From Caenimonas sedimenti (GTDB lineage Bacteria; Pseudomonadota; Gammaproteobacteria; Burkholderiales; Burkholderiaceae_C), in NCBI RefSeq assembly GCF_007833165.1, contig NZ_VOBQ01000001.1:62001-126000 (forward strand): a stretch of DNA of 64,000 nt, read 5' to 3'. The notes below the pieces were generated by a model. It made no database searches. It was not told the DNA's origin and saw only the letters and a program-made list of their open reading frames with translations. Shown piece after piece: positions 1-64,000 of the stretch; within the stretch, counting starts at the first letter, position 1; every line of letters starts with the position of its first letter. The position numbers and the translations under genes are program-made.

Positions 1-1
1 G

Positions 2-487
2 GCCTACGCCACACCGGCGGATTTCGAGAGCATGCGAGACGCCGTGCGCCTGAGCGAGCAGACCGACCTGCGCTACCGCAAGCGCCGCATCACCGAGGAA
101 GGCGTGCAGCTGATGACCATCGCCAGCACCCGTTTCAACATCGCCGTCGCGCGGGCCACGCAGAACAGCGTGCTCGTGCAGATGATGGAGATCCTGGTGC
201 GGCGCATGGAGCCGGTGCGCATGCTGGCGGTGCGGGAGCTGCCGGACGTCACGCTGTCGACACGGACCCTGGCCAGCTCGCTGGCCGCCATCGAGAGCGG
301 CGACCCCGAGCTGATCGATCGCGCCACCACCGAGCGCATCGGCCTGCTGGAGGCGGCCTGGGAGCGCGCCACCGGGCAGCGCCTGCGCCGCCGGCCGGTG
401 CTGCAGCGGCTGGCGGGCGCGGACCCGGCACTCGCCGCGTCGGTGGCCGCACCCCGCAGGAAGCCGGCGGTTCGCAAGCGCGCCTGA
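2..487 (+). CDS. GntR-family regulator, FCD ligand-binding domain (5' truncated by window edge)
   Basis: The reading frame is open from base 2, so the gene begins outside the window and its DNA-binding winged helix is not visible. The visible ~161 residues are helix-rich; the segment FNIAVARATQNSVLVQMMEI is typical of the FCD (FadR C-terminal) effector domain of GntR regulators. The tail is basic and probably disordered. The ABC transporter operon starts 120 bases downstream on the same strand, so a role as local regulator responding to a transported acid is a reasonable inference. The effector is unknown. Confidence 0.8.
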   Translation, partial: AYATPADFESMRDAVRLSEQTDLRYRKRRITEEGVQLMTIASTRFNIAVARATQNSVLVQMMEILVRRMEPVRMLAVRELPDVTLSTRTLASSLAAIESGDPELIDRATTERIGLLEAAWERATGQRLRRRPVLQRLAGADPALAASVAAPRRKPAVRKRA

Positions 488-563
488 CGCCTGAGAGGGG
501 GCCCGATTTCGCTTGACAGTGCGGGGGCCGGCGCCAACAATCGCCGGCAGATCGGTATAAAAA

Positions 564-581
564 CATACTGAATTCGGTTTG
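564..581. promoter_or_regulatory. Imperfect palindrome, possible operator before livG
   Basis: CATACTGAA/TTCGGTTTG is an 18-bp dyad centred on GAATTC, with 7 of 9 positions paired. It lies 27 bases before the GTG of livG and just downstream of an AT-rich TATAAA (556-561) in an otherwise GC-rich gap. GntR regulators bind short palindromes and one is encoded immediately upstream. No convincing -35 box sits at the right distance, so this is a candidate only. Confidence 0.3.
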
Positions 582-607
582 ATCCGGACAACAAGGAAAC
601 CGCGCCC

Positions 608-1363
608 GTGTTGCAGCTCGACCAGGTGGTTCGCACGTTCGGCGCCCTGCGCGCCGTCGACGGCGTCAGCCTGCAGGTGGCGGCGGGTTCCATCACCGGA
701 CTGATCGGGCCCAACGGCGCAGGCAAGACCACGCTGTTCAACACCATCGCGGGCAGCGCCCGCCCCGACGCCGGCGAGATCCGCCTGCGCGGCGAGCGGA
801 TCGACGGCCTGCGGGCCGACCAGGTGTTCCATCGCGGCCTGGGCCGCACCTTCCAGATCCCGCGGCCGCTGGCCACCCTGACCGTCACCGAAAACATGTT
901 GCTGGCGCCGACGGGCCAGAGCGGCGAGAAGTTCTGGAACAGCTGGCTGGCGCGCGGCCGGCTGCGGGCGCAGGACGCCGCCCACCTGGCCAAGGCGCGC
1001 GAACTGCTGGACTTCGTCGGGCTCTCGGCCCTGGCCGAGCAGAAGGCCGGCGTGCTTTCCGGAGGCCAGCAGAAGCTGCTGGAGCTGGCGCGCATCCTGA
1101 TGGTGGATCCTGCGCTGATCCTGCTGGACGAACCGGCCGCCGGTGTCAATCCGGTGCTGCTGGAAAGCCTGGTGGCGCGCATCCAGGACCTGCACCGGCG
1201 CGGCGTCACCTTCCTGCTGATCGAGCACAACATGGACATGGTGATGCAGCTGTGCAACCCCGTGGTCGTGATGGCGCAGGGGCGGGTGGTGATGCAGGGA
1301 ACGCCGCAGGAAGTGCGGGCGGATGCGCGGGTGATCGATGCGTATCTTGGGGATGCTCCATGA
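608..1363 (+). CDS. livG: ABC transporter ATP-binding protein, LivG type
   Basis: This is one of two cytoplasmic ATPases of a hydrophobic amino acid/organic-acid uptake ABC transporter (HAAT family). Walker A GPNGAGKT is at residues 34-41, signature LSGGQQ at 150-155, Walker B ILLDEP at 171-176 and the switch His at 207. The 251-residue length is normal for LivG. The start is GTG at 608, with AAGGA about 10 bases upstream. The stop overlaps the next ATG (ATGA), so it is translationally coupled to livF. The substrate cannot be read from this subunit. Confidence 0.93.
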   Translation: MLQLDQVVRTFGALRAVDGVSLQVAAGSITGLIGPNGAGKTTLFNTIAGSARPDAGEIRLRGERIDGLRADQVFHRGLGRTFQIPRPLATLTVTENMLLAPTGQSGEKFWNSWLARGRLRAQDAAHLAKARELLDFVGLSALAEQKAGVLSGGQQKLLELARILMVDPALILLDEPAAGVNPVLLESLVARIQDLHRRGVTFLLIEHNMDMVMQLCNPVVVMAQGRVVMQGTPQEVRADARVIDAYLGDAP

Positions 1364-2106
1364 GCCTGCTGGAGGCGCGCAACGTCGTGGCGGGCTACGT
1401 TCCGGGCCTCCCGATCGTTCACGGCGTCAGCGTCGATGTCGACCTGGGCCAGGTCGTCGTCGTCCTGGGCCCCAACGGCGCCGGCAAATCCACCCTCGTG
1501 AAGGCGCTCGCCGGTGTCGTGTCCACTTTCGCCGGCCATGTGATGCTTGAAGGCCGCGACATCACGAGCACGCCGGCCCACAAGCTCAGCGCGGCGGGCG
1601 TGGGCTACGTGCCGCAGAACGCGAACGTCTTCACCACGCTCAGCGTGGAGGACAACCTGCGCGCCGGCGGCTACCTGCTCAAGCAAGACCTGAGACAACG
1701 GGTCGACCATGCGTTCGCCCGCTTCCCGGATCTGGAGAAGCATCGCAAGCAACCGGGCCGTGCGCTGTCGGGCGGCCAGCGCCAGATGCTCGCCATTGCG
1801 CGTGCCTTGATGACGTCGCCTCGGCTGCTGCTGCTCGACGAGCCCAGCGCGGGCTTGTCACCGCTGATGGTGAACGAGGTGTTCGCCCAGGTCCGCCGCA
1901 TCGCCGACAGCGGCGTGGCCGTGCTGATGGTGGAGCAGAACGTGCGCGCCGGCCTGCGGATCGCCGACCGCGGCGTCGTGCTGGTGAACGGCCTGGTGGC
2001 GCGCGCCGGCACGGCCGCCGACCTGGCCGCCGACCAAACGCTGGCCCACGCGTACCTCGGCAAGCTGGCGGGCGAGAGCGCTGCCGCCACGGAAGGCCGC
2101 GCATGA
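1360..2106 (+). CDS. livF: ABC transporter ATP-binding protein, LivF type
   Basis: This is the second ATPase of the HAAT transporter. Walker A GPNGAGKS falls at about residues 37-44, followed by LSGGQRQ and LLLLDEPSAGLSP. At 248 residues it has usual LivF size. The start is the ATG in the ATGA overlap with livG; an upstream in-frame start would lie deep inside livG and is not credible. The gene overlaps livH by four bases. Confidence 0.93.
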   Translation: MSLLEARNVVAGYVPGLPIVHGVSVDVDLGQVVVVLGPNGAGKSTLVKALAGVVSTFAGHVMLEGRDITSTPAHKLSAAGVGYVPQNANVFTTLSVEDNLRAGGYLLKQDLRQRVDHAFARFPDLEKHRKQPGRALSGGQRQMLAIARALMTSPRLLLLDEPSAGLSPLMVNEVFAQVRRIADSGVAVLMVEQNVRAGLRIADRGVVLVNGLVARAGTAADLAADQTLAHAYLGKLAGESAAATEGRA

Positions 2107-3002
2107 TCGCCCAGGCCATCGCCGACGGATTCCTGAACGGCGCCATCGTCGCGCTCGGCGCCATCGGCGTGACGTTCAGCCTGGCCATCCTGCGCTTCGC
2201 CAACTTCTCGCATGGCGACCTGCTGGCGGTCGGCGCCTATGCGGCGCTGTTCCTGCTGCTGTCCATCGGTGCGCCCAAGGTGCCGCTGGGTCCGTTCTCC
2301 TTCGGCGCGGGCATGGGGGTGGCGTTGCTGGCCGGCATGATCATCGCCATCGCCGTTTCGCTCTTGCTCGATCGGCTGGTCTATCAAAGGCTGCGGCGGC
2401 GCGGTGCCGATCCGCTGACCCTGGTCTTCGCCTCCTTCGGCCTGGCGCTCGTGCTGCGCAGCGTGCTGCACCTGCTCTTTGGCCCCGACCCGTTCAACTA
2501 CAGCAACGAGATCCAGATGGCGCTGCTGCTGCCTGGCAACGTGCGGGTGCTGCCGGACCAGGTGCTGGTGTTCGTGGTCACGCTCGTCGTGCTGGGGGCG
2601 CTCGCCTGGTTCCTGCAACGCACGCGCTACGGCGTCGCCATGCGGTCGGTGGCGGAGAACCCGATGCTGGCGAGCGTCGCCGGCATCGACCCGGTGGCGA
2701 TCGTGCGCCTGACCTGGATCGTTTCGACAGCGCTCGCGGCGCTGGCCGGCGTGTTCTACGGCATGACGGTGCAGGTGCGCCCGGAGATGGGACTGAACCT
2801 GCTGCTGCCGCTGTTCACCGCCGCCATCCTCGGCGGCGTGGGCAGCGTCACGGGCGCCGTCGTGGGCGCGCTGGCGATCAGCCTGGCGGAGAGCCTGCTC
2901 ACGCTGGTGATGCCGACGAGCTACCGGCCGCTGGTGCCCTTCGTGTTGCTGCTGCTAGTGCTCTACTTCCGCCCGGCGGGCCTGTTCGCGGCGAAGCACT
3001 GA
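2103..3002 (+). CDS. livH: Branched-chain-type ABC permease, LivH type
   Basis: This integral inner-membrane permease of 299 residues has about eight hydrophobic segments, starting with the N-terminal IADGFLNGAIVALGAIGVTF. The LivH-type features RFANFSHGDLLAVGAY and AAILGGVGSVTGAVVGALA (the cytoplasmic coupling region) are present. It pairs with LivM to form the channel. It overlaps livF by four bases, and livM begins eight bases after its stop. Confidence 0.92.
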   Translation: MIAQAIADGFLNGAIVALGAIGVTFSLAILRFANFSHGDLLAVGAYAALFLLLSIGAPKVPLGPFSFGAGMGVALLAGMIIAIAVSLLLDRLVYQRLRRRGADPLTLVFASFGLALVLRSVLHLLFGPDPFNYSNEIQMALLLPGNVRVLPDQVLVFVVTLVVLGALAWFLQRTRYGVAMRSVAENPMLASVAGIDPVAIVRLTWIVSTALAALAGVFYGMTVQVRPEMGLNLLLPLFTAAILGGVGSVTGAVVGALAISLAESLLTLVMPTSYRPLVPFVLLLLVLYFRPAGLFAAKH

Positions 3003-3009
3003 GCCACCG

Positions 3010-3924
3010 ATGACCAGCTACCTTTTCTTCTTCATCACCGTCGCCGCGATCTTCGCGATCGCGACGCTGGGGCTGAACCTGCAATGGGGCGTCTCCGGCC
3101 AGTTCAACGCGGGCGTGGTCGGTTTCGTGGCCGTGGGCGGCTACACGCTGGCCGTTCTCACGATGCCGGCCAGCCAGCAACTGCTGGTGAAGCTGAACCT
3201 GCCCTTCGCGCTGGGTGTTGTCGGAGCGCTGGTCGTGACGGCGCTCGTTGCGCTGCTGGTCGGCCTGGCCACGCTCAAGCTGCGGACCGACTACTTGGCC
3301 ATCACCACCTTCGGCATCGCCTCGTCGATCCAGGTGATCGTGAACAACCTCGACCCGCTCACGGGCGGCTCGCGCGGCCTGGTGGGCATCCCCCGGCCCT
3401 TCGATGCGCTCGGCCAGCCGAACTACACCATCGCCTGGATGGTGATGGTGCTGGTGCTGCTGGCCATCGTCTACTTCGGCCTGCAGGCATTGCTGCATTC
3501 GCCCTGGGGCCGTGTGCAGCGCGCCCTGCGGGAGGACGAGGAAGTCTGCGCCGCCCTCGGCAAGAACGTGGTCCGCTTCCGCATGGAGGCGTTCGTGCTC
3601 GGGGCCGTGCTGATGGGCTTGTCGGGGGCGCTCTATGCCGGGTTTGTCGGGACGACGAGCCCCTCGGAGTTTCTACCGATCATGACCTTCCAGATCTGGG
3701 CCATGCTGATCGTCGGGGGCAGCGGCAGCAACCTGGGCGCGATCGTCGGCAGCTTCGTCATCTGGGGCGTGTGGACCTTCTCCGGCGCCGCCATCGTGAG
3801 CGTGCTGCCGGCCAAGCTGCAGGCGCAGGGCGGGGCCGTGCAGGCCATCCTGGTCGGGCTGATCCTGGTGTTGACTTTGTTGCTTCGCCCCCGCGGGATC
3901 ATGGGAGCGAAGCAGGGCGGTTGA
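3010..3924 (+). CDS. livM: Branched-chain-type ABC permease, LivM type
   Basis: This second permease subunit of 304 residues has many hydrophobic helices. Typical LivM motifs are present: the early LGLNLQWGVSGQFNAG segment, the middle KLRTDYLAITTFGIA, and a late IVGGSGSNLGAIVGSFV. The C-terminal RPRGIMGAKQGG matches the usual RPxGLxG ending. It sits between livH and the periplasmic binding protein gene in the normal order of such operons. Confidence 0.92.
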   Translation: MTSYLFFFITVAAIFAIATLGLNLQWGVSGQFNAGVVGFVAVGGYTLAVLTMPASQQLLVKLNLPFALGVVGALVVTALVALLVGLATLKLRTDYLAITTFGIASSIQVIVNNLDPLTGGSRGLVGIPRPFDALGQPNYTIAWMVMVLVLLAIVYFGLQALLHSPWGRVQRALREDEEVCAALGKNVVRFRMEAFVLGAVLMGLSGALYAGFVGTTSPSEFLPIMTFQIWAMLIVGGSGSNLGAIVGSFVIWGVWTFSGAAIVSVLPAKLQAQGGAVQAILVGLILVLTLLLRPRGIMGAKQGG

Positions 3925-3960
3925 GTGTTCGAACTTTTTATCCTTGAAGGAGAGCGGATC

Positions 3961-5238
3961 ATGAAGAACGTGAAGACAGCGGTAGGTGGCGCGATGTTGC
4001 TGGCGGCTGCGGCCTGGTCCGCGCCCGCCCTGGCGCAGGGGAGCTGCGCCGAACCGGTGAAGCTGGGCGGCGTGCTCGCGCTCACGGGTGCGCAAGGCAC
4101 GATCGGCAAGGTGATCGCCGATGCCGGCAAGCTGGCCGTCGACCAGGTCAACAAGGCGGGCGGCGTCAAGGGCTGCCAGGTCGAGTTCGTGGTGCGTGAC
4201 GACACCAGCCAACCCTCGGTGGGCCTCGACGCGGCGCGCTACCTGGTCGATGTCTCCAAGGTCCAGGCCATCGTGGGCCTGGTGGGCAGCGGCACGGCGC
4301 TGCAGGTCGTGAACTCGGTCTCCGTGCCGAACAAGATCCCCACGGTGGCCTGCTGCGCGGTCACGCCGGCGTTGACCAGGATGGCGGAAGAGGGCAAGAC
4401 AGGCGGCTACTTCTTCCGCACCATCCCGACGGCGCGCTCGATGGCGCTCGCGCATGCGCAGGCGGCGATGGACAAGGGCTACAAGAACACCGTCATCATG
4501 TACATCAACAACGACTTCGGCAACGGCACGGCGCCGGACGCGAAGACGGCGTTGGAGAAGCTGGGCGGCAAGGTCGCCGGTGTCGTGCCCTACGCGGAGA
4601 ACCAGCCTTCCTACCGCGCGGAAGTGCAGAAGGCGCTGGCGCTCAACCCCGATTCGCTGATCCTGATCGGCCTGTCCGCCGACGGCACCACCATCCTGCG
4701 CGACTGGTTCTCGCTGGGCGGCACGCAGAACGTCATCCTGCACAACACCATGCGTTCGCCCGACGTGATCAAGAACGTCGGTGAACGCTTCCTGGGCAAG
4801 GCGGTCGGCGTCGACAACGGCCAGGCCTCCGGGCCATCGGCCGATGCTTTCAACAAGGACTTCCAGGAGGCGTACGGCCGCCCGGCGGTCGGGCCCGGCC
4901 TGCACACCATGTACGACGCCACGGCCATCACGCTGCTGGCGATGCAGGCGGCGGCCAAGCTCGACGGCGTGTCGATCCGTGACGCGCTGCGCGCGGTGCA
5001 GGATCCGACCGGTGTCGAAGTGCAGGCCGGCGTCGAAGGCCTGAAGAAGGGCCTGGATGCGCTCAAGGCCGGACGCAAGATCCGCTATGTCGGCGCGACC
5101 GGCGCCTTCCGCTTCGACCGCAACGGCGACGTCACCGGCCCGATGCTGACCTGGAAGCTGAACGGCAGCGAGATCGTGACCGAGAAGGTCATCTCGCTCG
5201 AGCAGATGAACGCGCTCGGCACGAAGGCCGGTTTCTGA
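3961..5238 (+). CDS. Periplasmic substrate-binding protein of the LivGFHM transporter (LivK-like)
   Basis: This type 1 periplasmic binding protein of 425 residues begins with a signal peptide (MKNVKTAVGGAMLLAAAAWS, cleavage near ALAQG). The mature part starts with KLGGVLALTGAQGTIGKVIA, the standard Leu/Ile/Val/amide-binding fold. The start is ATG at 3961 with a GAAGGAGAG ribosome site; an earlier in-frame GTG would precede the signal peptide and is rejected. Members of this family bind amino acids, amides, urea or aromatic acids. The aldo/keto reductase and molybdoenzyme downstream suggest a catabolic substrate rather than an amino acid. Confidence 0.92.
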   Translation: MKNVKTAVGGAMLLAAAAWSAPALAQGSCAEPVKLGGVLALTGAQGTIGKVIADAGKLAVDQVNKAGGVKGCQVEFVVRDDTSQPSVGLDAARYLVDVSKVQAIVGLVGSGTALQVVNSVSVPNKIPTVACCAVTPALTRMAEEGKTGGYFFRTIPTARSMALAHAQAAMDKGYKNTVIMYINNDFGNGTAPDAKTALEKLGGKVAGVVPYAENQPSYRAEVQKALALNPDSLILIGLSADGTTILRDWFSLGGTQNVILHNTMRSPDVIKNVGERFLGKAVGVDNGQASGPSADAFNKDFQEAYGRPAVGPGLHTMYDATAITLLAMQAAAKLDGVSIRDALRAVQDPTGVEVQAGVEGLKKGLDALKAGRKIRYVGATGAFRFDRNGDVTGPMLTWKLNGSEIVTEKVISLEQMNALGTKAGF

Positions 5239-5249
5239 TCGGGCAAGCC

Positions 5250-6338
5250 ATGGCCATCGAAACCATCACCCTGGCGCCCGGCTACACGGTGTCGCGGGTG
5301 GCCAAGGGCAACTGGCAACTGGCCGCCAAGCACGGCAAGCCCTACGCGCAGGACGACGCGGTGGAGGACATGCGCCGCTTCGTCGAAGCGGGCATCAACG
5401 CTTTCGATTGCGCGGATCACTACGTCGGCGTCGAGGACACCATCGGCGCGTTCCGCCGCAAGTACCCCGGGCTGGGGCGGCAGCTGCGGGTCTCGACCAA
5501 GTACACCCCGGACCAGGACCTGATCCCGCGCCTGACCCGCGCGGACGTCGGGAAGGCGGTCGACACCTCCCTGGAGCGGCTGGGCGTGGAGCAGCTGGAC
5601 CTGGTGCAATTCCACTGGTGGGACTACGACGTGCCCGGCTGTGCGCAAGCCATGCTGTGGCTGCAGGAGTTCCAGCGCGCCGGCAAGATCGCCCACCTCG
5701 GCACGACCAATTTCAACGTGCCCAGGCTGCGCGAGATCCTGGACGCGGGCGTGAAGCTGCTCTCCAACCAGCTGCAGTACTCCGTGCTCGACCACCGGCC
5801 CGAGAACGGCATGGTCGACCTGTGCCAGGCTCACGGCATCCACCTGCTTTGCTATGGCACGGTTGCGGGGGGCTTCCTCTCCGACAAATGGCTGGGCCAG
5901 CCGGAACCGCAAGGCGAATACCCGAACCGGTCGCTGGTCAAGTACCGGCTGATCATCGAGGACTTCGGCGGCTGGGAGGCGTACCAGGCGATGCTGCGCA
6001 CGCTGGACGGGATCGCACGCAAGCACGGCACCAGCATTGCGGCCGTCGCGGCGCGCTATGTGCTGGACAAGCCACAGGCATCGGTGGCGCTCGTGGGAGC
6101 GCGCGACGCGTCGCACCTTGACCAGAACCTGGCGATCTTCCGCACCCATCTCGATGACGACGACCGCCGGCAGATCGCGGCCCTGGTCGCGCAGGCGCCC
6201 GGGCCCCAGGGCGACTGCTACGACGCCGAGCGCGTCAAGGGCGGTGCGCACGCCGGCATCATGCACACCAACCAGAACACGCGCGGCGCGCCGGCGCACA
6301 TCGACATGACGCCGCCGCTGGCCACCGCGAGGAGATGA
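5250..6338 (+). CDS. Aldo/keto reductase
   Basis: This is an NAD(P)H-dependent oxidoreductase of the AKR (beta/alpha)8-barrel superfamily, 362 residues. The catalytic tetrad is visible: Asp53, Tyr58, Lys84 and His122 (in VQFHWWDYDV). It begins 11 bases after the binding-protein gene and is almost flush with the next gene, so it is in the same operon. The C-terminal 40 residues extend beyond the usual barrel. It probably reduces or oxidises a carbonyl/alcohol intermediate of the imported compound; the substrate is unknown. Confidence 0.88.
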   Translation: MAIETITLAPGYTVSRVAKGNWQLAAKHGKPYAQDDAVEDMRRFVEAGINAFDCADHYVGVEDTIGAFRRKYPGLGRQLRVSTKYTPDQDLIPRLTRADVGKAVDTSLERLGVEQLDLVQFHWWDYDVPGCAQAMLWLQEFQRAGKIAHLGTTNFNVPRLREILDAGVKLLSNQLQYSVLDHRPENGMVDLCQAHGIHLLCYGTVAGGFLSDKWLGQPEPQGEYPNRSLVKYRLIIEDFGGWEAYQAMLRTLDGIARKHGTSIAAVAARYVLDKPQASVALVGARDASHLDQNLAIFRTHLDDDDRRQIAALVAQAPGPQGDCYDAERVKGGAHAGIMHTNQNTRGAPAHIDMTPPLATARR

Positions 6339-6339
6339 C

Positions 6340-6690
6340 ATGAGCGACGACAAGCGCAACGACGAGTTCGTGCTCTACGACCTGCGGGTCGAGGTGCTGG
6401 AGACGCCCGGCAAACCCTTCGTCAGCCACGTCAAGGCCGGCGACTGGTTCGAGGTGATCGGCGGGCGGCTGATCTTCCCGCCCGACCGGCCCTCGTTTTC
6501 GCTCTACGCGATGATGGCGGTGCTGCCCTTCATCCCCGCCAAGCAGCGGCCCACCCATCCCAACGACTGGATGACCACCGACTCCGAGATTGCCTGCCTC
6601 GACCCGGCTTGCGGCGCGAAATTCCGCATCACCCGGCTGGAGAAACGGACATTGCACCACGGGGATTTCTCGGCCTTGCCGCTGCCCTGA
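6340..6690 (+). CDS. TIGR04076-like small protein
   Basis: This 116-residue protein has an initial beta-strand region (YDLRVEVLET), a KAGDWFEVIGGRLIFP segment and a central SLYAMMAVLPFIPAKQR stretch. This is the general pattern of the TIGR04076 family, small cytoplasmic proteins often found with oxidoreductases. Two Cys in DSEIACLDPACGAKF could bind a metal. The ATG follows the AKR stop by one base, so expression is probably coupled. Function is unknown; I assign the family by eye with moderate confidence. Confidence 0.65.
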   Translation: MSDDKRNDEFVLYDLRVEVLETPGKPFVSHVKAGDWFEVIGGRLIFPPDRPSFSLYAMMAVLPFIPAKQRPTHPNDWMTTDSEIACLDPACGAKFRITRLEKRTLHHGDFSALPLP

Positions 6691-6702
6691 AGCCCCGCGG
6701 CC

Positions 6703-9700
6703 ATGGCGCAGCAACGCAAGGCCGGCTTCTGCACGCTGTGCCGTTCGCGTTGCGGCGCGTGGTACGTCACCGAAGGTGACCGGCTGGTCGGCGTCGAGCC
6801 GTTCCCGGAACATCCCACGGGGCAGGCCTTGTGCCCCAAGGGGAGAGCCGCGCCAGAGCTGGTCTACCACGCGCAGCGCTTGCGCAGACCGCTCAAGCGC
6901 ACGCGGCCGAAGACGGACGAGGACCCGGGCTGGGTCGAGGTGGCGTGGGACGAAGCGATGGCGGACATCGCGTGGCGGCTGAACCAGATCAAGGCAGAGA
7001 GCGGGGCCGAGGCAGTCGCCTTCTCCAGCGCATCGCCCGGCGCCACGCCGATCTCTGACAGCCTCGAATGGATCGAGCGTCTGATCTTTGCTTTCGGCAG
7101 CCCGAACTTCATCACCGGCGTCGAGATCTGCAACTGGTACCGCGACGTCTCGCACCAGTTCACGACCGGCAGCGCGCTGGGCATGCCGGACTACGCCCAT
7201 TCGGACCTGATCGTCTTGTGGGGATTCAATCCCGCGAATGCCTGGCTGGCGCAGGCCAATGGCATCAGCGCGGCCCGCGCGCGGGGCGCGCGCTTGCTCG
7301 TGATCGACCCCGCGCCGACGCGGTACGCGAGGGGTGCGGACTGGTGGCTGCAGGTGAAGCCCGGTACCGACGCGGCACTCGCGCTCGGATTGGCCCGCTG
7401 CTTGATCGAGCGGGGGCGCTTCGACGAAGGCTTCGTGCGCCGCTGGAGCAATGCGCCGCTGCTGGTGCGCGACGACACGGGGGAGTTCCTTCGCTCCGGC
7501 GGCTGCTTCATGGCGTGGAACACGCGATCGACGCAGGTGGTGGAAGTCGACACGCGCGTGGCGATGGCGCCCGAGCTCGCCGCCGGCCTGGCCTTGCGCG
7601 GCAGCTTCGAAGTGGATGGCGTGCGATGCCGGCCCGCCTTCGATCACTACGCTGAGGCTTGCGCCCCCTACACGCCGCAGCGAGTGGAGGAACTCACCGG
7701 TATCGCCGCCGCGCATGTCGAGGCTGCCGCCGCAGCGATCGCCGGCGCGGCCAGCACGAGCTACTTCTGCTGGACCGGCATCGCGCAGCATGTCAACGCG
7801 ACGCAGGCGGATCGCGCCATCGCGCTGCTGTTCGCGCTGACGGGCGGCATCGACACGCCCGGCGGCAATCTCGAGTTGGCGCGGCAAGGCGTGAACAAGG
7901 CCAGCGACCGCTCGCTGATGCCGCCGGGCCAATGCGAACTGGCGCTCGGTCTGAAGGAGCGGCCCCTGGGTCCAGCGGCGCACGGCTGGGCGCTGGGGCG
8001 CGACGTCTATCGCGCGATCGTCGACGCGCAGCCGTATCGAATCCGCGCGCTGTTCGGCTTCGGCGCCAACGTGCTGCTCTCGCAGGCCGACACGCCGCTC
8101 GATCCGCGCGTTGCAGTCGCTGGAATTCCAGGTGCACTGCGACCTGTTCGAAACGCCGACTGCCCGCTATGCCGACTACCTGCTGCCGGTGAACACGCCG
8201 TGGGAGCGCGAGGGCCTGCGGATCGGCTTCGAGATCAACGCTCCGGCGGAAGACCTCATCCAGCTACGCCAGCAGATCATTCCGCAGGCGGCGGATGACT
8301 TCGCGCGCTCCGACCTGCAGATCGTGTTCGACCTGGCGGTGCAGCTGGGCCTCGCGCGCCATTTCTTCGACGGGGACATCGAAGCGGCATGGAACCACCA
8401 GCTGGCGCCCATCGGTTTGACGGTGGACGAATTGCGCAGGCACCCCGAGGGTATCCGGCGTCCCGTGCAACAGAGGCCTCGCAAGTACCAGGACCAGACC
8501 GAAGGGGGCGTCCGCGGCTTCGCCACGCCGACCCGTCGCATCGAGTTCTATTCGGAGCGGCTGCACCTTCACGGCTATCCGGCCGTGCCGCGGGAGATCG
8601 AGCCGCGCCGGTCCGTCGCGCTGGACGACGCGGAGCTGGAGCGCTTCCCACTCACGCTCACCTGCGCCAAGAGCGGCTACTTCTGCCACTCGCAGCACCA
8701 CGCGCTGGCGTCCTTGCGCCGGCGCCTGCCGGAGCCGCTGGCGCACCTGCACCCCACGCTGGCGGCGGCTCGCGGCATCGCGCCGGGCGACTGGTTCCGC
8801 ATCGCCACGCGCACGGGCAGCGTGCGCTTCCGCGCGAGCATCGACCAGGCGGTGCAGCCCGACGTGGTGATGGCGAGCTACGGCTGGTGGCAGGCCTGCG
8901 ATGACCTGGGCCTGCCGGCGGTGGCGATCACGGGCGCGGACAGCAGCCACTACAACGGGCTGGTCGGCGCGGAGCAACTGGATGAAGTCGCGGGGTCCAT
9001 CGCGCTGCGGGCGTTTCCCTGCGAGATTTCACGCGAAGCCGGCACGCAAGGCCAGGGCTGGCAAGGGTTCAAGGCATTTCGCGCGCAGCGCGTGACCGTT
9101 GTGCCAGGCGAGCACCCACCCGAGGTCGTGGAACTGGCGTTGACCGCGGAAGACGGCAGTGTGCTGCCGGACTTTCATCCGGGCCAGTACGTACCCTTGG
9201 CTTTGGAACTGCCCGGCGTGCCGGGACGGTTGGAACGCAGCTATTCGCTGATCGGGCCGGCACGCTTGGAGGGCCGCACGGAATACCGCATCGCGGTCAA
9301 GCGCGCGAGTGGTTCCGCGGGCGTGTCCCAAGCACTGCACGAGATCGGAGACGAGTGCAGGGTCTGGTTGCAAAGCCCGCGCGGCCAGTTCCTGCTGCCG
9401 CGCGCCGGGCGCGCTCCGGTGGTCCTGGTGGCGGCGGGCATCGGCATCACGCCATTTCTCGGTTTGCTGGAGACGCTGGCCGCCGAGGCGCCACCAGAGG
9501 TGCCGCCCATCACGCTCTACCACTGCAACCGCGACGCCGCCAGCCGCGCGTTCGCACCACGCATCGCCGAACTGGCACCGCGCATTCCCGGCATGCAGGT
9601 GATCGACGTGTACAGCCGCACCGCGGGCCGCCTCACGGCCGCGGCGATGGCGCAGCACCTGATCGACGCGCACGCGCGGTTCTATCTCTGTGGCCCGGAC

Positions 9701-10063
9701 GCGATGTTGCGCAGCCTGACAGAGGGCCTGGTGGCGCGGGGCGTGCACCGCTTCGCCATTTTCCGCGAGAGCTTCCAGGGCGTGGCGTACGTCGGCCCGG
9801 CGGACGAAGGAACGTTCCGCGTGCGTTTCGAACGCAGCGGCCGCGAACTCACCTGGACTGGCGCGTCCGGCACCCTGCTGCAATTGGGCCTGGACCAGGG
9901 CCTGGAGTTGCCCAGCGGCTGCCGCGTCGGCCAGTGCGAAAGCTGCCTGCTGCGCGTGCGGTCTGGCCGCGTGCGGCACCTGGCCGAGGTGGACCTTGCG
10001 GAAGAGGGCACTTGTCTCGGCTGCCTCGCCATCCCTTGCAGCGACGTGGTGCTCGATGCCTGA
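6703..10063 (+). pseudogene. Molybdopterin oxidoreductase fused to VanB-like reductase and 2Fe-2S ferredoxin domain, frameshifted
   Basis: Two frames together encode one ~1120-residue protein. Part 1 (from ATG 6703) has a 4Fe-4S site at Cys10, Cys13, Cys17 and Cys44, then the molybdopterin-bis(guanine dinucleotide) fold; Cys143 (GVEICNW) is a candidate Mo ligand. The frame breaks at about 8104. Part 2 (first ATG-less frame from ~8105) carries the rest of the molybdopterin domain, the dinucleotide-binding C-terminal domain, then a flavin/NAD reductase (RSYSL, GIGITPF, LCGPDA) and a C-terminal plant-type 2Fe-2S domain (Cys codons at 9920, 9935, 9944 and 10013 or 10022). The order flavin-NAD-2Fe2S matches phthalate dioxygenase reductase/VanB. 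Such an enzyme could take electrons straight from NAD(P)H. The lesion is a real mutation or a sequence error. Confidence 0.85.
8104..8105 (+). other. Frameshift site (one extra C) inside the molybdopterin oxidoreductase gene
   Basis: Up to GAT at 8101-8103 the upstream frame gives a good family sequence (LLSQADTPLD). Dropping one C of the CC at 8104-8105 joins it to CGC GCG TTG CAG, giving RALQSLEFQVHCDLF and then a continuous domain to 10063. Without the correction the upstream frame runs to 8298 in non-homologous, Arg/Pro/Ala-rich residues. The change lies in a CC dinucleotide, a common place for indel errors. Confidence 0.8.
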
Positions 10064-10787
10064 CCGTCGCTTCGCCCTCATCGGAGCTGGCCGCATCGCG
10101 CTGCCGGTGATCGAAGCATGGCGCGCGGGGGAGCTTCCCGGCTGGCAGCTGGAGGCGGTGCTCACGCGGCAGCCGCGGCAAATCGAGGGCGTGCGCTCGA
10201 CGACGGACGCCGCCGCGTTCTTCTCGGGCGTCTACGCCCTGATCGTCGACACGGCGGGCCCAGCGGCGTTCGCCCTGCATGCCTGCAATGCGCTCGCCAG
10301 GGCCGATGTCTGGACGGTCAGCGCCGTGGCGCTGGCCGATCCGCAACTGCTCGCGAAGGTCGAAGAGACCGCGCAGCGCACCAGCCACCGGCTGCGCCTG
10401 CTGCACGGCGCGACGGCTGGCCTCGACGGCGTCGCAGCGGCTTGCGTCGATCCCGAAGCGGTGCTGCACCTGCAGATCGACCTGCCGCCGGGCGGAGGCC
10501 CTCCAGGTGTCATCTTCAGCGGCACGGTGCGAGAAGCCGCGCGGCGCTTCCCCAACAGCGTGAACGTCGCCGTCACGCTGGCGTTCGCGGGCGCCGGGCT
10601 GGACCAGACCCGCGTCGAAGTGTCGCACCCCGACCCGGCGATGCCCTACCGGCTGGCGCTGCGCGTCACCAGCCGCTACGGAACTTGCCAGGTGGAGACC
10701 TTCCCGAAGGTCGGCCCCGGCATCCATCCCGTCGCCGCCAGCATCATCGCGGCCCTGCGCAATGCGCAGGCGCCGGTGTGGACGTAG
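10056..10787 (+). CDS. L-aspartate dehydrogenase-like (NadX/DUF108) protein
   Basis: This 243-residue NAD(P)-binding protein has an N-terminal Rossmann motif (LIGAGRIA). In its C-terminal half it carries the typical NadX/DUF108 signature: SGTVREAARRFPNSVNVAVT and a final HPVAASIIAALRNAQAPVW. The family includes L-aspartate dehydrogenase and uncharacterised dehydrogenases. The ATG at 10056 overlaps the end of the molybdoenzyme by eight bases, so it belongs to the same operon and may act on a catabolic intermediate rather than in NAD synthesis. No nadA or nadC lies nearby. Confidence 0.8.
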   Translation: MPDRRFALIGAGRIALPVIEAWRAGELPGWQLEAVLTRQPRQIEGVRSTTDAAAFFSGVYALIVDTAGPAAFALHACNALARADVWTVSAVALADPQLLAKVEETAQRTSHRLRLLHGATAGLDGVAAACVDPEAVLHLQIDLPPGGGPPGVIFSGTVREAARRFPNSVNVAVTLAFAGAGLDQTRVEVSHPDPAMPYRLALRVTSRYGTCQVETFPKVGPGIHPVAASIIAALRNAQAPVWT

Positions 10788-10793
10788 GCGCCG

Positions 10794-10822
10794 TTGTCTT
10801 CGCGATTGCGCGCCTGTACGAT
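10794..10822 (+). promoter_or_regulatory. Sigma70-like promoter for the DUF3592 gene
   Basis: TTGTCT (10794-10799), a 17-base spacer and TACGAT (10817-10822) match the -35/-10 arrangement well, at 4/6 and 5/6 positions. The predicted transcript would start near 10829, about 30 bases before the ATG. It marks the end of the upstream catabolic operon and a new transcription unit. Confidence 0.5.
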
Positions 10823-10858
10823 GGAGGTCCCATCCAGTCGAACGCAGGGGGTCGGACG

Positions 10859-11761
10859 ATGGCGCTTCGTTTGACCTCGCACCTCTATGCCCGGGTCGGC
10901 GCCAGCTTCGTCGGCTTCTTCGGCGGCGGGACGGTTTTCACACTGCTCTTCTTCGGCAAGACGGACTCGCCGATCTACCTGGTGCCGTTCTGGTTCTTCG
11001 GCCTGATCCTAGGCGGCACTTACCTCGCGCAGCTCGCGTTCAGTCTTGCGTTTCCCGCGGCCTGCCCCGAATGCCGCGCTGCCGCCGCTCGACCGACCCT
11101 GCGCAAGCCGACCCTCTATGTCTGCCGCTCGTGCGGCGCCGCCACCGACTCGGCGCGGGCGATGATGATCAGGCAGCTGGCGATGCTGCGACTCGGAACC
11201 CAGCAGGACGAGGGCGAATCCTTCCTGGCCTGGGTGTTCGTGTTCGTCGGCATCGGCACCCTCGCGCTCGGCATCTGGCTCGCGCAGGACGAGATTCACC
11301 TGGCGCGCAACGGCACGTCCACCGAGGCCATTGTCTTGCGCGTGGAGCAGAAGTCTTCGCGCGACCAGAAAGGCAAACCCGAAACGAGACACACCGCAGT
11401 CGTTCAGTACCACGTCGACGAAGTGCGGTACACGCTCACCCGCGGTTGGTCGGTGCCGGACACCGGAGGTTGCATGTGGCCCTGCTACCACCAGGGCGAA
11501 CCGCTGAAGGTGATCTACCTGCCCGGCGCGCCGGGCCGGGCCAAGATTCACTCTCCGGCCGAACTGTTCGGCGTGGCCGGGATGTTCAGCGGGGCCGGTC
11601 TCCTGTTTGCCGGCATCGGCGTGCTGATCATCCGCCACCAGCGCCAGCGCCCGCCGCAGCGCGAATCCTGGAAGGAGATGCGTGACCTCATCGCCGAAAT
11701 CAGGCCACCGGCCGCTGGCGCATCGCGCGGCTCCGCACGGACCCCGCGCGACGACAAGTAG
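10859..11761 (+). CDS. DUF3592-type membrane protein with a zinc-ribbon-like Cys cluster
   Basis: This 300-residue protein has two hydrophobic helices near the N-terminus, a short CPEC...CRSCG four-cysteine module that could bind zinc, a third helix (FLAWVFVFVGIGTLALGIWL), then a beta-rich DUF3592 region (RGWSVPDTGG...VIYLPGAPGRAKIHS) and a last helix before a basic tail. DUF3592 domains occur in membrane proteins of unknown role. The start is ATG at 10859; the ribosome site is weak (AGGGGG about 10 bases upstream). It appears monocistronic. Confidence 0.75.
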   Translation: MALRLTSHLYARVGASFVGFFGGGTVFTLLFFGKTDSPIYLVPFWFFGLILGGTYLAQLAFSLAFPAACPECRAAAARPTLRKPTLYVCRSCGAATDSARAMMIRQLAMLRLGTQQDEGESFLAWVFVFVGIGTLALGIWLAQDEIHLARNGTSTEAIVLRVEQKSSRDQKGKPETRHTAVVQYHVDEVRYTLTRGWSVPDTGGCMWPCYHQGEPLKVIYLPGAPGRAKIHSPAELFGVAGMFSGAGLLFAGIGVLIIRHQRQRPPQRESWKEMRDLIAEIRPPAAGASRGSARTPRDDK

Positions 11762-11823
11762 GCGCCCTTCTCGCGTCAGAATCGGCGCCGGCCCCGATCC
11801 CATGAGACGCGCAAGCTGTCTAG

Positions 11824-13029
11824 CTACCTCCCCACCACTTCGACCTCCTGTACCGGGGCCTCCCTGCTTTCGGAATACGCGATGCGACCCGCGGACGCGA
11901 AGGCCGCGCGCGACATCGCCCGCGCCGTGGCGACCGCGCTGCCGGCGGTGTCCGAATCGCGGCGCAGCGTGATGCCGATGCCGACGTCCGCCGTCCACTC
12001 GGTGGGCACCGCCTGCACGTCGTCGCCGTCCAGGTCCGCGCCGACGTGGATGGGCTGGGCGAGCGCCCGCAGCACCTTGGCGCCCACGTGCTTGAGCAAC
12101 TGGGCGTCCTTCGTCCGCATCAGGACCAGGAAGCCGTCGTCGCCCAGGCGGCCCAGCTGTGCACCCATGGGCGCGCTGCGCCGCAGGCGGCCCGCCGAGA
12201 CGAACAGCGCGTGGTTGTAGGCGGCGCGGCCATGCAGGTTTTCCAGCGCGGCAACGTTCGCCAACGACACCGCGATCACGCCCAGCGGCTGGGTGCTGCC
12301 GCTGCGCAGGAAGGAGCCCACCAGCTTGCCGGCGTGCGCGTGCGACGGCAGGCGCGTCACCGGGTCGTAGCTGGGGCCTTGCGCGAGCACCTGCTTGAGT
12401 TCCAGGGCGTGGGCGTAACGCATCCACATGGCCCAGCCCATGATGGCGACGTAGCCCATCGACGACGTGGCCGCCAGTCCATGCACCGCCACCGAGACCC
12501 CACCGTGGGTGACGATCCAGACCAGGGAGCTCAGGCTCACCAGCGCGAGCGTGACGCCGGCCACCGAGATCCACGCGACGCCGTTGCCGCGCCTCGCCTT
12601 CAACAGCGCCAGTGCGATCAGCGTCAGGCCATGGGAGAACCCATAGGCGCTGGCGAGCCACAGCCCCCAGATGGGCGGCAGCGTCCAGGACGCGACCAGG
12701 ATCGCGCCACCCAGCAGCAGCAACAGCAGCCAGAGCCGCTGGTCGGTGGTCGGCTTGCGGTAGCCGCGCAACACCAGCAGCAGTTGCGAGGTGAGGCCCA
12801 CGGAACCCAGCACCGTGAGATGCGCGAGGAAACGCGCCTGGGTCTCGGGGTCGTCGATGGGAATCAGCCCGATGTAGGAGCAGACGAACAGCGACGGCAC
12901 CAGCGAATAGGTGGCGCCGACCGCGGCGACGCGCCAGAAGCCACGGGCCGCCGCGCCGATGGCGGCAGCCAGCATGAAGGCGGCCACGGTGAAGAAGCCG
13001 CCCCAGAAAGCGGCTGCCAGGGAATCCAT
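11824..13029 (-). CDS. Membrane protein with degenerate GGDEF domain
   Basis: This 401-residue protein has about seven hydrophobic N-terminal helices, followed by a diguanylate-cyclase-like domain that opens with YDPVTRLPSHAHA. The active-site loop reads LGDDGF instead of GGDEF, and the substrate-binding pattern is also poor, so cyclase activity is doubtful. It may instead sense a signal or bind nucleotide. On its own strand a TGC-TATACC extended -10 (13037-13045) lies only about seven bases before the ATG, which would give a very short or absent leader. Confidence 0.75.
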   Translation of the reverse strand: MDSLAAAFWGGFFTVAAFMLAAAIGAAARGFWRVAAVGATYSLVPSLFVCSYIGLIPIDDPETQARFLAHLTVLGSVGLTSQLLLVLRGYRKPTTDQRLWLLLLLLGGAILVASWTLPPIWGLWLASAYGFSHGLTLIALALLKARRGNGVAWISVAGVTLALVSLSSLVWIVTHGGVSVAVHGLAATSSMGYVAIMGWAMWMRYAHALELKQVLAQGPSYDPVTRLPSHAHAGKLVGSFLRSGSTQPLGVIAVSLANVAALENLHGRAAYNHALFVSAGRLRRSAPMGAQLGRLGDDGFLVLMRTKDAQLLKHVGAKVLRALAQPIHVGADLDGDDVQAVPTEWTADVGIGITLRRDSDTAGSAVATARAMSRAAFASAGRIAYSESREAPVQEVEVVGR

Positions 13030-13224
13030 GGACGACGGTATAGCAGAGTGCCGGGCTTCACACGGACTTCACGCACGCTTCCCGGCGGCTTCGACAAGGC
13101 ATCTCGGCGGGCCGCGACGCTTGCGGCATGCAACAACCCCTTCACCTCCGCCCCGGCGCCTTCTTCCTCCTGTCCGTGCTGGCGATGCTGGCGCGCCGCG
13201 CCCGCCGCCACCGTGGCGCGCGCT

Positions 13225-14121
13225 TCACGGCGTGACGAGGTTGAACTGCGCGATCAGCCAGTCCTTGAACTTCACCAGCGGATCGAAACTCGCGCGCGCC
13301 TCCGGGTGGCAGACCCAGTAGCCGAACTCCGAGCGGTAGCTGTCCGGCATGGGCGCACCGATCACGCCGCTCGCGACGTCGTCCTGCACCAGGCAGCTCG
13401 GTACCAGCGCCAGCCCCATGCCGGCGGCTACCGCACGGATCAGCCCGTGGTACTGGTCGAGTTGCGGCCCCGCGAACGTGTTGACGCCGCGCACGCCGTG
13501 CGCGCCGCACCATTCATCCCAGGCGTTGGGCACCGTGGTGTGATGCAGCAGGACCTGGCTGGCCACGTCCTGCGGCTTGCGCAGCTTGCGTGCGAGCAGC
13601 GGGGCCGGCGGCGCGATGAGCGTGACTTCGCGGCCTGCCAGGTAGGTGGCCGTCGCGCCCGGCCAATGGCCGACACCATACAGGATCGAGCAGTCGAGGT
13701 CCTTCCGGCTGAAGTCGTAGCCCTGCGTGTAGGGCACGAAGTGCAGGGCGATCTGCGGGTGCAGCTTCTGGAACGACGGCAAGCGCGGGATCAGCGCCTT
13801 GGCGCTGAAGGTGGGCAGGGCCGACAGGTGCAGCATGCCGCCGCCGTCGTGGCTGGCCATCGCCTCCAGCGTGGCGCTTTCGAGCTGGCTGAGCAGCGGC
13901 CGCACGGAGGCTTCATAGCGGGCGCCGGCGGGTGTCAGTGAGATGCGCTGGCGCACGCGCTCGAACAGCGCGACGCCGAGATGGCGTTCCAGTTCCTGCA
14001 CCTGCTTGCTGACCGCGCTCTGCGTCAGGTGCAGCGCTTCGGCGGCGCGCGAGATGCTGCCGAAGCGGGTGGTGGTGACGAATGCCTGCAGCAAGTGGAT
14101 GGGGGGTTGGAGTCTGCGCAT
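13225..14121 (-). CDS. LysR-family regulator (GcvA-like)
   Basis: This 298-residue LTTR has an N-terminal winged helix-turn-helix (FGSISRAAEALHLTQSAVSKQVQELE) and a C-terminal periplasmic-binding-like effector domain. It is divergent from a Bug receptor gene at 14236 across a 114-base gap containing an LTTR-type box (14135-14149). It probably controls that receptor/amidohydrolase group. The effector is unknown. Confidence 0.9.
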   Translation of the reverse strand: MRRLQPPIHLLQAFVTTTRFGSISRAAEALHLTQSAVSKQVQELERHLGVALFERVRQRISLTPAGARYEASVRPLLSQLESATLEAMASHDGGGMLHLSALPTFSAKALIPRLPSFQKLHPQIALHFVPYTQGYDFSRKDLDCSILYGVGHWPGATATYLAGREVTLIAPPAPLLARKLRKPQDVASQVLLHHTTVPNAWDEWCGAHGVRGVNTFAGPQLDQYHGLIRAVAAGMGLALVPSCLVQDDVASGVIGAPMPDSYRSEFGYWVCHPEARASFDPLVKFKDWLIAQFNLVTP

Positions 14122-14134
14122 GAGAGATTGTGAT

Positions 14135-14149
14135 ATTCCTAGATGGAAT
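14135..14149. promoter_or_regulatory. LysR-type operator box ATTCC-N5-GGAAT
   Basis: ATTCC TAGAT GGAAT is a perfect 5-bp inverted repeat that satisfies the T-N11-A rule of LysR sites (T at 14136, A at 14148). It lies 14 bases from the LysR start and 87 bases from the divergent receptor gene, a usual recognition-site position. Confidence 0.45.
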
Positions 14150-14235
14150 CAAGTGTTGCCTGGATTTCGTTTGTGCGCCAGGGTCTGTCCAGGGAAGAAT
14201 GGCTTCATTCCACACATGTCTCATGAGGTTCCAGC

Positions 14236-15192
14236 ATGAAGCGACGTCAATTCCATGTTCTCGCGGCCGCCAGCGCGCTGGCCGCGCCGGCCTGGGCGCA
14301 GGCCCGGCCCTTGCGCCTGGTCGTTCCCTTTCCGCCGGGCGGTGCCACCGACATCACGGCCCGCGCCCTGGCGGAGCCGCTGGGGCGTCTCCTGGGGCAG
14401 GCCATCATCGTGGACAACCGCAGTGGGGCGGGAGGTTCAGTGGGCATGGCCGAACTGGCCAAGGCCGCGCCGGACGGCAACACCCTGGGCTTGGCCACCT
14501 TGTCGACGCACGGCGTGAACCCAGCGGTGTACAAGAAGCTGCCCTACGACCCCTTGAAGGACTTCGCGCCGGTCACCGAGATCGTCAAGGCGCCGGGTGT
14601 GCTGGTGGTGCACCCCTCGGTGAGGGCCGAGAGCATCTCGGAGTTCATCGCCCTGCTCAAGGCCAACCCGGGCAAGGTGACCTATGCGTCGCCCGGCAAC
14701 GGCACCATCGGCCATATGTGGGCCGAGCTGTTCAAGAGCACGACCAAGACCTTCATGCTGCACATCCCCTATCGCGGCGCCGGCCCGGCACTGACCGACC
14801 TGCTCGCGGGGCAGGTGCAGGTCTATTTCGACCAGGTGGCGTCGTCCCTGCCGCATATCCAGTCGGGCAAGCTGCGGGCGCTGGCCGTCTCGTGGAGCAC
14901 GCGCCTGCCCTTCATGCCGGCCGTGCCGACCTATGCCGAGGCGAGCCTCTTCTCCAACAACGATCCTTCGTGGTTCGGGCTGCTGGCGCCGGCCGGGACG
15001 GCCACCGCCACGGTGAAGCGCGTGCAGGAAGCCGTGGCCCGGGCGATCAAGGAGCCCGCGGTGGCGGAGCGCCTGGCCGGGCAGGGCCTGTTTCCTTCGG
15101 GCAGCCTGCCGGAAGACTTCGGCCACCAGTTGCGCAAGGAGATCGACAAGATGCGCCGCATCAGCCAGTTCGCGAAGATCACGCTGGATTGA
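14236..15192 (+). CDS. Bug/TctC-family periplasmic solute receptor
   Basis: This is a tripartite-tricarboxylate-transporter-type receptor of 318 residues with a signal peptide ending in APAWAQA. Family motifs are RLVVPFPPGGATDITARALA, the VDNRSGAGGSVG loop, and PYRGAGPALTDLLAGQV in the middle. These receptors bind carboxylates or related small molecules in the periplasm. No TctA/TctB membrane genes are in the window, so it depends on components elsewhere or has a sensory role. An N-formylglutamate-amidohydrolase-like gene follows after three bases. Confidence 0.92.
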   Translation: MKRRQFHVLAAASALAAPAWAQARPLRLVVPFPPGGATDITARALAEPLGRLLGQAIIVDNRSGAGGSVGMAELAKAAPDGNTLGLATLSTHGVNPAVYKKLPYDPLKDFAPVTEIVKAPGVLVVHPSVRAESISEFIALLKANPGKVTYASPGNGTIGHMWAELFKSTTKTFMLHIPYRGAGPALTDLLAGQVQVYFDQVASSLPHIQSGKLRALAVSWSTRLPFMPAVPTYAEASLFSNNDPSWFGLLAPAGTATATVKRVQEAVARAIKEPAVAERLAGQGLFPSGSLPEDFGHQLRKEIDKMRRISQFAKITLD

Positions 15193-15195
15193 GGC

Positions 15196-16107
15196 TTGAG
15201 TACCGTCTTGGAACTGATTCGCCACCGGGCGCTTCATCCGGAGCGCGAAGAAACCGCCCGCTCGCTGATCCGCACCAGCGCCGGGACCACCGCGCTGGTG
15301 TTCGATTCACCGCACAGCGGCACCTGCTATCCCGCCGATTTCGATCACGCTTGCGACTTGGCTGCATTGCGGCGCGCGGAAGACACGCATGTCGAGAAGC
15401 TGTTCGATTTTGCGCCGGCGCTCGGCATCAGCTGGGTGGAAGCGCTGTTCCCGCGCAGCTATCTCGACGTCAACCGCCACGAAGGCGAGATCGATCTCTC
15501 GATGATCGAAGGCCCCTGGCGCGGACTAGTGGAATCGGACCCCACCGCGCTGGCCAAGGTCCGCCTGGGCAAGGGCCTGGTCTGGAAGCTGACCGACGAC
15601 GGCTTGCCCCTCTACGCGCGCAAGCTCTCCGCCGCCGAAGTCAGCGCGCGCATCGAGCGTTGCTGGCGGCCGTACCATGCGGCCGTCGCGGAGGCGATCG
15701 CCGGTGCGCACGCGCGCCACGGCTTCAGCCTCCACGTGAACTGCCATTCGATGCCGGCCATCGCGGCCAGCCACGCGACCGAGCACCCGGGGCTGGTGCA
15801 CGCGGATTTCGTCCTGGGTGACCGCGACGGGACCACCGCGAGCCCGAAGCTTGCCGCACTGGTGGCCGAGTGGTTGCGCGGGCGCGGCTATACGGTATGG
15901 CTCAATCACCCGTACAAGGGCGTGGACCTCGTGCGCCGCCATGGCCATCCGGCCGCCCGACGGCACAGCATCCAGCTCGAAGTGAATCGCAAGCTTTACA
16001 TGGACGAAGAGACGCTGGTACTGCATGCCGGCAGCGAGCGGCTCCAGCGCCATCTGCGCGAACTCGCGGGCGAATTGCTGCGCCTGCGCGCCATGGACCT
16101 GGCATGA
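15196..16107 (+). CDS. N-formylglutamate amidohydrolase family protein (HutG-like)
   Basis: This 303-residue hydrolase of the HutG/N-formylglutamate deformylase family has VFDSPHSG (residues 35-42), DVNRHEGEID and a later HVNCHSMP, all expected metal/active-site regions. The start appears to be TTG at 15196, three bases after the receptor gene; no closer ATG exists before conserved sequence. No other histidine-utilisation gene is nearby, so the true substrate may be another N-acyl amino acid imported through the adjacent receptors. Confidence 0.85.
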   Translation: MSTVLELIRHRALHPEREETARSLIRTSAGTTALVFDSPHSGTCYPADFDHACDLAALRRAEDTHVEKLFDFAPALGISWVEALFPRSYLDVNRHEGEIDLSMIEGPWRGLVESDPTALAKVRLGKGLVWKLTDDGLPLYARKLSAAEVSARIERCWRPYHAAVAEAIAGAHARHGFSLHVNCHSMPAIAASHATEHPGLVHADFVLGDRDGTTASPKLAALVAEWLRGRGYTVWLNHPYKGVDLVRRHGHPAARRHSIQLEVNRKLYMDEETLVLHAGSERLQRHLRELAGELLRLRAMDLA

Positions 16108-16133
16108 AGAGGACGATCAACCTGGAGGACCTG

Positions 16134-17093
16134 ATGAACCCCGAAAGACGATGGCTGCTGGCAGCCGGTGCCGCCGCCCTGCTGCCCGCGTGCGGCACGG
16201 CCGCCCGCAAACCGGACACGCTGGCCGAGGTGGACATCTATTCGGCGGGGGCCGGCGGCGCCTTCCTGCCCTACGCGCAGGGGCTGGCTCGCGTCCTGGC
16301 CGGCCAGGGCGTGGCGAGCCGCGCGCTGGAATCCAGTGGTTCGATCGAGAACGTGCGCAAGGTGGACGCCGAGCCCCAACGGCTGGGCACCGTGTTCCTC
16401 GGCACCGCCTTCGAGGGCGTCACCGGCAGCGGCGCCTGGGCCCAGGGCCGCAAGCACGGCAACATCCGCGCGCTGTTCCCCATGTACGAGACGTCGTTCC
16501 AGCTGGTCGCGCTGCGCAGTGCCAAGATCGACAGCGTGGGCGGGCTCGCCGGCAAGCGCGTGGGTGTCGGGCCGGCTGGTGGTCCGGCGGAGAGCTACTT
16601 CAAGGGTTTGATGGCCGGCCTGGGCCTCAACGCCACGCTGGTCGCCGGCACGCCGGCCGCGCTGTCGCAGGATGTGCTCGCAGGGCGCATCGACGCGCTG
16701 TGGCAAGGTGCTTCCGTGCCCATCCCACCCATCCAGGAGATCGCCAACCAGGCCGACGCTGCCGTGTTCGGTCTCACGGCGTCCGAATCGGCCGTGATGC
16801 TGCGGACCTTTCCCTTCCTCAGCGCGGCCACCGTGCCGGCCGGCACCTACCGCGGGCAGACGCAGCCGCTCGCCAGCATCGCCGCATGGAACTTCGTGGT
16901 GGCGCACCAGGCGTTGCCGGAGGCGCATGCGTACTGGATCACCCGGACGGTGCTGGGCCTCGCGGATCCGCGGGTGATCGCATCCAGTGCGGCTCCCACG
17001 CGTGCGGCCAACGCGGTCCACAACCAGGTCGTTCCTTTTCATGCCGGGGCGCTGCGGTACTACCGCGAGCAGGGAATCTCTGGCCTGGTCTGA
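16134..17093 (+). CDS. TAXI-family TRAP transporter solute receptor (lipoprotein)
   Basis: This ~319-residue periplasmic receptor starts its mature fold with VDIYSAGAGGAFLPYAQGLA and contains KRVGVGPAGGPAESYFKGLM, as in TAXI proteins. The N-terminus LLAAGAAALLPACGTAA has a lipobox-like LPAC. I choose ATG 16134, because GGAGG sits seven bases upstream; an ATG at 16104 overlapping the previous stop would add ten residues. No TRAP permease gene is adjacent. It likely functions with the preceding amidohydrolase and Bug receptor. Confidence 0.85.
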   Translation: MNPERRWLLAAGAAALLPACGTAARKPDTLAEVDIYSAGAGGAFLPYAQGLARVLAGQGVASRALESSGSIENVRKVDAEPQRLGTVFLGTAFEGVTGSGAWAQGRKHGNIRALFPMYETSFQLVALRSAKIDSVGGLAGKRVGVGPAGGPAESYFKGLMAGLGLNATLVAGTPAALSQDVLAGRIDALWQGASVPIPPIQEIANQADAAVFGLTASESAVMLRTFPFLSAATVPAGTYRGQTQPLASIAAWNFVVAHQALPEAHAYWITRTVLGLADPRVIASSAAPTRAANAVHNQVVPFHAGALRYYREQGISGLV

Positions 17094-17102
17094 AAGTTGG
17101 GG

Positions 17103-17366
17103 CTAGCCGAGGGTGCCGAAATTGGTGTGCCCTGTCCGGGCGATGCTGAGCGCGTCCAGCGCTTCCGTCGCTTCGTCGAACAGCCGGCGCACCTGCTCGC
17201 GTTTGCGTTCGGCCTCGATGATCTGCTGGCGCGGGGGCTCGCCCAGGGTCTGCGCGTACTCCACCATCGCCTCGCCCAGCGCGGTCTCGATCAGCGAGAG
17301 TTCGGCCTGCGCGGTCTGCCAGGTCGCGAGCTTGGCGATCGCCAGTTCCAGGGTCGGGTGGGTCAT
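17103..17366 (-). CDS. Small coiled-coil protein of unknown function
   Basis: This 87-residue protein is mostly helical and highly charged (EAERKREQVRRLFDEATEAL), probably a coiled coil. It has no signal peptide or membrane segment. It is convergent with the TAXI receptor gene (9 bases between stops). A much longer in-frame opening upstream crosses the lipoprotein gene and the kinase antisense and is not used. The start is ATG at 17366. I do not recognise a family. Confidence 0.6.
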   Translation of the reverse strand: MTHPTLELAIAKLATWQTAQAELSLIETALGEAMVEYAQTLGEPPRQQIIEAERKREQVRRLFDEATEALDALSIARTGHTNFGTLG

Positions 17367-17492
17367 GCGCAAAAAGTGTACTCCTGTGGCAGCGCTTGCG
17401 CAGGGTCCTACAGATGGACGGGGTTCGCACTTGCTGCGCGCGTCCGGCCAGCCAGCAGGATGCAGGGAGACACATGCTCTGAAGGAGACGCC

Positions 17493-17777
17493 ATGAGAAA
17501 GTTCGTGCTCCCACTCTTCGCCGCCATGGCCCTGGGCGGCTGCGCCACGGACGCCAGCTACGTGGGCTACAGCTACGGTTCGGGCTGGGGGAACCCCTAC
17601 TACGGGTCGGTCGGCATTTCGGCACCCCTCGTCATCGAGGGGCATGGCTGGCGCGACGGGCGCGGGATGCGCGACCGGGACGGCGATGGCATTCCGAACC
17701 GGATGGACCGCGACCGCGACGGCGACGGTGTCCGCAATCGCGCGGACGCACGGCCGAACAATCCGCGGCGGCAGTAG
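17493..17777 (+). CDS. Small lipoprotein with acidic DxDGD repeats
   Basis: This 94-residue protein has a lipoprotein signal (MRKFVLPLFAAMALGGC, lipobox LGGC). A Gly/Tyr-rich middle is followed by RDRDGDGIPNRMDRDRDGDG, two thrombospondin-type-3-like calcium-binding repeats of the kind found in OmpA-linked proteins. The ATG follows GAAGGAGA by seven bases, a strong ribosome site. It is probably an outer-membrane or periplasmic surface lipoprotein. Confidence 0.8.
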   Translation: MRKFVLPLFAAMALGGCATDASYVGYSYGSGWGNPYYGSVGISAPLVIEGHGWRDGRGMRDRDGDGIPNRMDRDRDGDGVRNRADARPNNPRRQ

Positions 17778-17797
17778 ACGAGGGCCGGGCCGGAGCC

Positions 17798-19117
<1,320 letters not shown>

Positions 19118-19239
19118 GGGAACTCCAGGACAGGTTGGCGGCGATGTTCCCCGATTATTGACGCCGCGGCGAAACCATCGGGGTTCCGACCGGCCGGGGC
19201 CACCTACAATCGCGTCCCCATGCTATCCGCCAGCCAGCG

Positions 19240-19722
19240 ATGACCGACGCCGAACCCAGCCCCGAACCCGTGCACGAACCCCGCCTTTGGCGCGACGACG
19301 GCTGGACCGCCAGCGTGCAGAAGAACGAGGACGACGATGGCTGGGCCGTCGCGATGACGCCCGATGGCCAGGTGGAGCCGGCGCTGGTGGGGCCCTGGAC
19401 CATGGGACGGGACAAGAAGAACCCGAAGCCGCTGGATGCTCCCGCCTTCCACACGCTGGTGAAGACGGCCACCGAGTTCGTGCGCCGCCACCAGCAGCAG
19501 TTGCATGCCGCACTGCACCAGCGCATCGCCATCGACCACGAAGGCAACCGGGTCGAGGTGGCTCTCGACATCGAGCCGGACGACGAGAACCCGTCGGCCA
19601 AGCTGAGCGCTTTCGACTCAGCGGGCAGCTTGCTGGCTGAAGTCCGTGTCCCGCCGTCGTTCAAGCTGACGCGCGCGAGCGCCACGGCCTGGGCGGCCGG
19701 CGGCTTCGGTCCAAGACCCTAG
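19240..19722 (+). CDS. Conserved hypothetical protein (160 aa)
   Basis: This soluble acidic protein has an N-terminal LWRDDGWTASVQKNEDDDGW stretch, a helical middle (FVRRHQQQLHAALHQRIAI) and beta-strand-like C-terminus. It has no signal peptide. It is divergent from the kinase gene; TACAAT at 19205-19210 may be its -10. Its end overlaps the convergent Bug receptor gene by four bases. I cannot assign a function. Confidence 0.7.
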   Translation: MTDAEPSPEPVHEPRLWRDDGWTASVQKNEDDDGWAVAMTPDGQVEPALVGPWTMGRDKKNPKPLDAPAFHTLVKTATEFVRRHQQQLHAALHQRIAIDHEGNRVEVALDIEPDDENPSAKLSAFDSAGSLLAEVRVPPSFKLTRASATAWAAGGFGPRP

Positions 19723-20699
19723 TCCCAGGTCGCGCCCGTCTTCGCGACGATCGGCGCCCATTTGCGCGATTCGAGATAGATCAGGGCGGTGAGCGCCTCG
19801 ACCGAAGACGACGCCGTGTCGATGCCGAGCTTGGAAAACTGCTGGCGCACCTGCACGTGATTGATCGCCCGGGCAAGCTCACGGTTCAGCGCGGAGACGA
19901 CGTCGCCCGGGACGCCGCGCGCGGTGAAGAGTGCGAAGAAGGCCTTCACATCGAACCCCGGCACACCGGACTCGCCCATGGTCGGCACATCGGGCAGCAG
20001 CGGCGAACGCCTCGCTGACGTGACCGCCAGGGCGCGCAATTTGCCCGCGCGCACGAACTCGATCACGCCCGGCAGGTTGGCCAGCATCACCGGGACCCGG
20101 CCGCCCATCACGTCTTGCAGCGCCGGCGCGTCCCCGCGATACGGGACGTGGCGCATCTTCACTTTCATCGCGTCCGTCATCATCTCGGCCGCGAGATGCA
20201 CCGAGGTGCCGGCGCCCGGCGTCGCATAGGTCACGTCGCCCGCCCGGGCCATGTCGGCCAGGCCCTTCAGGTCGCGCACGGGCACGTCGGGATTCACCAC
20301 GACGATGTTCGGCACGCTGCCCACCAGCGTGATCGGCTGGACGTCGCGGGTCACGTCATACGGCAGCCGCTTGGTCAGCAAGGGGTTGATCGCGAACGAG
20401 TTCATCGCGGTGATGCCGATGGTGGTGCCGTCGCGCGCCGCCTTCAGCACCCAGTCGACACCGATGTTGCCGCCCGCGCCCGCGCGGTTCTCCACGAGCA
20501 CGGTGGCGCCGCTCAGCTCCTGCAGCTTCTGCGCGATGGCACGGGCCTGGAGGTCGGTGGTCCCGCCCGCGGGATACGGAACGACCAGGTGGATCGGCTT
20601 GCCCGGCAAGGCGCCCTGCGCCCAGGCAGGCAGCGAGGCGCCAAGCACGGCGGCGCCCAGGAGCCGCCGGCGCGCGATGGGGATCAGGTTGGCATTCAT
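19719..20699 (-). CDS. Bug/TctC-family periplasmic solute receptor
   Basis: This 326-residue receptor has a twin-Arg-containing signal region (RRRLLGAAVLGASLPAWAQG). Family motifs are IHLVVPYPAGGTTDLQARAI, VENRAGAGGNIGVD and HVPYRGDAPALQDVMGGRV. The start is ATG at 20699, with GGAGA eight bases upstream; a TTG two codons earlier is less likely. It is divergent from the DECR-like/acyl-CoA ligase operon across a 148-base gap with duplicated operator-like repeats, so receptor and enzymes may be co-regulated. Confidence 0.92.
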   Translation of the reverse strand: MNANLIPIARRRLLGAAVLGASLPAWAQGALPGKPIHLVVPYPAGGTTDLQARAIAQKLQELSGATVLVENRAGAGGNIGVDWVLKAARDGTTIGITAMNSFAINPLLTKRLPYDVTRDVQPITLVGSVPNIVVVNPDVPVRDLKGLADMARAGDVTYATPGAGTSVHLAAEMMTDAMKVKMRHVPYRGDAPALQDVMGGRVPVMLANLPGVIEFVRAGKLRALAVTSARRSPLLPDVPTMGESGVPGFDVKAFFALFTARGVPGDVVSALNRELARAINHVQVRQQFSKLGIDTASSSVEALTALIYLESRKWAPIVAKTGATWD

Positions 20700-20746
20700 C
20701 GGCAATCTCCGGGTTGGGCGGCGGGAACAGGTGCCGCGTTACTTGT

Positions 20747-20834
20747 ATCTTAACGATGATCAGTTATGATTCAAGCCGTCGGACTCAGGGGATACCCTAG
20801 AGTTTCGCGATTTGATCTTAACGTTGGTCAGTTA
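20747..20834. promoter_or_regulatory. Two 20-bp operator-like repeats in the divergent promoter region
   Basis: ATCTTAACGATGATCAGTTA (20747-20766) and ATCTTAACGTTGGTCAGTTA (20815-20834) agree at 18 of 20 positions and start 68 bases apart. Each holds TTAAC...GTTA as near-inverted arms, TetR-like in style. They flank the divergent start region; the second ends 13 bases before the DECR-like ATG and overlaps no coding sequence. The TetR gene at 24726-25346 is the nearest candidate regulator. Confidence 0.55.
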
Positions 20835-20847
20835 ATTGGAGACAAGC

Positions 20848-21717
20848 ATGTTCAAGGACGGCCTGCTGGCTTGCAAGCGCATCCTGGTGACCGGCGGCGG
20901 TTCGGGCCTGGGGCGCGAGATCGCGGAACGCTACCTGGCGTTGGGGGCGCACCTGTACATCTGTGGCCGCCGCCAAGCGGTGCTCGATGAGGCCGCGGCG
21001 GAGCTGGTGGCGGCGCACGGCGGCAGCGTCAAGACCTTCGCCCTCGACATCCGCGACGCCGCCGAAGTGCAGGCGATGGTCGATGCGATCTGGGCCGACG
21101 GCGGAGCGCTCGATGGCCTGGTCAACAACGCCGCGGGGAATTTCGTGAGCCGCACGCAGGACTTGTCGCCGCGCGGCTTCGATGCAGTCGCCAACATCGT
21201 CCTGCACGGCACCTTCTACGTCACCCAGGCAGTGGGCAAGCGCTGGATCGCTGGCAAGCATCCGGGCTCGGTGATCTCCATCGTGGTCACCTGGGTGCGC
21301 ACCGGCGCGCCCTTCGTGGTGCCCTCGGCGATGTCCAAGGCGGGCGTCGATGTCATGACCAAGTCACTCGCGGTCGAGTGGGGCCCCTACGGCATCCGCC
21401 TGAACGCGATCGCGCCCGGCATCTTCCCGACGGAGGGTGCCAACAAGCGCCTCAGTCCCACCCAGGAGTGGAAGGACGGCGTCGTGCGCAATCCGATGAA
21501 CCGGGTCGGGCGCATGAGCGAACTGCAGAACCTCGCCGTCTTCCTCATGGCGGATGGGGTGGAGTGGCTCACCGGCGAAACCATCGCGATCGACGGTGCC
21601 GGCCACTACCAGAACGGTGCCTCCTTCACCGACTTGGCCGACCTCACCGACGAGCAATGGGCCGCCATGCGCGAAGCCATCCGCAGAAAAGACGAAAAAG
21701 ACAAGGCGCTGGAGTAG
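20848..21717 (+). CDS. SDR of the 2,4-dienoyl-CoA reductase (DECR) type
   Basis: This 289-residue short-chain dehydrogenase has the cofactor loop TGGGSGLG (residues 15-22) and NNAAG. At the usual YxxxK site the sequence is SAMSK (160-164), so the Tyr is absent. This is typical of the DECR/trans-enoyl-CoA reductase branch, which conserves the SxxxK form. VEWGPYGIRLNAIAPG also fits. It likely reduces an unsaturated acyl-CoA with NADPH. The start is ATG 20848 with GGAGA upstream. Confidence 0.85.
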   Translation: MFKDGLLACKRILVTGGGSGLGREIAERYLALGAHLYICGRRQAVLDEAAAELVAAHGGSVKTFALDIRDAAEVQAMVDAIWADGGALDGLVNNAAGNFVSRTQDLSPRGFDAVANIVLHGTFYVTQAVGKRWIAGKHPGSVISIVVTWVRTGAPFVVPSAMSKAGVDVMTKSLAVEWGPYGIRLNAIAPGIFPTEGANKRLSPTQEWKDGVVRNPMNRVGRMSELQNLAVFLMADGVEWLTGETIAIDGAGHYQNGASFTDLADLTDEQWAAMREAIRRKDEKDKALE

Positions 21718-21720
21718 ACG

Positions 21721-23243
<1,523 letters not shown>

Positions 23244-23247
<4 letters not shown>

Positions 23248-24635
23248 ACAGCATCGATGCCCTGCTGCGGCCGAGCAGCGTCGCGATCGTCGGCGCCTCC
23301 AACGACGTCAACAAGATCGGGGGCCGCCCCATCGGCTACATGCGCAGCCATGGCTTCGCGGGCGAGCTCTACCCGGTCAGCCAGCGCGGCGATCCGGTGC
23401 AGGGCATCCGTTCCTACCGCTCGCTCGACGACCTGCCGCAAGCCCCGGACTCCGTGATCCTGTCGGTGCCGGCCACGTCGGCGCTGGAGCAGATCCGCGC
23501 CTGCGTTCGCGTCGGCGCGCGCGGCGCCGTCCTGTTCTCCTCCGGCTTCGGCGAGATGGGCAGGGACGGCGTGCGCGCGCAGGCGCAGCTCGCCGAGGAG
23601 GCCCGCGCCGGGGGCTTGCGGCTGCTCGGGCCCAACACCATAGGCACCGCCAACTTCGGCTGCGGCGCGGTCCTCACCTTCGCCTCGATCTACCAGGAAT
23701 ACGCTCCGCAGGATGGGCCGGCCGCCATCATTTCGCAAAGCGGCGCGATCGGCGCGTCGGCGTACTCGCTGCTGCGCGAGAACGGCATCGGTGTGCGCTA
23801 CGTCTGCGCCACGGGCAACCAGGCGGACGTCGAGGTGAGCGAACTCGTGGCCTGCGTCGTCGATGACCCGCAGGTCCGCATCGTGCTGCTGTACCTGGAG
23901 GAAGTGCGTGACCCGCGCAAGCTCTCGGGCGCGCTGGCGGCGGCGCGCGCGCGTGGCGTGCCGGTGCTCGTGCTCGCTTCGGCCCGCACCGCCGGGGGCG
24001 CGCGCATGGCGGCTTTCCACACCGGCTCGGCCGGCATGACCGACCCCGCGCTCGCGCAATTGTTCGCGGCGCAGGGCTGCCGCGTCGCGTCCAGCCTGAC
24101 CGAGCTCAGTGCCAGCGTGCCGCTGTACCTGCTCGAAGGCACCACGAGTGCGGCTCCGCTGCGCGTCGGTCTGGTCAGCAACAGCGGTGCCTCCTGCGTG
24201 CTGGCGGCCGATGCGTGCGATGCCCAGGGGCTGCGCCTGGCCGACTTCAACGCCGCCACGCGCGCGCAGCTGGACGTGCTGCTGCCGGCGTTCTCGCGCA
24301 GCCGCAACCCCGTGGACCTCACGGCGATGCTGCTGGCCGACAGCGCGATGCTCGGCCGCTCCGTCGCCACCGTGCTGGGTGACCCGGGCTGCGACGCCCT
24401 GGCCCTCAGCCTGCTGGCGGTGGCGGGCGCGGGCTACGACGTGGAGCGCTTCGCCGCCGACACGGCCAGTGCGCTGCGGGCGCAGCCCAAGCCGGCCGCC
24501 TTCAGCTCCCCGCACGCGCGCGTGCGCGCGGCCTTCGCGGCCGAAGGCCTGGCGGTCTTCATGAGTGAGGCCGATGCGGTCGCCGCCCTCAACGAGCACC
24601 ACCAGCACCGGCGGCAGGCCGCCGCGCTGGCTTGA
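23244..24635 (+). CDS. CoA-binding, ADP-forming acyl-CoA synthetase alpha-like protein
   Basis: This 463-residue protein has a CoA-binding Rossmann domain (SSVAIVGASNDVNKIGGRPI), then a succinyl-CoA-ligase-like region with ISQSGAIGASAY and the probable phosphohistidine loop FHTGSAGMTDP. The ATP-grasp (beta) domain found in full-length ADP-forming acetyl-CoA synthetases is missing, so it needs a partner or has another role such as CoA-ester cleavage. It is coupled to the AMP-forming ligase by an ATGA overlap, an unusual pairing of two CoA-ligase types. Confidence 0.82.
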
Positions 24636-24645
24636 AGCCATGGGT

Positions 24646-24724
24646 GTCATTGCGGGCTCGACCCGCAATCCATGGAGGAGCGATGCCGCGCCACGGTGGA
24701 TCCCGGATCGAGTCCGGGATGACA
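24646..24724. repeat. Bipartite palindromic repeat, copy A
   Basis: Two hairpin arms, GTCATTGCGGGCTCGACCCG and ATCCCGGATCGAGTCCGGGA, end in TGTCAT/ATGACA and surround a 20-base variable core. The element fills the gap between two convergent genes and could act as a bidirectional terminator. The same two arms occur, in the opposite order, at 39900-39963. Confidence 0.85.
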
Positions 24725-24725
24725 A

Positions 24726-25346
24726 CTAATGCACCATCCCGTTCAGGAAGATCTGGAAGATCTGGCGGGAAACGCCTTCGGGGTCCTTGCGCAGCACGTA
24801 GCTCGGCGTGTTCTGCGGGCTGGTCATGATGTGGGCCAGCCCATGGCAAGCCGTCCAGGCGGCCAGCGTCGCCTCGCGCCGCCGGTCCATCGAACCGTCG
24901 CTTTCCAACAGGAAGTCAGCCACCGCCGTCTCGAGCAGGCTGTACGAGCGGATCGCGGCGTCGTTCAGTTCGGGGTGGGCTGCCTTGTCCGGAATCTCCG
25001 GGCCGTGCATCAGGTGGAAGAGGGCGGGGTGCGCCCGCGCGAAGGCCACATAGGCCAGCAGGACCGCCATCAGCCGGTCGTGCGGGGTGCGCATGTCCTT
25101 CAGCGCGGCCATGCGCTGTTCGAACAGCATGCGGAAGCCCAGCGCCGCGATCGCCGCCAGCAGGCCCGTCTTGCCTTCGAAGTGGTGCAGGGGCGCCGTC
25201 TGCGTGACGCCGATCCGCCGTGCGATCTCGCGCATGGTGAGCGCCGCCAGGCCCTCGCTTTCCACGATCGCCAGTCCCTCCGAGACGAGCTCCTCGCGCA
25301 GGTTGCCGTGGTGGTAGCTCTTCGTCGGCGGCTTTCTCGATGGCAT
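24726..25346 (-). CDS. TetR-family regulator
   Basis: This 206-residue TetR protein has an N-terminal helix-turn-helix (SYHHGNLREELVSEGLAIVE, LTMREIARRIGVTQTAPLHHF) and a helical WHG-type ligand domain. It lies convergent to the acyl-CoA ligase group and just downstream of a LysR gene on the same strand (32 bases). GGGAG lies before its ATG. Its leader contains GTTAACAT, matching half of the repeats at 20747-20834, consistent with autoregulation and control of that operon. Confidence 0.88.
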   Translation of the reverse strand: MPSRKPPTKSYHHGNLREELVSEGLAIVESEGLAALTMREIARRIGVTQTAPLHHFEGKTGLLAAIAALGFRMLFEQRMAALKDMRTPHDRLMAVLLAYVAFARAHPALFHLMHGPEIPDKAAHPELNDAAIRSYSLLETAVADFLLESDGSMDRRREATLAAWTACHGLAHIMTSPQNTPSYVLRKDPEGVSRQIFQIFLNGMVH

Positions 25347-25378
25347 CTCCCGCAGATGTTAACAGTGCAAAGATCCCG

Positions 25379-26278
25379 TCACGGCGTCGCCTTGAAATGA
25401 GAAAGCAGCAAGTCGACGAGGGACCGCGCATACGCCGGCAGGGTTTCCAGCTCCCGCACCACGATATGGCGCTCACGCACCCGCCACGCGTCGGTCAGTT
25501 CGATCTGCGCCAGCTTCAGCGGCTCGAGGTTGCGCCGCGCCGCGCTCTCGGGAACGATCGCGACGCCGACCCCGCTGCCGACCATCCGGCACATCGCGTC
25601 GAAGCTCGACAGCTGGATGCGCAGCTTCATGGGCCGGCCCAGCTGCTCCGCGCGCTGCTCCAGGAAGCTCTGCAGCGTGCTGCCGTGGTGCATGCCGACG
25701 ATGTCCTCGTCCAGCGTGTCCGCCAGGGCGACGCGCTTGCGGCGCGCGAAACGGTGGCCGCGGGCCGTGACCAGCACCAGCCGGTCGGTGCTGAAGTGGA
25801 TGGATTGCAGGCCCAGCGTGTCGATGGCGCCGGCGACGATGCCGAGATCGGCCCGGCCGTCGAGCACGCCGCGCGGAATGTCGGCGTTCGGTTTTTCCTG
25901 AAGGTCGACGTTGACGCGCGGATTCGCCGCCAGGAAGCCGGGCAGGATCTCGGGCAGGAAATCGGTCACCGCCGTCGTGTTGGCGAACACGCGGACGTGT
26001 CCGCGCAATCCGCCGCCGTAGTCGTGCAGGTCGCGCCGCAACTGGTCGGCCTGGCGCAGCACCTCGCGGGCGTGGTGCAGGAAGGCCTCACCGGGCGGCG
26101 TCAGGCGCACGCCGCGCGCCTCACGGTAGAGCAGCGGCAGCCCCGCCTGGGTTTCCAGCGCCTTGATGCGCGCACTCGCCGCCGCCAGCGACAAGTGCTG
26201 GCGCGCCGCGGCGCGGGTGAGGTTGCGCTCCTCGGCGGTGAGCACGAACAGGCGCAGGTCGATCAGGTCGAAGTGCAT
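25379..26278 (-). CDS. LysR-family regulator of the adjacent itaconate-like operon
   Basis: This 299-residue LTTR has an N-terminal winged helix (EERNLTRAAARQHLSLAAAS) and a C-terminal effector domain. It is divergent from the hydratase gene at 26368, with a perfect 10-bp inverted repeat between them. The known Pseudomonas aeruginosa itaconate degradation cluster likewise has a divergent LysR beside the hydratase gene. It probably senses itaconate or a related C5 dicarboxylate/CoA ester (inference). Confidence 0.9.
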   Translation of the reverse strand: MHFDLIDLRLFVLTAEERNLTRAAARQHLSLAAASARIKALETQAGLPLLYREARGVRLTPPGEAFLHHAREVLRQADQLRRDLHDYGGGLRGHVRVFANTTAVTDFLPEILPGFLAANPRVNVDLQEKPNADIPRGVLDGRADLGIVAGAIDTLGLQSIHFSTDRLVLVTARGHRFARRKRVALADTLDEDIVGMHHGSTLQSFLEQRAEQLGRPMKLRIQLSSFDAMCRMVGSGVGVAIVPESAARRNLEPLKLAQIELTDAWRVRERHIVVRELETLPAYARSLVDLLLSHFKATP

Positions 26279-26290
26279 GGCGGGCCGGTG

Positions 26291-26315
26291 CAGCCTTCGG
26301 CGATTCCGAAGGCTG
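26291..26315. promoter_or_regulatory. Perfect 10-bp inverted repeat between LysR and hydratase genes
   Basis: CAGCCTTCGG-CGATT-CCGAAGGCTG is a flawless palindrome with a 5-base spacer, 13 bases from the LysR start and 53 bases before the hydratase ATG. It is a strong candidate for the LysR recognition site. A transcript-end hairpin is unlikely, because the genes diverge from here. Confidence 0.6.
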
Positions 26316-26367
26316 ACTTTTGCATTGGCGCATTGTGCCGCAGGCCCGATCGCGCGACGATACGCCC

Positions 26368-27228
26368 ATGAGCGATACCTCTCTGGCCGCCTTGCAGGAC
26401 TGGATCGGCCGCACCGAGACGGTCACCGACGACATCACGGCCGCGCCCGTGCGCGCATTGGCCGCTACCCTGGACCGGGAGGACGCGCCGCCGCGCGCCG
26501 GCACGGAGCTGCCGCCGCTGTGGCATTGGCTCTACTTCCTGCCGGTGCACGCCGCCAGCGAAATCGGACCGGACGGCCATGCGAAGCGCGGCGGGTTCCT
26601 GCCGCCCGTACCCTTGCCGAGGCGCATGTGGGCTGGCGGCAGGTTGCAGTGGGAAGCCGCGAACCCGCTGCGCGTGGGCGATGCCGTGCGCCGCATCTCG
26701 TGCATCGCCTCGGTCGCGCACAAGAGCGGGCGCAGCGGGGAACTGGTCTTCGTCACGGTGCGCCACGAGGTCCACAACGCCGCGGGACTGGCGCTGACCG
26801 AAGAGCATGACATCGTCTACCGCGCGGCCCCGCAGCCCGGTGAGGCGCCGCCCGCACCCGTGGCCGCGCCCTCCGCCGCCGCCTGGCAGCGCCAACTGAC
26901 GCCCGACGAAGTGCTCCTGTTCCGCTATTCCGCGCTGACCTTCAACGGCCATCGCATCCACTACGACCGTTCGTACGTGACCGAGGTCGAGGGTTACCCG
27001 GGCCTGGTCGTCCATGGCCCCCTGATCGCGACCTTGCTGCTGGACCTGTTGCGGCGGCAGGCGCCTGCCGCGCGCGTCCGCCGCTTCGAATTCAAGGCCT
27101 TGCGGCCCACGTTCGACGGCCGGCCCCTGCGCGTGAACGGCCTGCGCGATGGCATGGGTGTGCAGCTCTGGGCCCAGGACCATGAAGGCTGGCTGACGAT
27201 GAAGGCCAGTGCGGAGATCGAAGAATGA
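26368..27228 (+). CDS. MaoC/FAS1-like acyl-CoA hydratase (itaconyl-CoA/mesaconyl-CoA hydratase-like)
   Basis: This 286-residue double-hotdog hydratase has an N-terminal FAS1-type dehydratase half (ELPPLWHWLYFLP, GGFLPPVPLPRRMWAGG) and a C-terminal half with YSALTFNGHRIHYDRSYVT, the hydratase catalytic region. Members hydrate itaconyl-CoA or mesaconyl-CoA to citramalyl-/methylmalyl-CoA. It opens the operon that also holds CoA-transferases and a CitE-type lyase, supporting an Ich-like role. It overlaps the next gene by four bases. Confidence 0.85.
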   Translation: MSDTSLAALQDWIGRTETVTDDITAAPVRALAATLDREDAPPRAGTELPPLWHWLYFLPVHAASEIGPDGHAKRGGFLPPVPLPRRMWAGGRLQWEAANPLRVGDAVRRISCIASVAHKSGRSGELVFVTVRHEVHNAAGLALTEEHDIVYRAAPQPGEAPPAPVAAPSAAAWQRQLTPDEVLLFRYSALTFNGHRIHYDRSYVTEVEGYPGLVVHGPLIATLLLDLLRRQAPAARVRRFEFKALRPTFDGRPLRVNGLRDGMGVQLWAQDHEGWLTMKASAEIEE

Positions 27229-28385
27229 AACACGAAAACGACAAGTATCAGGACATCCGCGATGCGGTGCGTGCCCTTTGCGCCGAGTTCCCCGATGAGT
27301 ACCACCGCAAGGTCGACGAGGTGCGCGGCTACCCCGAAGCCTTCGTCGATGCCTTGACGAAGGCCGGCTGGCTGGCCGCGCTGATCCCGCAGGAGTACGG
27401 CGGTTCGGGCCTGGGCCTGGCCGAGGCTTCCGTGATCATGGAGGAGATCAACCGCTCGGGCGGCAACTCCGGCGCCTGCCACGGCCAGATGTACAACATG
27501 GGCACGCTGCTGCGCCATGGTTCGCCGGCCCAGAAGCACAAGTTCCTGCCGAAGATCGCCACCGGCGAATGGCGGCTGCAGTCCATGGGCGTGACGGAGC
27601 CCAGCACCGGCACCGACACCACGAAGATCAAGACCACGGCCGTGAAGAAGGGCGACCGCTACGTCGTCAATGGCCAGAAGGTCTGGATCTCGCGCATCCA
27701 GCATTCGGACTTCATGATCCTGCTCGCGCGCACCACGGCACTGGCCGACGTGAAGAAGAAGTCCGAGGGCATGTCGATCTTCATGGTGGACCTGCGCGAG
27801 GCCGAGCAGTCGGGCATGACGGTGCGGCCCATCCCCAACATGGTCAACCACGAGACCAACGAGCTGTTCTTCGAGAACCTGGAGATTCCGGCGGAGAACC
27901 TGATCGGCGAGGAAGGCCAGGGCTTCAAGTACATCCTGGACGGGCTGAACGCGGAGCGCACGCTGATCGCCGCCGAATGCATCGGCGACGGCTACTGGTT
28001 CATCGACCGGGTGACGAACTACGTGAAGGACCGGGTGGTGTTCGGCCGGCCCATCGGCCAGAACCAGGGTGTGCAGTTTCCCATAGCAGAAGCGCACATC
28101 GAGATCGAGGCAGCGAACCTGATGCGCTGGGAGGCCTGCCGGCGCTTCGACGCGCATGAACCCTGCGGCGCGCAGGCCAACATGGCCAAGTACCTGGCAG
28201 CCAAGGCGAGCTGGGAGGCGGCCAACGCCTGCATCCAGTTCCATGGCGGCTTCGGCTTCGCCTGCGAATACGATGTGGAGCGCAAGTTCCGCGAGACGCG
28301 CCTGTACCAGGTGGCGCCGATCTCGACCAACCTCATCCTTTCCTATGTGGCCGAGCACGTGCTCGGGCTGCCGCGGTCCTTTTGA
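27225..28385 (+). CDS. Acyl-CoA dehydrogenase
   Basis: This 386-residue FAD enzyme has ALIPQEYGGSGLGLAEASVI, MGVTEPSTGTDTTKIKT (FAD/substrate signature) and a C-terminal dimer region. The usual C-terminal catalytic Glu position reads LYQVA, but a Glu is present on the alternative helix (LNAERTLIAAE), as in isovaleryl-/long-chain types. An acyl-CoA dehydrogenase sits at the equivalent place in the known itaconate cluster. Methylsuccinyl-CoA is a plausible substrate, giving mesaconyl-CoA (inference). Confidence 0.92.
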   Translation: MKHENDKYQDIRDAVRALCAEFPDEYHRKVDEVRGYPEAFVDALTKAGWLAALIPQEYGGSGLGLAEASVIMEEINRSGGNSGACHGQMYNMGTLLRHGSPAQKHKFLPKIATGEWRLQSMGVTEPSTGTDTTKIKTTAVKKGDRYVVNGQKVWISRIQHSDFMILLARTTALADVKKKSEGMSIFMVDLREAEQSGMTVRPIPNMVNHETNELFFENLEIPAENLIGEEGQGFKYILDGLNAERTLIAAECIGDGYWFIDRVTNYVKDRVVFGRPIGQNQGVQFPIAEAHIEIEAANLMRWEACRRFDAHEPCGAQANMAKYLAAKASWEAANACIQFHGGFGFACEYDVERKFRETRLYQVAPISTNLILSYVAEHVLGLPRSF

Positions 28386-28387
28386 TC

Positions 28388-29542
28388 ATGACCCGCCCCC
28401 TCGACGGAATCACCGTGGTGTCGCTGGAACACGCGATCGCCGCGCCCTTCTGCACCCGCCAGCTGGCCGACCTGGGCGCGCGCGTCATCAAGGTCGAGCG
28501 CCCGGGCGCCGGCGACTTTGCCCGGGCCTACGACACCCGGGCGCGCGGCCTGTCCTCGCATTTCGTCTGGACCAACCGCTCCAAGGAGAGCCTGGCCCTC
28601 GATCTGAAGGATGAAGCCTCGCTCGTCGCGCTGAAGGCGCTGGTGGCGAAAGCCGATGTGCTGGTGCAGAACCTGGCGCCGGGTGCCGCGGCCCGCATGG
28701 GGCTGTCGTACGAGGCGCTGCGCGAAGTGCATCCGCGGCTCATCGTCTGCGACATCTCCGGCTACGGCGACGATGGTCCCTACCGCGACAAGAAGGCCTA
28801 CGACCTGCTGATCCAGGCCGAGGCCGGCGTGCTGTCCGTGACCGGCACGCCGGACACGCCTTCCAAGGCCGGCAACTCGATGGCGGACATCGCCGCGGGC
28901 ATGTATGCCTACAGCTCCGTCCTGGCCGCGCTGATGCAGCGCGCGCGCACGGGCGAAGGCAGCCACATCGATGTCTCCATGCTCGAGTCGCTCGGCGAGT
29001 GGATGAGCTTTCCGCTCTACTACGCGTACGACGGCGCGCCGCCGCCGCCGCGCACCGGCGCATCGCATGCCAGCATCTATCCGTATGGGCCGTTCGCCAC
29101 GCGCGACGGGGCCGTGATCCTGGGTGTGCAGAACGAGCGGGAATGGGCGGCCTTCTGCGACAAGGTGCTGGGCGACGCGCAGCTGGCCAGCGATCCTCGC
29201 TTCCAGTCCAACGCGCGCCGGAACGAGAACCGGGCGGCGCTGCAGGCGGAGATTCTCCAAGTCTTCGGTACGCTGGCCACCCCTGAAGTCGAGCGCCGCC
29301 TCGACGAAGCTCAGGTCGCCAACGCGCGCATGAACGACATGGCGGGCCTGTGGGCCCATCCGCAACTGAAGGCGCGCGCGCGCTGGCGCGAAGTCGAAAC
29401 GCCCGCCGGGCCCATCCCGGCGTTGTTGCCGCCGGGGCGCAACAGCGCCTTCGACTACCGCATGGATGCCGTGCCGGCGGTCGGCGAACACACGCAGGCG
29501 ATCCTGCAAGAACTCGGCATCGAACTGGAGCAGCCATCATGA
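28388..29542 (+). CDS. CaiB/BaiF-type (class III) CoA-transferase
   Basis: This 384-residue class III CoA-transferase has the N-terminal LEHAIAAPFCTRQLADLGAR and VIKVERPGAGDFARAYDTRA. The nucleophilic Asp region DLLIQAEAGVLSVTGTP is present. It moves CoA between dicarboxylates, for example succinyl-CoA to itaconate, or between the carboxyl groups of mesaconyl-CoA. The start is ATG 28388, two bases after the previous stop; a TTG two codons earlier is possible. It overlaps the MmgE/PrpD gene by four bases. Confidence 0.92.
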   Translation: MTRPLDGITVVSLEHAIAAPFCTRQLADLGARVIKVERPGAGDFARAYDTRARGLSSHFVWTNRSKESLALDLKDEASLVALKALVAKADVLVQNLAPGAAARMGLSYEALREVHPRLIVCDISGYGDDGPYRDKKAYDLLIQAEAGVLSVTGTPDTPSKAGNSMADIAAGMYAYSSVLAALMQRARTGEGSHIDVSMLESLGEWMSFPLYYAYDGAPPPPRTGASHASIYPYGPFATRDGAVILGVQNEREWAAFCDKVLGDAQLASDPRFQSNARRNENRAALQAEILQVFGTLATPEVERRLDEAQVANARMNDMAGLWAHPQLKARARWREVETPAGPIPALLPPGRNSAFDYRMDAVPAVGEHTQAILQELGIELEQPS

Positions 29543-30924
29543 ATGCAGGTGCCGACCTGGCCGGCTTCGCCGCCGGCCTGCGTTTCGAACACATTCCCGG
29601 CGAGGTGGTCCGCAAGACCGAGGACCTGCTGGTCGACTGGTTCGCCTCCGCCGTCGCGGGCCACGGTTCGCGCCCGGTCACCGCCATCTCCAGTTTCGCC
29701 CAGGCGATGGGTCCGCAGCAGGGCGCCGCCGAAGTGATCACCACGCGGCGCAGGAGCAGTCCCTACTTCGCGGCGATGGCGAATGCGGCCGCTTCGCACG
29801 TGGCCGAGCAGGACGACGTGCACAACGGCTCGGTCTTCCATCCGGCCACGGTGGTCTTTTCGCCCGCGCTGGCCGTGGCGCAGGCGTTGGGGGCCAGTGG
29901 CCGGCAGTTGCTGGCCGCCTGCGTCGCCGGCTACGAAACCGGCATCCGCGTCGGCGAGTTCCTGGGCCGGTCGCACTACAAGGTCTTCCACACGACCGGC
30001 ACCGCCGGCACGCTGGCGGCGGCCGCCGCCGTGGGCAACTTGCTGGGCCTGGATGCGCAACAGATGCGCCACGCGTTCGGCTCCGCCGGCACGCAGTCTG
30101 CCGGGCTGTGGGAGTTCCTGCGCACGGGCGCGGACTCCAAGCAGCTGCACACCGCGCACGCTGCCGCCGCCGGGTTGCTGTCGGCGTATCTCGCCAAGGA
30201 TGGTTTCACCGGTGCCGACCGGATCTTCGACGGCCCGCAGGGCATGGCCGCGGGGATGTCGAGTGATGCTGATGCGCGCAAGCTCACCGACGGCCTGGGC
30301 ACGCGCTGGGCCACGGCCGAAACATCGTTCAAGTACCACGCGTCCTGCCGTCACACGCATCCAGCCGCCGACGCGCTGGCCGCGGTGATGATCGAACATG
30401 CGTTGAAGCCGGCCGACATCGCCCGCATCGTCACGCACGTCCACCAGGGCGCCATCGACGTGCTGGGGCCTGTCGTCGACCCCGTCACTGTGCACCAGAG
30501 CAAGTTCTCCATGGGCACCGTGCTCGCGCTGGTGGCGCACTACCGCCACGCGGGCCTGCCCGAGTTCGAGGAGCACTTCCGGGATGATGCGATCGTCGCG
30601 TTGCGCGACCGCATCGAGATGGAACGGGACCCCGAAGTCGATGGCGCCTACCCACGCCGCTGGATCGGGAAGGTCACGGTTCACACGGTGGACGGACGCA
30701 CGCTGCGCGGCCGCGTGGACGAACCCAAGGGCGACCCGGGCAACACGCTCAGCCGTGACGAGATCACCGCGAAGGCATTGCAGCTGGCGGCATTCAGCGG
30801 CGGCGCGACTGAAGCCGAGATGCGTGCGGCTGTGCAGCGCTTGTGGCAGGTCGCGCATTGGCCACGGGTCGACGCACTACTCCCTCTCCCGCCTGCGGGA
30901 GAGGGCCGGGGTGAGGGCGCATGA
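29539..30924 (+). CDS. MmgE/PrpD-family protein
   Basis: This 461-residue protein belongs to the family of 2-methylcitrate dehydratase (PrpD) and cis-aconitate decarboxylase. Motifs include AEQDDVHNGSVFHPATVVF, KVFHTTGTAGTLAAAAAVG and TSFKYHASCRHTHPAADAL. A member lies in the known itaconate degradation cluster. The last 14 residues (LLPLPPAGEGRGEG plus A) and the stop are supplied by a palindromic repeat (30881-30917), so the native C-terminus was probably altered by it. It overlaps the lyase gene by four bases. Confidence 0.9.
   Translation: MNAGADLAGFAAGLRFEHIPGEVVRKTEDLLVDWFASAVAGHGSRPVTAISSFAQAMGPQQGAAEVITTRRRSSPYFAAMANAAASHVAEQDDVHNGSVFHPATVVFSPALAVAQALGASGRQLLAACVAGYETGIRVGEFLGRSHYKVFHTTGTAGTLAAAAAVGNLLGLDAQQMRHAFGSAGTQSAGLWEFLRTGADSKQLHTAHAAAAGLLSAYLAKDGFTGADRIFDGPQGMAAGMSSDADARKLTDGLGTRWATAETSFKYHASCRHTHPAADALAAVMIEHALKPADIARIVTHVHQGAIDVLGPVVDPVTVHQSKFSMGTVLALVAHYRHAGLPEFEEHFRDDAIVALRDRIEMERDPEVDGAYPRRWIGKVTVHTVDGRTLRGRVDEPKGDPGNTLSRDEITAKALQLAAFSGGATEAEMRAAVQRLWQVAHWPRVDALLPLPPAGEGRGEGA
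30881..30917. repeat. Palindromic repeat at the 3' end of the MmgE/PrpD gene
   Basis: CCCTCTCCCGC-CT-GCGGGAGAGGG (30882-30905) is a perfect 11-bp hairpin followed by CCGGGGTGAGGG. This REP-like sequence is widespread between proteobacterial genes. Here it encodes the extreme C-terminus of one CDS and lies directly before the next start codon at 30921. Confidence 0.8.
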
Positions 30925-31763
30925 GCAGCACCCCTTCGCCTCTCGCCGCCGCGCGCAGCTTCCTGTTCGTCCCCGCCGACCGTCTGGATCGCCTGCCGAA
31001 GGCGCTGGCCAGTGGTGCGCATGCGGTGATCCTCGACCTCGAGGACGCCGTCGCGACAGCGCAAAAGGCCGACGCCCGCCGATCCCTCCTGCGCGAGTGG
31101 CCGTCGCTCACGGGCGAGCAACGCGCTCGCATGCTGCTGCGGATCAATGCGGCAGCCACGGATGCCCACGAGGACGACCATGCCCTGCTGCGACAGCTGG
31201 CGCCGGCGCCGCCCGCCGCGGTGATGCTGCCCAAGGCGGAGACCGCGACCGCCATCGAGCGCGTGGCGCGCAGCGCGGTGGCGCCTGTCGTGCCCCTGAT
31301 CGAATCCGCCCAGGGCCTGCACGCGCTGGAGATCCTGGCGCGCGCCCGCGGCGTGCTGCGCATCGCCTTCGGGCACCTCGACTTCCAGGCCGAGCTGGGC
31401 ATGCAATGCAGTGAAGACGAACGTGAACTGGATCCGGTGCGCCTGGCTTTGGTGCTGGCTTCGCGCCGCGCCGGCCTGCCGGCGCCGGTCGACGGCGTGA
31501 CGGTGGCCCTGGACGACGCCGCGCGTCTCGTGGCGGACACGCGGCGCAGCCGCCGCTGCGGCTTTCGCGCCAAGCTCTGCATCCACCCCGGCCAGGTCGC
31601 CATCGTGAACGAAGCCCTGGGCCCGACCGCCGGCGAGCGCGAATGGGCCCAGCGCGTGCTGGCAGCCAGCCGCGTCCATGGCACCGGCGCCTTCCGCCTG
31701 GATGGCACCATGGTCGACGCGCCCGTCCTGCAGCGCGCGAACGCCATCCTGCACCCTGCCTGA
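30921..31763 (+). CDS. HpcH/HpaI-family (CitE-like) CoA-ester lyase
   Basis: This 280-residue CitE-like lyase has RSFLFVPADRLDRLPKALAS with the substrate Arg, AVILDLEDAVATAQK with the metal-binding acidic residues, and VPLIESAQGLHALEIL. It probably cleaves citramalyl-CoA to acetyl-CoA and pyruvate, or methylmalyl-CoA to glyoxylate and propionyl-CoA. Its place after a hydratase and CoA-transferase supports a Ccl-like role. The start overlaps the MmgE gene (ATGA). Confidence 0.9.
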   Translation: MSSTPSPLAAARSFLFVPADRLDRLPKALASGAHAVILDLEDAVATAQKADARRSLLREWPSLTGEQRARMLLRINAAATDAHEDDHALLRQLAPAPPAAVMLPKAETATAIERVARSAVAPVVPLIESAQGLHALEILARARGVLRIAFGHLDFQAELGMQCSEDERELDPVRLALVLASRRAGLPAPVDGVTVALDDAARLVADTRRSRRCGFRAKLCIHPGQVAIVNEALGPTAGEREWAQRVLAASRVHGTGAFRLDGTMVDAPVLQRANAILHPA

Positions 31764-31776
31764 ACCCGGCACCTTC

Positions 31777-32883
31777 ATGACGCAAGAGCAATCCACATCG
31801 CGTGCGGCCCCGTTGGCGGGCGTCCGCATCCTCGACCTGACGCGCCTCCTGCCCGGCCCGTTCGCCGCGCAGCAGCTCGCCGACCTGGGCGCCGACGTGA
31901 TCAAGGTCGAAGACACCGGCGCCGGCGACTACGCCAATGCCGGCGTGCGTCATCTGGTCAATCGCCACAAGCGCGCGATCCGCATCGACCTGAAGAAGCC
32001 GCAGGGGCTGGCCACCCTGCTGCGGTTGTGCCGCGACGCCGACGTGCTCGTCGAGGGGTTCCGCCCCGGCGTCATGCAGCGCCTGGGCGCCGGGTACGAC
32101 GCGGTGCGTGCGGTGAATCCGCGCATCGTGTACTGCAGCATCAGCGGCTTCGGCCTGACCGGCCCGCTGGCGCAGGCGCCGGGGCACGACATCAACTACG
32201 CCGCGCTCGCCGGTGTGGCCGACCAGGTCGGCAACGCGCACGGGCCCGCCCTGTCGAACCTGCCGCTCGCCGATCTGCTGGGGGGTTCCATGACCGCGGT
32301 CCGGGAGATGCTGGCCGCGCTGTTCGCGGCCACGCGCAGCGGGCAGGGCCGGCACCTGGACATCGGCATTGCCGACGGCGTGCTGGCCCAGGCCGTGTTG
32401 CCGCTCGCCGCGGTGCGCGAGTCCGGCCACGCCCAGCCTTTGGGCCAGGGCACCTTGACGGGTGCGCTGGCCTGCTACGGCTTCTACGCGACCGCCGACG
32501 GCCGGCACGTCGCCGTGGGCGCGCTGGAGCACAAGTTCTGGGAAGCCCTGTGCGAGCGGCTGGAGCGGGCGGACCTGGCGCAGTTGCACCGCACCGGCGA
32601 CCGTCAAACCGAGGAGCGTGTGCGCGAGGAACTGCGCGCGATCTTCGCCGCCCGGCCCATGGCGCACTGGGCGGCGCTGTTCGCGGGCTCCCAGGCCTGC
32701 GTCACGCCGGTTCTGCGGCTGGAGGAAGCCCTGGCCCATCCGCACTTCATCTCGCGCGGATTCAGCAAGGATCCGCCGGGCCAGGCGCCGCAGCCCGGTG
32801 AGCACACGCAGGAAATCCTGCAGGGCGCGGGCTTCACGGCGGACGAGATCGCCACGCTCCGCTCCGAAGGCGCGATTGGCTGA
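31777..32883 (+). CDS. CaiB/BaiF-type (class III) CoA-transferase or racemase
   Basis: This 368-residue second class III CoA-transferase of the operon has ILDLTRLLPGPFAAQQLADL and VIKVEDTGAGDYANAG. The DINYAALAGV segment resembles alpha-methylacyl-CoA racemases (AMACR), in which this Asp is catalytic. It could transfer CoA or invert a branched acyl-CoA centre, as would be needed between a hydratase and a stereospecific lyase. It begins 13 bases after the lyase gene. Confidence 0.88.
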   Translation: MTQEQSTSRAAPLAGVRILDLTRLLPGPFAAQQLADLGADVIKVEDTGAGDYANAGVRHLVNRHKRAIRIDLKKPQGLATLLRLCRDADVLVEGFRPGVMQRLGAGYDAVRAVNPRIVYCSISGFGLTGPLAQAPGHDINYAALAGVADQVGNAHGPALSNLPLADLLGGSMTAVREMLAALFAATRSGQGRHLDIGIADGVLAQAVLPLAAVRESGHAQPLGQGTLTGALACYGFYATADGRHVAVGALEHKFWEALCERLERADLAQLHRTGDRQTEERVREELRAIFAARPMAHWAALFAGSQACVTPVLRLEEALAHPHFISRGFSKDPPGQAPQPGEHTQEILQGAGFTADEIATLRSEGAIG

Positions 32884-32884
32884 G

Positions 32885-33916
32885 ATGGCGGAACCCAGCC
32901 ACCACACGGTCGCCATCCAGCAGGTGCACAACATCCTGCTCGGCGCCCGTCTGCGGGGGCTGGACGTGGCGCCCATCCTGGCACGCGCCGGCATCGCGCT
33001 CGCCCTGCTGGAATCGCCGCTGGCGCGTGTCTCGCAACAACAGTACGCCAGCCTGATCCGCGTCCTGCGCCGCCAGCTGCGGGACGAACTGTGGGGCCTG
33101 GCGGACCGCCCGCTGCGGCCCGGCAGCTTCGGCCTGGCCATGCAGCAACTGGTGCGCTGCGCGACGCTCGGCGAGGCGCTGCGCATGGGCTTCTCCCTCT
33201 ACGGCCTGCTGATCGACGATTTCGTCGGGCGCCTGTCGGTTCGAGATGGCGTGGCGCAAATCCACTTCGTGCTGCGGCGCCCCGGTGACGCGCGGCTGGA
33301 CTATGCGATCAAAGCCTTCATGCTGTTCACCTTCGGGTCGGCCTCGTGGCTGGTGGCGCGCCGCGTTCCGCTGCTGGGCATCGACTACACGGCCGGCATG
33401 CAATCGAGCGAGACCTCGCGCGTCTACCAGGCGCCGATCCGGCAGAACCAGCCCCACGTGGGCATGACGTTCGACGCGAACTGGCTCGAGCTGCCGGTGG
33501 TGCAGACGCGGCAGAGCCTGCGCGAGTTCCTGGCGGGGGCGCCGGCCAACCTGATCGTCCGCTATCGCGACACGAGCAGCCTCAGCGACCGCATCCGCCG
33601 GCTGCTCCGGCGCCGTCTCGGCGGGGAATTGCCGTCGCTGGAGGAGGTCGGTGAGGCACTGGCGGTGACACCGCAGACGTTGCGCCGCCGCCTGCGCGAG
33701 GAAGGCCGCGGCTTCCAGCAGATCAAGGACGAGTTGCGGCGGGACACCGCCATCGAGTACCTCGCGCAGACCCGCCTGCCGCTCATCGAGATCGCCAACC
33801 GCGTGGGCTTCTCGGAGGCCAGCACCTTCCATCGCGCGTTCAAGAACTGGACGGGGGTGGCGCCGGGGGAGTACCGCAGTTCCGCCGAAGAGATGTCGTC
33901 GCGGGCCCCGGGGTGA
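32885..33916 (+). CDS. AraC-family regulator with arabinose-binding-like N-terminal domain (OruR/VirS type)
   Basis: This 343-residue regulator has an N-terminal ligand domain of the 'Arabinose_bd' class and a C-terminal AraC double helix-turn-helix (SLEEVGEALAVTPQTLRRRL, LIEIANRVGFSEASTFHRAF, NWTGVAPGEYR). Members often lie beside acyl-CoA ligase/SDR operons. The ATG is one base after the CoA-transferase stop. The two CCAATCG palindromes at 33935 and 38169 are its likely targets (inference). Confidence 0.9.
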   Translation: MAEPSHHTVAIQQVHNILLGARLRGLDVAPILARAGIALALLESPLARVSQQQYASLIRVLRRQLRDELWGLADRPLRPGSFGLAMQQLVRCATLGEALRMGFSLYGLLIDDFVGRLSVRDGVAQIHFVLRRPGDARLDYAIKAFMLFTFGSASWLVARRVPLLGIDYTAGMQSSETSRVYQAPIRQNQPHVGMTFDANWLELPVVQTRQSLREFLAGAPANLIVRYRDTSSLSDRIRRLLRRRLGGELPSLEEVGEALAVTPQTLRRRLREEGRGFQQIKDELRRDTAIEYLAQTRLPLIEIANRVGFSEASTFHRAFKNWTGVAPGEYRSSAEEMSSRAPG

Positions 33917-33934
33917 GCCGGCAACGACAAATCA

Positions 33935-33963
33935 GCCAATCGCTTTGACCTTTCCGGCCATTG
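33935..33963. promoter_or_regulatory. Candidate AraC-type site 1 before the acyl-CoA ligase gene
   Basis: GCCAATCGCTTTG plus a downstream CCATTGG form an interrupted inverted repeat (CCAATCG/CCATTGG). The site shares 20 of 29 positions with the one at 38169-38197. It lies 34 bases before the ATG at 33997 and directly downstream of the AraC regulator gene. Confidence 0.5.
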
Positions 33964-33996
33964 GAGCGAGGCACATCGCGCCGCAAACTGCGCGCC

Positions 33997-35511
33997 ATGT
34001 ACCTGACCCAGGGCCTTCATCGCTCGCTGCAGCGCCATCCCGGCAAAGCCGCGCTGGCGCACCTCGCCGGAACGGCGGAGCGGAACACCACGTTTGAAGA
34101 GCTGCTGGATGCCGTGGCGCGCCGGGCCGGAGTCCTCTCGCTGCGAGGCGTTCGCCGCGGAGAACGCGTTGCCATCCTCTCGCCCAACAGCGACCAGATG
34201 GTGCAGGCGATCTTTGCCTGCTGGTGGCTGGGCGCTGCGGCTTGTCCGCTGAACACGCGCTGGAGCGCGCCTGAGTTGGCGCATGCGCTTGAAGACAGCG
34301 GGTCCTCGCTGTTGCTCGTGGACGCATCGCTCTGGCACGCCGTCCCGCTGGCGGCCACGGCACGCCTGACGCTCGATCAACTCGCGCAGGAAGCCCAAGC
34401 CCAGGCCCCGCTGCCGGACACGCGCACCGGCGGCGACGCGCTCGCGGCCATCCTCTACACCGGCGGCACCACCGGGCGTTCCAAGGGCGTGATGCTCAGC
34501 CACGCGAACCTGTGGTCTGCGTCGATGACGCGTGGCGCGGAATTGAACAACTCGCCGGATGCAGTCTCGCTCTTGGTCGCGCCGCTGTTCCACGTCGCCG
34601 GGCTCGGCCGGCTCGTGGGGCAGACGCTCGTGGGCGGTGGCTGCGTCACGATGGCGCAGTTCCGCACCCCCGCCGTGCTGGCCGCGATCGAGGAGCACCG
34701 CATCGCCGACATCGTGGTCGTGCCCAGCATGCTGCAGTCGCTGCTCGACGACCCCGGGTTTGCTCCGGCGCGCGTCCAGAGCCTGACGCGCATCGCGTTC
34801 GGCGCGGCGCCGATGCCGCCCGACCTGCTGGACCGGGCGCTCGCCGCCTGGCCCGAGGCCGAGTTCTTCCAGGCCTACGGCCTGACCGAAACCGCCGGTG
34901 CCGTCTGCATCAACCTGCCGGCCAATCACCGGCCGGAAGCGCGGGCGACAGGACGACTGAACTCCGTCGGGCGTGCCGGCCTGGGCGCCGAGATCATCGT
35001 CGTGGGCCCGGACAGCCGCGAGCTGCCGCGCGGCGAAGTCGGCGAGATCCTGGTACGTGGGCCCATGGTGATGCAGGGCTACTGGGGCCAGCCGGAGGCC
35101 AGCGCCGCCGCGCTCGAGGGCGGCTGGCTGCACACGGGCGACCTGGGCCACATGGACGCCGACGGCTACCTGTTCATCGTCGACCGTCTGAAGGACATGA
35201 TCATCAGCGGCGGCGAGAACGTCTACTGCGCCGAAGTGGAAGCGGCCCTGCGCAGCCACGCGGCCGTGGAGCAAGCGGCTGTGATCGGCATCCCGGATGC
35301 GCAATGGGGCGAAGCCGTCCATGCGGTCGTCGTGCTGCGCGCGGGCGTGGACGGCGACTGCGGGCGCATGACCGATGAGTTGCGCGCCTGGTGCCGCGAG
35401 CGCCTGGCCGGCTACAAGTGCCCGCGCGCCATCACCTTCGCGCCGGAGCTGCCGTTGTCGGCGGCCGGCAAGGTGCTCAAGAACGTGCTGCGCGAGCGAG
35501 TCGCGGCATGA
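33997..35511 (+). CDS. AMP-forming acyl-CoA synthetase
   Basis: This ~504-residue ANL ligase has LYTGGTTGRSKGVMLSHANL, then AYGLTETAGA, a TGDLGHMDADGYLFIVDRLK motif and a final SAAGKVLKNVLRE with the catalytic Lys. The start is ATG 33997; a start at 33961 would run into the regulatory palindrome. It opens the first part of the fatty-acyl catabolic region and overlaps a thioesterase gene by four bases. Confidence 0.92.
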   Translation: MYLTQGLHRSLQRHPGKAALAHLAGTAERNTTFEELLDAVARRAGVLSLRGVRRGERVAILSPNSDQMVQAIFACWWLGAAACPLNTRWSAPELAHALEDSGSSLLLVDASLWHAVPLAATARLTLDQLAQEAQAQAPLPDTRTGGDALAAILYTGGTTGRSKGVMLSHANLWSASMTRGAELNNSPDAVSLLVAPLFHVAGLGRLVGQTLVGGGCVTMAQFRTPAVLAAIEEHRIADIVVVPSMLQSLLDDPGFAPARVQSLTRIAFGAAPMPPDLLDRALAAWPEAEFFQAYGLTETAGAVCINLPANHRPEARATGRLNSVGRAGLGAEIIVVGPDSRELPRGEVGEILVRGPMVMQGYWGQPEASAAALEGGWLHTGDLGHMDADGYLFIVDRLKDMIISGGENVYCAEVEAALRSHAAVEQAAVIGIPDAQWGEAVHAVVVLRAGVDGDCGRMTDELRAWCRERLAGYKCPRAITFAPELPLSAAGKVLKNVLRERVAA

Positions 35512-35921
35512 AGCCCGTGACCGCCGCCGACCCGCGCACCGTATTCGGCCAGGTGCCGTTCATGCAGTTGCTGGACGTGCAGCGCGAATTCTCGGAAGGC
35601 GGGCGGGCGCGGCTCGTCATCGACGAGCGGCCCGAGATCGGCAACGTGATCGGCGGCGTCCATGGCGGCGTGGTCATCACGCTGCTGGACGTCGTGATGG
35701 CCAGTGCTGCCGTCTCGCAGGTCGCGTTCACTCGCACTGCGGTGACGCTGGACCTCGCCACCAGCTTTCTCGAACCCGGCCGCGGCCGGCTCACCGCCGA
35801 CGGCGAAGTGGTCACACACGATGAGAGCGTGGCGTGGTGCCGTGCCGCGGTCACCGACGCCGCCGGACGAACCATCGCGCAGGCACAAGGCACCTTCCGC
35901 TACCTGCCCTTGCCCAGTTGA
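35508..35921 (+). CDS. Hotdog-fold thioesterase (PaaI-like)
   Basis: This 137-residue protein carries GNVIGGVHGGVVITLLDVVM, the typical PaaI/YbgC-like hotdog helix with the substrate/catalytic region. It probably hydrolyses acyl-CoA esters, releasing trapped CoA. It is coupled to the ligase by an ATGA overlap. A similar thioesterase is encoded at 37735. Confidence 0.88.
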   Translation: MKPVTAADPRTVFGQVPFMQLLDVQREFSEGGRARLVIDERPEIGNVIGGVHGGVVITLLDVVMASAAVSQVAFTRTAVTLDLATSFLEPGRGRLTADGEVVTHDESVAWCRAAVTDAAGRTIAQAQGTFRYLPLPS

Positions 35922-35943
35922 ACATCCAAACAGGAGACAACCC

Positions 35944-36924
35944 ATGACCGGTCCCCGACAACTCCCGACACGCCGCTCCGCCCTGGCCGGGGTGCTCGCG
36001 CTGGCCGCCTGCGGCGCCTTGCCCGCCTTCGCCGCCGAGCCCTTTCCGAGCAAGCCGATCCAGCTCATCCTGCCGTTCCCCCCGGGCGGATCGTTCGATC
36101 CGATCTTTCGCACATTGGGGGAAGCGGCGGCCAAGGACCTGGGCCAGCCCGTCGTGCTGATGCACAAGCCCGGCGCCGGCGGCGTCATGGGCACCGCCAG
36201 CCTGGCGACGATGAACGAGGCCGACGGCTACACCATCTCGGTCATGCACAACTCGGTGATCCGCGCGCCGCTCGTGACCAAGGTGACCTGGGACCCGCTG
36301 AAGGACTTCACCTACCTCATCGGCCTGGCCGGCCTCACGACCGGCATCGTCGTCGCGGCGGATACGCCGTGGAAGACGCTGCCCGAGCTGCTGGCCGACG
36401 CGAAGAAGCGCCCCGGGACGATCAGCTGGGGCAATGTCGGCGCGATCAGCATCAACCGCATCTACGGCGAGCGGCTGGCCAAGCTGGCTGGCACAACTTT
36501 CAACATGGTGCCGTTCAAGGGCGGCAGCGAGGCCTTCACCGCCGTCATCGGCCGGCACCTGGACGTGTACGGTGACCCGGGCTTCGGTCCGCAGGTCCAG
36601 GGCGGCAAGGTCCGCCTGCTGGCCACCTTCACCAGCGAAAGGCTGAAAACCTACGGCGCACCGACGGTCAAGGAGCTGGGCTACGACCTCGTGATCGAGT
36701 CGCCCGTCGGCCTGGTGGCGCCCAAGAACCTGGACCCGAAGATCGCCGCGCGCCTCGCGGCCGCGTTCCGCAAGGCATCGGCCGACCCGGCTTACCTGCG
36801 CCAAGTCGAGTTGTTCGACATGCAGCCCAACGTGATCGGCGGCGACGAATACCTCGCCTACGCCAAGGCGCAATACCAGCGGGACGCGAAGATGCTGGCC
36901 GACATCGGCTTCAAGCCGGAGTAG
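35944..36924 (+). CDS. Bug/TctC-family periplasmic solute receptor
   Basis: This 326-residue receptor has a signal peptide (RRSALAGVLALAACGALPAF, cleavage near AFAAEP). Family motifs are IQLILPFPPGGSFDPIFRTL, MHKPGAGGVMGTASLA and VPFKGGSEAFTAVIGRH. It sits inside a catabolic operon between a thioesterase and a DECR-like reductase, suggesting that it captures the acid that this pathway degrades. GGAGA precedes its ATG. Confidence 0.92.
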   Translation: MTGPRQLPTRRSALAGVLALAACGALPAFAAEPFPSKPIQLILPFPPGGSFDPIFRTLGEAAAKDLGQPVVLMHKPGAGGVMGTASLATMNEADGYTISVMHNSVIRAPLVTKVTWDPLKDFTYLIGLAGLTTGIVVAADTPWKTLPELLADAKKRPGTISWGNVGAISINRIYGERLAKLAGTTFNMVPFKGGSEAFTAVIGRHLDVYGDPGFGPQVQGGKVRLLATFTSERLKTYGAPTVKELGYDLVIESPVGLVAPKNLDPKIAARLAAAFRKASADPAYLRQVELFDMQPNVIGGDEYLAYAKAQYQRDAKMLADIGFKPE

Positions 36925-36928
36925 CACG

Positions 36929-37738
36929 GTGGACACCTCGCAATTCAAGGGCCGCCACCTGTTCGTGGCCGGCGGCTCCAGCGGCATCAACTTCGGGATC
37001 GCGCAGGCGTTCGCCCGCGCGGGCGCCAAGGTCACGGTGATGAGCCGGTCGGCCGACAAGGTGGTCAGCGCCGCGGCGCAACTGCAGGCGCTGGGCGCGC
37101 AGGCCATCGGCATCGCGGCCGACGTGCGCCATCCTGAGGCGGTGCAGGCCGCATTCGCGCAAGCCGAAGAGAACTTCGGTCCCATCGACGTGCTGGTGTC
37201 GGGCGCCGCGGGGAATTTCCTCGCGAGCGCACTCGACATGTCGCCCAATGCCTTCAAGACGGTGGTGGACATCGACCTGCTGGGCAGCTTCAACGTGGCG
37301 CGGCTGGCGCATGCGCACCTGCGCAAGCCCGGCGCCTGCGTGATCCAGATCTCGGCCGGCCAATCCTTCATCCCCACGCCGTTCCAGGCCCACGTGTGCG
37401 CGGCGAAGGCGGGGGTGGACATGCTCACGCAGGTGCTGGCGCTCGAATGGGGCGCGCAGGGCATCCGCATCAATTCGATCGTGCCGGGACCGATCGCCGA
37501 CACGGAAGGCCTGAAGCGGCTGGCACCGGGCGAGGACAACCTGAAGGCGATGGCGGAGCGCGTGCCGCTCAAGCGCCTGGGCAAGATCGAGGACATCGCC
37601 CGCATGGCGATGCTGCTCGCGAGTGACTGGGGTTCCTACATCACCGGCGCGATCATTCCCGTCGACGGTGGGTTGGCCCTGAGCGGGCCGCGCGATTTCA
37701 CGGCGGCGGCGGCCGCCTCCCGCCGGGAGAAGGCATGA
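36929..37738 (+). CDS. SDR of the DECR type
   Basis: This 269-residue short-chain dehydrogenase has GGSSGIN at residues 15-21. The YxxxK position reads VCAAK (156-160), so Tyr is missing, as in the DECR-like SDR at 20848. ALEWGAQGIRINSIVPGPIA supports a dienoyl-CoA or enoyl-CoA reductase. The start is GTG 36929, four bases after the receptor gene. It overlaps the next gene by four bases. Confidence 0.85.
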   Translation: MDTSQFKGRHLFVAGGSSGINFGIAQAFARAGAKVTVMSRSADKVVSAAAQLQALGAQAIGIAADVRHPEAVQAAFAQAEENFGPIDVLVSGAAGNFLASALDMSPNAFKTVVDIDLLGSFNVARLAHAHLRKPGACVIQISAGQSFIPTPFQAHVCAAKAGVDMLTQVLALEWGAQGIRINSIVPGPIADTEGLKRLAPGEDNLKAMAERVPLKRLGKIEDIARMAMLLASDWGSYITGAIIPVDGGLALSGPRDFTAAAAASRREKA

Positions 37739-38160
37739 CGCAAGCGGTGGCCAAGGAGCCGGCAGCACGGCCGCGCAGAGGACCGGACCGCTATGTGCCG
37801 TTCACCGAGCACATGGGTGTCGTGCGCGAGCGTGCCGCGGCGGGAGAAGCGGTGTTCTCGCTGGAACTGCGCGAGGAGCTGCTCAACAATCACGGCCGCG
37901 GCCATGGCGGGGTCGTCATGACCTTGCTCGACTGCGCGATGGCGCATGCCGCGCTCTCCCGCGTGAACTACGAGCGTGAAGTCGTCACCGTCGACATGCA
38001 CATCGCCTTCATGGGACCCAGCACGGGCAAGCTCGTTGCCACCGGCCGCGTGACCGGCGGCGGCCGGTCGGTTTGCTTCTGCGAGGCGAGCATCGTTGAC
38101 GCCAGCGGGGACGTGGCCGCGCAGGCGATGGGGACGTTTCGCTATCGCGACGCCGCATGA
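37735..38160 (+). CDS. Hotdog-fold thioesterase (PaaI-like)
   Basis: This 141-residue protein has NHGRGHGGVVMTLLDCAMAH and ends AAQAMGTFRYRDAA, the hotdog acyl-CoA thioesterase pattern. It is the second thioesterase in the operon, the first being at 35508; the two are similar in length and motif and may be paralogs. It is coupled to the SDR and is followed by a promoter-like gap. Confidence 0.87.
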   Translation: MTQAVAKEPAARPRRGPDRYVPFTEHMGVVRERAAAGEAVFSLELREELLNNHGRGHGGVVMTLLDCAMAHAALSRVNYEREVVTVDMHIAFMGPSTGKLVATGRVTGGGRSVCFCEASIVDASGDVAAQAMGTFRYRDAA

Positions 38161-38168
38161 GCGATTCC

Positions 38169-38197
38169 GCCAATCGGTTTGGGCCATTTCGCGATTG
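38169..38197. promoter_or_regulatory. Candidate AraC-type site 2 before the thiolase operon
   Basis: CCAATCG (38170-38176) and CGATTG (38192-38197) make a near-perfect interrupted palindrome. It is alignable with 33935-33963 (20 of 29 identical), lies 53 bases before the ATG at 38251, and marks a second transcription start in the region. Confidence 0.5.
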
Positions 38198-38250
38198 ATC
38201 CCGTTGTGGCTCCCGTCCACACTCTTCGACAAGTCACCGAAGGAGTTTCC

Positions 38251-39447
38251 ATGAGCAAGATGCAGCGCCCCGTCCATGTGGTCGGCGTGGGCATGATCCC
38301 GTTCACCAAGCCGGGCCAGAGCGACCCCTACACCGTCATGGGCGCGCGTGCCGCCCGGCTGGCGCTGGACGACGCGGGCGTCGACTACGCGCTGGTGGAG
38401 CAAGCCTACGTCGGCTATGTCTACGGCGATTCGACCGCCGGCCAGGCCGCCATCTACGGTGTCGGCCTCACCGGCATCCCGGTCTTCAACCTCAACAACA
38501 ACTGCTCCACCGGTTCCAGCGCGCTGTTCCTGGCCCGGCAGGCCGTAGAAAGCGGCGTGGTCGAGTGCGCAATCGCGCTGGGCTTCGAACAGATGCAGCC
38601 AGGCGCGCTGAAGGGCCACTATGAAGACCGGCCTTCGCCGCTGGCGAAGTTCGCGGAAGCGATGACCGAAAAGCAGGGCTATGACCGCGAAGCGCCGCGC
38701 GCGGCCCAGTTCTTCGGGGGCGCCGGAAGGGACTACATGGCGCAGTACGGCATTCGCCGCGACACCTTCGGCCGCATCTCCGTCAAGGCGCGCCAGCATG
38801 CCGCGCGCAATCCGCTGGCCGTGTTCCGCCAGACCCTCACGCTGGACGAGGTGATGAACTCCGCGCCGGTGTTCGACCCGCTCACCCGCTTCCAGTGCTG
38901 CCCGCCCACCTGCGGCGCCGCGGCGGCCATCGTGTGTTCCGCCGAGTTCGCGAAGAAGCACGGCCTGGACATGCGCGTGGTGATCGCCGCGCAGGCCATG
39001 ACGACCGACACGCCCGCCACCTTCGGCAGCGCGGACATGCGCAAGCTGGTGGGCTATGACATGACCGCCAACGCGGCGAAGCAGGTGTACGAAGCCGCCG
39101 GCATCGGCCCCGAGGAGCTGGACGTGGTGGAACTGCACGACTGCTTCACCGCCAACGAGCTGATCACCTACGAAGCGCTGGGGCTCACGCCCGAAGGCAC
39201 GGCCGAGCGTTTCATTGTCGAAGGCGAGAACACCTATGGCGGCCGCGTGGTGACCAACCCGTCGGGCGGCTTGCTCTCCAAGGGGCATCCGCTGGGCGCC
39301 ACCGGCCTCGCGCAGTGCTCGGAACTGGTTTGGCAACTGCGGGGCCAGGCCGATCAGCGACAGGTGGAAGGCGCGCGGCTCGCGCTGCAGCACAACCTGG
39401 GGCTGGGCGGCGCCTGTGTCGTGACCCTCTATCAAGCGGTTCAATGA
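38251..39447 (+). CDS. SCP2-type thiolase
   Basis: This 398-residue thiolase of the sterol-carrier/SCP-x class retains its catalytic residues: Cys85 (LNNNCSTGSS), His in ELHDCFTANE and His in SKGHPLGATG. It should cleave a 3-ketoacyl-CoA to acetyl- or propionyl-CoA plus a shortened chain. GAAGGAG lies upstream of the ATG. It is followed by two MaoC-half genes and acyl-CoA dehydrogenases, completing a beta-oxidation set. Confidence 0.92.
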   Translation: MSKMQRPVHVVGVGMIPFTKPGQSDPYTVMGARAARLALDDAGVDYALVEQAYVGYVYGDSTAGQAAIYGVGLTGIPVFNLNNNCSTGSSALFLARQAVESGVVECAIALGFEQMQPGALKGHYEDRPSPLAKFAEAMTEKQGYDREAPRAAQFFGGAGRDYMAQYGIRRDTFGRISVKARQHAARNPLAVFRQTLTLDEVMNSAPVFDPLTRFQCCPPTCGAAAAIVCSAEFAKKHGLDMRVVIAAQAMTTDTPATFGSADMRKLVGYDMTANAAKQVYEAAGIGPEELDVVELHDCFTANELITYEALGLTPEGTAERFIVEGENTYGGRVVTNPSGGLLSKGHPLGATGLAQCSELVWQLRGQADQRQVEGARLALQHNLGLGGACVVTLYQAVQ

Positions 39448-39887
39448 TAGCTCGCAGCTACATCGGCCACACGGTGCCGCCGTTCCCGGTGGCGGTGGAG
39501 AAGGGCCGGCTGCGCCTGTTTGCCAAGGCGACGGGGCAGACGGATCCCCAGTACCTCGACGAAGAGGCGGCGCGCGCGGCCGGGCATCCCGGCCTGCCGG
39601 TGCCGCCGACGTTCTTCTTCTGCCTGGAGATGGAGTCGCCCAACCCGGCCGCGATCCGCGAGCTGCTGGGCCTGGACTACCGGCGCCTGCTGCACGGCGA
39701 GCAAGGGTTCCGCTACCACGCCATGGCCTATGCAGGCGACACGCTGACCTTCGCGCAGCGCATTGAAGACATCTACGACAAGAAGAACGGTGCGCTGGAG
39801 TTCGTGGTGCGCAAGACGCGCGTGACGAACCAGCGCGATGAGCTCGTGGCCGAACTGCGCTGCGTGACGGTGATGCAGAATGACTGA
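39444..39887 (+). CDS. MaoC-type hydratase, N-terminal (FAS1-like) half
   Basis: This 147-residue hotdog protein has FAKATGQTDPQYLDEEAARA followed by GLPVPPTFFFCLEME, the substrate-holding half of two-domain MaoC enoyl-CoA hydratases. The other half is encoded by the next gene, so the active enzyme is probably a heterodimer, as known for ChsH1/ChsH2-type hydratases. It overlaps the thiolase gene by four bases. Confidence 0.85.
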   Translation: MIARSYIGHTVPPFPVAVEKGRLRLFAKATGQTDPQYLDEEAARAAGHPGLPVPPTFFFCLEMESPNPAAIRELLGLDYRRLLHGEQGFRYHAMAYAGDTLTFAQRIEDIYDKKNGALEFVVRKTRVTNQRDELVAELRCVTVMQND

Positions 39888-40362
39888 GCACAATAAAGTT
39901 GTCATCCCGGACTCGATCCGGGATCCAGGAAGTCCTGGATTGCGGGTCGAGCCCGCAATGACAGTGAGGGTCGGCGATGCTTTGCCGCCACTGGAACTCC
40001 CGCCGATCACCCGGCTGGACCTCGCGTTGTACTGCGGCGCCTCGGGCGACCACAACCCGATCCACGTCGACATCGATTTCGCGAAGTCGGCGGGCCTGCC
40101 GGACGTCTTCGCGCATGGCATGCTGTCCACCGCCTGGCTGGCCCGCCTGCTCACGAACTGGGTTCCCCAAACGGCGATCCGGTCGATCGACGTGCGTTTC
40201 GCCGCGATCACCCAGGTGGGCGAGCGCATCACCTGCACCGGCGAAGCGGTGGAGGTCTTCGAGCACGAAGGCGAGCGCCTGGTGCGCGTGCGGCTGGCAA
40301 CCCGCAACCAGCAGGGCGTCGCCAAGCTCACCGGCGAGGCGCTTGTCGCATGGCCTCCATGA
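39880..40362 (+). CDS. MaoC-type hydratase, C-terminal catalytic half
   Basis: This 160-residue (or 134-residue) MaoC protein has ALYCGASGDHNPIHVDIDFA with the Asp/His catalytic pair, and VFAHGMLSTAWLARLL. The start may be ATG 39880, which overlaps the previous gene by eight bases and keeps coupling. Residues ~8-27 (VIPDSIRDPGSPGLRVEPAM) then come wholly from a repeat (39900-39963). Alternatively, ATG 39958, itself in the repeat, begins at the first conserved residues. Neither has a good ribosome site. Confidence 0.85.
   Translation: MTEHNKVVIPDSIRDPGSPGLRVEPAMTVRVGDALPPLELPPITRLDLALYCGASGDHNPIHVDIDFAKSAGLPDVFAHGMLSTAWLARLLTNWVPQTAIRSIDVRFAAITQVGERITCTGEAVEVFEHEGERLVRVRLATRNQQGVAKLTGEALVAWPP
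39900..39963. repeat. Bipartite palindromic repeat, copy B, inside or at the start of a CDS
   Basis: TGTCATCCCGGACTCGATCC continues as two hairpins closing with GCCCGCAATGACA. Both arms match copy A at 24646-24724 exactly in reverse orientation, but with a shorter core. The insertion is 64 bases long and the in-frame distance between the two candidate ATGs is 78 bases, so the reading frame is kept. Confidence 0.85.
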
Positions 40363-41504
40363 CCCGCCCCTGGATGAACCCGGAGCTCGAGATGCTGCGC
40401 GACACCGCGCGGCGCTTCTTTGCGCGCGAATGCGTCCCGAACGAGGCGCGCTGGCGCGCGCAGCACCACGCCGACCGTGCCGTCTGGACCCAGGCCGGTG
40501 CCGCGGGCCTGCTGTGCGCCAGCATCCCGGAGGAATACGGCGGTAGCGGCGGCAGCTTCCTGCACGAGGCGGTGATCTGCGAAGAGCAGTTCTACGGCAT
40601 GGCGCAGGCCTTCAGCAACAACGTGCACAGCGGCATCGTCGCCCACTACATCCTGGCTTATGGCACCGAGGCGCAGAAGAAGCGCTGGCTGCCCCGCATG
40701 GCCACCGGCGAGCTGGTCGCGGCCATCGCGATGACCGAGCCCGGCGCCGGCACCGACCTGCAACGCATCAAGGCCACCGCCCGGCTGGAAGGCGACCATT
40801 GGCGCATCAACGGCGCCAAGACCTTCATCACCAACGGCCTGCACGCCGGGCTGATTTGCGTGGCGGTGAAAACCGGCGCCGATGCCGGTGCCAAGGGCAT
40901 CTCGCTGCTGATGGTCGAAACCAACGAGGCCGCGGGATTCCGCCGGGGTCCGCTGCTCGACAAGATGGGCCAGAAGACGCAGGACACCACCGAGCTGTTC
41001 TTCGACGACGTGCGTGTCCCCGCCGGCAACCTGCTGGGCGAGGAGGGCAAGGGCTTTTCGCAACTGATGCAGCAGCTGCCGCGGGAACGGATGCTGATCG
41101 CCGTCGGCGCGGTGGCGAGCATGCGGCGGGCCGTCGACGAGACGGTCGCCTATGTGCGCGAGCGCAACGTGTTCGGGCAGCCGCTGATGGCGCTGCAGAA
41201 CACGCGGTTCAAGCTGGCGGAGTGCGAGACCCAGGTGCGTGTGGCCCAGGCGTTCGTCGACGACTGCATCGCGCGCCTGATGCGTGGCGAGCTCGACGTT
41301 CCCACGGCAGCCATGGCCAAGTGGTGGACCACCGACACCTGCTGCCGCATCGTCGACGAATGCCTGCAGCTGCACGGCGGCTACGGATTCATGAACGAAT
41401 ACCCGATCGCCCGGCTGTACGCCGACGTGCGGGTCGGCCGCATCTACGGCGGCGCCAACGAGGTGATGAAGGAAATCATCGCCCGGTCGCTGGACAAGAA
41501 ATGA
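40359..41504 (+). CDS. Acyl-CoA dehydrogenase (long-chain/ACADL-like)
   Basis: This 381-residue flavoenzyme has SIPEEYGGSGGSFLHEAVIC, AMTEPGAGTDLQRIKA and a C-terminal IYGGANEVMKEIIARS. The ACADL-type pattern YGGxNE lacks the usual C-terminal Glu; the catalytic Glu is instead expected in LPRERMLIAVG. The start is ATG 40359, giving an ATGA overlap with the MaoC gene (an ATG nine bases earlier is also in frame). It should act on medium/long or branched acyl-CoA. Confidence 0.92.
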   Translation: MTRPWMNPELEMLRDTARRFFARECVPNEARWRAQHHADRAVWTQAGAAGLLCASIPEEYGGSGGSFLHEAVICEEQFYGMAQAFSNNVHSGIVAHYILAYGTEAQKKRWLPRMATGELVAAIAMTEPGAGTDLQRIKATARLEGDHWRINGAKTFITNGLHAGLICVAVKTGADAGAKGISLLMVETNEAAGFRRGPLLDKMGQKTQDTTELFFDDVRVPAGNLLGEEGKGFSQLMQQLPRERMLIAVGAVASMRRAVDETVAYVRERNVFGQPLMALQNTRFKLAECETQVRVAQAFVDDCIARLMRGELDVPTAAMAKWWTTDTCCRIVDECLQLHGGYGFMNEYPIARLYADVRVGRIYGGANEVMKEIIARSLDKK

Positions 41505-43108
41505 CTGCACGCGACGGCGCGGCCCACTTCCGCTTCTGGCCCAAGGGCGTGGCGCGAGACTTGGTCGTGCCCCGTGCGACGCTGCCCGAGTACCTGGACA
41601 CCGCGGCGCGCCGCTACCCGGACAAGCCGGCCATCATCCATGGCGATGCGGTGATGACGTATGCCTCGCTGAAGCAATCGGTCGACGCCGTTGCGGGCCA
41701 TCTGCAGCAACGGCTGGGCGTGGCAAGTGGCGACCGCGTGCTGCTCGCCAGCCAGAACTCCCCGCAATTCGTGGTGGCCTTCCAGGCCATCCTGCGTGCC
41801 GGCGCCGTCGTGGTGCCGGTCAACCCGATGAGCAAGTCGGGCGAGATCCGCCACTACGCGCAGGACAGCGGTGCCCGGGTGGCCTTCGTCGCCGAGGAAC
41901 TGCTGGCGAACGTGCCGGCCGGATTGTTCGAAAGCGGGATCGTGATCGGCGCCGGCACCGGACCCACGTTCGACGAGGCCGTTGCCGCGGGACTCGCGCC
42001 GCCCGCTGAAGTCCCGCGGTCCGAGGACCTCGCCGTCCTGCCTTACACCTCGGGCACCACCGGCCACCCCAAAGGCTGCATGCACACGCACGCGACGATG
42101 GTCGCGGCGCTCGCGTCCTCGCAGGTGTGGAAGGGGCTGAACGCCGAATCGGTCGTGCTGGCCGTCGCGCCGCTGTTCCACATGCTCGGCCTGCAGAACG
42201 GCATGAACATGCCCATCGTGCTCGGCGGCACGGCGGTGATGATGGCGCGCTGGGACGCCGCCACCGCGGCGCGGCTGATCGAGCAGCACCGCGTGACCGT
42301 CTGGACCGCGCCGCCGGCCATGGTGCTGGACCTGTTCTCGCATCCCGACACGCAGCAGCGTGACCTCTCCAGCCTCGCGCTGCTCTCCGGAGGCGGTGCG
42401 GCGATGCCGGAAGCCGTGTCGGCGATGCTGCTCGAGCGCTACGGTCTTTCCTACAACGAAGCCTATGGGCTCAGCGAGACGGCGGCGTTCCTGCACGCCA
42501 ACCCGCTCGCACGCGGCAAGCGGCAGTGCCTGGGCATGCCCACGCAAGGCGTGGACTCGCGCATCGTCGATCCGATCACGCTGAAGGAATTGCCGCAAGG
42601 GGAAGTCGGCGAGCTGGTGACGCACGGCCCGCAGGTCATGAGCGGGTACTGGAACAACCCCGAAGCCGACCGCGAGTCTTTCCTCGAGATCGACGGCAAA
42701 CGCTTCTTCCGCACCGGCGACCTGGCCCAGGTCGACGACGAGGGCTACTTCTTCCTGCGCGACCGGCTCAAGCGGATGATCAATGCGTCCGGCTACAAGG
42801 TGTGGCCGGCGGAAGTGGAGAGCGCGATGTATGACCATCCCGCGATCCATGAAGCCTGTGTCGTGGCGATGCCGGACGGCAAGCGCGGCGAGACCGTCAA
42901 GGCGGTGGTCGTGCTCAAGCCCGGCTACCGGGGCGAGGTGGATGAGCAGCAGGTCATCGCCTGGGCGCGCGAACGCATGGCGGTCTACAAGGCGCCGCGC
43001 GTCGTCCAGTTCGTGGACAGCCTGCCCAAATCGGGCACCGGCAAGATCCTCTGGCGCGAACTGCAGGAAGCGGAGCGGCACGCAGCCGCCGGAAAGGTGA
43101 ACCCATGA
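41501..43108 (+). CDS. AMP-forming acyl-CoA synthetase
   Basis: This 535-residue ANL ligase has LPYTSGTTGHPKGCMHTHAT, EAYGLSETAAFLHANP and a C-terminal SGTGKILWREL with the catalytic Lys. It is longer at the N-terminus than the other ligases here and seems a separate subfamily (MCS/long-chain style). It overlaps the dehydrogenase by four bases and the enoyl-CoA hydratase by four bases. Confidence 0.92.
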   Translation: MTARDGAAHFRFWPKGVARDLVVPRATLPEYLDTAARRYPDKPAIIHGDAVMTYASLKQSVDAVAGHLQQRLGVASGDRVLLASQNSPQFVVAFQAILRAGAVVVPVNPMSKSGEIRHYAQDSGARVAFVAEELLANVPAGLFESGIVIGAGTGPTFDEAVAAGLAPPAEVPRSEDLAVLPYTSGTTGHPKGCMHTHATMVAALASSQVWKGLNAESVVLAVAPLFHMLGLQNGMNMPIVLGGTAVMMARWDAATAARLIEQHRVTVWTAPPAMVLDLFSHPDTQQRDLSSLALLSGGGAAMPEAVSAMLLERYGLSYNEAYGLSETAAFLHANPLARGKRQCLGMPTQGVDSRIVDPITLKELPQGEVGELVTHGPQVMSGYWNNPEADRESFLEIDGKRFFRTGDLAQVDDEGYFFLRDRLKRMINASGYKVWPAEVESAMYDHPAIHEACVVAMPDGKRGETVKAVVVLKPGYRGEVDEQQVIAWARERMAVYKAPRVVQFVDSLPKSGTGKILWRELQEAERHAAAGKVNP

Positions 43109-43914
43109 ACAACGTCCATCCCGGGGTCCGGTTCGAGCGCCAGGGCAGCACCGCTGTCGTCACCCTCGACGACCCCGCCACCCGCAATGCGTTGACGGCA
43201 CCCTTGAAAGAGGGCCTGGGGCGCGCGATCGAGCAGATCCAGGCGGATGCCGGCATCCGCGCCGTCGTCCTGCACGGAGCGAACGGTGCCTTTTGCGCGG
43301 GCGGCGACCTGCGCGCGATCGCGGCGGCCGGCCAGCTGCAGAGCGACGGCTTGCGCGCACGCATGCACGCCGCGAACGCGATCTTCCGCGACCTGCTGAG
43401 CCTGGACAAACCGGTGATCGCGGCGGTGGATGGCGCGGCCTACGGCGCCGGCTTCAGCCTGGCGCTCACCGCCGACTTCGTGCTGGTGACGCCGCGCGCC
43501 AAATTCTGCATGGTCTTCATGCGCATGGGCCTGGTGCCCGATTGCGGTGCGACCTACACCCTGCCGCGGACCGTCGGTGCGCAGCGGGCGCGCGAATTGT
43601 TCTTGTCCGCGCGTGAAGTGGGCGCGGCCGAAGCGCTTGCGCTCGGCATCGCCATGGAGCAGCACGAGGCCAGTGCGCTGTTGCCGCGCGCGCTGGCGCT
43701 GGCCGAGAGTTTTGCCGGCGCGTCCCCCCTGGCCGTCGGCCTGGTCAAGCGCTTCGCACTGGATGCCGGCGCCATGGAAGCCGCTTTCGAGGCCGAGGCC
43801 AACGCGCAGGCGCTCTGCTTCCAGACCACGCCGCACCGCGAAGCGGTGCAACGATTTTTGGACAAGCAGCCGCTGGGTTTCCAGTGGCCCACCCGACAAG
43901 GAGAAGCGAAATGA
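43105..43914 (+). CDS. Enoyl-CoA hydratase/isomerase (crotonase family)
   Basis: This 269-residue crotonase-fold protein has HGANGAFCAGGDLRAIAAAG (oxyanion loop) and DGAAYGAGFSLALTADFVL. PDCGATYTLPRTVG places an acidic residue where many hydratases have catalytic Glu; isomerase activity is possible. It would add water to enoyl-CoA for the SDR encoded next, which starts four bases before this stop. Confidence 0.9.
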   Translation: MNNVHPGVRFERQGSTAVVTLDDPATRNALTAPLKEGLGRAIEQIQADAGIRAVVLHGANGAFCAGGDLRAIAAAGQLQSDGLRARMHAANAIFRDLLSLDKPVIAAVDGAAYGAGFSLALTADFVLVTPRAKFCMVFMRMGLVPDCGATYTLPRTVGAQRARELFLSAREVGAAEALALGIAMEQHEASALLPRALALAESFAGASPLAVGLVKRFALDAGAMEAAFEAEANAQALCFQTTPHREAVQRFLDKQPLGFQWPTRQGEAK

Positions 43915-44834
43915 TCACCCCCACCCCCATGCTGATGGGCAAATCTGTCATCGTCACCGGCGCCGGCGGCGGCATCGGCCGCGACATCGCGCTGGCCATG
44001 GCGCGCGAAGGCGCGAAGGTCGTCGTCAACGACATCGGCGCTTCGGTTGCCGGCGAGGGCCAGGATGCGGGCCCCGCGCAGGCCGTCGTCAACGAGATCA
44101 AGGCGCTGGGCGGCGAGGCCGTGGCCAACACCGACAGCGTGTCGGACCAGGCGGGCGCGGCCCGGATCGTCAGCACGGCCGTCGAAGCATTCGGCCGCGT
44201 GGACGTTGTCATCAACAACGCCGGCATCCTGCGCGATCGCTTCTTCCACAAGATGAGCGCGGAGGAATGGGACAGCGTGATCAAGGTGCACCTGTACGGC
44301 ACCTTCTACGTGAGCCGCGCCGTCGCGCCGCACTTCAAGGAGCAGGAAAGCGGCGCCTTCGTGCACATGACCTCGACTTCGGGGCTGGTTGGCAACTTCG
44401 GCCAGGCCAACTACTCGGCGGCCAAGCTGGGCATCACGGCGCTGTCCAAGTCGATCGCCCTCGACATGAACAAGTTCAACGTGCGCTCCAACTGCATCGC
44501 GCCCTTCGCCTGGAGCCGCATGATCGGCTCGATCCCGACGGAAACGCCAGCCGAACAAGCGCGCGTGGACCGCATGAAGCAGATGACGCCGGCCAAGATC
44601 GCGCCGCTGGCCGTGTGCCTGGCCAGCGATGCGGCCGCGGACGTCAATGGCCAGGTGTTCGCCGTGCGCAACAACGAGATTTTCCTGATGAGCCAGCCGC
44701 GCCCGATCCGCTCCGTGCAGCGCAGCGAAGGCTGGACGCCGCAGAGCGTCGCGGCGCATGCCTTGCCCGCGCTCAAGGCGAGCTTCTTCGCGCTGGATCG
44801 ATCCGGGGACGTGTTCTCCTGGGATCCGGTCTGA
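43911..44834 (+). CDS. SDR, 3-hydroxyacyl-CoA dehydrogenase of the MFE-2 (HSD17B4) type
   Basis: This 307-residue SDR has TGAGGGIG at residues 16-23, NNAGILRD, Ser in HMTSTSG and intact Tyr168-x3-Lys172 (YSAAK). VNDIGASVAGEG and HFKEQESGAFVHM are typical of peroxisomal multifunctional enzyme 2 dehydrogenases, which oxidise (R)-3-hydroxyacyl-CoA, the product of MaoC hydratases. It fits the MaoC pair at 39444-40362. The end is followed by the DUF35 gene. Confidence 0.9.
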   Translation: MITPTPMLMGKSVIVTGAGGGIGRDIALAMAREGAKVVVNDIGASVAGEGQDAGPAQAVVNEIKALGGEAVANTDSVSDQAGAARIVSTAVEAFGRVDVVINNAGILRDRFFHKMSAEEWDSVIKVHLYGTFYVSRAVAPHFKEQESGAFVHMTSTSGLVGNFGQANYSAAKLGITALSKSIALDMNKFNVRSNCIAPFAWSRMIGSIPTETPAEQARVDRMKQMTPAKIAPLAVCLASDAAADVNGQVFAVRNNEIFLMSQPRPIRSVQRSEGWTPQSVAAHALPALKASFFALDRSGDVFSWDPV

Positions 44835-44844
44835 GGGGCACGCC

Positions 44845-45231
44845 ATGACCGAACCCCAAGGCGTGCAGGCCTTCCACCAGCTCGAGCTCGACGCCGGCCG
44901 CTTCCTGATCCAGCGCTGCATGGCCTGCGCGAAGCATGTGTATTTCCCGCGCGAGAGCTGTCCGCATTGCGGCAGCGCAGCGTTGGAGTGGTCGGCACCA
45001 GCCGGCACGGGCACGGTGTACGCCGTGACCACCGTGCGGCGCAAGCCCGCCGAAGGCGGCGACATCAACGTGTCGTTGATCGACCTGGACGAAGGCGTGC
45101 GCATGATGAGCCGCGTCGACAACCTCGCGCCCGACACCGTGAAGATCGGCCAGCGCGTGAAGGCGCGCGTGCAGGTCAAGGACGGCCGCGGCCTGGTGCT
45201 GTTCGACCCGCTCGAAGGAGGCGCGGCATGA
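44845..45231 (+). CDS. DUF35 OB-fold protein with zinc ribbon
   Basis: This 128-residue protein has a zinc ribbon CMAC...CPHC at its N-terminus and an OB-fold (TGTVYAVTTVRRKPAEGG, RVKARVQVKDGRGLVLF). DUF35 proteins bind acyl-CoA and partner with thiolase-like enzymes, notably Ltp2-type aldolases in steroid side-chain degradation. The next gene, overlapping by four bases, is such a thiolase-like protein, so a complex is likely. Confidence 0.9.
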   Translation: MTEPQGVQAFHQLELDAGRFLIQRCMACAKHVYFPRESCPHCGSAALEWSAPAGTGTVYAVTTVRRKPAEGGDINVSLIDLDEGVRMMSRVDNLAPDTVKIGQRVKARVQVKDGRGLVLFDPLEGGAA

Positions 45232-46403
45232 ACGCGCTGAAGGATTTGCGCGGCAGCGCGGCCATCGCCGGTGTGGCCACGTTCGGCTGCGGGGAGACGC
45301 CGGGCTTCAACGACATGGAGCTGCTGGCGCGTTCGGCGCGCGCGGCCGTCGCCGATGCGGGCCTGGAGATGAGCGACATCGACGGCCTCTGCACCGCGAG
45401 CGCCTCGGCGGCGATGTGGGCCATGCCGGTGATCGAGTACCTCGGGCTGAACCCGCGCTACATCGACGGCACCATGCTGGGCGGCAGCAGCTTCATCGCC
45501 CATCTGCTGCCCGCGATGCAGGCCATCCGTTCGGGCCAGTGCAGCGCGGTGCTGGTTTGCTACGGCAGCGCGCAGCGCAGCTCCACGCTCGGCCGGCGCG
45601 AGATCGGCCAGGCGCGGCGCCACCTGGACCCGCAGCCTTACGAGCATCCGTACGAACCGATGTTCCCGGTGTCGGCTTACGCCCTCGCGGCCTCGCGCCA
45701 CATGCACGAGTTCGGCACCACGCGCGAGCAACTGGCAGACGTGGCGGTGGCGGCCCGGGCCTGGGCGCGGCTGAACCCGGAGGCGTTCATGCGCGATCCG
45801 CTGACACGCGAGGACGTGCTGGCCTCACGCATGGTGTCCGATCCGCTGTCGGTGCGCGATTGCTGCCTGGTCACCGACGGCGGCGGCGCCTACGTGCTGG
45901 TGAGCGCGGAACGGGCGAAGACGCTGCCGAAGAAGCCCGTCTATGTGCTGGGCAACGCCACGGCGGTGTGGAACCGCCAGATCTCGTCGATGCCGGATCT
46001 CACGGTCACCGCCGCCAGCCAATCGGGGCGCGAAGCCTTCGCGATGGCCGGCCTGGCGCCGAAGGACATGGACGTGGTGGCGCTGTACGACGCATTCACC
46101 ATCAACACCATCCTGTTCCTGGAAGACCTGGGCTTTTGCCCGAAAGGCGAGGGCGGCCGCTTCGTCGCCGATGGCGCGATCGCGCCGGGCGGCAAGCTGG
46201 CGGTCAACACCAATGGCGGCGGCCTGTCGTGCACGCACCCCGGGATGTACGGCATCTTCGCGCTCATCGAGGCGGTGCGGCAATTGCGCGGCGACTGCGG
46301 AGAGCGGCAGGTGCGCGGCGCGAAGACCGCCATTGCACACGGCAATGGCGGGATGTTGTCGAGCCAGGCCACCGCGATCCTGGGGACAGGGGACGCGCTG
46401 TGA
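45228..46403 (+). CDS. Thiolase-like protein lacking the catalytic Cys (Ltp2-like)
   Basis: This 391-residue thiolase fold lacks the thiolase nucleophile: the position reads MLGGSS around residue 83. The usual HDCFT motif is YDAFT, with Tyr in place of His, as in Ltp2 retro-aldolases. THPGMYG retains a His. It is therefore more likely an aldolase cleaving a 3-hydroxy/beta-branched acyl-CoA than a thiolase. It is coupled with DUF35 (upstream) and an acyl-CoA dehydrogenase (downstream). Confidence 0.85.
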   Translation: MNALKDLRGSAAIAGVATFGCGETPGFNDMELLARSARAAVADAGLEMSDIDGLCTASASAAMWAMPVIEYLGLNPRYIDGTMLGGSSFIAHLLPAMQAIRSGQCSAVLVCYGSAQRSSTLGRREIGQARRHLDPQPYEHPYEPMFPVSAYALAASRHMHEFGTTREQLADVAVAARAWARLNPEAFMRDPLTREDVLASRMVSDPLSVRDCCLVTDGGGAYVLVSAERAKTLPKKPVYVLGNATAVWNRQISSMPDLTVTAASQSGREAFAMAGLAPKDMDVVALYDAFTINTILFLEDLGFCPKGEGGRFVADGAIAPGGKLAVNTNGGGLSCTHPGMYGIFALIEAVRQLRGDCGERQVRGAKTAIAHGNGGMLSSQATAILGTGDAL

Positions 46404-47548
46404 TCCGCGACCCCGAAACCCTCGCTCAGCTGCTCGACGCCGTCAACCGCTTCGTCCGCGAGCGCCTGGTCCCCAGCGAGGCCCTCGTCGCCGAGACCGA
46501 CGAGATCCCTGAGGACCTCGTGGGGGAGATGAAGGCACTGGGCCTGTTCGGCCTGACGGTGCCGGAGGAGTACGGCGGCCTGGGCGTCACGATGGAAGAA
46601 GAGGTCATGGTGATGCTGGCCATGGGCCAGACGTCGCCGTGCTTTCGCTCGCTCTTCGGCACCACCGTGGGCATCGGCTCGCAGGGCATCCTGTTCGACG
46701 GTACCGAGGTGCAGAAGCAGAAGTACCTGCCACGCCTGGCAACCGGCGAGCTGATCGCGTCATTCGCGCTGACGGAGCCCGAGGCCGGCTCGGACGCCGC
46801 CTCACTGCGCACCACCGCCATCCGCGAGGGCGACCACTACGTCGTCAACGGCACCAAGCGCTTCATCACCAATGCGCCGCAGGCGGGCATTTTCACCCTG
46901 ATGGCGCGGACCAACCCCGAGGACAAGGGCGCGGGCGGCGTGTCGGCGTTCATCGTCGAGGCGGACACGCCCGGCATCACCATCGGCAAGAGGGACAAGA
47001 AGATGGGCCAGCGCGGCGCCCACACCGCCGACGTGATTTTCGAGAACTGCCGCGTGCCGGCTTCGCAGCTGATCGGCGGCCGCGAGGGACATGGGTTCAA
47101 GACCGCGATGAAGGTGCTGGAGAAGGGCCGCATCCACATTGCCGCCATCTGCGTGGGCGTGGCCGAGCGCATGCAGCGCGATGCATTGAACTACGCCGTG
47201 GAGCGCAAGCAGTTCGGCGAGCCGATCGCGCAGTTCCAGCTGGTGCAGGCGATGCTGGCCGACAGCCAGGCCGAGATCTACGCGGCGCGCTGCATGGTGA
47301 TCGATGCGGCGCGCAAGCGCGACGAGGGGCTGAACGTGGCGACCGAAGCCTCGTGCTGCAAGCTGTTCGCCTCCGAGATGTGCGGCCGCGTGGCCGACCG
47401 CGCGGTGCAGATCTTCGGCGGCGCCGGCTACGTCAGCGATTACGGCATCGAGCGCTTCTACCGCGACGTGCGGCTGTTCCGCCTTTACGAGGGCACCAGC
47501 CAGATCCAGCAGATCGTGATCGCGCGCAACCTGGTCCGGGAGAGATGA
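46400..47548 (+). CDS. Acyl-CoA dehydrogenase (MCAD/SCAD-like)
   Basis: This 382-residue FAD enzyme has TVPEEYGGLGVTMEEEVMVM, FALTEPEAGSDAASLRTTA and the classical C-terminal catalytic Glu in LYEGTSQIQQIVIARNL. The GTG start at 46400 overlaps the thiolase-like stop by four bases. It is the third acyl-CoA dehydrogenase in the window and the only one with the standard Glu location. The operon stops here at a repeat element. Confidence 0.92.
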   Translation: MIRDPETLAQLLDAVNRFVRERLVPSEALVAETDEIPEDLVGEMKALGLFGLTVPEEYGGLGVTMEEEVMVMLAMGQTSPCFRSLFGTTVGIGSQGILFDGTEVQKQKYLPRLATGELIASFALTEPEAGSDAASLRTTAIREGDHYVVNGTKRFITNAPQAGIFTLMARTNPEDKGAGGVSAFIVEADTPGITIGKRDKKMGQRGAHTADVIFENCRVPASQLIGGREGHGFKTAMKVLEKGRIHIAAICVGVAERMQRDALNYAVERKQFGEPIAQFQLVQAMLADSQAEIYAARCMVIDAARKRDEGLNVATEASCCKLFASEMCGRVADRAVQIFGGAGYVSDYGIERFYRDVRLFRLYEGTSQIQQIVIARNLVRER

Positions 47549-47632
47549 ACCACCCCCGAAGCGCCTACGGCGCCTCCCCCTCAAGGGGGCGCCCCCAGCG
47601 GCCCGGCAAAGCCGGTTCCGCGGGGGCCCGCG
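47549..47632. repeat. Comamonadaceae-type intergenic hairpin repeat
   Basis: Three hairpins follow one another: GCGCC-TAC-GGCGC (47559-47571), CCCCCT-CA-AGGGGG (47574-47587) and CCGGC-AAA-GCCGG (47601-47613), then TTCCGCGGGGGC. This is a known style of intergenic repeat in Comamonadaceae. It separates the dehydrogenase gene from the next ligase gene and could end or process the transcript. Confidence 0.75.
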
Positions 47633-47645
47633 CAGGAACCTGAGC

Positions 47646-49172
47646 ATGGTCAGCACGCGCATCCACACCCTGTTCGACGACTGGCTGGCGCGCGAGCCGG
47701 CCCGCGTGTTCATCCACCTGCCGGATGCGTCATGGTCCTTCGCCCAGCTGGGCGAGTTGGTCACCCGCGCCGAAGCCGAGCTGCGGGCGGATGGCGTGGG
47801 CCGGGGCGACCGCGTGCTGATCGTGGCCGAGAACTGCCCGCAGCACGTCGCGCTGATCCTGGCGGTGAGCCGGGTCGGGGCGTGGTCGTGCGGCGTGAAT
47901 GCGCGCATGGCGCCCGGCGAGGTGGATGCGTTCGCTGCAAAGGCCGATGCCAGGGTCTGCTACTTCACGTCCGGGGTCTCGGAGGCTGCGTCAGCCCATG
48001 CCCGGCGGCTGGGCGCCCGCGACTCGCAGGTGGCCGGCCTGCAGCGCACCTCGCCGCGCAAGGATGCGCGGCCCGAGGGCGATCCGCTGGCCGACACCGT
48101 CGCCGCCATCATCTTCACCTCCGGCACCACCGGCACGCCCAAGGGCGTGTTGATGACGCACGATGGCGTCACGCATTTCGGACGTGTGTCGGCCGCTTCG
48201 CGCGCCTTGGGCCCGACCGACCGCTCGTATGCCTGCCTGCCGATGACGCACATCTTCGGGCTGGGAACGGTCCTGGTGGCGAGCCTGCACGCCGGCGCCA
48301 GCCTGGTGATGCGCAGCCGCTTCGATCCGGCCGACGTGCTGGATGCGCTGGCCCATCACCAGGTCTCCCAGTTGCAGGGCCCGCCCACATTGTTCGCACG
48401 GCTGGCCGGCTATATGGAAGAGCGCGGCATCGCCTTGCCGCCCGCACCGCAGCTGCGTTATCTCTATGCCGGCGCCGGCCCGCTGGACAGGACGCTGAAG
48501 CGCCGGGTCGAGGCCGCGTTCGGCCTGCCGCTGCACCACGGCTACGGTTTGTCCGAGTACGCCGGCTCGGTGTGCGTGACCCGCCTGAACGAACAGCGCG
48601 ACGACACCGCGGCGGGCCACCTGCTGGAAGGCGCCGAGTTCCGCATCACCGACCCGGCAACAGGCAGCGAGCTCCCGCCCGGCCACCGCGGGGAGATCTG
48701 GCTGCGCGGCCGCGGCCTCATGCCTGGCTACTTCCACGATGCCGAAGCCACCAGTGCCGTGATGCGCGCAGGCGGCTGGTACGCCAGCGGCGACATCGGC
48801 GAGCGGGGCGAGGACGGTGCGCTCTTCGTCGTCGACCGGCTGAAGGAAATGATCATCCGCTCGGGCTTCAATGTGTACCCCGGCGAAGTGGAGGCCGTGC
48901 TCAACGCCTTCCCGTCCGTGCAACGCGCCGCCGTCGCGGGCCGGCCCGCAGCGGACGGCAACGAGGAAGTGCTGGCTTTCGTGCAATTGCGCTCTGGCGC
49001 CACGCTCGATGCCGATGCCTTGCAAGCGCACCTGCGTGCCAACCTGGCGCCCTACAAGCAACCCGCCCAGGTGCACGTGGTGCCCGAGCTGCCCATGACC
49101 GGCAACGGCAAGGTGCTCAAGCGCGAACTGCTGCGCCTGCATGCCGGCCAGGCCGCGGCACCGATCCACTGA
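47646..49172 (+). CDS. AMP-forming acyl-CoA synthetase
   Basis: This 508-residue ANL ligase has IIFTSGTTGTPKGVLMTHDG, HHGYGLSEYAGS and a C-terminal GNGKVLKRELLRLHA with the catalytic Lys. It resembles the ligase at 21721 in length and motif style (NVYPGEVEAVLNAFPSVQRA versus NVYPAEVEAAIAAHAGVAQC). It begins just after the hairpin repeat and is followed by two Bug receptors, so it may be the entry enzyme for their ligands. Confidence 0.92.
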   Translation: MVSTRIHTLFDDWLAREPARVFIHLPDASWSFAQLGELVTRAEAELRADGVGRGDRVLIVAENCPQHVALILAVSRVGAWSCGVNARMAPGEVDAFAAKADARVCYFTSGVSEAASAHARRLGARDSQVAGLQRTSPRKDARPEGDPLADTVAAIIFTSGTTGTPKGVLMTHDGVTHFGRVSAASRALGPTDRSYACLPMTHIFGLGTVLVASLHAGASLVMRSRFDPADVLDALAHHQVSQLQGPPTLFARLAGYMEERGIALPPAPQLRYLYAGAGPLDRTLKRRVEAAFGLPLHHGYGLSEYAGSVCVTRLNEQRDDTAAGHLLEGAEFRITDPATGSELPPGHRGEIWLRGRGLMPGYFHDAEATSAVMRAGGWYASGDIGERGEDGALFVVDRLKEMIIRSGFNVYPGEVEAVLNAFPSVQRAAVAGRPAADGNEEVLAFVQLRSGATLDADALQAHLRANLAPYKQPAQVHVVPELPMTGNGKVLKRELLRLHAGQAAAPIH

Positions 49173-49194
49173 CAACACCAACGGAGACCGACCC

Positions 49195-50172
49195 ATGAGA
49201 AAGCCATCCCTGATGCGGCGCCTGTGCCTGGGCGCCGCCGCCACGCTGCTCTGCGCGCCCGTCCTGGCGCAGAACGCCCCGTACCCCAGCCAGCCGGTCA
49301 AGCTGGTCGTGCCGTACCCGGCCGGCGGCGCCACGGACACGCTGGCTCGCACCCTCGCTCAGAAGTTGCAGGAGGCCTGGAGCCAGCCGGTGGTTGTGGA
49401 GAACAAGCCGGGTGCCTCCGGCACCATTGGCAACAACTTCGTCGCGAAGGCGCCGGCCGATGGCCACACCTTGCTGGTCGCGATCACGGCCTTGATCCAG
49501 CAGCCGCCGTTGATGGACAAGTTGCCCTACGACCCCATGAAGGACCTGGCGCCGGTGAGCATGATCGCGCGCAGCCCCAGCATGCTGGCGGTGCCGCTGG
49601 ATTCGCCCGCGAAGAACCTCAAGGACTTCGTCGCCCTGGTGAAGGCCAGTCCCGGAAAGTACGCCTTCGGCAGCTACGGCGCCGGCACCTCGTCGCACAT
49701 CCAGGGTTCGCTGCTGAACCTGCAAGCGGGCATCGACCTGACGCATGTGCCCTTTCAGGGTGCCGCGCCGCTGGTGGTCAACCTGGTGGGCGGCCAGCTC
49801 GCCTCCGCCTTCATCGACAGCGCCTCGGCGCGGCCGCACCTGAAATCGATCCGGCCGCTGGCCGTCACCGGCACCCAGCGCATGCCCGGCCTCCCCGACG
49901 TGCCCACGTTCCAGGAACTGGGCTACAAGTCGTTCGAGCCCTACGGCTGGTTCGGCGTGCTGGCGCCCGCGGCCACGCCTGCGCCCGTGGTGCAGAAGCT
50001 CTCCGACGAGGTCAACCGCATCCTGAAGATGCCCGATGTGGTCGCCAAGATCGAGGCGCTGGGTCTGTGGACCGCCGGCAACAAGCCGGCGGAGTTCGCG
50101 AAGATCATGAACGATGACTACGCGATCTACGCCCGCATCATCAAGGATGCCAACATCAGGTTGTCGCAATGA
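49195..50172 (+). CDS. Bug/TctC-family periplasmic solute receptor
   Basis: This 325-residue receptor has a signal peptide (LMRRLCLGAAATLLCAPVLA) and motifs KLVVPYPAGGATDTLARTLA, VENKPGASGTIGNNF and HVPFQGAAPLVVNLVGGQL. It overlaps the next receptor gene by four bases, forming a tandem pair after an acyl-CoA ligase. GGAGA lies upstream of the ATG. Confidence 0.92.
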   Translation: MRKPSLMRRLCLGAAATLLCAPVLAQNAPYPSQPVKLVVPYPAGGATDTLARTLAQKLQEAWSQPVVVENKPGASGTIGNNFVAKAPADGHTLLVAITALIQQPPLMDKLPYDPMKDLAPVSMIARSPSMLAVPLDSPAKNLKDFVALVKASPGKYAFGSYGAGTSSHIQGSLLNLQAGIDLTHVPFQGAAPLVVNLVGGQLASAFIDSASARPHLKSIRPLAVTGTQRMPGLPDVPTFQELGYKSFEPYGWFGVLAPAATPAPVVQKLSDEVNRILKMPDVVAKIEALGLWTAGNKPAEFAKIMNDDYAIYARIIKDANIRLSQ

Positions 50173-51140
50173 AAACCACTCACCCCACTCTGACACGTCG
50201 CGCCGCGATCGCTGGTGCGCTGATGCTTGTGGCAGCGCACGCTGCCGCCCAGGTCAGCACGCCGGTTCGCCTGATCGTCGGCTACGCCGCCGGCGGCCCG
50301 GTGGACACCACCGCGCGCCTCTTCGCCCCGGTGTTCGCGCGCGAACTCGGCACGCAGGTGATCGTGGAGAACCGTCCAGGCGCCTCGGGCAACGTCGCCG
50401 GCGCCTCGGTGGCCAAGAGCGCGCCCGACGGACTCACGCTGTTCTTCGCGGCCAGCCCCACCATCACCATCAGCCCGAACATCTACAAGAAGATGCCGTT
50501 CGACCCGGCGACCGAACTCACCCCCGTCGCGCCGCTGGTCAGCTATGCCAACGTGCTGGTGGTGAACAAGGACTTGCCGTTCAAGAACGTCGCCGACCTA
50601 CTGGCCTACGCGGAGGCCAACCCGGGCAAGCTGGGCTACGGATCGGCGGGCACTGGCGCCTCGAATCACCTCAGTGGCGAACTGATGGCGGCGCAGAGCC
50701 AGACCCAGTTGATGCACGTGCCCTACAAGGGCAATGCGCCGGCGATGACCGACGTGATCGGCGGGCAGATCGGCATGATGTTCGACATCGTCAGTACGGC
50801 GCGCAGCTACGTCGCGTCGGGCCGCGTGCGGGCGTTGGCCGTGACGTCGCGCGAGCGCAACCCGTCGCTGCCGGACGTGCCCACGATGCGCGAGGCCGGC
50901 CTGCCGAATTTCGAGGTGGTGGGCTGGTTCGGCCTTTACGCGCCGCCCAAACTGCCGCCCGCGCTGGCCGCGCGCTACGCCGAGGCGGCGCGCAAGGCGC
51001 TGGCCAGCGACGACTTGAAGGTGTTGTGGAACGAGCACGGGTACGACCGCTGGCCCGGTTCGGCCGAGACCATGGCCACCCAGGCGAGCCGGGAGCGGGC
51101 CATGTGGGGGACGGTGACGAAGGGGATCAACGTCGAGTAG
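50169..51140 (+). CDS. Bug/TctC-family periplasmic solute receptor
   Basis: This 323-residue receptor has signal LTRRAAIAGALMLVAAHAAA and motifs RLIVGYAAGGPVDTTARLFA, VENRPGASGNVAGASVA and HVPYKGNAPAMTDVIGGQIG. The two tandem receptors share the fold but differ in sequence, which suggests different ligands. The stop precedes a strong hairpin (51150-51181) and a convergent MFS gene. Confidence 0.92.
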   Translation: MKTTHPTLTRRAAIAGALMLVAAHAAAQVSTPVRLIVGYAAGGPVDTTARLFAPVFARELGTQVIVENRPGASGNVAGASVAKSAPDGLTLFFAASPTITISPNIYKKMPFDPATELTPVAPLVSYANVLVVNKDLPFKNVADLLAYAEANPGKLGYGSAGTGASNHLSGELMAAQSQTQLMHVPYKGNAPAMTDVIGGQIGMMFDIVSTARSYVASGRVRALAVTSRERNPSLPDVPTMREAGLPNFEVVGWFGLYAPPKLPPALAARYAEAARKALASDDLKVLWNEHGYDRWPGSAETMATQASRERAMWGTVTKGINVE

Positions 51141-51149
51141 AGCAGGGTG

Positions 51150-51181
51150 AGCGGACGCAGATTCTCAATCTGCCGTCCGCT
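51150..51181. terminator. Hairpin between convergent receptor and MFS genes
   Basis: AGCGGACGCAGATT-CTC-AATCTGCCGTCCGCT pairs over 14 bp with one bulged G. It starts ten bases after the receptor stop and overlaps the last codons of the convergent MFS gene. There is no T-tract, so a bidirectional or Rho-assisted stop is possible. Confidence 0.5.
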
Positions 51182-52328
51182 GATGCCGCCGCAACGCCCG
51201 CGCAAACCCCCACCCCACCGCCGGCAACCCCAGCGCCGTCGGCAACAGCATCCACGCGGCGCCGCCGTGGTCATAGGCGTAGCCGCACAGCGTCACGCCG
51301 ATCGCCTGCCCGGTGAACAGGCAGAACGCGAACACCGCCACGGCACTGCCCCGCACCTCAGGAACCATCTGCGTGGCATGCGTCTGCAGGGTGTTGTGGA
51401 ACAGGTAGGTGCCAAAACCCACGAGCAGGGCCACCGGCCCGGCCGTCCAGGCCCAGGGTGAGAAGAGATAGGCCAGGTACCCGAGGCCCATCACCCAGCC
51501 ACCCACCAGCACCATGCGCAACTGCCCCATGCGCGCCACGATCTTGCGGGCCGACATGGCATACACCAGGCCCCCCACGGCATTGAGCGCCAGCATGGCG
51601 GTGACGGCCGAGAGTGAAAGGCCGAAACGCTGGTGCAGAAAGGCCGGCAGGTAAGCCACCGGCCCCAGCAGCAGGATGCCTTCGGCCAGCGCGGCCGCCA
51701 GCACGCGCCACGCCCAAGGCGTGGATGCGACCCGGCGCAAGCCGTCGAGGAAGCCCGTCGCGGGTGCAGGTGCCGCCACCACGCTCGCGGCGCGCATGCG
51801 CACCACCAGCAGGACGGTGACGACGGCGAAACCCGCGGCAAGCGCGGCAAAGGCACCGCGCCAGCCCCAGGCGGAATCGGCGAACAGGCCGCCCGCCAGC
51901 TGGCCGGCCATCATCCCGGAGAGCGTGCCCGTGAGGAAGCGGGCCAGCGTCGGCTGGCGTTCTTCGAAGGGCACGGCATCGCCGATCCATGCCATCGCCA
52001 GCGGGATGATGCCGGCGGCGGCCATGCCCCACGCCACGCGCGCGATGAGCAAGGTGTCGAAGTTCGGTGCGGCCGCGGAGACCAGGGCCAGCACCGAGCA
52101 GCCCCCCACGGCCACCGTGACCATGCGGGCCTTGCCGAAGCGGTCCGCGAAGGGGCCGAAGACCAGCTGCATCAACCCGTAGGCGATCGAGAAGGTGATG
52201 ACGACGCTGCCCGCCTGGCCGGTCGTGAGGCCGAAGTCGGCGGCGAGGCGGGGGATGAGGCCGTCGCAGATGCGGAGCGCGGCGCCGCTGAAGAATGCCG
52301 CCAGGGCCAGCAGGGTGACGAAATGCAT
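51165..52328 (-). CDS. MFS transporter
   Basis: This 387-residue protein has about 12 hydrophobic helices. Between helices 2 and 3 the sequence GPFADRFGKARMVTVAVGG is the MFS loop signature. The N-terminus ALRICDGLIPRLAADFGLTT resembles AraJ/Bcr-type permeases. The substrate is unknown. It is divergent from murQ and convergent with the Bug pair. Confidence 0.85.
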   Translation of the reverse strand: MHFVTLLALAAFFSGAALRICDGLIPRLAADFGLTTGQAGSVVITFSIAYGLMQLVFGPFADRFGKARMVTVAVGGCSVLALVSAAAPNFDTLLIARVAWGMAAAGIIPLAMAWIGDAVPFEERQPTLARFLTGTLSGMMAGQLAGGLFADSAWGWRGAFAALAAGFAVVTVLLVVRMRAASVVAAPAPATGFLDGLRRVASTPWAWRVLAAALAEGILLLGPVAYLPAFLHQRFGLSLSAVTAMLALNAVGGLVYAMSARKIVARMGQLRMVLVGGWVMGLGYLAYLFSPWAWTAGPVALLVGFGTYLFHNTLQTHATQMVPEVRGSAVAVFAFCLFTGQAIGVTLCGYAYDHGGAAWMLLPTALGLPAVGWGFARALRRHQRTAD

Positions 52329-52428
52329 GAGGTTCGGCCCAGGAACAGGAGCCGGTCCTACAAACCCGCCCCCGGCGCGGGCGCAGGATGGGAGGGAACT
52401 CTAGCATTGACGCCGCGATCATTCGAAC

Positions 52429-53328
52429 GTGACCACCCCCGACCCGCGCCTGACCGAGCAGCGCAACCCGCGCAGCACCGCCATCGACCAGCTCGACACG
52501 CTGGCCGTGGTCGATCTCATCAATGCGGAGGACCGCCTGGTTGCCACCGCCGTCGGCAAAGAGCGCGAGGCGATCGCCTGCGCCATCGACCTGGTCGTCG
52601 AATGCTTCGAGCAGGGCGGCCGCTTGTTCTACGTGGGTGCCGGCACCTCCGGCCGGCTCGGTGTGCTGGACGCCTCCGAAATGCCGCCAACGTACCGCAC
52701 CGAGCCCGAACTGGTGCAGGGCGTCATGGCCGGCGGCTTCGAAGCCCTGCTGCGCGCCCAGGAAGGCGCGGAGGACCACCCCGAGCATGGCGCCGCCGCG
52801 ATGGACGAGAAAGCCGTCGGGCCGAATGATTTCGTGCTGGGCATCGCTGCGTCGGGCACCACGCCCTTCGTGCATGGGGCGCTGGCGCGAGCCCGGGAAC
52901 GCGGCGCGCGCACGGGCTTCCTGCTGTGCAGCCATCCCAGCGCGCAGTTGCGCGAAGCGCATGACGTCGTGATCGCGCCGCTGGTGGGGCCGGAGGTGAT
53001 CACCGGCTCCACGCGCATGAAGGCCGGCACCGCGACCAAGCTGGTGCTCAACACCATCAGCACCGCGGCCATGGTGAAAACCGGCAAGGTGTTCGGCAAC
53101 CTGATGGTGGACCTGCAGGTGACCTGCCAGAAGTTGCAGGACCGCGGCGAGCGCATCCTGGTCGACACGCTGGCCGTGTCGCGCGAGGAGGCCGCGCGCC
53201 TGCTGGATGCTTCCGGCGGCCACGTGAAGGCCGCCATCGTGATGGCGAAGCTGGGCGTGGATGCGGAGGGTGCGCGGCGCGAACTCGAAGCCGCCGGCGG
53301 CTCGATCGCGGGGCTGCTCGGCAAATAG
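52429..53328 (+). CDS. murQ: N-acetylmuramic acid 6-phosphate etherase
   Basis: This 299-residue SIS-domain enzyme of cell-wall recycling converts MurNAc-6-P to GlcNAc-6-P and lactate. LTEQRNPRSTAIDQLDTLAV, YVGAGTSGRLGVLDASEMPP, GIAASGTTPFVHGAL and STRMKAGTATKLVLNTIST are diagnostic. The GTG start at 52429 has no clear ribosome site. TAGCAT at 52402-52407 may be a -10, making a very short leader. No other recycling gene is near. Confidence 0.93.
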   Translation: MTTPDPRLTEQRNPRSTAIDQLDTLAVVDLINAEDRLVATAVGKEREAIACAIDLVVECFEQGGRLFYVGAGTSGRLGVLDASEMPPTYRTEPELVQGVMAGGFEALLRAQEGAEDHPEHGAAAMDEKAVGPNDFVLGIAASGTTPFVHGALARARERGARTGFLLCSHPSAQLREAHDVVIAPLVGPEVITGSTRMKAGTATKLVLNTISTAAMVKTGKVFGNLMVDLQVTCQKLQDRGERILVDTLAVSREEAARLLDASGGHVKAAIVMAKLGVDAEGARRELEAAGGSIAGLLGK

Positions 53329-53346
53329 CAGGTTCGTGGGCCCGGA

Positions 53347-54435
53347 TCAGGCCCGGATCCGCTCCAGCCGCTGCCAATCCAACTCGATGCCATGCCCCGG
53401 CCGGTCCGGGGCGAGCGCGAAGCCTTCCTCGATGCGCAGTGGCTCTGCGACGTACGCATCCAGCCCGAAACCGTGTGCCTCCAGGAACGTTCCGTTGGGC
53501 ACCGCCGCCAGCAGGTGCACGGTGACATCGTGTGCGCCATGCGAAGTGACCGGCAAGTTGAATGCCTCGGCCAGGTGGGCGATCTTGAGGAAGCTGGTGA
53601 TACCCCCGCAGTTGGTGACGTCCGGCTCCGGGAACGTGACGCCGCCTTCCGCGATGAGCTGCTTGAACTCCCAGAGCGTGCGCAGGTTCTCCCCCGATGC
53701 GATGGGGATGCCGGCCTCGCGCACCACGCGCGCCTGCCCGGCGACGTCGTCCGGAATGACCGGCTCCTCCAGCCAGGTGAGGTCGTAGGGCTGGAAGGCA
53801 CGGGCGGCGCGGATCGCCTGGTCGGCGGTCCACTTCATGTTGGCGTCGGCCATCAGCGGAAAGCCCGCGCCCAGGTGCTTGCGCATCGCGGCGACGCGCT
53901 CCACGTCCTCGGCGAGCAGCTCGCGCCCCACCTTCATCTTGATCGCACGGAAGCCCCGCTCCAGGTTGGCATCGGTCTGGCGCAGCAGGGCGTCCAGGGG
54001 CAGCTGCAGATCGATGCCGCCCGCGTAGCAGCGCACGCGCGGCGCATGGCCGCCCAGCAGCTTCCACAGCGGTTCGCGCAGGCGCCTGGCTTTCAGGTCC
54101 CAGAGCGCCATGTCCAGCGCTGACAAGGCCAGCACCGTCGGCCCGCCCCGCCCGCCGTAATGGGAAGCCCACCAGAGGCGGTTCCACAGGAACTCGATGC
54201 GGTCCGCGTCCTGGCCGAGCGCCACCTCGGGGAAGTCGCGGCGCAGCACGGCATCGATCGCGGCGCCGTTGCGTCCGCAGGTGAAGGTGTAGCCCACACC
54301 CTGCTGGCCGTCGGCGTCACGCACGCGCACGGTGTTGAGCTCGAAGGCGAGCATCTCGCCGTGCATGGAATCGGTCAGAGCCGTCGGCAGCGGAAGACGG
54401 TAGAAGCCGGGTTCGATTTCGGTGATGTTGGCCAT
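53347..54435 (-). CDS. Mandelate racemase/muconate lactonizing enzyme family protein
   Basis: This 362-residue enolase-superfamily enzyme contains the KxK base pair (AIKMKVG), metal ligands in ADANMKW, LEEPV and SGEN, and a later His in VTSHGAHDV. The His/Lys arrangement fits the mandelate-racemase subgroup, which includes acid-sugar dehydratases and racemases. The substrate is unknown. It is convergent with murQ and has an EEP-family gene upstream on the same strand after a 63-base gap. Confidence 0.9.
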   Translation of the reverse strand: MANITEIEPGFYRLPLPTALTDSMHGEMLAFELNTVRVRDADGQQGVGYTFTCGRNGAAIDAVLRRDFPEVALGQDADRIEFLWNRLWWASHYGGRGGPTVLALSALDMALWDLKARRLREPLWKLLGGHAPRVRCYAGGIDLQLPLDALLRQTDANLERGFRAIKMKVGRELLAEDVERVAAMRKHLGAGFPLMADANMKWTADQAIRAARAFQPYDLTWLEEPVIPDDVAGQARVVREAGIPIASGENLRTLWEFKQLIAEGGVTFPEPDVTNCGGITSFLKIAHLAEAFNLPVTSHGAHDVTVHLLAAVPNGTFLEAHGFGLDAYVAEPLRIEEGFALAPDRPGHGIELDWQRLERIRA

Positions 54436-54498
54436 GGCGACGGTTTAGGCGAATGTGCTTTGCCCTGCCAGCGGGTTTTCCTGGGCCGCGCGGGGCCG

Positions 54499-55344
54499 TC
54501 AGCCCAACTCGACCAGAACCGGCTGGTGGTCGGAAGCCTGCGTGCGGCCATCGACCTCCAGCCACTGCAGCCGGTCCTTCAACCGGTCACTCGCGAAAAT
54601 GAAATCGCAGGCGATCGGCTCTGGCCCATAGCGGCGGTCGTGGAGGCGGAAAGTGGGCGCGTGCGGCGCGTCCGCGTGCAGGACGCGCCATGCATCGTGC
54701 AAGGACCCGCCCTCGGAAGGCCGGGTGATCTCCGCGTACTCCGGCTCATGTGCCTCGAAGTTGAAGTCGCCGCAAAGGATGGCCAGGTCCGTGTGCAGCT
54801 TGGTCTGGAAAGGCGAGCCGTCGTCGCTGGGTTGCGGGGGCATCGCCGCATGCGCGCAGTATTGCAGGTGGAGGTCACGCAGCGCGCGCGCCTGGGCCAT
54901 GCGCTGCTTCTTCGAGTAGTACTCCAGGTGTGTCGTCATCACCCGCACGGCCCCCAGGCCGGGATCGATCAGCGTGACGACGGTGCACATGCGCGGCATG
55001 CTGCGGACGCCGTCATCCGGCGGGTACGGCAGGGCATGGTGCTGCACGTGGGCCACCGGCAGCCGGGTCGCGATGCAATTGCCGAACTGCCGGTGCGCGC
55101 CGTCCGCCCCCCATTCCTGCACGGCGGCGCCGAAGAACAGTTCGAAGCCCGGCAGAAGACCGCGCAGCCATGCGGGCTGGTCATGACCGGCGTTGCCTTC
55201 GAGCTTCGGGTAGTTCACCGCGATCTCCTGCAGGCACAGCACGTCGAAATCGCCCAGCTTCCGGGCCACCTTGACGATGCGCCGGGGATCGACGATGCCG
55301 TCGTTGCCGCAGCACCATTGGGCGTTCCAGGTGACGAGTTTCAT
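54499..55344 (-). CDS. Endonuclease/exonuclease/phosphatase (EEP) family protein
   Basis: This 281-residue protein has LVTWNAQWC at the N-terminus, CLQEIAVNYPKLEG with the metal-binding Glu, ILCGDFNFEAHEPEY with Asp/Asn, and SDHQPVLVEL at the C-terminus. It is a soluble Mg-dependent hydrolase of DNA, phosphoester or lipid headgroups; the exact substrate is unknown. It is divergent from the DAHP synthase gene. Confidence 0.88.
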   Translation of the reverse strand: MKLVTWNAQWCCGNDGIVDPRRIVKVARKLGDFDVLCLQEIAVNYPKLEGNAGHDQPAWLRGLLPGFELFFGAAVQEWGADGAHRQFGNCIATRLPVAHVQHHALPYPPDDGVRSMPRMCTVVTLIDPGLGAVRVMTTHLEYYSKKQRMAQARALRDLHLQYCAHAAMPPQPSDDGSPFQTKLHTDLAILCGDFNFEAHEPEYAEITRPSEGGSLHDAWRVLHADAPHAPTFRLHDRRYGPEPIACDFIFASDRLKDRLQWLEVDGRTQASDHQPVLVELG

Positions 55345-55409
55345 GCTGGCGGAAGTATAGGGAGCCGTGCCCTAGACTTCCCTCTTTGAGATTGCCAGTG
55401 GAGAACCGA

Positions 55410-56507
55410 GTGACCAGCACGCCGACCGGGCGCTACCCCGAGCCCAACGAGGAATTCCCCCAGGCCACGCGCCTGGACGACGTGCGCATCCGCGAGGTCC
55501 GGCCCATCATCTCGCCCGCGCTGCTGCAGTACGAGCTGCCGGCCGATGCCGCGGTGCAGCGCTTCATCGAGGCCAGCCGGACCGAAGTCGCGAATGTCGT
55601 GCACGGCACCGATCCCCGGCTGCTGGTGGTGGTGGGCCCGTGCTCGATCCACGACAGCGAACAGGCGCTCGAATACGCGCAACGCTTGCTGGCGCTGCGC
55701 GAGGAAGTGAAGGACCAGCTGCTGATCGTGATGCGCGTGTACTTCGAGAAGCCGCGCACCACGGTCGGCTGGAAGGGCTACATCAACGACCCGCACCTGG
55801 ACGGCAGCTTCCGCATCAACGAGGGCCTGCGCAAGGCGCGCGAGCTGCTGCTGGCCATCGCGCAGATGGGCCTGCCGGCCGGCACCGAGTTCCTGGACCT
55901 GCTCAGCCCGCAATACATCGCCGACCTGATCAGCTGGGGCGCCATCGGTGCGCGCACGACAGAGAGCCCGTCGCACCGCCAACTGGCTTCCGGCCTGAGT
56001 TGCCCCGTCGGCTTCAAGAACGGCACCGACGGCGGCGTGCAGATGGCGGCCGATGCCTTGATCTCCTGCCGCGCGCCCCATGCCTTCATGGGCATGACGA
56101 AGATGGGGCAGGTCGCGATCTTCGAGACCTCGGGCAATGACGACTGCCACATCATCCTGCGCGGCGGTTCGCGCGGGCCCAACTACTCGAAAGCGGACAT
56201 CGACGCGGCATGCGCCATCCTGCGCAAGTCCGGCGTGTCGGAGCGCGTGATGGTCGATTGCTCGCATGCGAATTCGGCGAAGAAGTACGAGCGGCAGGTG
56301 GAGGTGGCGCAGGACCTGGCCCGCCAGATCGCCGCGGGCGAGCAGCGCATCCTGGGGTTGATGGTGGAGAGCCACCTGAACCCGGGCCGGCAGGACCTGC
56401 AGCCGGGCGTGCCGCTGCAACGCGGCGTGTCGATCACCGATGGATGCATCGGGTGGGAGCAGACGGAAGCGGTGTTGCGAGGCCTGGCTGCCGCTCGCCC
56501 GGTGTAG
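55410..56507 (+). CDS. aroG: 3-deoxy-7-phosphoheptulonate synthase, class I
   Basis: This 365-residue enzyme is the first step of the shikimate pathway (PEP + erythrose-4-P). Motifs are VGPCSIHD, MRVYFEKPRTTVGWKG, GARTTESPSHR, and VDCSHANSAKK near the end. Of three in-frame starts (TTG 55386, GTG 55398, GTG 55410) I choose 55410, because GGAGA sits five bases upstream. It is probably feedback-regulated by an aromatic amino acid as in AroF/G/H; which one is not evident. Confidence 0.93.
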   Translation: MTSTPTGRYPEPNEEFPQATRLDDVRIREVRPIISPALLQYELPADAAVQRFIEASRTEVANVVHGTDPRLLVVVGPCSIHDSEQALEYAQRLLALREEVKDQLLIVMRVYFEKPRTTVGWKGYINDPHLDGSFRINEGLRKARELLLAIAQMGLPAGTEFLDLLSPQYIADLISWGAIGARTTESPSHRQLASGLSCPVGFKNGTDGGVQMAADALISCRAPHAFMGMTKMGQVAIFETSGNDDCHIILRGGSRGPNYSKADIDAACAILRKSGVSERVMVDCSHANSAKKYERQVEVAQDLARQIAAGEQRILGLMVESHLNPGRQDLQPGVPLQRGVSITDGCIGWEQTEAVLRGLAAARPV

Positions 56508-56639
56508 CAGGGACGCATCCGGTTACATGTCCGGTGCCGGCTGGTGCAGACGTCACGCCTTTTTCGCGAAGTTCTTCTCAAGCACCGTCACGGAATATTG
56601 ATAGGCTCCACCGCTTTCGACCCATTTCCAGGAGCCAAC

Positions 56640-57248
56640 ATGTTCAAGAAACTCGCCTCCGAAGCGCTCGGCCTGAGCGACATCGGTTCCATCATCGAGC
56701 CCAAGGACTTCGGCAAGGTCGATGCCGACGACTACCTGTTCCATGAGGACGGGGAGAAGATCTTCTTCCTGATCAAGTCGAAGAAGGACGAATACTGCTT
56801 CACCAACCTCGCGCTGATCCACGTCGACGGCGACTCCGCCGTGTCGTCGAAGCGGTCGATCAAGCGCTACGAATACGCCAGCCAGCAGATCGCCGGCGTG
56901 CAGATCGAGACGGCCGGCACGATCGACATGGACATCGAGCTGAAGTTCAGCATCGGCGGCGTGGTCTTCAGCATCGACGTGCGCAAGAACTTCATCGAAC
57001 AGCTGAAGGACATCTACAAGGCGCTCATCACCATCAGCAAGCGGCAATACACCGACGCGGTGTGCCGCGAGAACGCCATCCGCGCGCTCGATGCCACGGC
57101 CTCCATGTACAAGATCACCTCGGCCAGCTCGGGCGAGGCGGTGACCGCGCAGTACAACGAGCTGCTGAAAGGCGTGAACCAGGCGATGCTGGTGAGCTAC
57201 ATGAAGCGCGATTTCAGCGACGTGTTCGCGAAGTACATCCAGGCCTAG
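56640..57248 (+). CDS. Bacterial PH-domain protein (YvbH/bPH_1-like)
   Basis: This 202-residue protein has a Pleckstrin-homology-like N-terminal domain (DDYLFHEDGEKIFFLIKSKK, YCFTNLALIHVDG) and a helical C-terminal oligomerisation region. There is no signal peptide or membrane helix. CAGGAGCC lies before the ATG. Function is unknown; such proteins may bind lipids or partner proteins. The gap before it (56508-56639) has no clear promoter. Confidence 0.8.
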   Translation: MFKKLASEALGLSDIGSIIEPKDFGKVDADDYLFHEDGEKIFFLIKSKKDEYCFTNLALIHVDGDSAVSSKRSIKRYEYASQQIAGVQIETAGTIDMDIELKFSIGGVVFSIDVRKNFIEQLKDIYKALITISKRQYTDAVCRENAIRALDATASMYKITSASSGEAVTAQYNELLKGVNQAMLVSYMKRDFSDVFAKYIQA

Positions 57249-57255
57249 CTTGTCG

Positions 57256-57819
57256 ATGCCGAAGGAAGTCCGGCGCTGCGCCTGGGCGCAAAGCGATCCA
57301 TTGATGCAGGCGTACCACGACACCGAGTGGGGCGTGCCTGTGCGCGATGCTCGTGAGTTGTGGGAAACGCTGATGCTGGAAGGCTTCCAGGCCGGGCTGT
57401 CGTGGCTGGTGGTGCTGCGCAAGCGCGATGCCTTTCGAAAGGCCTTCGCCGGCTTCGAGCCGGCGAAGGTGGCGAAATTCGGGGAGCGCGACATCGAGCG
57501 CCTGCTGGCGAACGAAGGCATCATCCGCTCGCGCGCGAAGATCGAGGCGACCATCGCGGGCGCCAGAATCTACTGCGACATGATGAAGAACGGCGAGGAC
57601 TTCGGGGCGTTCTGCTGGTCGTTCACCCAGGGGAAGGTGATTCGCGGCGACGGCAAGACGTTGCCCGCGCAGACCGAGCTGTCCGCCACCATCTCCAACG
57701 AGCTGAAGCGCCGCGGCTTCAAGTTCGTCGGGCCGACGATCGTCTATGCCTGGCTGCAGGCGGTGGGGATCGTGGATGACCATGCGGCGGACTGCGCCTT
57801 CCGCCGGGCGCGGCGTTAG
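57256..57819 (+). CDS. tag: DNA-3-methyladenine glycosylase I
   Basis: This 187-residue Tag enzyme removes 3-methyladenine from alkylated DNA. It has the N-terminal RRCAWAQSDPLMQAYHDTEW (zinc Cys8 and His21) and a C-terminal DDHAADC supplying the other zinc ligands. GFQAGLSWLVVLRKRDAFRK surrounds the catalytic pocket. The start is ATG 57256 or TTG 57250; neither has a clear ribosome site. It follows the PH-domain gene closely. Confidence 0.93.
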   Translation: MPKEVRRCAWAQSDPLMQAYHDTEWGVPVRDARELWETLMLEGFQAGLSWLVVLRKRDAFRKAFAGFEPAKVAKFGERDIERLLANEGIIRSRAKIEATIAGARIYCDMMKNGEDFGAFCWSFTQGKVIRGDGKTLPAQTELSATISNELKRRGFKFVGPTIVYAWLQAVGIVDDHAADCAFRRARR

Positions 57820-57822
57820 AGA

Positions 57823-58335
57823 CTACGGAAGTTCGACGCCCACGGCGCGTGCCGCGGCGCGTACCGGCTCCGGCCAGTTGATCATGCCCGGGTCTTTGCC
57901 GCTGGCCATGCCCATCAGGTAGGCGGGTTCGGCACTGACATTCCGGAACCCCCTCGACACACCGGGCTGGATGCTGATCGTGTCCCACTGCTCCAGAACG
58001 ATGCTCCGGCTTCCTTCAGGTCCCCAGAACACTTCCCACCGCCCCGTGAGCGCGACGAAGACTTCCTGCGTCAGGTGGTTGTGCAGCGGCGCGGCTTTTC
58101 CTGGCTCGCAGTGCACGAGGCTCATGTGGAAACCCTCCGCCGCCAGTGGCGCGCCGGGTTGCTGGCCCAGGACGCGAAGCGTGGTTCGCTCACAGCCCGG
58201 GATCGCGGAGTCGATGTAGTCGTCGGTCGGCTTCAAGTTCAGGAAGCGCGCGACGCGACCTTCCATCTCTTCGACCGATGGATTGTCGTCGGTGATGGGG
58301 GCGGTGGCCGTCATGTCGCCACCATTCTCCGCCAC
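57823..58335 (-). CDS. Cupin-domain protein
   Basis: This 170-residue protein has a cupin core (AAPLHNHLTQEVFVALTGRW, ILEQWDT-like strand, GVSRGFRNVSAEPAYLM), with His residues that may bind a metal. The start is GTG 58335, directly after the LysR stop and preceded by GGAGG five bases upstream, so it is probably translated from the LysR transcript. It might be a metabolite-binding or isomerase/dioxygenase partner for the divergent pathway. Confidence 0.8.
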   Translation of the reverse strand: MAENGGDMTATAPITDDNPSVEEMEGRVARFLNLKPTDDYIDSAIPGCERTTLRVLGQQPGAPLAAEGFHMSLVHCEPGKAAPLHNHLTQEVFVALTGRWEVFWGPEGSRSIVLEQWDTISIQPGVSRGFRNVSAEPAYLMGMASGKDPGMINWPEPVRAAARAVGVELP

Positions 58336-59235
58336 TCACCCCTCCGGCCGCAAACTGATCCCCAGCGCCAGCTTCCGGATCCCGTTCGCGAACGAGCGTA
58401 CCGCCGCCGTCTGCTTGCCCCCGCGCTTCCACAGGATCCCCGGCGTGCGCACCGGTGTCGGGCTCTCCAGCGGGATCACGCGGATGTCTTCGCGCGGCGG
58501 CACTGCCTGGGCGGAAACGACGGTGGCCAATGCAGTACGCGCCACCAGCGCGATCATCGGCGCGATGGTGTTCATCTCCGCCGCCAGCATGGGCTCGGCG
58601 CCGCAGGCGCGAAAGCACTCGTCCAGCATGCCGCGCGTGGCAAAGCTCTCGGGCAGCAGCACCATGCGCTGGCGATGCAACTCCACCATGCGCACGCGCT
58701 TGCGCTGCGCCAGCGGGTGCTGCAGGCCCACCACCAGCACCATCTCCTCGGTGTAGAGCGGCTCGAACCACAGGTGGCTGGCATCGGGCGGCGCGTACGA
58801 GATGCCGATGTCCAGCGTACCGTCGAGGAGGCGCTGCGCGATGGTATCGGCCGCCAGTTCGTCGACCGTGACCTTCACCGTCGGGTGCTTGTGCAGGAAC
58901 GTCGCCATGCACTCCGGCACGAAGCCGATGTTGAAGGTGCCGGTGGAGCCGATGCGCACCTGGCCCGACAGTTCGTCGGGCGCGCGCAGCAGGTCGCCCA
59001 GGCCCTGGTCGACCTCGCGCAGCGCCTTGGCCGCGTAGCCCAGGAAGGTCTCGCCGGCGTCGGTGAGCAGCACGCGCTTGCCGATGCGGTCGAACAGGGC
59101 GCGGCCGATCTCGTCTTCGAGCTGGCGGATCTGGTGCGAGAGCGTCGACTGCGTCACGTGCACCCGCTCGGCCGCGCGCGTGAAGTTGAGCGTGTCGGCC
59201 AGCGCGACGAAGTAGCGCAGGTGGCGCAGTTCCAT
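58336..59235 (-). CDS. LysR-family regulator (CynR/CatR-like)
   Basis: This 299-residue LTTR has an N-terminal winged helix (ALADTLNFTRAAERVHVTQS) and an effector domain. It is divergent from the intradiol dioxygenase operon, and the 126-base gap holds a perfect inverted repeat. It probably regulates both itself and the catabolic genes. The start is ATG 59235 (MELRHLRYF); an upstream in-frame opening reaches into the operator and is rejected. Confidence 0.92.
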   Translation of the reverse strand: MELRHLRYFVALADTLNFTRAAERVHVTQSTLSHQIRQLEDEIGRALFDRIGKRVLLTDAGETFLGYAAKALREVDQGLGDLLRAPDELSGQVRIGSTGTFNIGFVPECMATFLHKHPTVKVTVDELAADTIAQRLLDGTLDIGISYAPPDASHLWFEPLYTEEMVLVVGLQHPLAQRKRVRMVELHRQRMVLLPESFATRGMLDECFRACGAEPMLAAEMNTIAPMIALVARTALATVVSAQAVPPREDIRVIPLESPTPVRTPGILWKRGGKQTAAVRSFANGIRKLALGISLRPEG

Positions 59236-59269
59236 GGGGGCCCAGTCTAGGGTTAACCAGTGTGAATGA

Positions 59270-59295
59270 TCGATGGTATCGATGCGAACCATCGA
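59270..59295. promoter_or_regulatory. Perfect 8-bp inverted repeat in the LysR/dioxygenase promoter region
   Basis: TCGATGGT, then ATCGATGCGA as loop, then ACCATCGA. The arms pair completely. It is placed 35 bases from the LysR start and 67 bases before the dioxygenase ATG, a standard LTTR recognition position. Its symmetry and the embedded ATCGAT are notable. Confidence 0.65.
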
Positions 59296-59361
59296 AATTC
59301 TTCACTTCTGCGGGCTCCTGTCAATCGATAGAGTCCCGCCAGTTGCATCAGGACCCCCGCC

Positions 59362-60252
59362 ATGGCCCAACTCGAATACGACACCAAAAGCCTCACCGAC
59401 GCCGTCATCGCCCGCCTGGCCGACTGCCAGGACCCGCGCTTCAAGCAGGTCATGACCTCGCTGGTGCGCCACCTGCATGACTTCGCGCGCGACGTCGACC
59501 TGAAGGGGCCCGAGTGGTTCCAGGCCATCGAATTCCTCACCGCCTGCGGCAAGGCCTGCGACGAGAAGCGGCAGGAATTCATCCTGCTCTCCGACACGCT
59601 GGGCCTGTCGATGCTGGTGGTGGCGCTGGAACATGCGCGTGCCCTCGGCAACCGGACCGGCGCCACGCCCCCGACCGATGCCACCGTGCAAGGCCCCTTC
59701 TACTGGGAAGGCGCGCCGGACGTCGCGCTCGGCAGCGACATCGCGCAGGGCATCCCCGGCGAGCCCGCTTTCTACAGCGGCCGGGTGACCGACCTGGAGG
59801 GCAAGCCCCTGGAGAACGCGTTGCTCGACGTCTGGTCGGGCGACGGCGACGGCATCTACGACATGCAGATGGCCGACGCCGGCATGCGGGCGCGCGCTCG
59901 CATCCGCACCGACAAAGAGGGCCGCTACTGGTTCTGGTCGATCCGGCCGACCTACTACCCCGTGCCCACCGACGGCCCGGTGGGCGTGATGCTGGGCAAG
60001 ATGGGCCGCCACCCGAATCGCCCCGGCCACATCCACATGATGGTGTCGGCGCCCGGGCACACCCCGGTTACGACGCACCTGTTCGTCAAGGACAGCCCGT
60101 ACCTGGATTCCGATGCGGTGTTCGGTGTGCGCGAGAGCCTGATCGTGGAGTTCGAGAAGTGCCCGCCCGGCAAGGCGCCGGATGGCAAGCAGATGGACAA
60201 GCCGTACCACGCCGCGCACTATGACTTCCGGCTGATCCCCCAGGGTGCCTGA
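59362..60252 (+). CDS. Intradiol ring-cleavage dioxygenase (hydroxyquinol/catechol 1,2-dioxygenase-like)
   Basis: This 296-residue non-haem Fe(III) enzyme has an N-terminal helical dimer region and DATVQGPFY. Fe ligands are visible as Tyr166 (GIYDMQ), Tyr199 (PTYYPVP), His223 and His225 (GHIHMMV). The GIYDMQ spacing looks more like hydroxyquinol 1,2-dioxygenase than catechol type. It opens ortho-dihydroxylated rings to muconate-type diacids. The following citrate-synthase-like and CoA-transferase genes suggest an unusual downstream route. Confidence 0.88.
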   Translation: MAQLEYDTKSLTDAVIARLADCQDPRFKQVMTSLVRHLHDFARDVDLKGPEWFQAIEFLTACGKACDEKRQEFILLSDTLGLSMLVVALEHARALGNRTGATPPTDATVQGPFYWEGAPDVALGSDIAQGIPGEPAFYSGRVTDLEGKPLENALLDVWSGDGDGIYDMQMADAGMRARARIRTDKEGRYWFWSIRPTYYPVPTDGPVGVMLGKMGRHPNRPGHIHMMVSAPGHTPVTTHLFVKDSPYLDSDAVFGVRESLIVEFEKCPPGKAPDGKQMDKPYHAAHYDFRLIPQGA

Positions 60253-61080
60253 ATGAGCTCCGCCTCCACCGGCTCCATCAACAAGATCGGCAAATCGACG
60301 GTGCCACGCACCGCGATCTGCACGTCCGACGAGCACAGCATCACCGTGCGCGGTGAAGACTTGTGCCATGACCTGATCGGCAAGATCTCCTTCACGGACT
60401 ACTTCAGCCTGCTGGTCACCGGCCAGCGGCCTTCGAACGCCGACCGGATGGTGCTGGACGCGACGCTCGTCGCCATCGCCGAACACGGCATGGTGCCGAG
60501 CGTGCAGGCCAGCCGCATGACCTACGCGGCGGCACCAGATGCGCTGCAAGGCGCGGTGGCGGCGGGCATCCTGGGTTGCGGCAGCGTGATCCTGGGTGCT
60601 TCGGAGACGGCTGGGCGGATGTTCAGCGAGGTTGACCAGCAGGCGGGTCCGACGGGCGACTTGCGGGCCGCGGCCAAGGAAGTGATCGGGCGCTGGCGTG
60701 CGGCTGGCCAGCCGGTGCCCGGCTACGGACACCCGCTGCACAAGGACCGCGACCCGCGCGTAGTGCGCTTGTTCGCCGTCTCCAAGGAAGCGGGTGCCGG
60801 CCAGCGCTTCGTGGAGATCGCGGAGGCGGTCGAGGCCGTCATCCCGGAAGTCGTGGGCAAGGAACTGAAGCTCAATGTCTCGGCGGCGATTCCCGCGGTG
60901 CTCCTGGGCACCAACTTCCCCTTGCGCGGTTTGCGCGGCGTGCCGATCCTGGCGCGCACCGCGGGCCTGATCGCGCACCTGTGCGAGGAAGCTGTGAATC
61001 CCAGCGGCTTCGCCCTGTCGTACCAGGCCACGCGCGAGCTGGTCTACGAAGGCCCGGCGCCGAAAGCCTCGGCGCGATGA
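60253..61080 (+). CDS. Short citrate-synthase-like (citryl-CoA lyase-type) protein
   Basis: This 275-residue protein has the citrate-synthase-like fold (PGYGHPLHKDRDPRV with His160). It lacks a normal NVDxxxG Asp: the place reads LNVSAAI with Ser210, and the first His region is also altered. Size fits citryl-CoA lyase-like members (about 270 residues) rather than citrate synthase. It may cleave or form a citryl-type CoA ester; the altered residues make activity uncertain. It begins immediately at the dioxygenase stop and overlaps the CoA-transferase. Confidence 0.8.
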   Translation: MSSASTGSINKIGKSTVPRTAICTSDEHSITVRGEDLCHDLIGKISFTDYFSLLVTGQRPSNADRMVLDATLVAIAEHGMVPSVQASRMTYAAAPDALQGAVAAGILGCGSVILGASETAGRMFSEVDQQAGPTGDLRAAAKEVIGRWRAAGQPVPGYGHPLHKDRDPRVVRLFAVSKEAGAGQRFVEIAEAVEAVIPEVVGKELKLNVSAAIPAVLLGTNFPLRGLRGVPILARTAGLIAHLCEEAVNPSGFALSYQATRELVYEGPAPKASAR

Positions 61081-62219
61081 GTTCGGTCCTGCAAGACGTG
61101 CGCGTGCTGGAACAGGGCACGTTCATCACCGGCCCCGCCTGCGGCATGCTGCTGGGCGACCTGGGCGCGGACGTCATCAAGATCGAGCAGCCAGGAACCG
61201 GCGACCCGTTTCGCGCGTTCAAGGGCGGCCTCTACAGCCCGCACTTCCAGACCTACAACCGCAACAAGCGCAGCATCACGCTCAACACCAAGCAGCCCGC
61301 CGACCGCGAACGTCTGTACGAGCTGGTGAAGACGGCGGACGTGTACATCCAGAACTTCCGCCCCGGCGTGGCGGAGCAACTCGGTGTGGGCGAGAAGGAT
61401 TTGCGCGAGCTCAACCCGCGCCTCATCTACTGCTCGATCAGCGGCTTCGGCCCCGACGGTCCCTCGGCGGCGCGCCCCAGCTACGACACGGTGGCGCAGG
61501 CGGCCAGCGGTTACCTCAAGCTGCTGGTGAATCCGGCGAACCCGCGCGTCGTGGGGCCCGCCATCGCCGATGCGGTCACCGGCTTCTACGCGGCCTACGG
61601 TGTGCTGGGCGCGTTGCACGAGAGGGCCCGCACCGGCACCGGCCGCAAGGTCGAAGTGTCGATGCTGGAAGCCATGTCGCACTGGAACCTGGACGCCTTC
61701 ACGCACTACTACTCGGCCGGTGAAGTGATGGGCCCCTACAGCCGGCCCAGCGTGTCGCAGTCCTATGTGCTCGAGTGTTCCGACGGCAAATGGGTCGCGC
61801 TGCACATGTCCTCGCCCGAGAAGTTCTGGCAAGGCCTGGCCAACGCCATCGAGCGGCCCGAGATCTTCCAGGACCCGCGCTTCGCCACCCGCGAGGTGCG
61901 CATCCAGAACCAGGACGGCCTGATCGAGCTGCTGGGCGGCATCTTCCGCACGCGCACGCGCGAGCAATGGTGCAACCGGCTGCTGGCCGAGGACGTGCCG
62001 CACGCGCCCATGTACGACACCAGCGAAGCGCTGGAAGACCCGCAGGCGAAGCATCTGCAACTGCTGGTGTCGGCACAGCACCCGACCATGGGCGAGTTCC
62101 GCACGGTGCGCCCGCCGGTCACGTTCGACGGCGAGCGTTCGCTGCAGGTGCGGCCGCCGCCGGTCCTGGGTGAGCACAACGGCGACATCGATGCGATGCT
62201 TGCCGACGCGAAGACTTAA
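61077..62219 (+). CDS. CaiB/BaiF-type (class III) CoA-transferase
   Basis: This 380-residue class III CoA-transferase has LEQGTFITGPACGMLLGDLG, VIKIEQPGTGDPFRAFKGGL and YDTVAQAASGYLKLL (catalytic Asp). It overlaps the citryl-CoA-lyase-like gene by four bases. In this operon it probably activates a tricarboxylic or muconate-derived acid so that the lyase-like protein can cleave it. It differs from the two CoA-transferases at 28388 and 31777. Confidence 0.92.
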   Translation: MSSVLQDVRVLEQGTFITGPACGMLLGDLGADVIKIEQPGTGDPFRAFKGGLYSPHFQTYNRNKRSITLNTKQPADRERLYELVKTADVYIQNFRPGVAEQLGVGEKDLRELNPRLIYCSISGFGPDGPSAARPSYDTVAQAASGYLKLLVNPANPRVVGPAIADAVTGFYAAYGVLGALHERARTGTGRKVEVSMLEAMSHWNLDAFTHYYSAGEVMGPYSRPSVSQSYVLECSDGKWVALHMSSPEKFWQGLANAIERPEIFQDPRFATREVRIQNQDGLIELLGGIFRTRTREQWCNRLLAEDVPHAPMYDTSEALEDPQAKHLQLLVSAQHPTMGEFRTVRPPVTFDGERSLQVRPPPVLGEHNGDIDAMLADAKT

Positions 62220-62241
62220 ACCAAGAGAAGGAGACAACGCC

Positions 62242-63453
62242 ATGAGCACGATCCCATCCATCCCCCGCCGCACCCTGCTGGCCGGCGCGGCCTCCGCGGC
62301 GTTGGGCGCTTCGCCTCTCGCAGCTTTTGCCCAGGGCGCACCCATCCGCATCGGCAGCACGCTGGCGCTCACCGGCCCCCTCTCGGCCACCGCGCAGGTG
62401 CACAAGCTCGTGGGCGAAATCTACGTCGAGCAGCTCAACGAGCGCGGCGGCTTGCTGGGACGCAAGGTGGAATGGATCGTGAAGGACGACCAGTCCAAGC
62501 CCGACCTGGCGCGCACGCTGTACGAGCAACTGATCACCGCGGACAAGGTCGACCTCCTGATGGGCCCCTATGCCACCGGCGCCATCCTCTCGGCCATGGG
62601 CGTGGCCCAGCGCTACAACAAGGTGCTGGTGCACCACACGCTGGGCGTGCCCTCGCTGGCCAAGTACGACATGCAGTTCCCCGCCTGGTCGTTGGGCTCC
62701 GACCCCGGTGTCACGGTCAACAACACCCTGTTCGAGGCACTGGCTGCCGGGCCCAAGCCGCCGAAAACCGTGGCGGTGGTCACCAGCAAGTTCCCCTCGA
62801 TCCACTTCATGTCGATGGGCGCGCGCGAGACCATCAAGAAGAAGGGCCTGACGGAGGTGCTGTTCCTCGAATGGGAATTCGGCAACCGCGAGTTCGGGCC
62901 CATCGCCGCGCGCGTCAAGGATGCCAAGCCGGACTTCGTGTTCGTCGGCGCGATCGGCCTGGACGGCAACCTGCTGCTCGACGCCATGAAGAAGATCGAC
63001 TATGTGCCGCCGCAGCACTTCTACATGTATCCGGCGCCGGGGCCGCTGGTGGCCTCGCCGGATGCGAAGAACGCGCTGTCCGTCACCATCTTCGAGGACC
63101 AGCCGCCCTTCAACACCCGGCCCGGCGCGGAGAAGTTCATCACCACCTACCGCGCCCGCGCCGCCAGGGCGAACTTCCCCGATACCTCGGTGGAGGTGCA
63201 GGCCGGGGCCTCCTGGACCGCCTGGCAGATCCTGGAGGCGGGGGTCACCGCCACCAAGAGCCTGGACGACAAGAAGATCGCCGATTACCTGAAGAAGAAC
63301 AAGGTGAACACGATCCAGGGCGCGCTGCGCTTCGACGGGCCGTCGAACTACGGCGACGACCTGATGCGCATCAAGCAGATCCAGAACGGCAAGTGGGTCG
63401 TGGTGTGGCCGCGCGAGATCGCGACGCCCGGCGTCCGCATGGCGGCGAACTAG
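62242..63453 (+). CDS. Periplasmic substrate-binding protein of an ABC transporter (LivK-like)
   Basis: This 403-residue type 1 binding protein has an RRTLLAGAASAALGASPLAA signal (Tat-like RR) and the ligand fold (RIGSTLALTGPLSATAQVHK). GAAGGAG lies before the ATG. The permease gene begins 12 bases after its stop, so a second HAAT-type uptake system is encoded at the window end, probably for aromatic or related acids handled by the dioxygenase operon. Confidence 0.9.
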   Translation: MSTIPSIPRRTLLAGAASAALGASPLAAFAQGAPIRIGSTLALTGPLSATAQVHKLVGEIYVEQLNERGGLLGRKVEWIVKDDQSKPDLARTLYEQLITADKVDLLMGPYATGAILSAMGVAQRYNKVLVHHTLGVPSLAKYDMQFPAWSLGSDPGVTVNNTLFEALAAGPKPPKTVAVVTSKFPSIHFMSMGARETIKKKGLTEVLFLEWEFGNREFGPIAARVKDAKPDFVFVGAIGLDGNLLLDAMKKIDYVPPQHFYMYPAPGPLVASPDAKNALSVTIFEDQPPFNTRPGAEKFITTYRARAARANFPDTSVEVQAGASWTAWQILEAGVTATKSLDDKKIADYLKKNKVNTIQGALRFDGPSNYGDDLMRIKQIQNGKWVVVWPREIATPGVRMAAN

Positions 63454-63465
63454 GCCCCACTCGCG

Positions 63466-64000
63466 ATGAGTTTTCCGAGCTGGACCTTGCTCGGGCAGTC
63501 AGTGCTGTCCGGGTTTTTTGTCGGCGCGCTGTACGGCCTGCTGGGGCTCGGGCTGGGCCTCAGCTGGGGACTGCTGCGTACCATCAACCTCACGCACTTC
63601 GCCTTCGCGTTCCTCTCGGCCTACCTTTGCCTGCAATTGGCGGTGGTGGCGCATTGGGATCCGCTGCTCACGTTGGCGGTGATCGTCCCCTTGATGTTCG
63701 CGTTGGGAGCAGGATTGCACTGGTTGACCGAGCGGTTCAAGCTCACGCCCTTCAGCTCGCTGCTGCTCACCTTCGGCTGCATGGGCATCGCCGAATCCGT
63801 CATGCAGACGATCTGGACGGCCGATCCGCGCAAGCTGGAGTCGGCCTACGCCACCATGAAGTTCAAGCTCGGGCCGCTCTACGTCCCCATCCCCGAGTTG
63901 ATGACGCTGGTGGTGGCACTGCTGGTGACGGGCGCAGCCTGGTGGGTGCTGCGGCACACCGACCTGGGCAAGGCGCTGCGCGCGTCGGCGGAAGACGCGC
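63466..64000 (+). CDS. Branched-chain-type ABC permease, LivH type (3' truncated by window edge)
   Basis: This is the first 178 residues of a LivH-type permease with hydrophobic helices. GLLRTINLTHFAFAFLSAYL corresponds to the NLAHG-type LivH motif and LLLTFGCMGIAESVM to the next helix. It continues beyond 64000 with the LivM and ATPase genes presumably following. The start is ATG 63466. Confidence 0.88.
   Translation, partial: MSFPSWTLLGQSVLSGFFVGALYGLLGLGLGLSWGLLRTINLTHFAFAFLSAYLCLQLAVVAHWDPLLTLAVIVPLMFALGAGLHWLTERFKLTPFSSLLLTFGCMGIAESVMQTIWTADPRKLESAYATMKFKLGPLYVPIPELMTLVVALLVTGAAWWVLRHTDLGKALRASAEDA

Follow-up and report, generated by a model that had tools for sequence, protein, structure and literature searches.

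A gene joining a molybdoenzyme to an NAD(P)H reductase module in Caenimonas sedimenti, with relatives in Proteobacteria and Actinomycetota

The fusion gene and its neighbours in Caenimonas sedimenti

The window, i.e. the whole stretch of 64,000 nucleotides of C. sedimenti DNA that was analysed, contains on its forward strand two open frames that overlap, one of 531 aa (6703-8298) and one of 650 aa (8111-10063). Analysis of both frames confirmed that a molybdoenzyme and an NAD(P)H reductase module are joined here in one gene. The first frame harbors the Molybdop_Fe4S4 (PF04879, about 6727-6870) and Molybdopterin (PF00384, about 6877-7887) domains, both above the Pfam gathering score, while Molydop_binding (PF01568, the MGD-binding domain, about 8651-9013), NAD_binding_1 (PF00175) and Fer2 (PF00111) all exceed their curated cut-offs in the second, and E-values of these domains go down to 4e-21. 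With PF04879, PF00384 and PF01568 all above the gathering score, the protein belongs to the bis-MGD enzymes of the DMSO reductase superfamily. A flavin domain was not detected by Pfam in either frame; residues 341-635 of the second frame, however, align with phthalate dioxygenase reductase (2pia) at E 1.3e-18, a match that takes in its flavin part. This places the flavin and NAD(P) domains at about 9119-9715 (PF00175 and the 2pia match), followed by a C-terminal 2Fe-2S domain at about 9866-10036 (PF00111 and the cysteine pattern). This is the order of the phthalate dioxygenase reductase or VanB type, cysteines included. That reductase is a separate partner of an oxygenase, whereas the module in the fusion forms the tail of a molybdoenzyme. 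The domain order proposed in an earlier note on this DNA, 4Fe-4S and Mo-bisMGD followed by flavin, NAD and 2Fe-2S, is therefore borne out by Pfam and by the 2pia match. A candidate molybdenum-ligand cysteine is encoded at 7129-7131 and aligns with cysteines of 2e7z, 2vpw and 7qv7, which we take to be metal ligands.

The same note had read the combined frames as encoding the fusion. Both frames indeed do so, and since intact relatives read through this region, they represent a single gene interrupted by one frame break near 8101-8111, which separates the N-terminal part (6703-8109) from the C-terminal part (8108-10063). In an alignment with 48 intact relatives, the window fusion retains 160 of the 170 invariant columns and all cysteines of the 4Fe-4S, molybdenum-ligand and 2Fe-2S sites, among them the five of the 2Fe-2S region. 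Together with the E-values of the domain matches, this rules out chance. Third-position GC is gene-like on either side of the break (0.878 and 0.862), with slightly higher values in the importer genes measured (0.91-0.93). Given the retained invariant residues and cofactor cysteines, the break is either recent or an assembly error; accordingly, the window fusion is either a broken copy or misassembled, and may not make the full chain. A real frame break in a decaying operon, which would make the window gene dead and would be compatible with any of the functional readings below, is a distinct possibility, though not the one we lean to. Frame-broken or split copies likewise occur at four other loci (L018, L024, L026 and L116), and stops lie within the matches at L131 and L132. 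Against a dead gene, no further break was found across 3.36 kb, codon-position GC is gene-like in both parts and the partner gene is open. A programmed frameshift was also considered and rejected, since visual inspection of the break showed no slippery heptamer and the frame is open in relatives.

All neighbouring genes from 608 to 10787 lie on the forward strand. Upstream of the fusion, a Liv-type importer (608-5238) is encoded by two ATPase genes (608-1363 and 1252-2106, the second of which probably starts later than its frame; PF00005 and NCBIfam), two permease genes (2103-3002 and 3010-3924; PF02653) and a substrate-binding protein gene (3925-5238; PF13458). It is followed by an aldo/keto reductase gene (5250-6338; PF00248, 236.6 bits) and a gene for a small protein of the TIGR04076 family (6340-6690; NCBIfam TIGR04076, 54.3 bits with a cut-off of 33). 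Downstream, a gene for an aspartate dehydrogenase-like (AspDH-like) protein overlaps the end of the fusion (10056-10787; PF01958/PF03447). The Pfam domain of the AspDH C-terminus passes in this protein, and no NCBIfam AspDH model reaches its cut-off (best 97.4 bits against 177); the protein is likely an imine reductase. The importer, the aldo/keto reductase and the AspDH-like protein had all been named before, while the TIGR04076 gene had gone unmentioned. No PADLOC match pointing to a defence role was obtained for an intact fusion relative, the TIGR04076 gene or the AspDH-like gene.

Distribution of the fusion and its genomic context

When one genome per species was scanned with two peptide patterns, a match to either of which sufficed, relatives of the fusion were identified in 494 genome stretches. 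Of the 494, the best 80 were retained for locus analysis, and in 77 of these the 4Fe-4S, Mo-Cys and 2Fe-2S motifs are found in one open frame of 1112-1330 codons; the exceptions are L080, L086 and L100. The conserved, intact homologues that the earlier note had called for thus exist. Relatives in the tree come from Proteobacteria of many families and from Actinomycetota. Within the family of the window's genome the fusion was matched in 8 of 399 genomes, its own included, and it is absent from the five other genomes of the genus among those listed. A scan at class level gave matches in 4 of 229 genomes, again counting its own, two of which span about half of the query and have a stop inside the match. 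Plasmid records matched in 42 cases, 37 of them covering at least 80% of the query. From the family, class and plasmid counts the fusion is patchy, apparently mobile and not a one-off, so that its description as rare has to be replaced by patchy. Homologues with the two halves as separate genes, which would have spoken against a conserved fusion, were encountered in part: in 2 of 390 genomes of another order, a gene of about 800 aa resembles the Mo half alone and lacks the reductase module. No further neighbour query matched in the 14 kb around these genes, and no additional AspDH-linked fusion was found in the 390 genomes.

To characterize the context of the fusion, surrounding frames were clustered in 94 loci and distances were measured in 100 loci, three of which duplicate a locus already counted. 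Counts are given for 60 loci that are flanked by 9 kb or more on each side and include none of these duplicates; the loci are related, some closely, and the counts are therefore not independent. A gene of the ornithine cyclodeaminase (OCD) family lies within 4.5 kb of the fusion in 35 of the 60 loci, has its nearest copy at 4.5-9 kb in one, and was not found within 9 kb in the remaining 24. SCFA_trans was found within 4.5 kb in 44 loci and a Liv-type permease in 5, with no nearest copy of either at 4.5-9 kb. Because no locus has both SCFA_trans and a Liv-type permease this close, an importer of either kind is present within 4.5 kb in 49 of the 60 loci. The frequent partners are thus an OCD-family gene and SCFA_trans, and the gene set of the window is not the usual context.

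Ten of the 11 OCD partner genes scanned exceed the cut-off (322 bits) of NF004793, the model for bifunctional delta1-pyrroline/delta1-piperideine-2-carboxylate reductase, with 390-441 bits; for the eleventh (L107, a 249-aa frame) no family was obtained at the limit used. OCD-superfamily enzymes act on amino-acid ketimines, and some are proven pyrroline-2-carboxylate reductases, according to PMC4113996. None of 14 control genomes had a gene above the NF004793 cut-off. In the family of the window's genome 34 of 150 did, which well outnumbers the carriers of the fusion, and ten NF004793-type genes located away from any fusion had no conserved neighbours. A reductase of this type is therefore not specific to a route involving the fusion. 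None is encoded beside the window fusion, which has the AspDH-like gene instead, and no gene above the cut-off was found in the window's genome. Individual loci show further variation: an NADP-glutamate dehydrogenase gene lies directly downstream of the fusion at L106 and an omega-aminotransferase gene at L060, and in Comamonas sp. BIGb0124 (L042) the importer layout is like that of the window, and an OCD gene precedes the fusion. In Rhodococcus (L017), genes for proline dehydrogenase and pruA are located about 5 kb downstream on the other strand.

A link to the hydroxyproline route was considered and rejected. PF05544 (proline racemase) and PF04412 (AcnX) exceeded their cut-offs in 3 and 2 of 15 genomes, respectively, and by coordinates no hydroxyproline-route gene in the 15 genomes lies near the fusion or the reductase found there. 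The enzymes of this route are covered in PMC5144071 and PMC4113996.

Conservation of the neighbourhood of the window fusion had been named as a check in the earlier note, and this neighbourhood does recur on plasmid pLA6_003 of Paracoccaceae bacterium La 6 (L122). This plasmid carries relatives of every gene of 608-10787 with 38-55% identity, i.e. an intact fusion (1129 aa), the TIGR04076 gene, the aldo/keto reductase, four Liv genes, the binding protein and the AspDH-like gene. Conservation does not extend further: among the 100 loci measured, the TIGR04076 and AspDH-like genes are present at L122 alone. The La 6 fusion groups with L016 (support 100/99) in a distant lineage, on a long branch that leaves its place unsure. 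The window fusion groups with L098 and L099 (95/88) in a tree of the C-terminal piece and with L022 and L028 instead in a quick tree of the N-terminal piece. Finding the same gene set next to two distantly related fusions suggests that these genes work together, and not only that they descended together.

Close relatives of the AspDH-like protein were found only in its own genome among 300 genomes of the order (E 1e-25), and in its own and one of 398 genomes of the phylum (E 1e-18). At a looser 1e-10, 33 plasmid records matched, 23 of them from Agrobacterium; in the one Agrobacterium record opened, opine-oxidase-like and RidA genes surround the AspDH-like gene and no fusion is annotated. TIGR04076, aldo/keto reductase and Liv genes are also present at L123-L126 and L129, where the fusion was not found in the stretch, and the corresponding genes of the window may therefore serve another step than the fusion. 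L123, L125 and L126 encode a second, longer aldo/keto reductase alongside this set, which in L123, the sole case tested, is fused to a RidA-type domain, and L124 encodes a DAO-type oxidase. A set including an AspDH-like gene was found in G987, with no fusion in 19 kb. RidA, DAO, OCD and AspDH-like proteins make or remove imines.

The molybdenum half and its nearest known relatives

To place the molybdenum half, a profile of the 48 intact relatives was searched against the PDB. Acetylene hydratase (2e7z) was the best solved match with 291 bits, followed by 2vpw (deposited as thiosulfate reductase, 248 bits) and the formate dehydrogenase subunit of HDCR (226 bits). An AlphaFold model of the intact relative L009 (mean pLDDT 89.3, pTM 0.86) likewise had 2e7z as its top PDB fold match, with a TM-score of 0.87 by target length. 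Cys143 of the family, which the window fusion shares with all 48 aligned relatives, aligns with cysteines of 2e7z and 2vpw, of which that of 2e7z presumably binds the metal. Acetylene hydratase differs from the fusion in having no NAD(P)H module and in its Asp13, which we take to be catalytic and to lie next to the Fe-S cysteines: at this position 47 of 48 aligned fusions and the window have Arg, which sets the family apart from acetylene hydratase proper.

The top match nevertheless raises the alternative that the fusion is a reductive dehydroxylase of the acetylene hydratase/catechol dehydroxylase branch, acting on a hydroxylated (hetero)aromatic acid with its own electron supply. The catechol dehydroxylases of Eggerthella and Gordonibacter are bis-MGD enzymes that are reported to be closest to acetylene hydratase (PMC7028382); they were assayed with artificial donors. 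This kinship comes through the published relation to acetylene hydratase, and the recurrent neighbours of the fusion are imine and importer genes rather than aromatic-ring genes, so that we regard a dehydroxylase as unlikely.

An oxidative role, in which a hydroxylating dehydrogenase would hand electrons to NAD(P)+, is very improbable. Some bis-MGD enzymes do oxidise, and the neighbours in the window and at L122 include a dehydrogenase-like protein; moreover, reverse flow through the phthalate dioxygenase reductase-type module could occur in principle, which counts against a reductive reading. However, the module is arranged in the order of phthalate dioxygenase reductase, a type known for electron flow from NADH to an acceptor, and both the window fusion and 47 of 48 aligned fusions carry Asn directly behind the Mo-Cys, where formate dehydrogenases presumably have His next to their Cys or Sec ligand. 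The formate dehydrogenase model TIGR01591 scored 222.2 bits against a cut-off of 666.25 in an intact relative, which together with the Asn separates the fusion from that family.

No NCBIfam model listed for an intact relative reaches its cut-off. This includes the models for assimilatory nitrate reductases, NasC (146.6 bits against 1100) and NasA(Halo) (75.7 against 1000), and the fusion is thus not a nitrate reductase of an already characterised type, an outcome that the earlier note had named as refuting it. A nitrate reductase with a fused electron module would agree with the bis-MGD cofactor shared with NasC, with the annotation of the La 6 copy as nasC in its record and with the lack of an export signal by eye; given the scores far below the cut-offs, and recurrent partners that differ (an imine reductase and SCFA_trans or a Liv-type importer), it is the most improbable of the readings.

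A possible NAD(P)H-driven route to imino acids

Many molybdoenzymes depend on separate electron carriers, which have to be found before an assay. In the fusion, the domains for NAD(P)H-driven electron supply are provided in one chain, consistent with the self-sufficient architecture proposed earlier, and judged from its sequence the chain should be cytoplasmic and self-sufficient with NAD(P)H. Electrons would pass from NAD(P)H via flavin, 2Fe-2S and 4Fe-4S to Mo-bis-MGD. The frequent occurrence of genes for an imine-reducing enzyme and an importer next to the fusion points to a pathway that breaks down nitrogen compounds, and the neighbouring genes suggest an imine step. We tentatively propose, at a little short of an even chance, that the fusion is an NAD(P)H-driven Mo reductase whose product is an imino acid, and that a second reduction by the partner turns this product into an amino acid. 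The Cys-held Mo site would reduce an imported nitrogen-containing acid to an imine (an alpha-imino acid), and reduction of the imine by the partner would pull the first step forward. In many relatives the partner would be an OCD-family delta1-pyrroline/piperideine-2-carboxylate reductase, in the window the AspDH-like protein. Domains, cofactor motifs, the conserved fusion, recurrent partners and importers and the match of the partner model are observed; from the domains and neighbours we infer the direction, the imine product and the substrate class.

The imine and amine partner genes at fusion loci would also suit an N-O bond reductase, whose Mo site would turn an oxime, N-hydroxy or nitro compound into an imine or amine, the imine being passed on to the partner. 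This would be a sub-case with the same electron path and another substrate. A known case of N-oxygenated compounds being reduced with Mo is mARC (PMC10637980), but mARC belongs to a different Mo family (MOSC) and the sequence gives no preference for N-O over C-O or C=C reduction; we consider this variant doubtful.

If the proposal of an imino acid-forming reductase is true, soil and plant-associated bacteria would possess a reductive route for nitrogen compounds based on an enzyme for which no function model was found. The fusion is a widespread variant of known parts and an uncharacterised enzyme; no published description of it was found among the matches listed, in a search with limited coverage of subscription journals. 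As a single soluble chain expected to run on NAD(P)H, it would allow direct expression and screening, and with an imine reductase as recurrent neighbour the candidate substrates narrow to compounds that yield imino acids.

A more specific version, which we regard as distinctly unlikely, is that in aerobic bacteria the family acts on an N-heterocyclic acid that is aromatic or stable for another reason, such as pyrrole-2-carboxylate or a relative of picolinate, and converts it to a cyclic imino acid by reductive dearomatisation or dehydroxylation. The neighbouring reductase would pull this reaction and feed proline or pipecolate, and the fusions of the window and La 6 would represent a second specificity, paired with an AspDH-like protein and changed at a site beside the Mo-Cys. 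Both fusions are changed at H146 and Y394; these two shared columns among the window's 10 changed ones are at chance level over the 170 invariant columns (p 0.31), and a shared active-site change was therefore discarded as proof of a second specificity. At position 146 itself, three residues after the Mo-Cys, 55 of 56 aligned fusions have His, the exception being La 6 with Gln, and the window fusion, which is outside the 56, has Tyr, a change that fits a second specificity in a suggestive way only.

Near-identical fusion copies in Raoultella, Leclercia and Alteromonas

In the tree, the fusion of a molybdoenzyme with a phthalate-dioxygenase-reductase-type module on the Raoultella plasmid L029 was almost the same as those of Leclercia (L076) and Alteromonas (L079), and comparison of shared gene clusters revealed that all three are surrounded by metal-transport P-type ATPase genes. 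Additional lpxC and peptide deformylase genes were found near the fusion of the Raoultella plasmid, where they were tested against Pfam, and, according to the annotation, near that of a Klebsiella plasmid (L020), in which the fusion is represented by a shorter coding sequence. This pattern points to recent transfer between families.

Split copies and relatives of the molybdoenzyme half

The fusion copies of Mesorhizobium and Sinorhizobium (L018, L026 and L100) were present as separate frames or coding sequences. Relatives of the molybdoenzyme half were obtained from two genomes of one genus (L144 and L145, with the wider stretches L146 and L147). Their match to the fusion ends at approximately residue 790 and their open frames comprise 810 codons, so the reductase module is missing from these frames.

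Genes downstream of the window operon and in related operons

Downstream of the window operon, a LysR-like frame (13225-14121), judged by eye, is followed by two genes (14236-16107), one for a TctC-type binding protein and one for a member of the N-formylglutamate amidohydrolase family.

L123, L125 and L126 are among the compared stretches that carry TIGR04076, aldo/keto reductase and Liv genes. Within the TIGR04076/Liv operon of L123, a single gene (2284-3768) encodes an aldo/keto reductase together with a RidA-type (Ribonuc_L-PSP) domain. The operon of L126 ends with a peptide deformylase family gene (1870-2367). Judging from size and annotation, L125 and L126 harbor putative counterparts of the L123 aldo/keto reductase-RidA gene.
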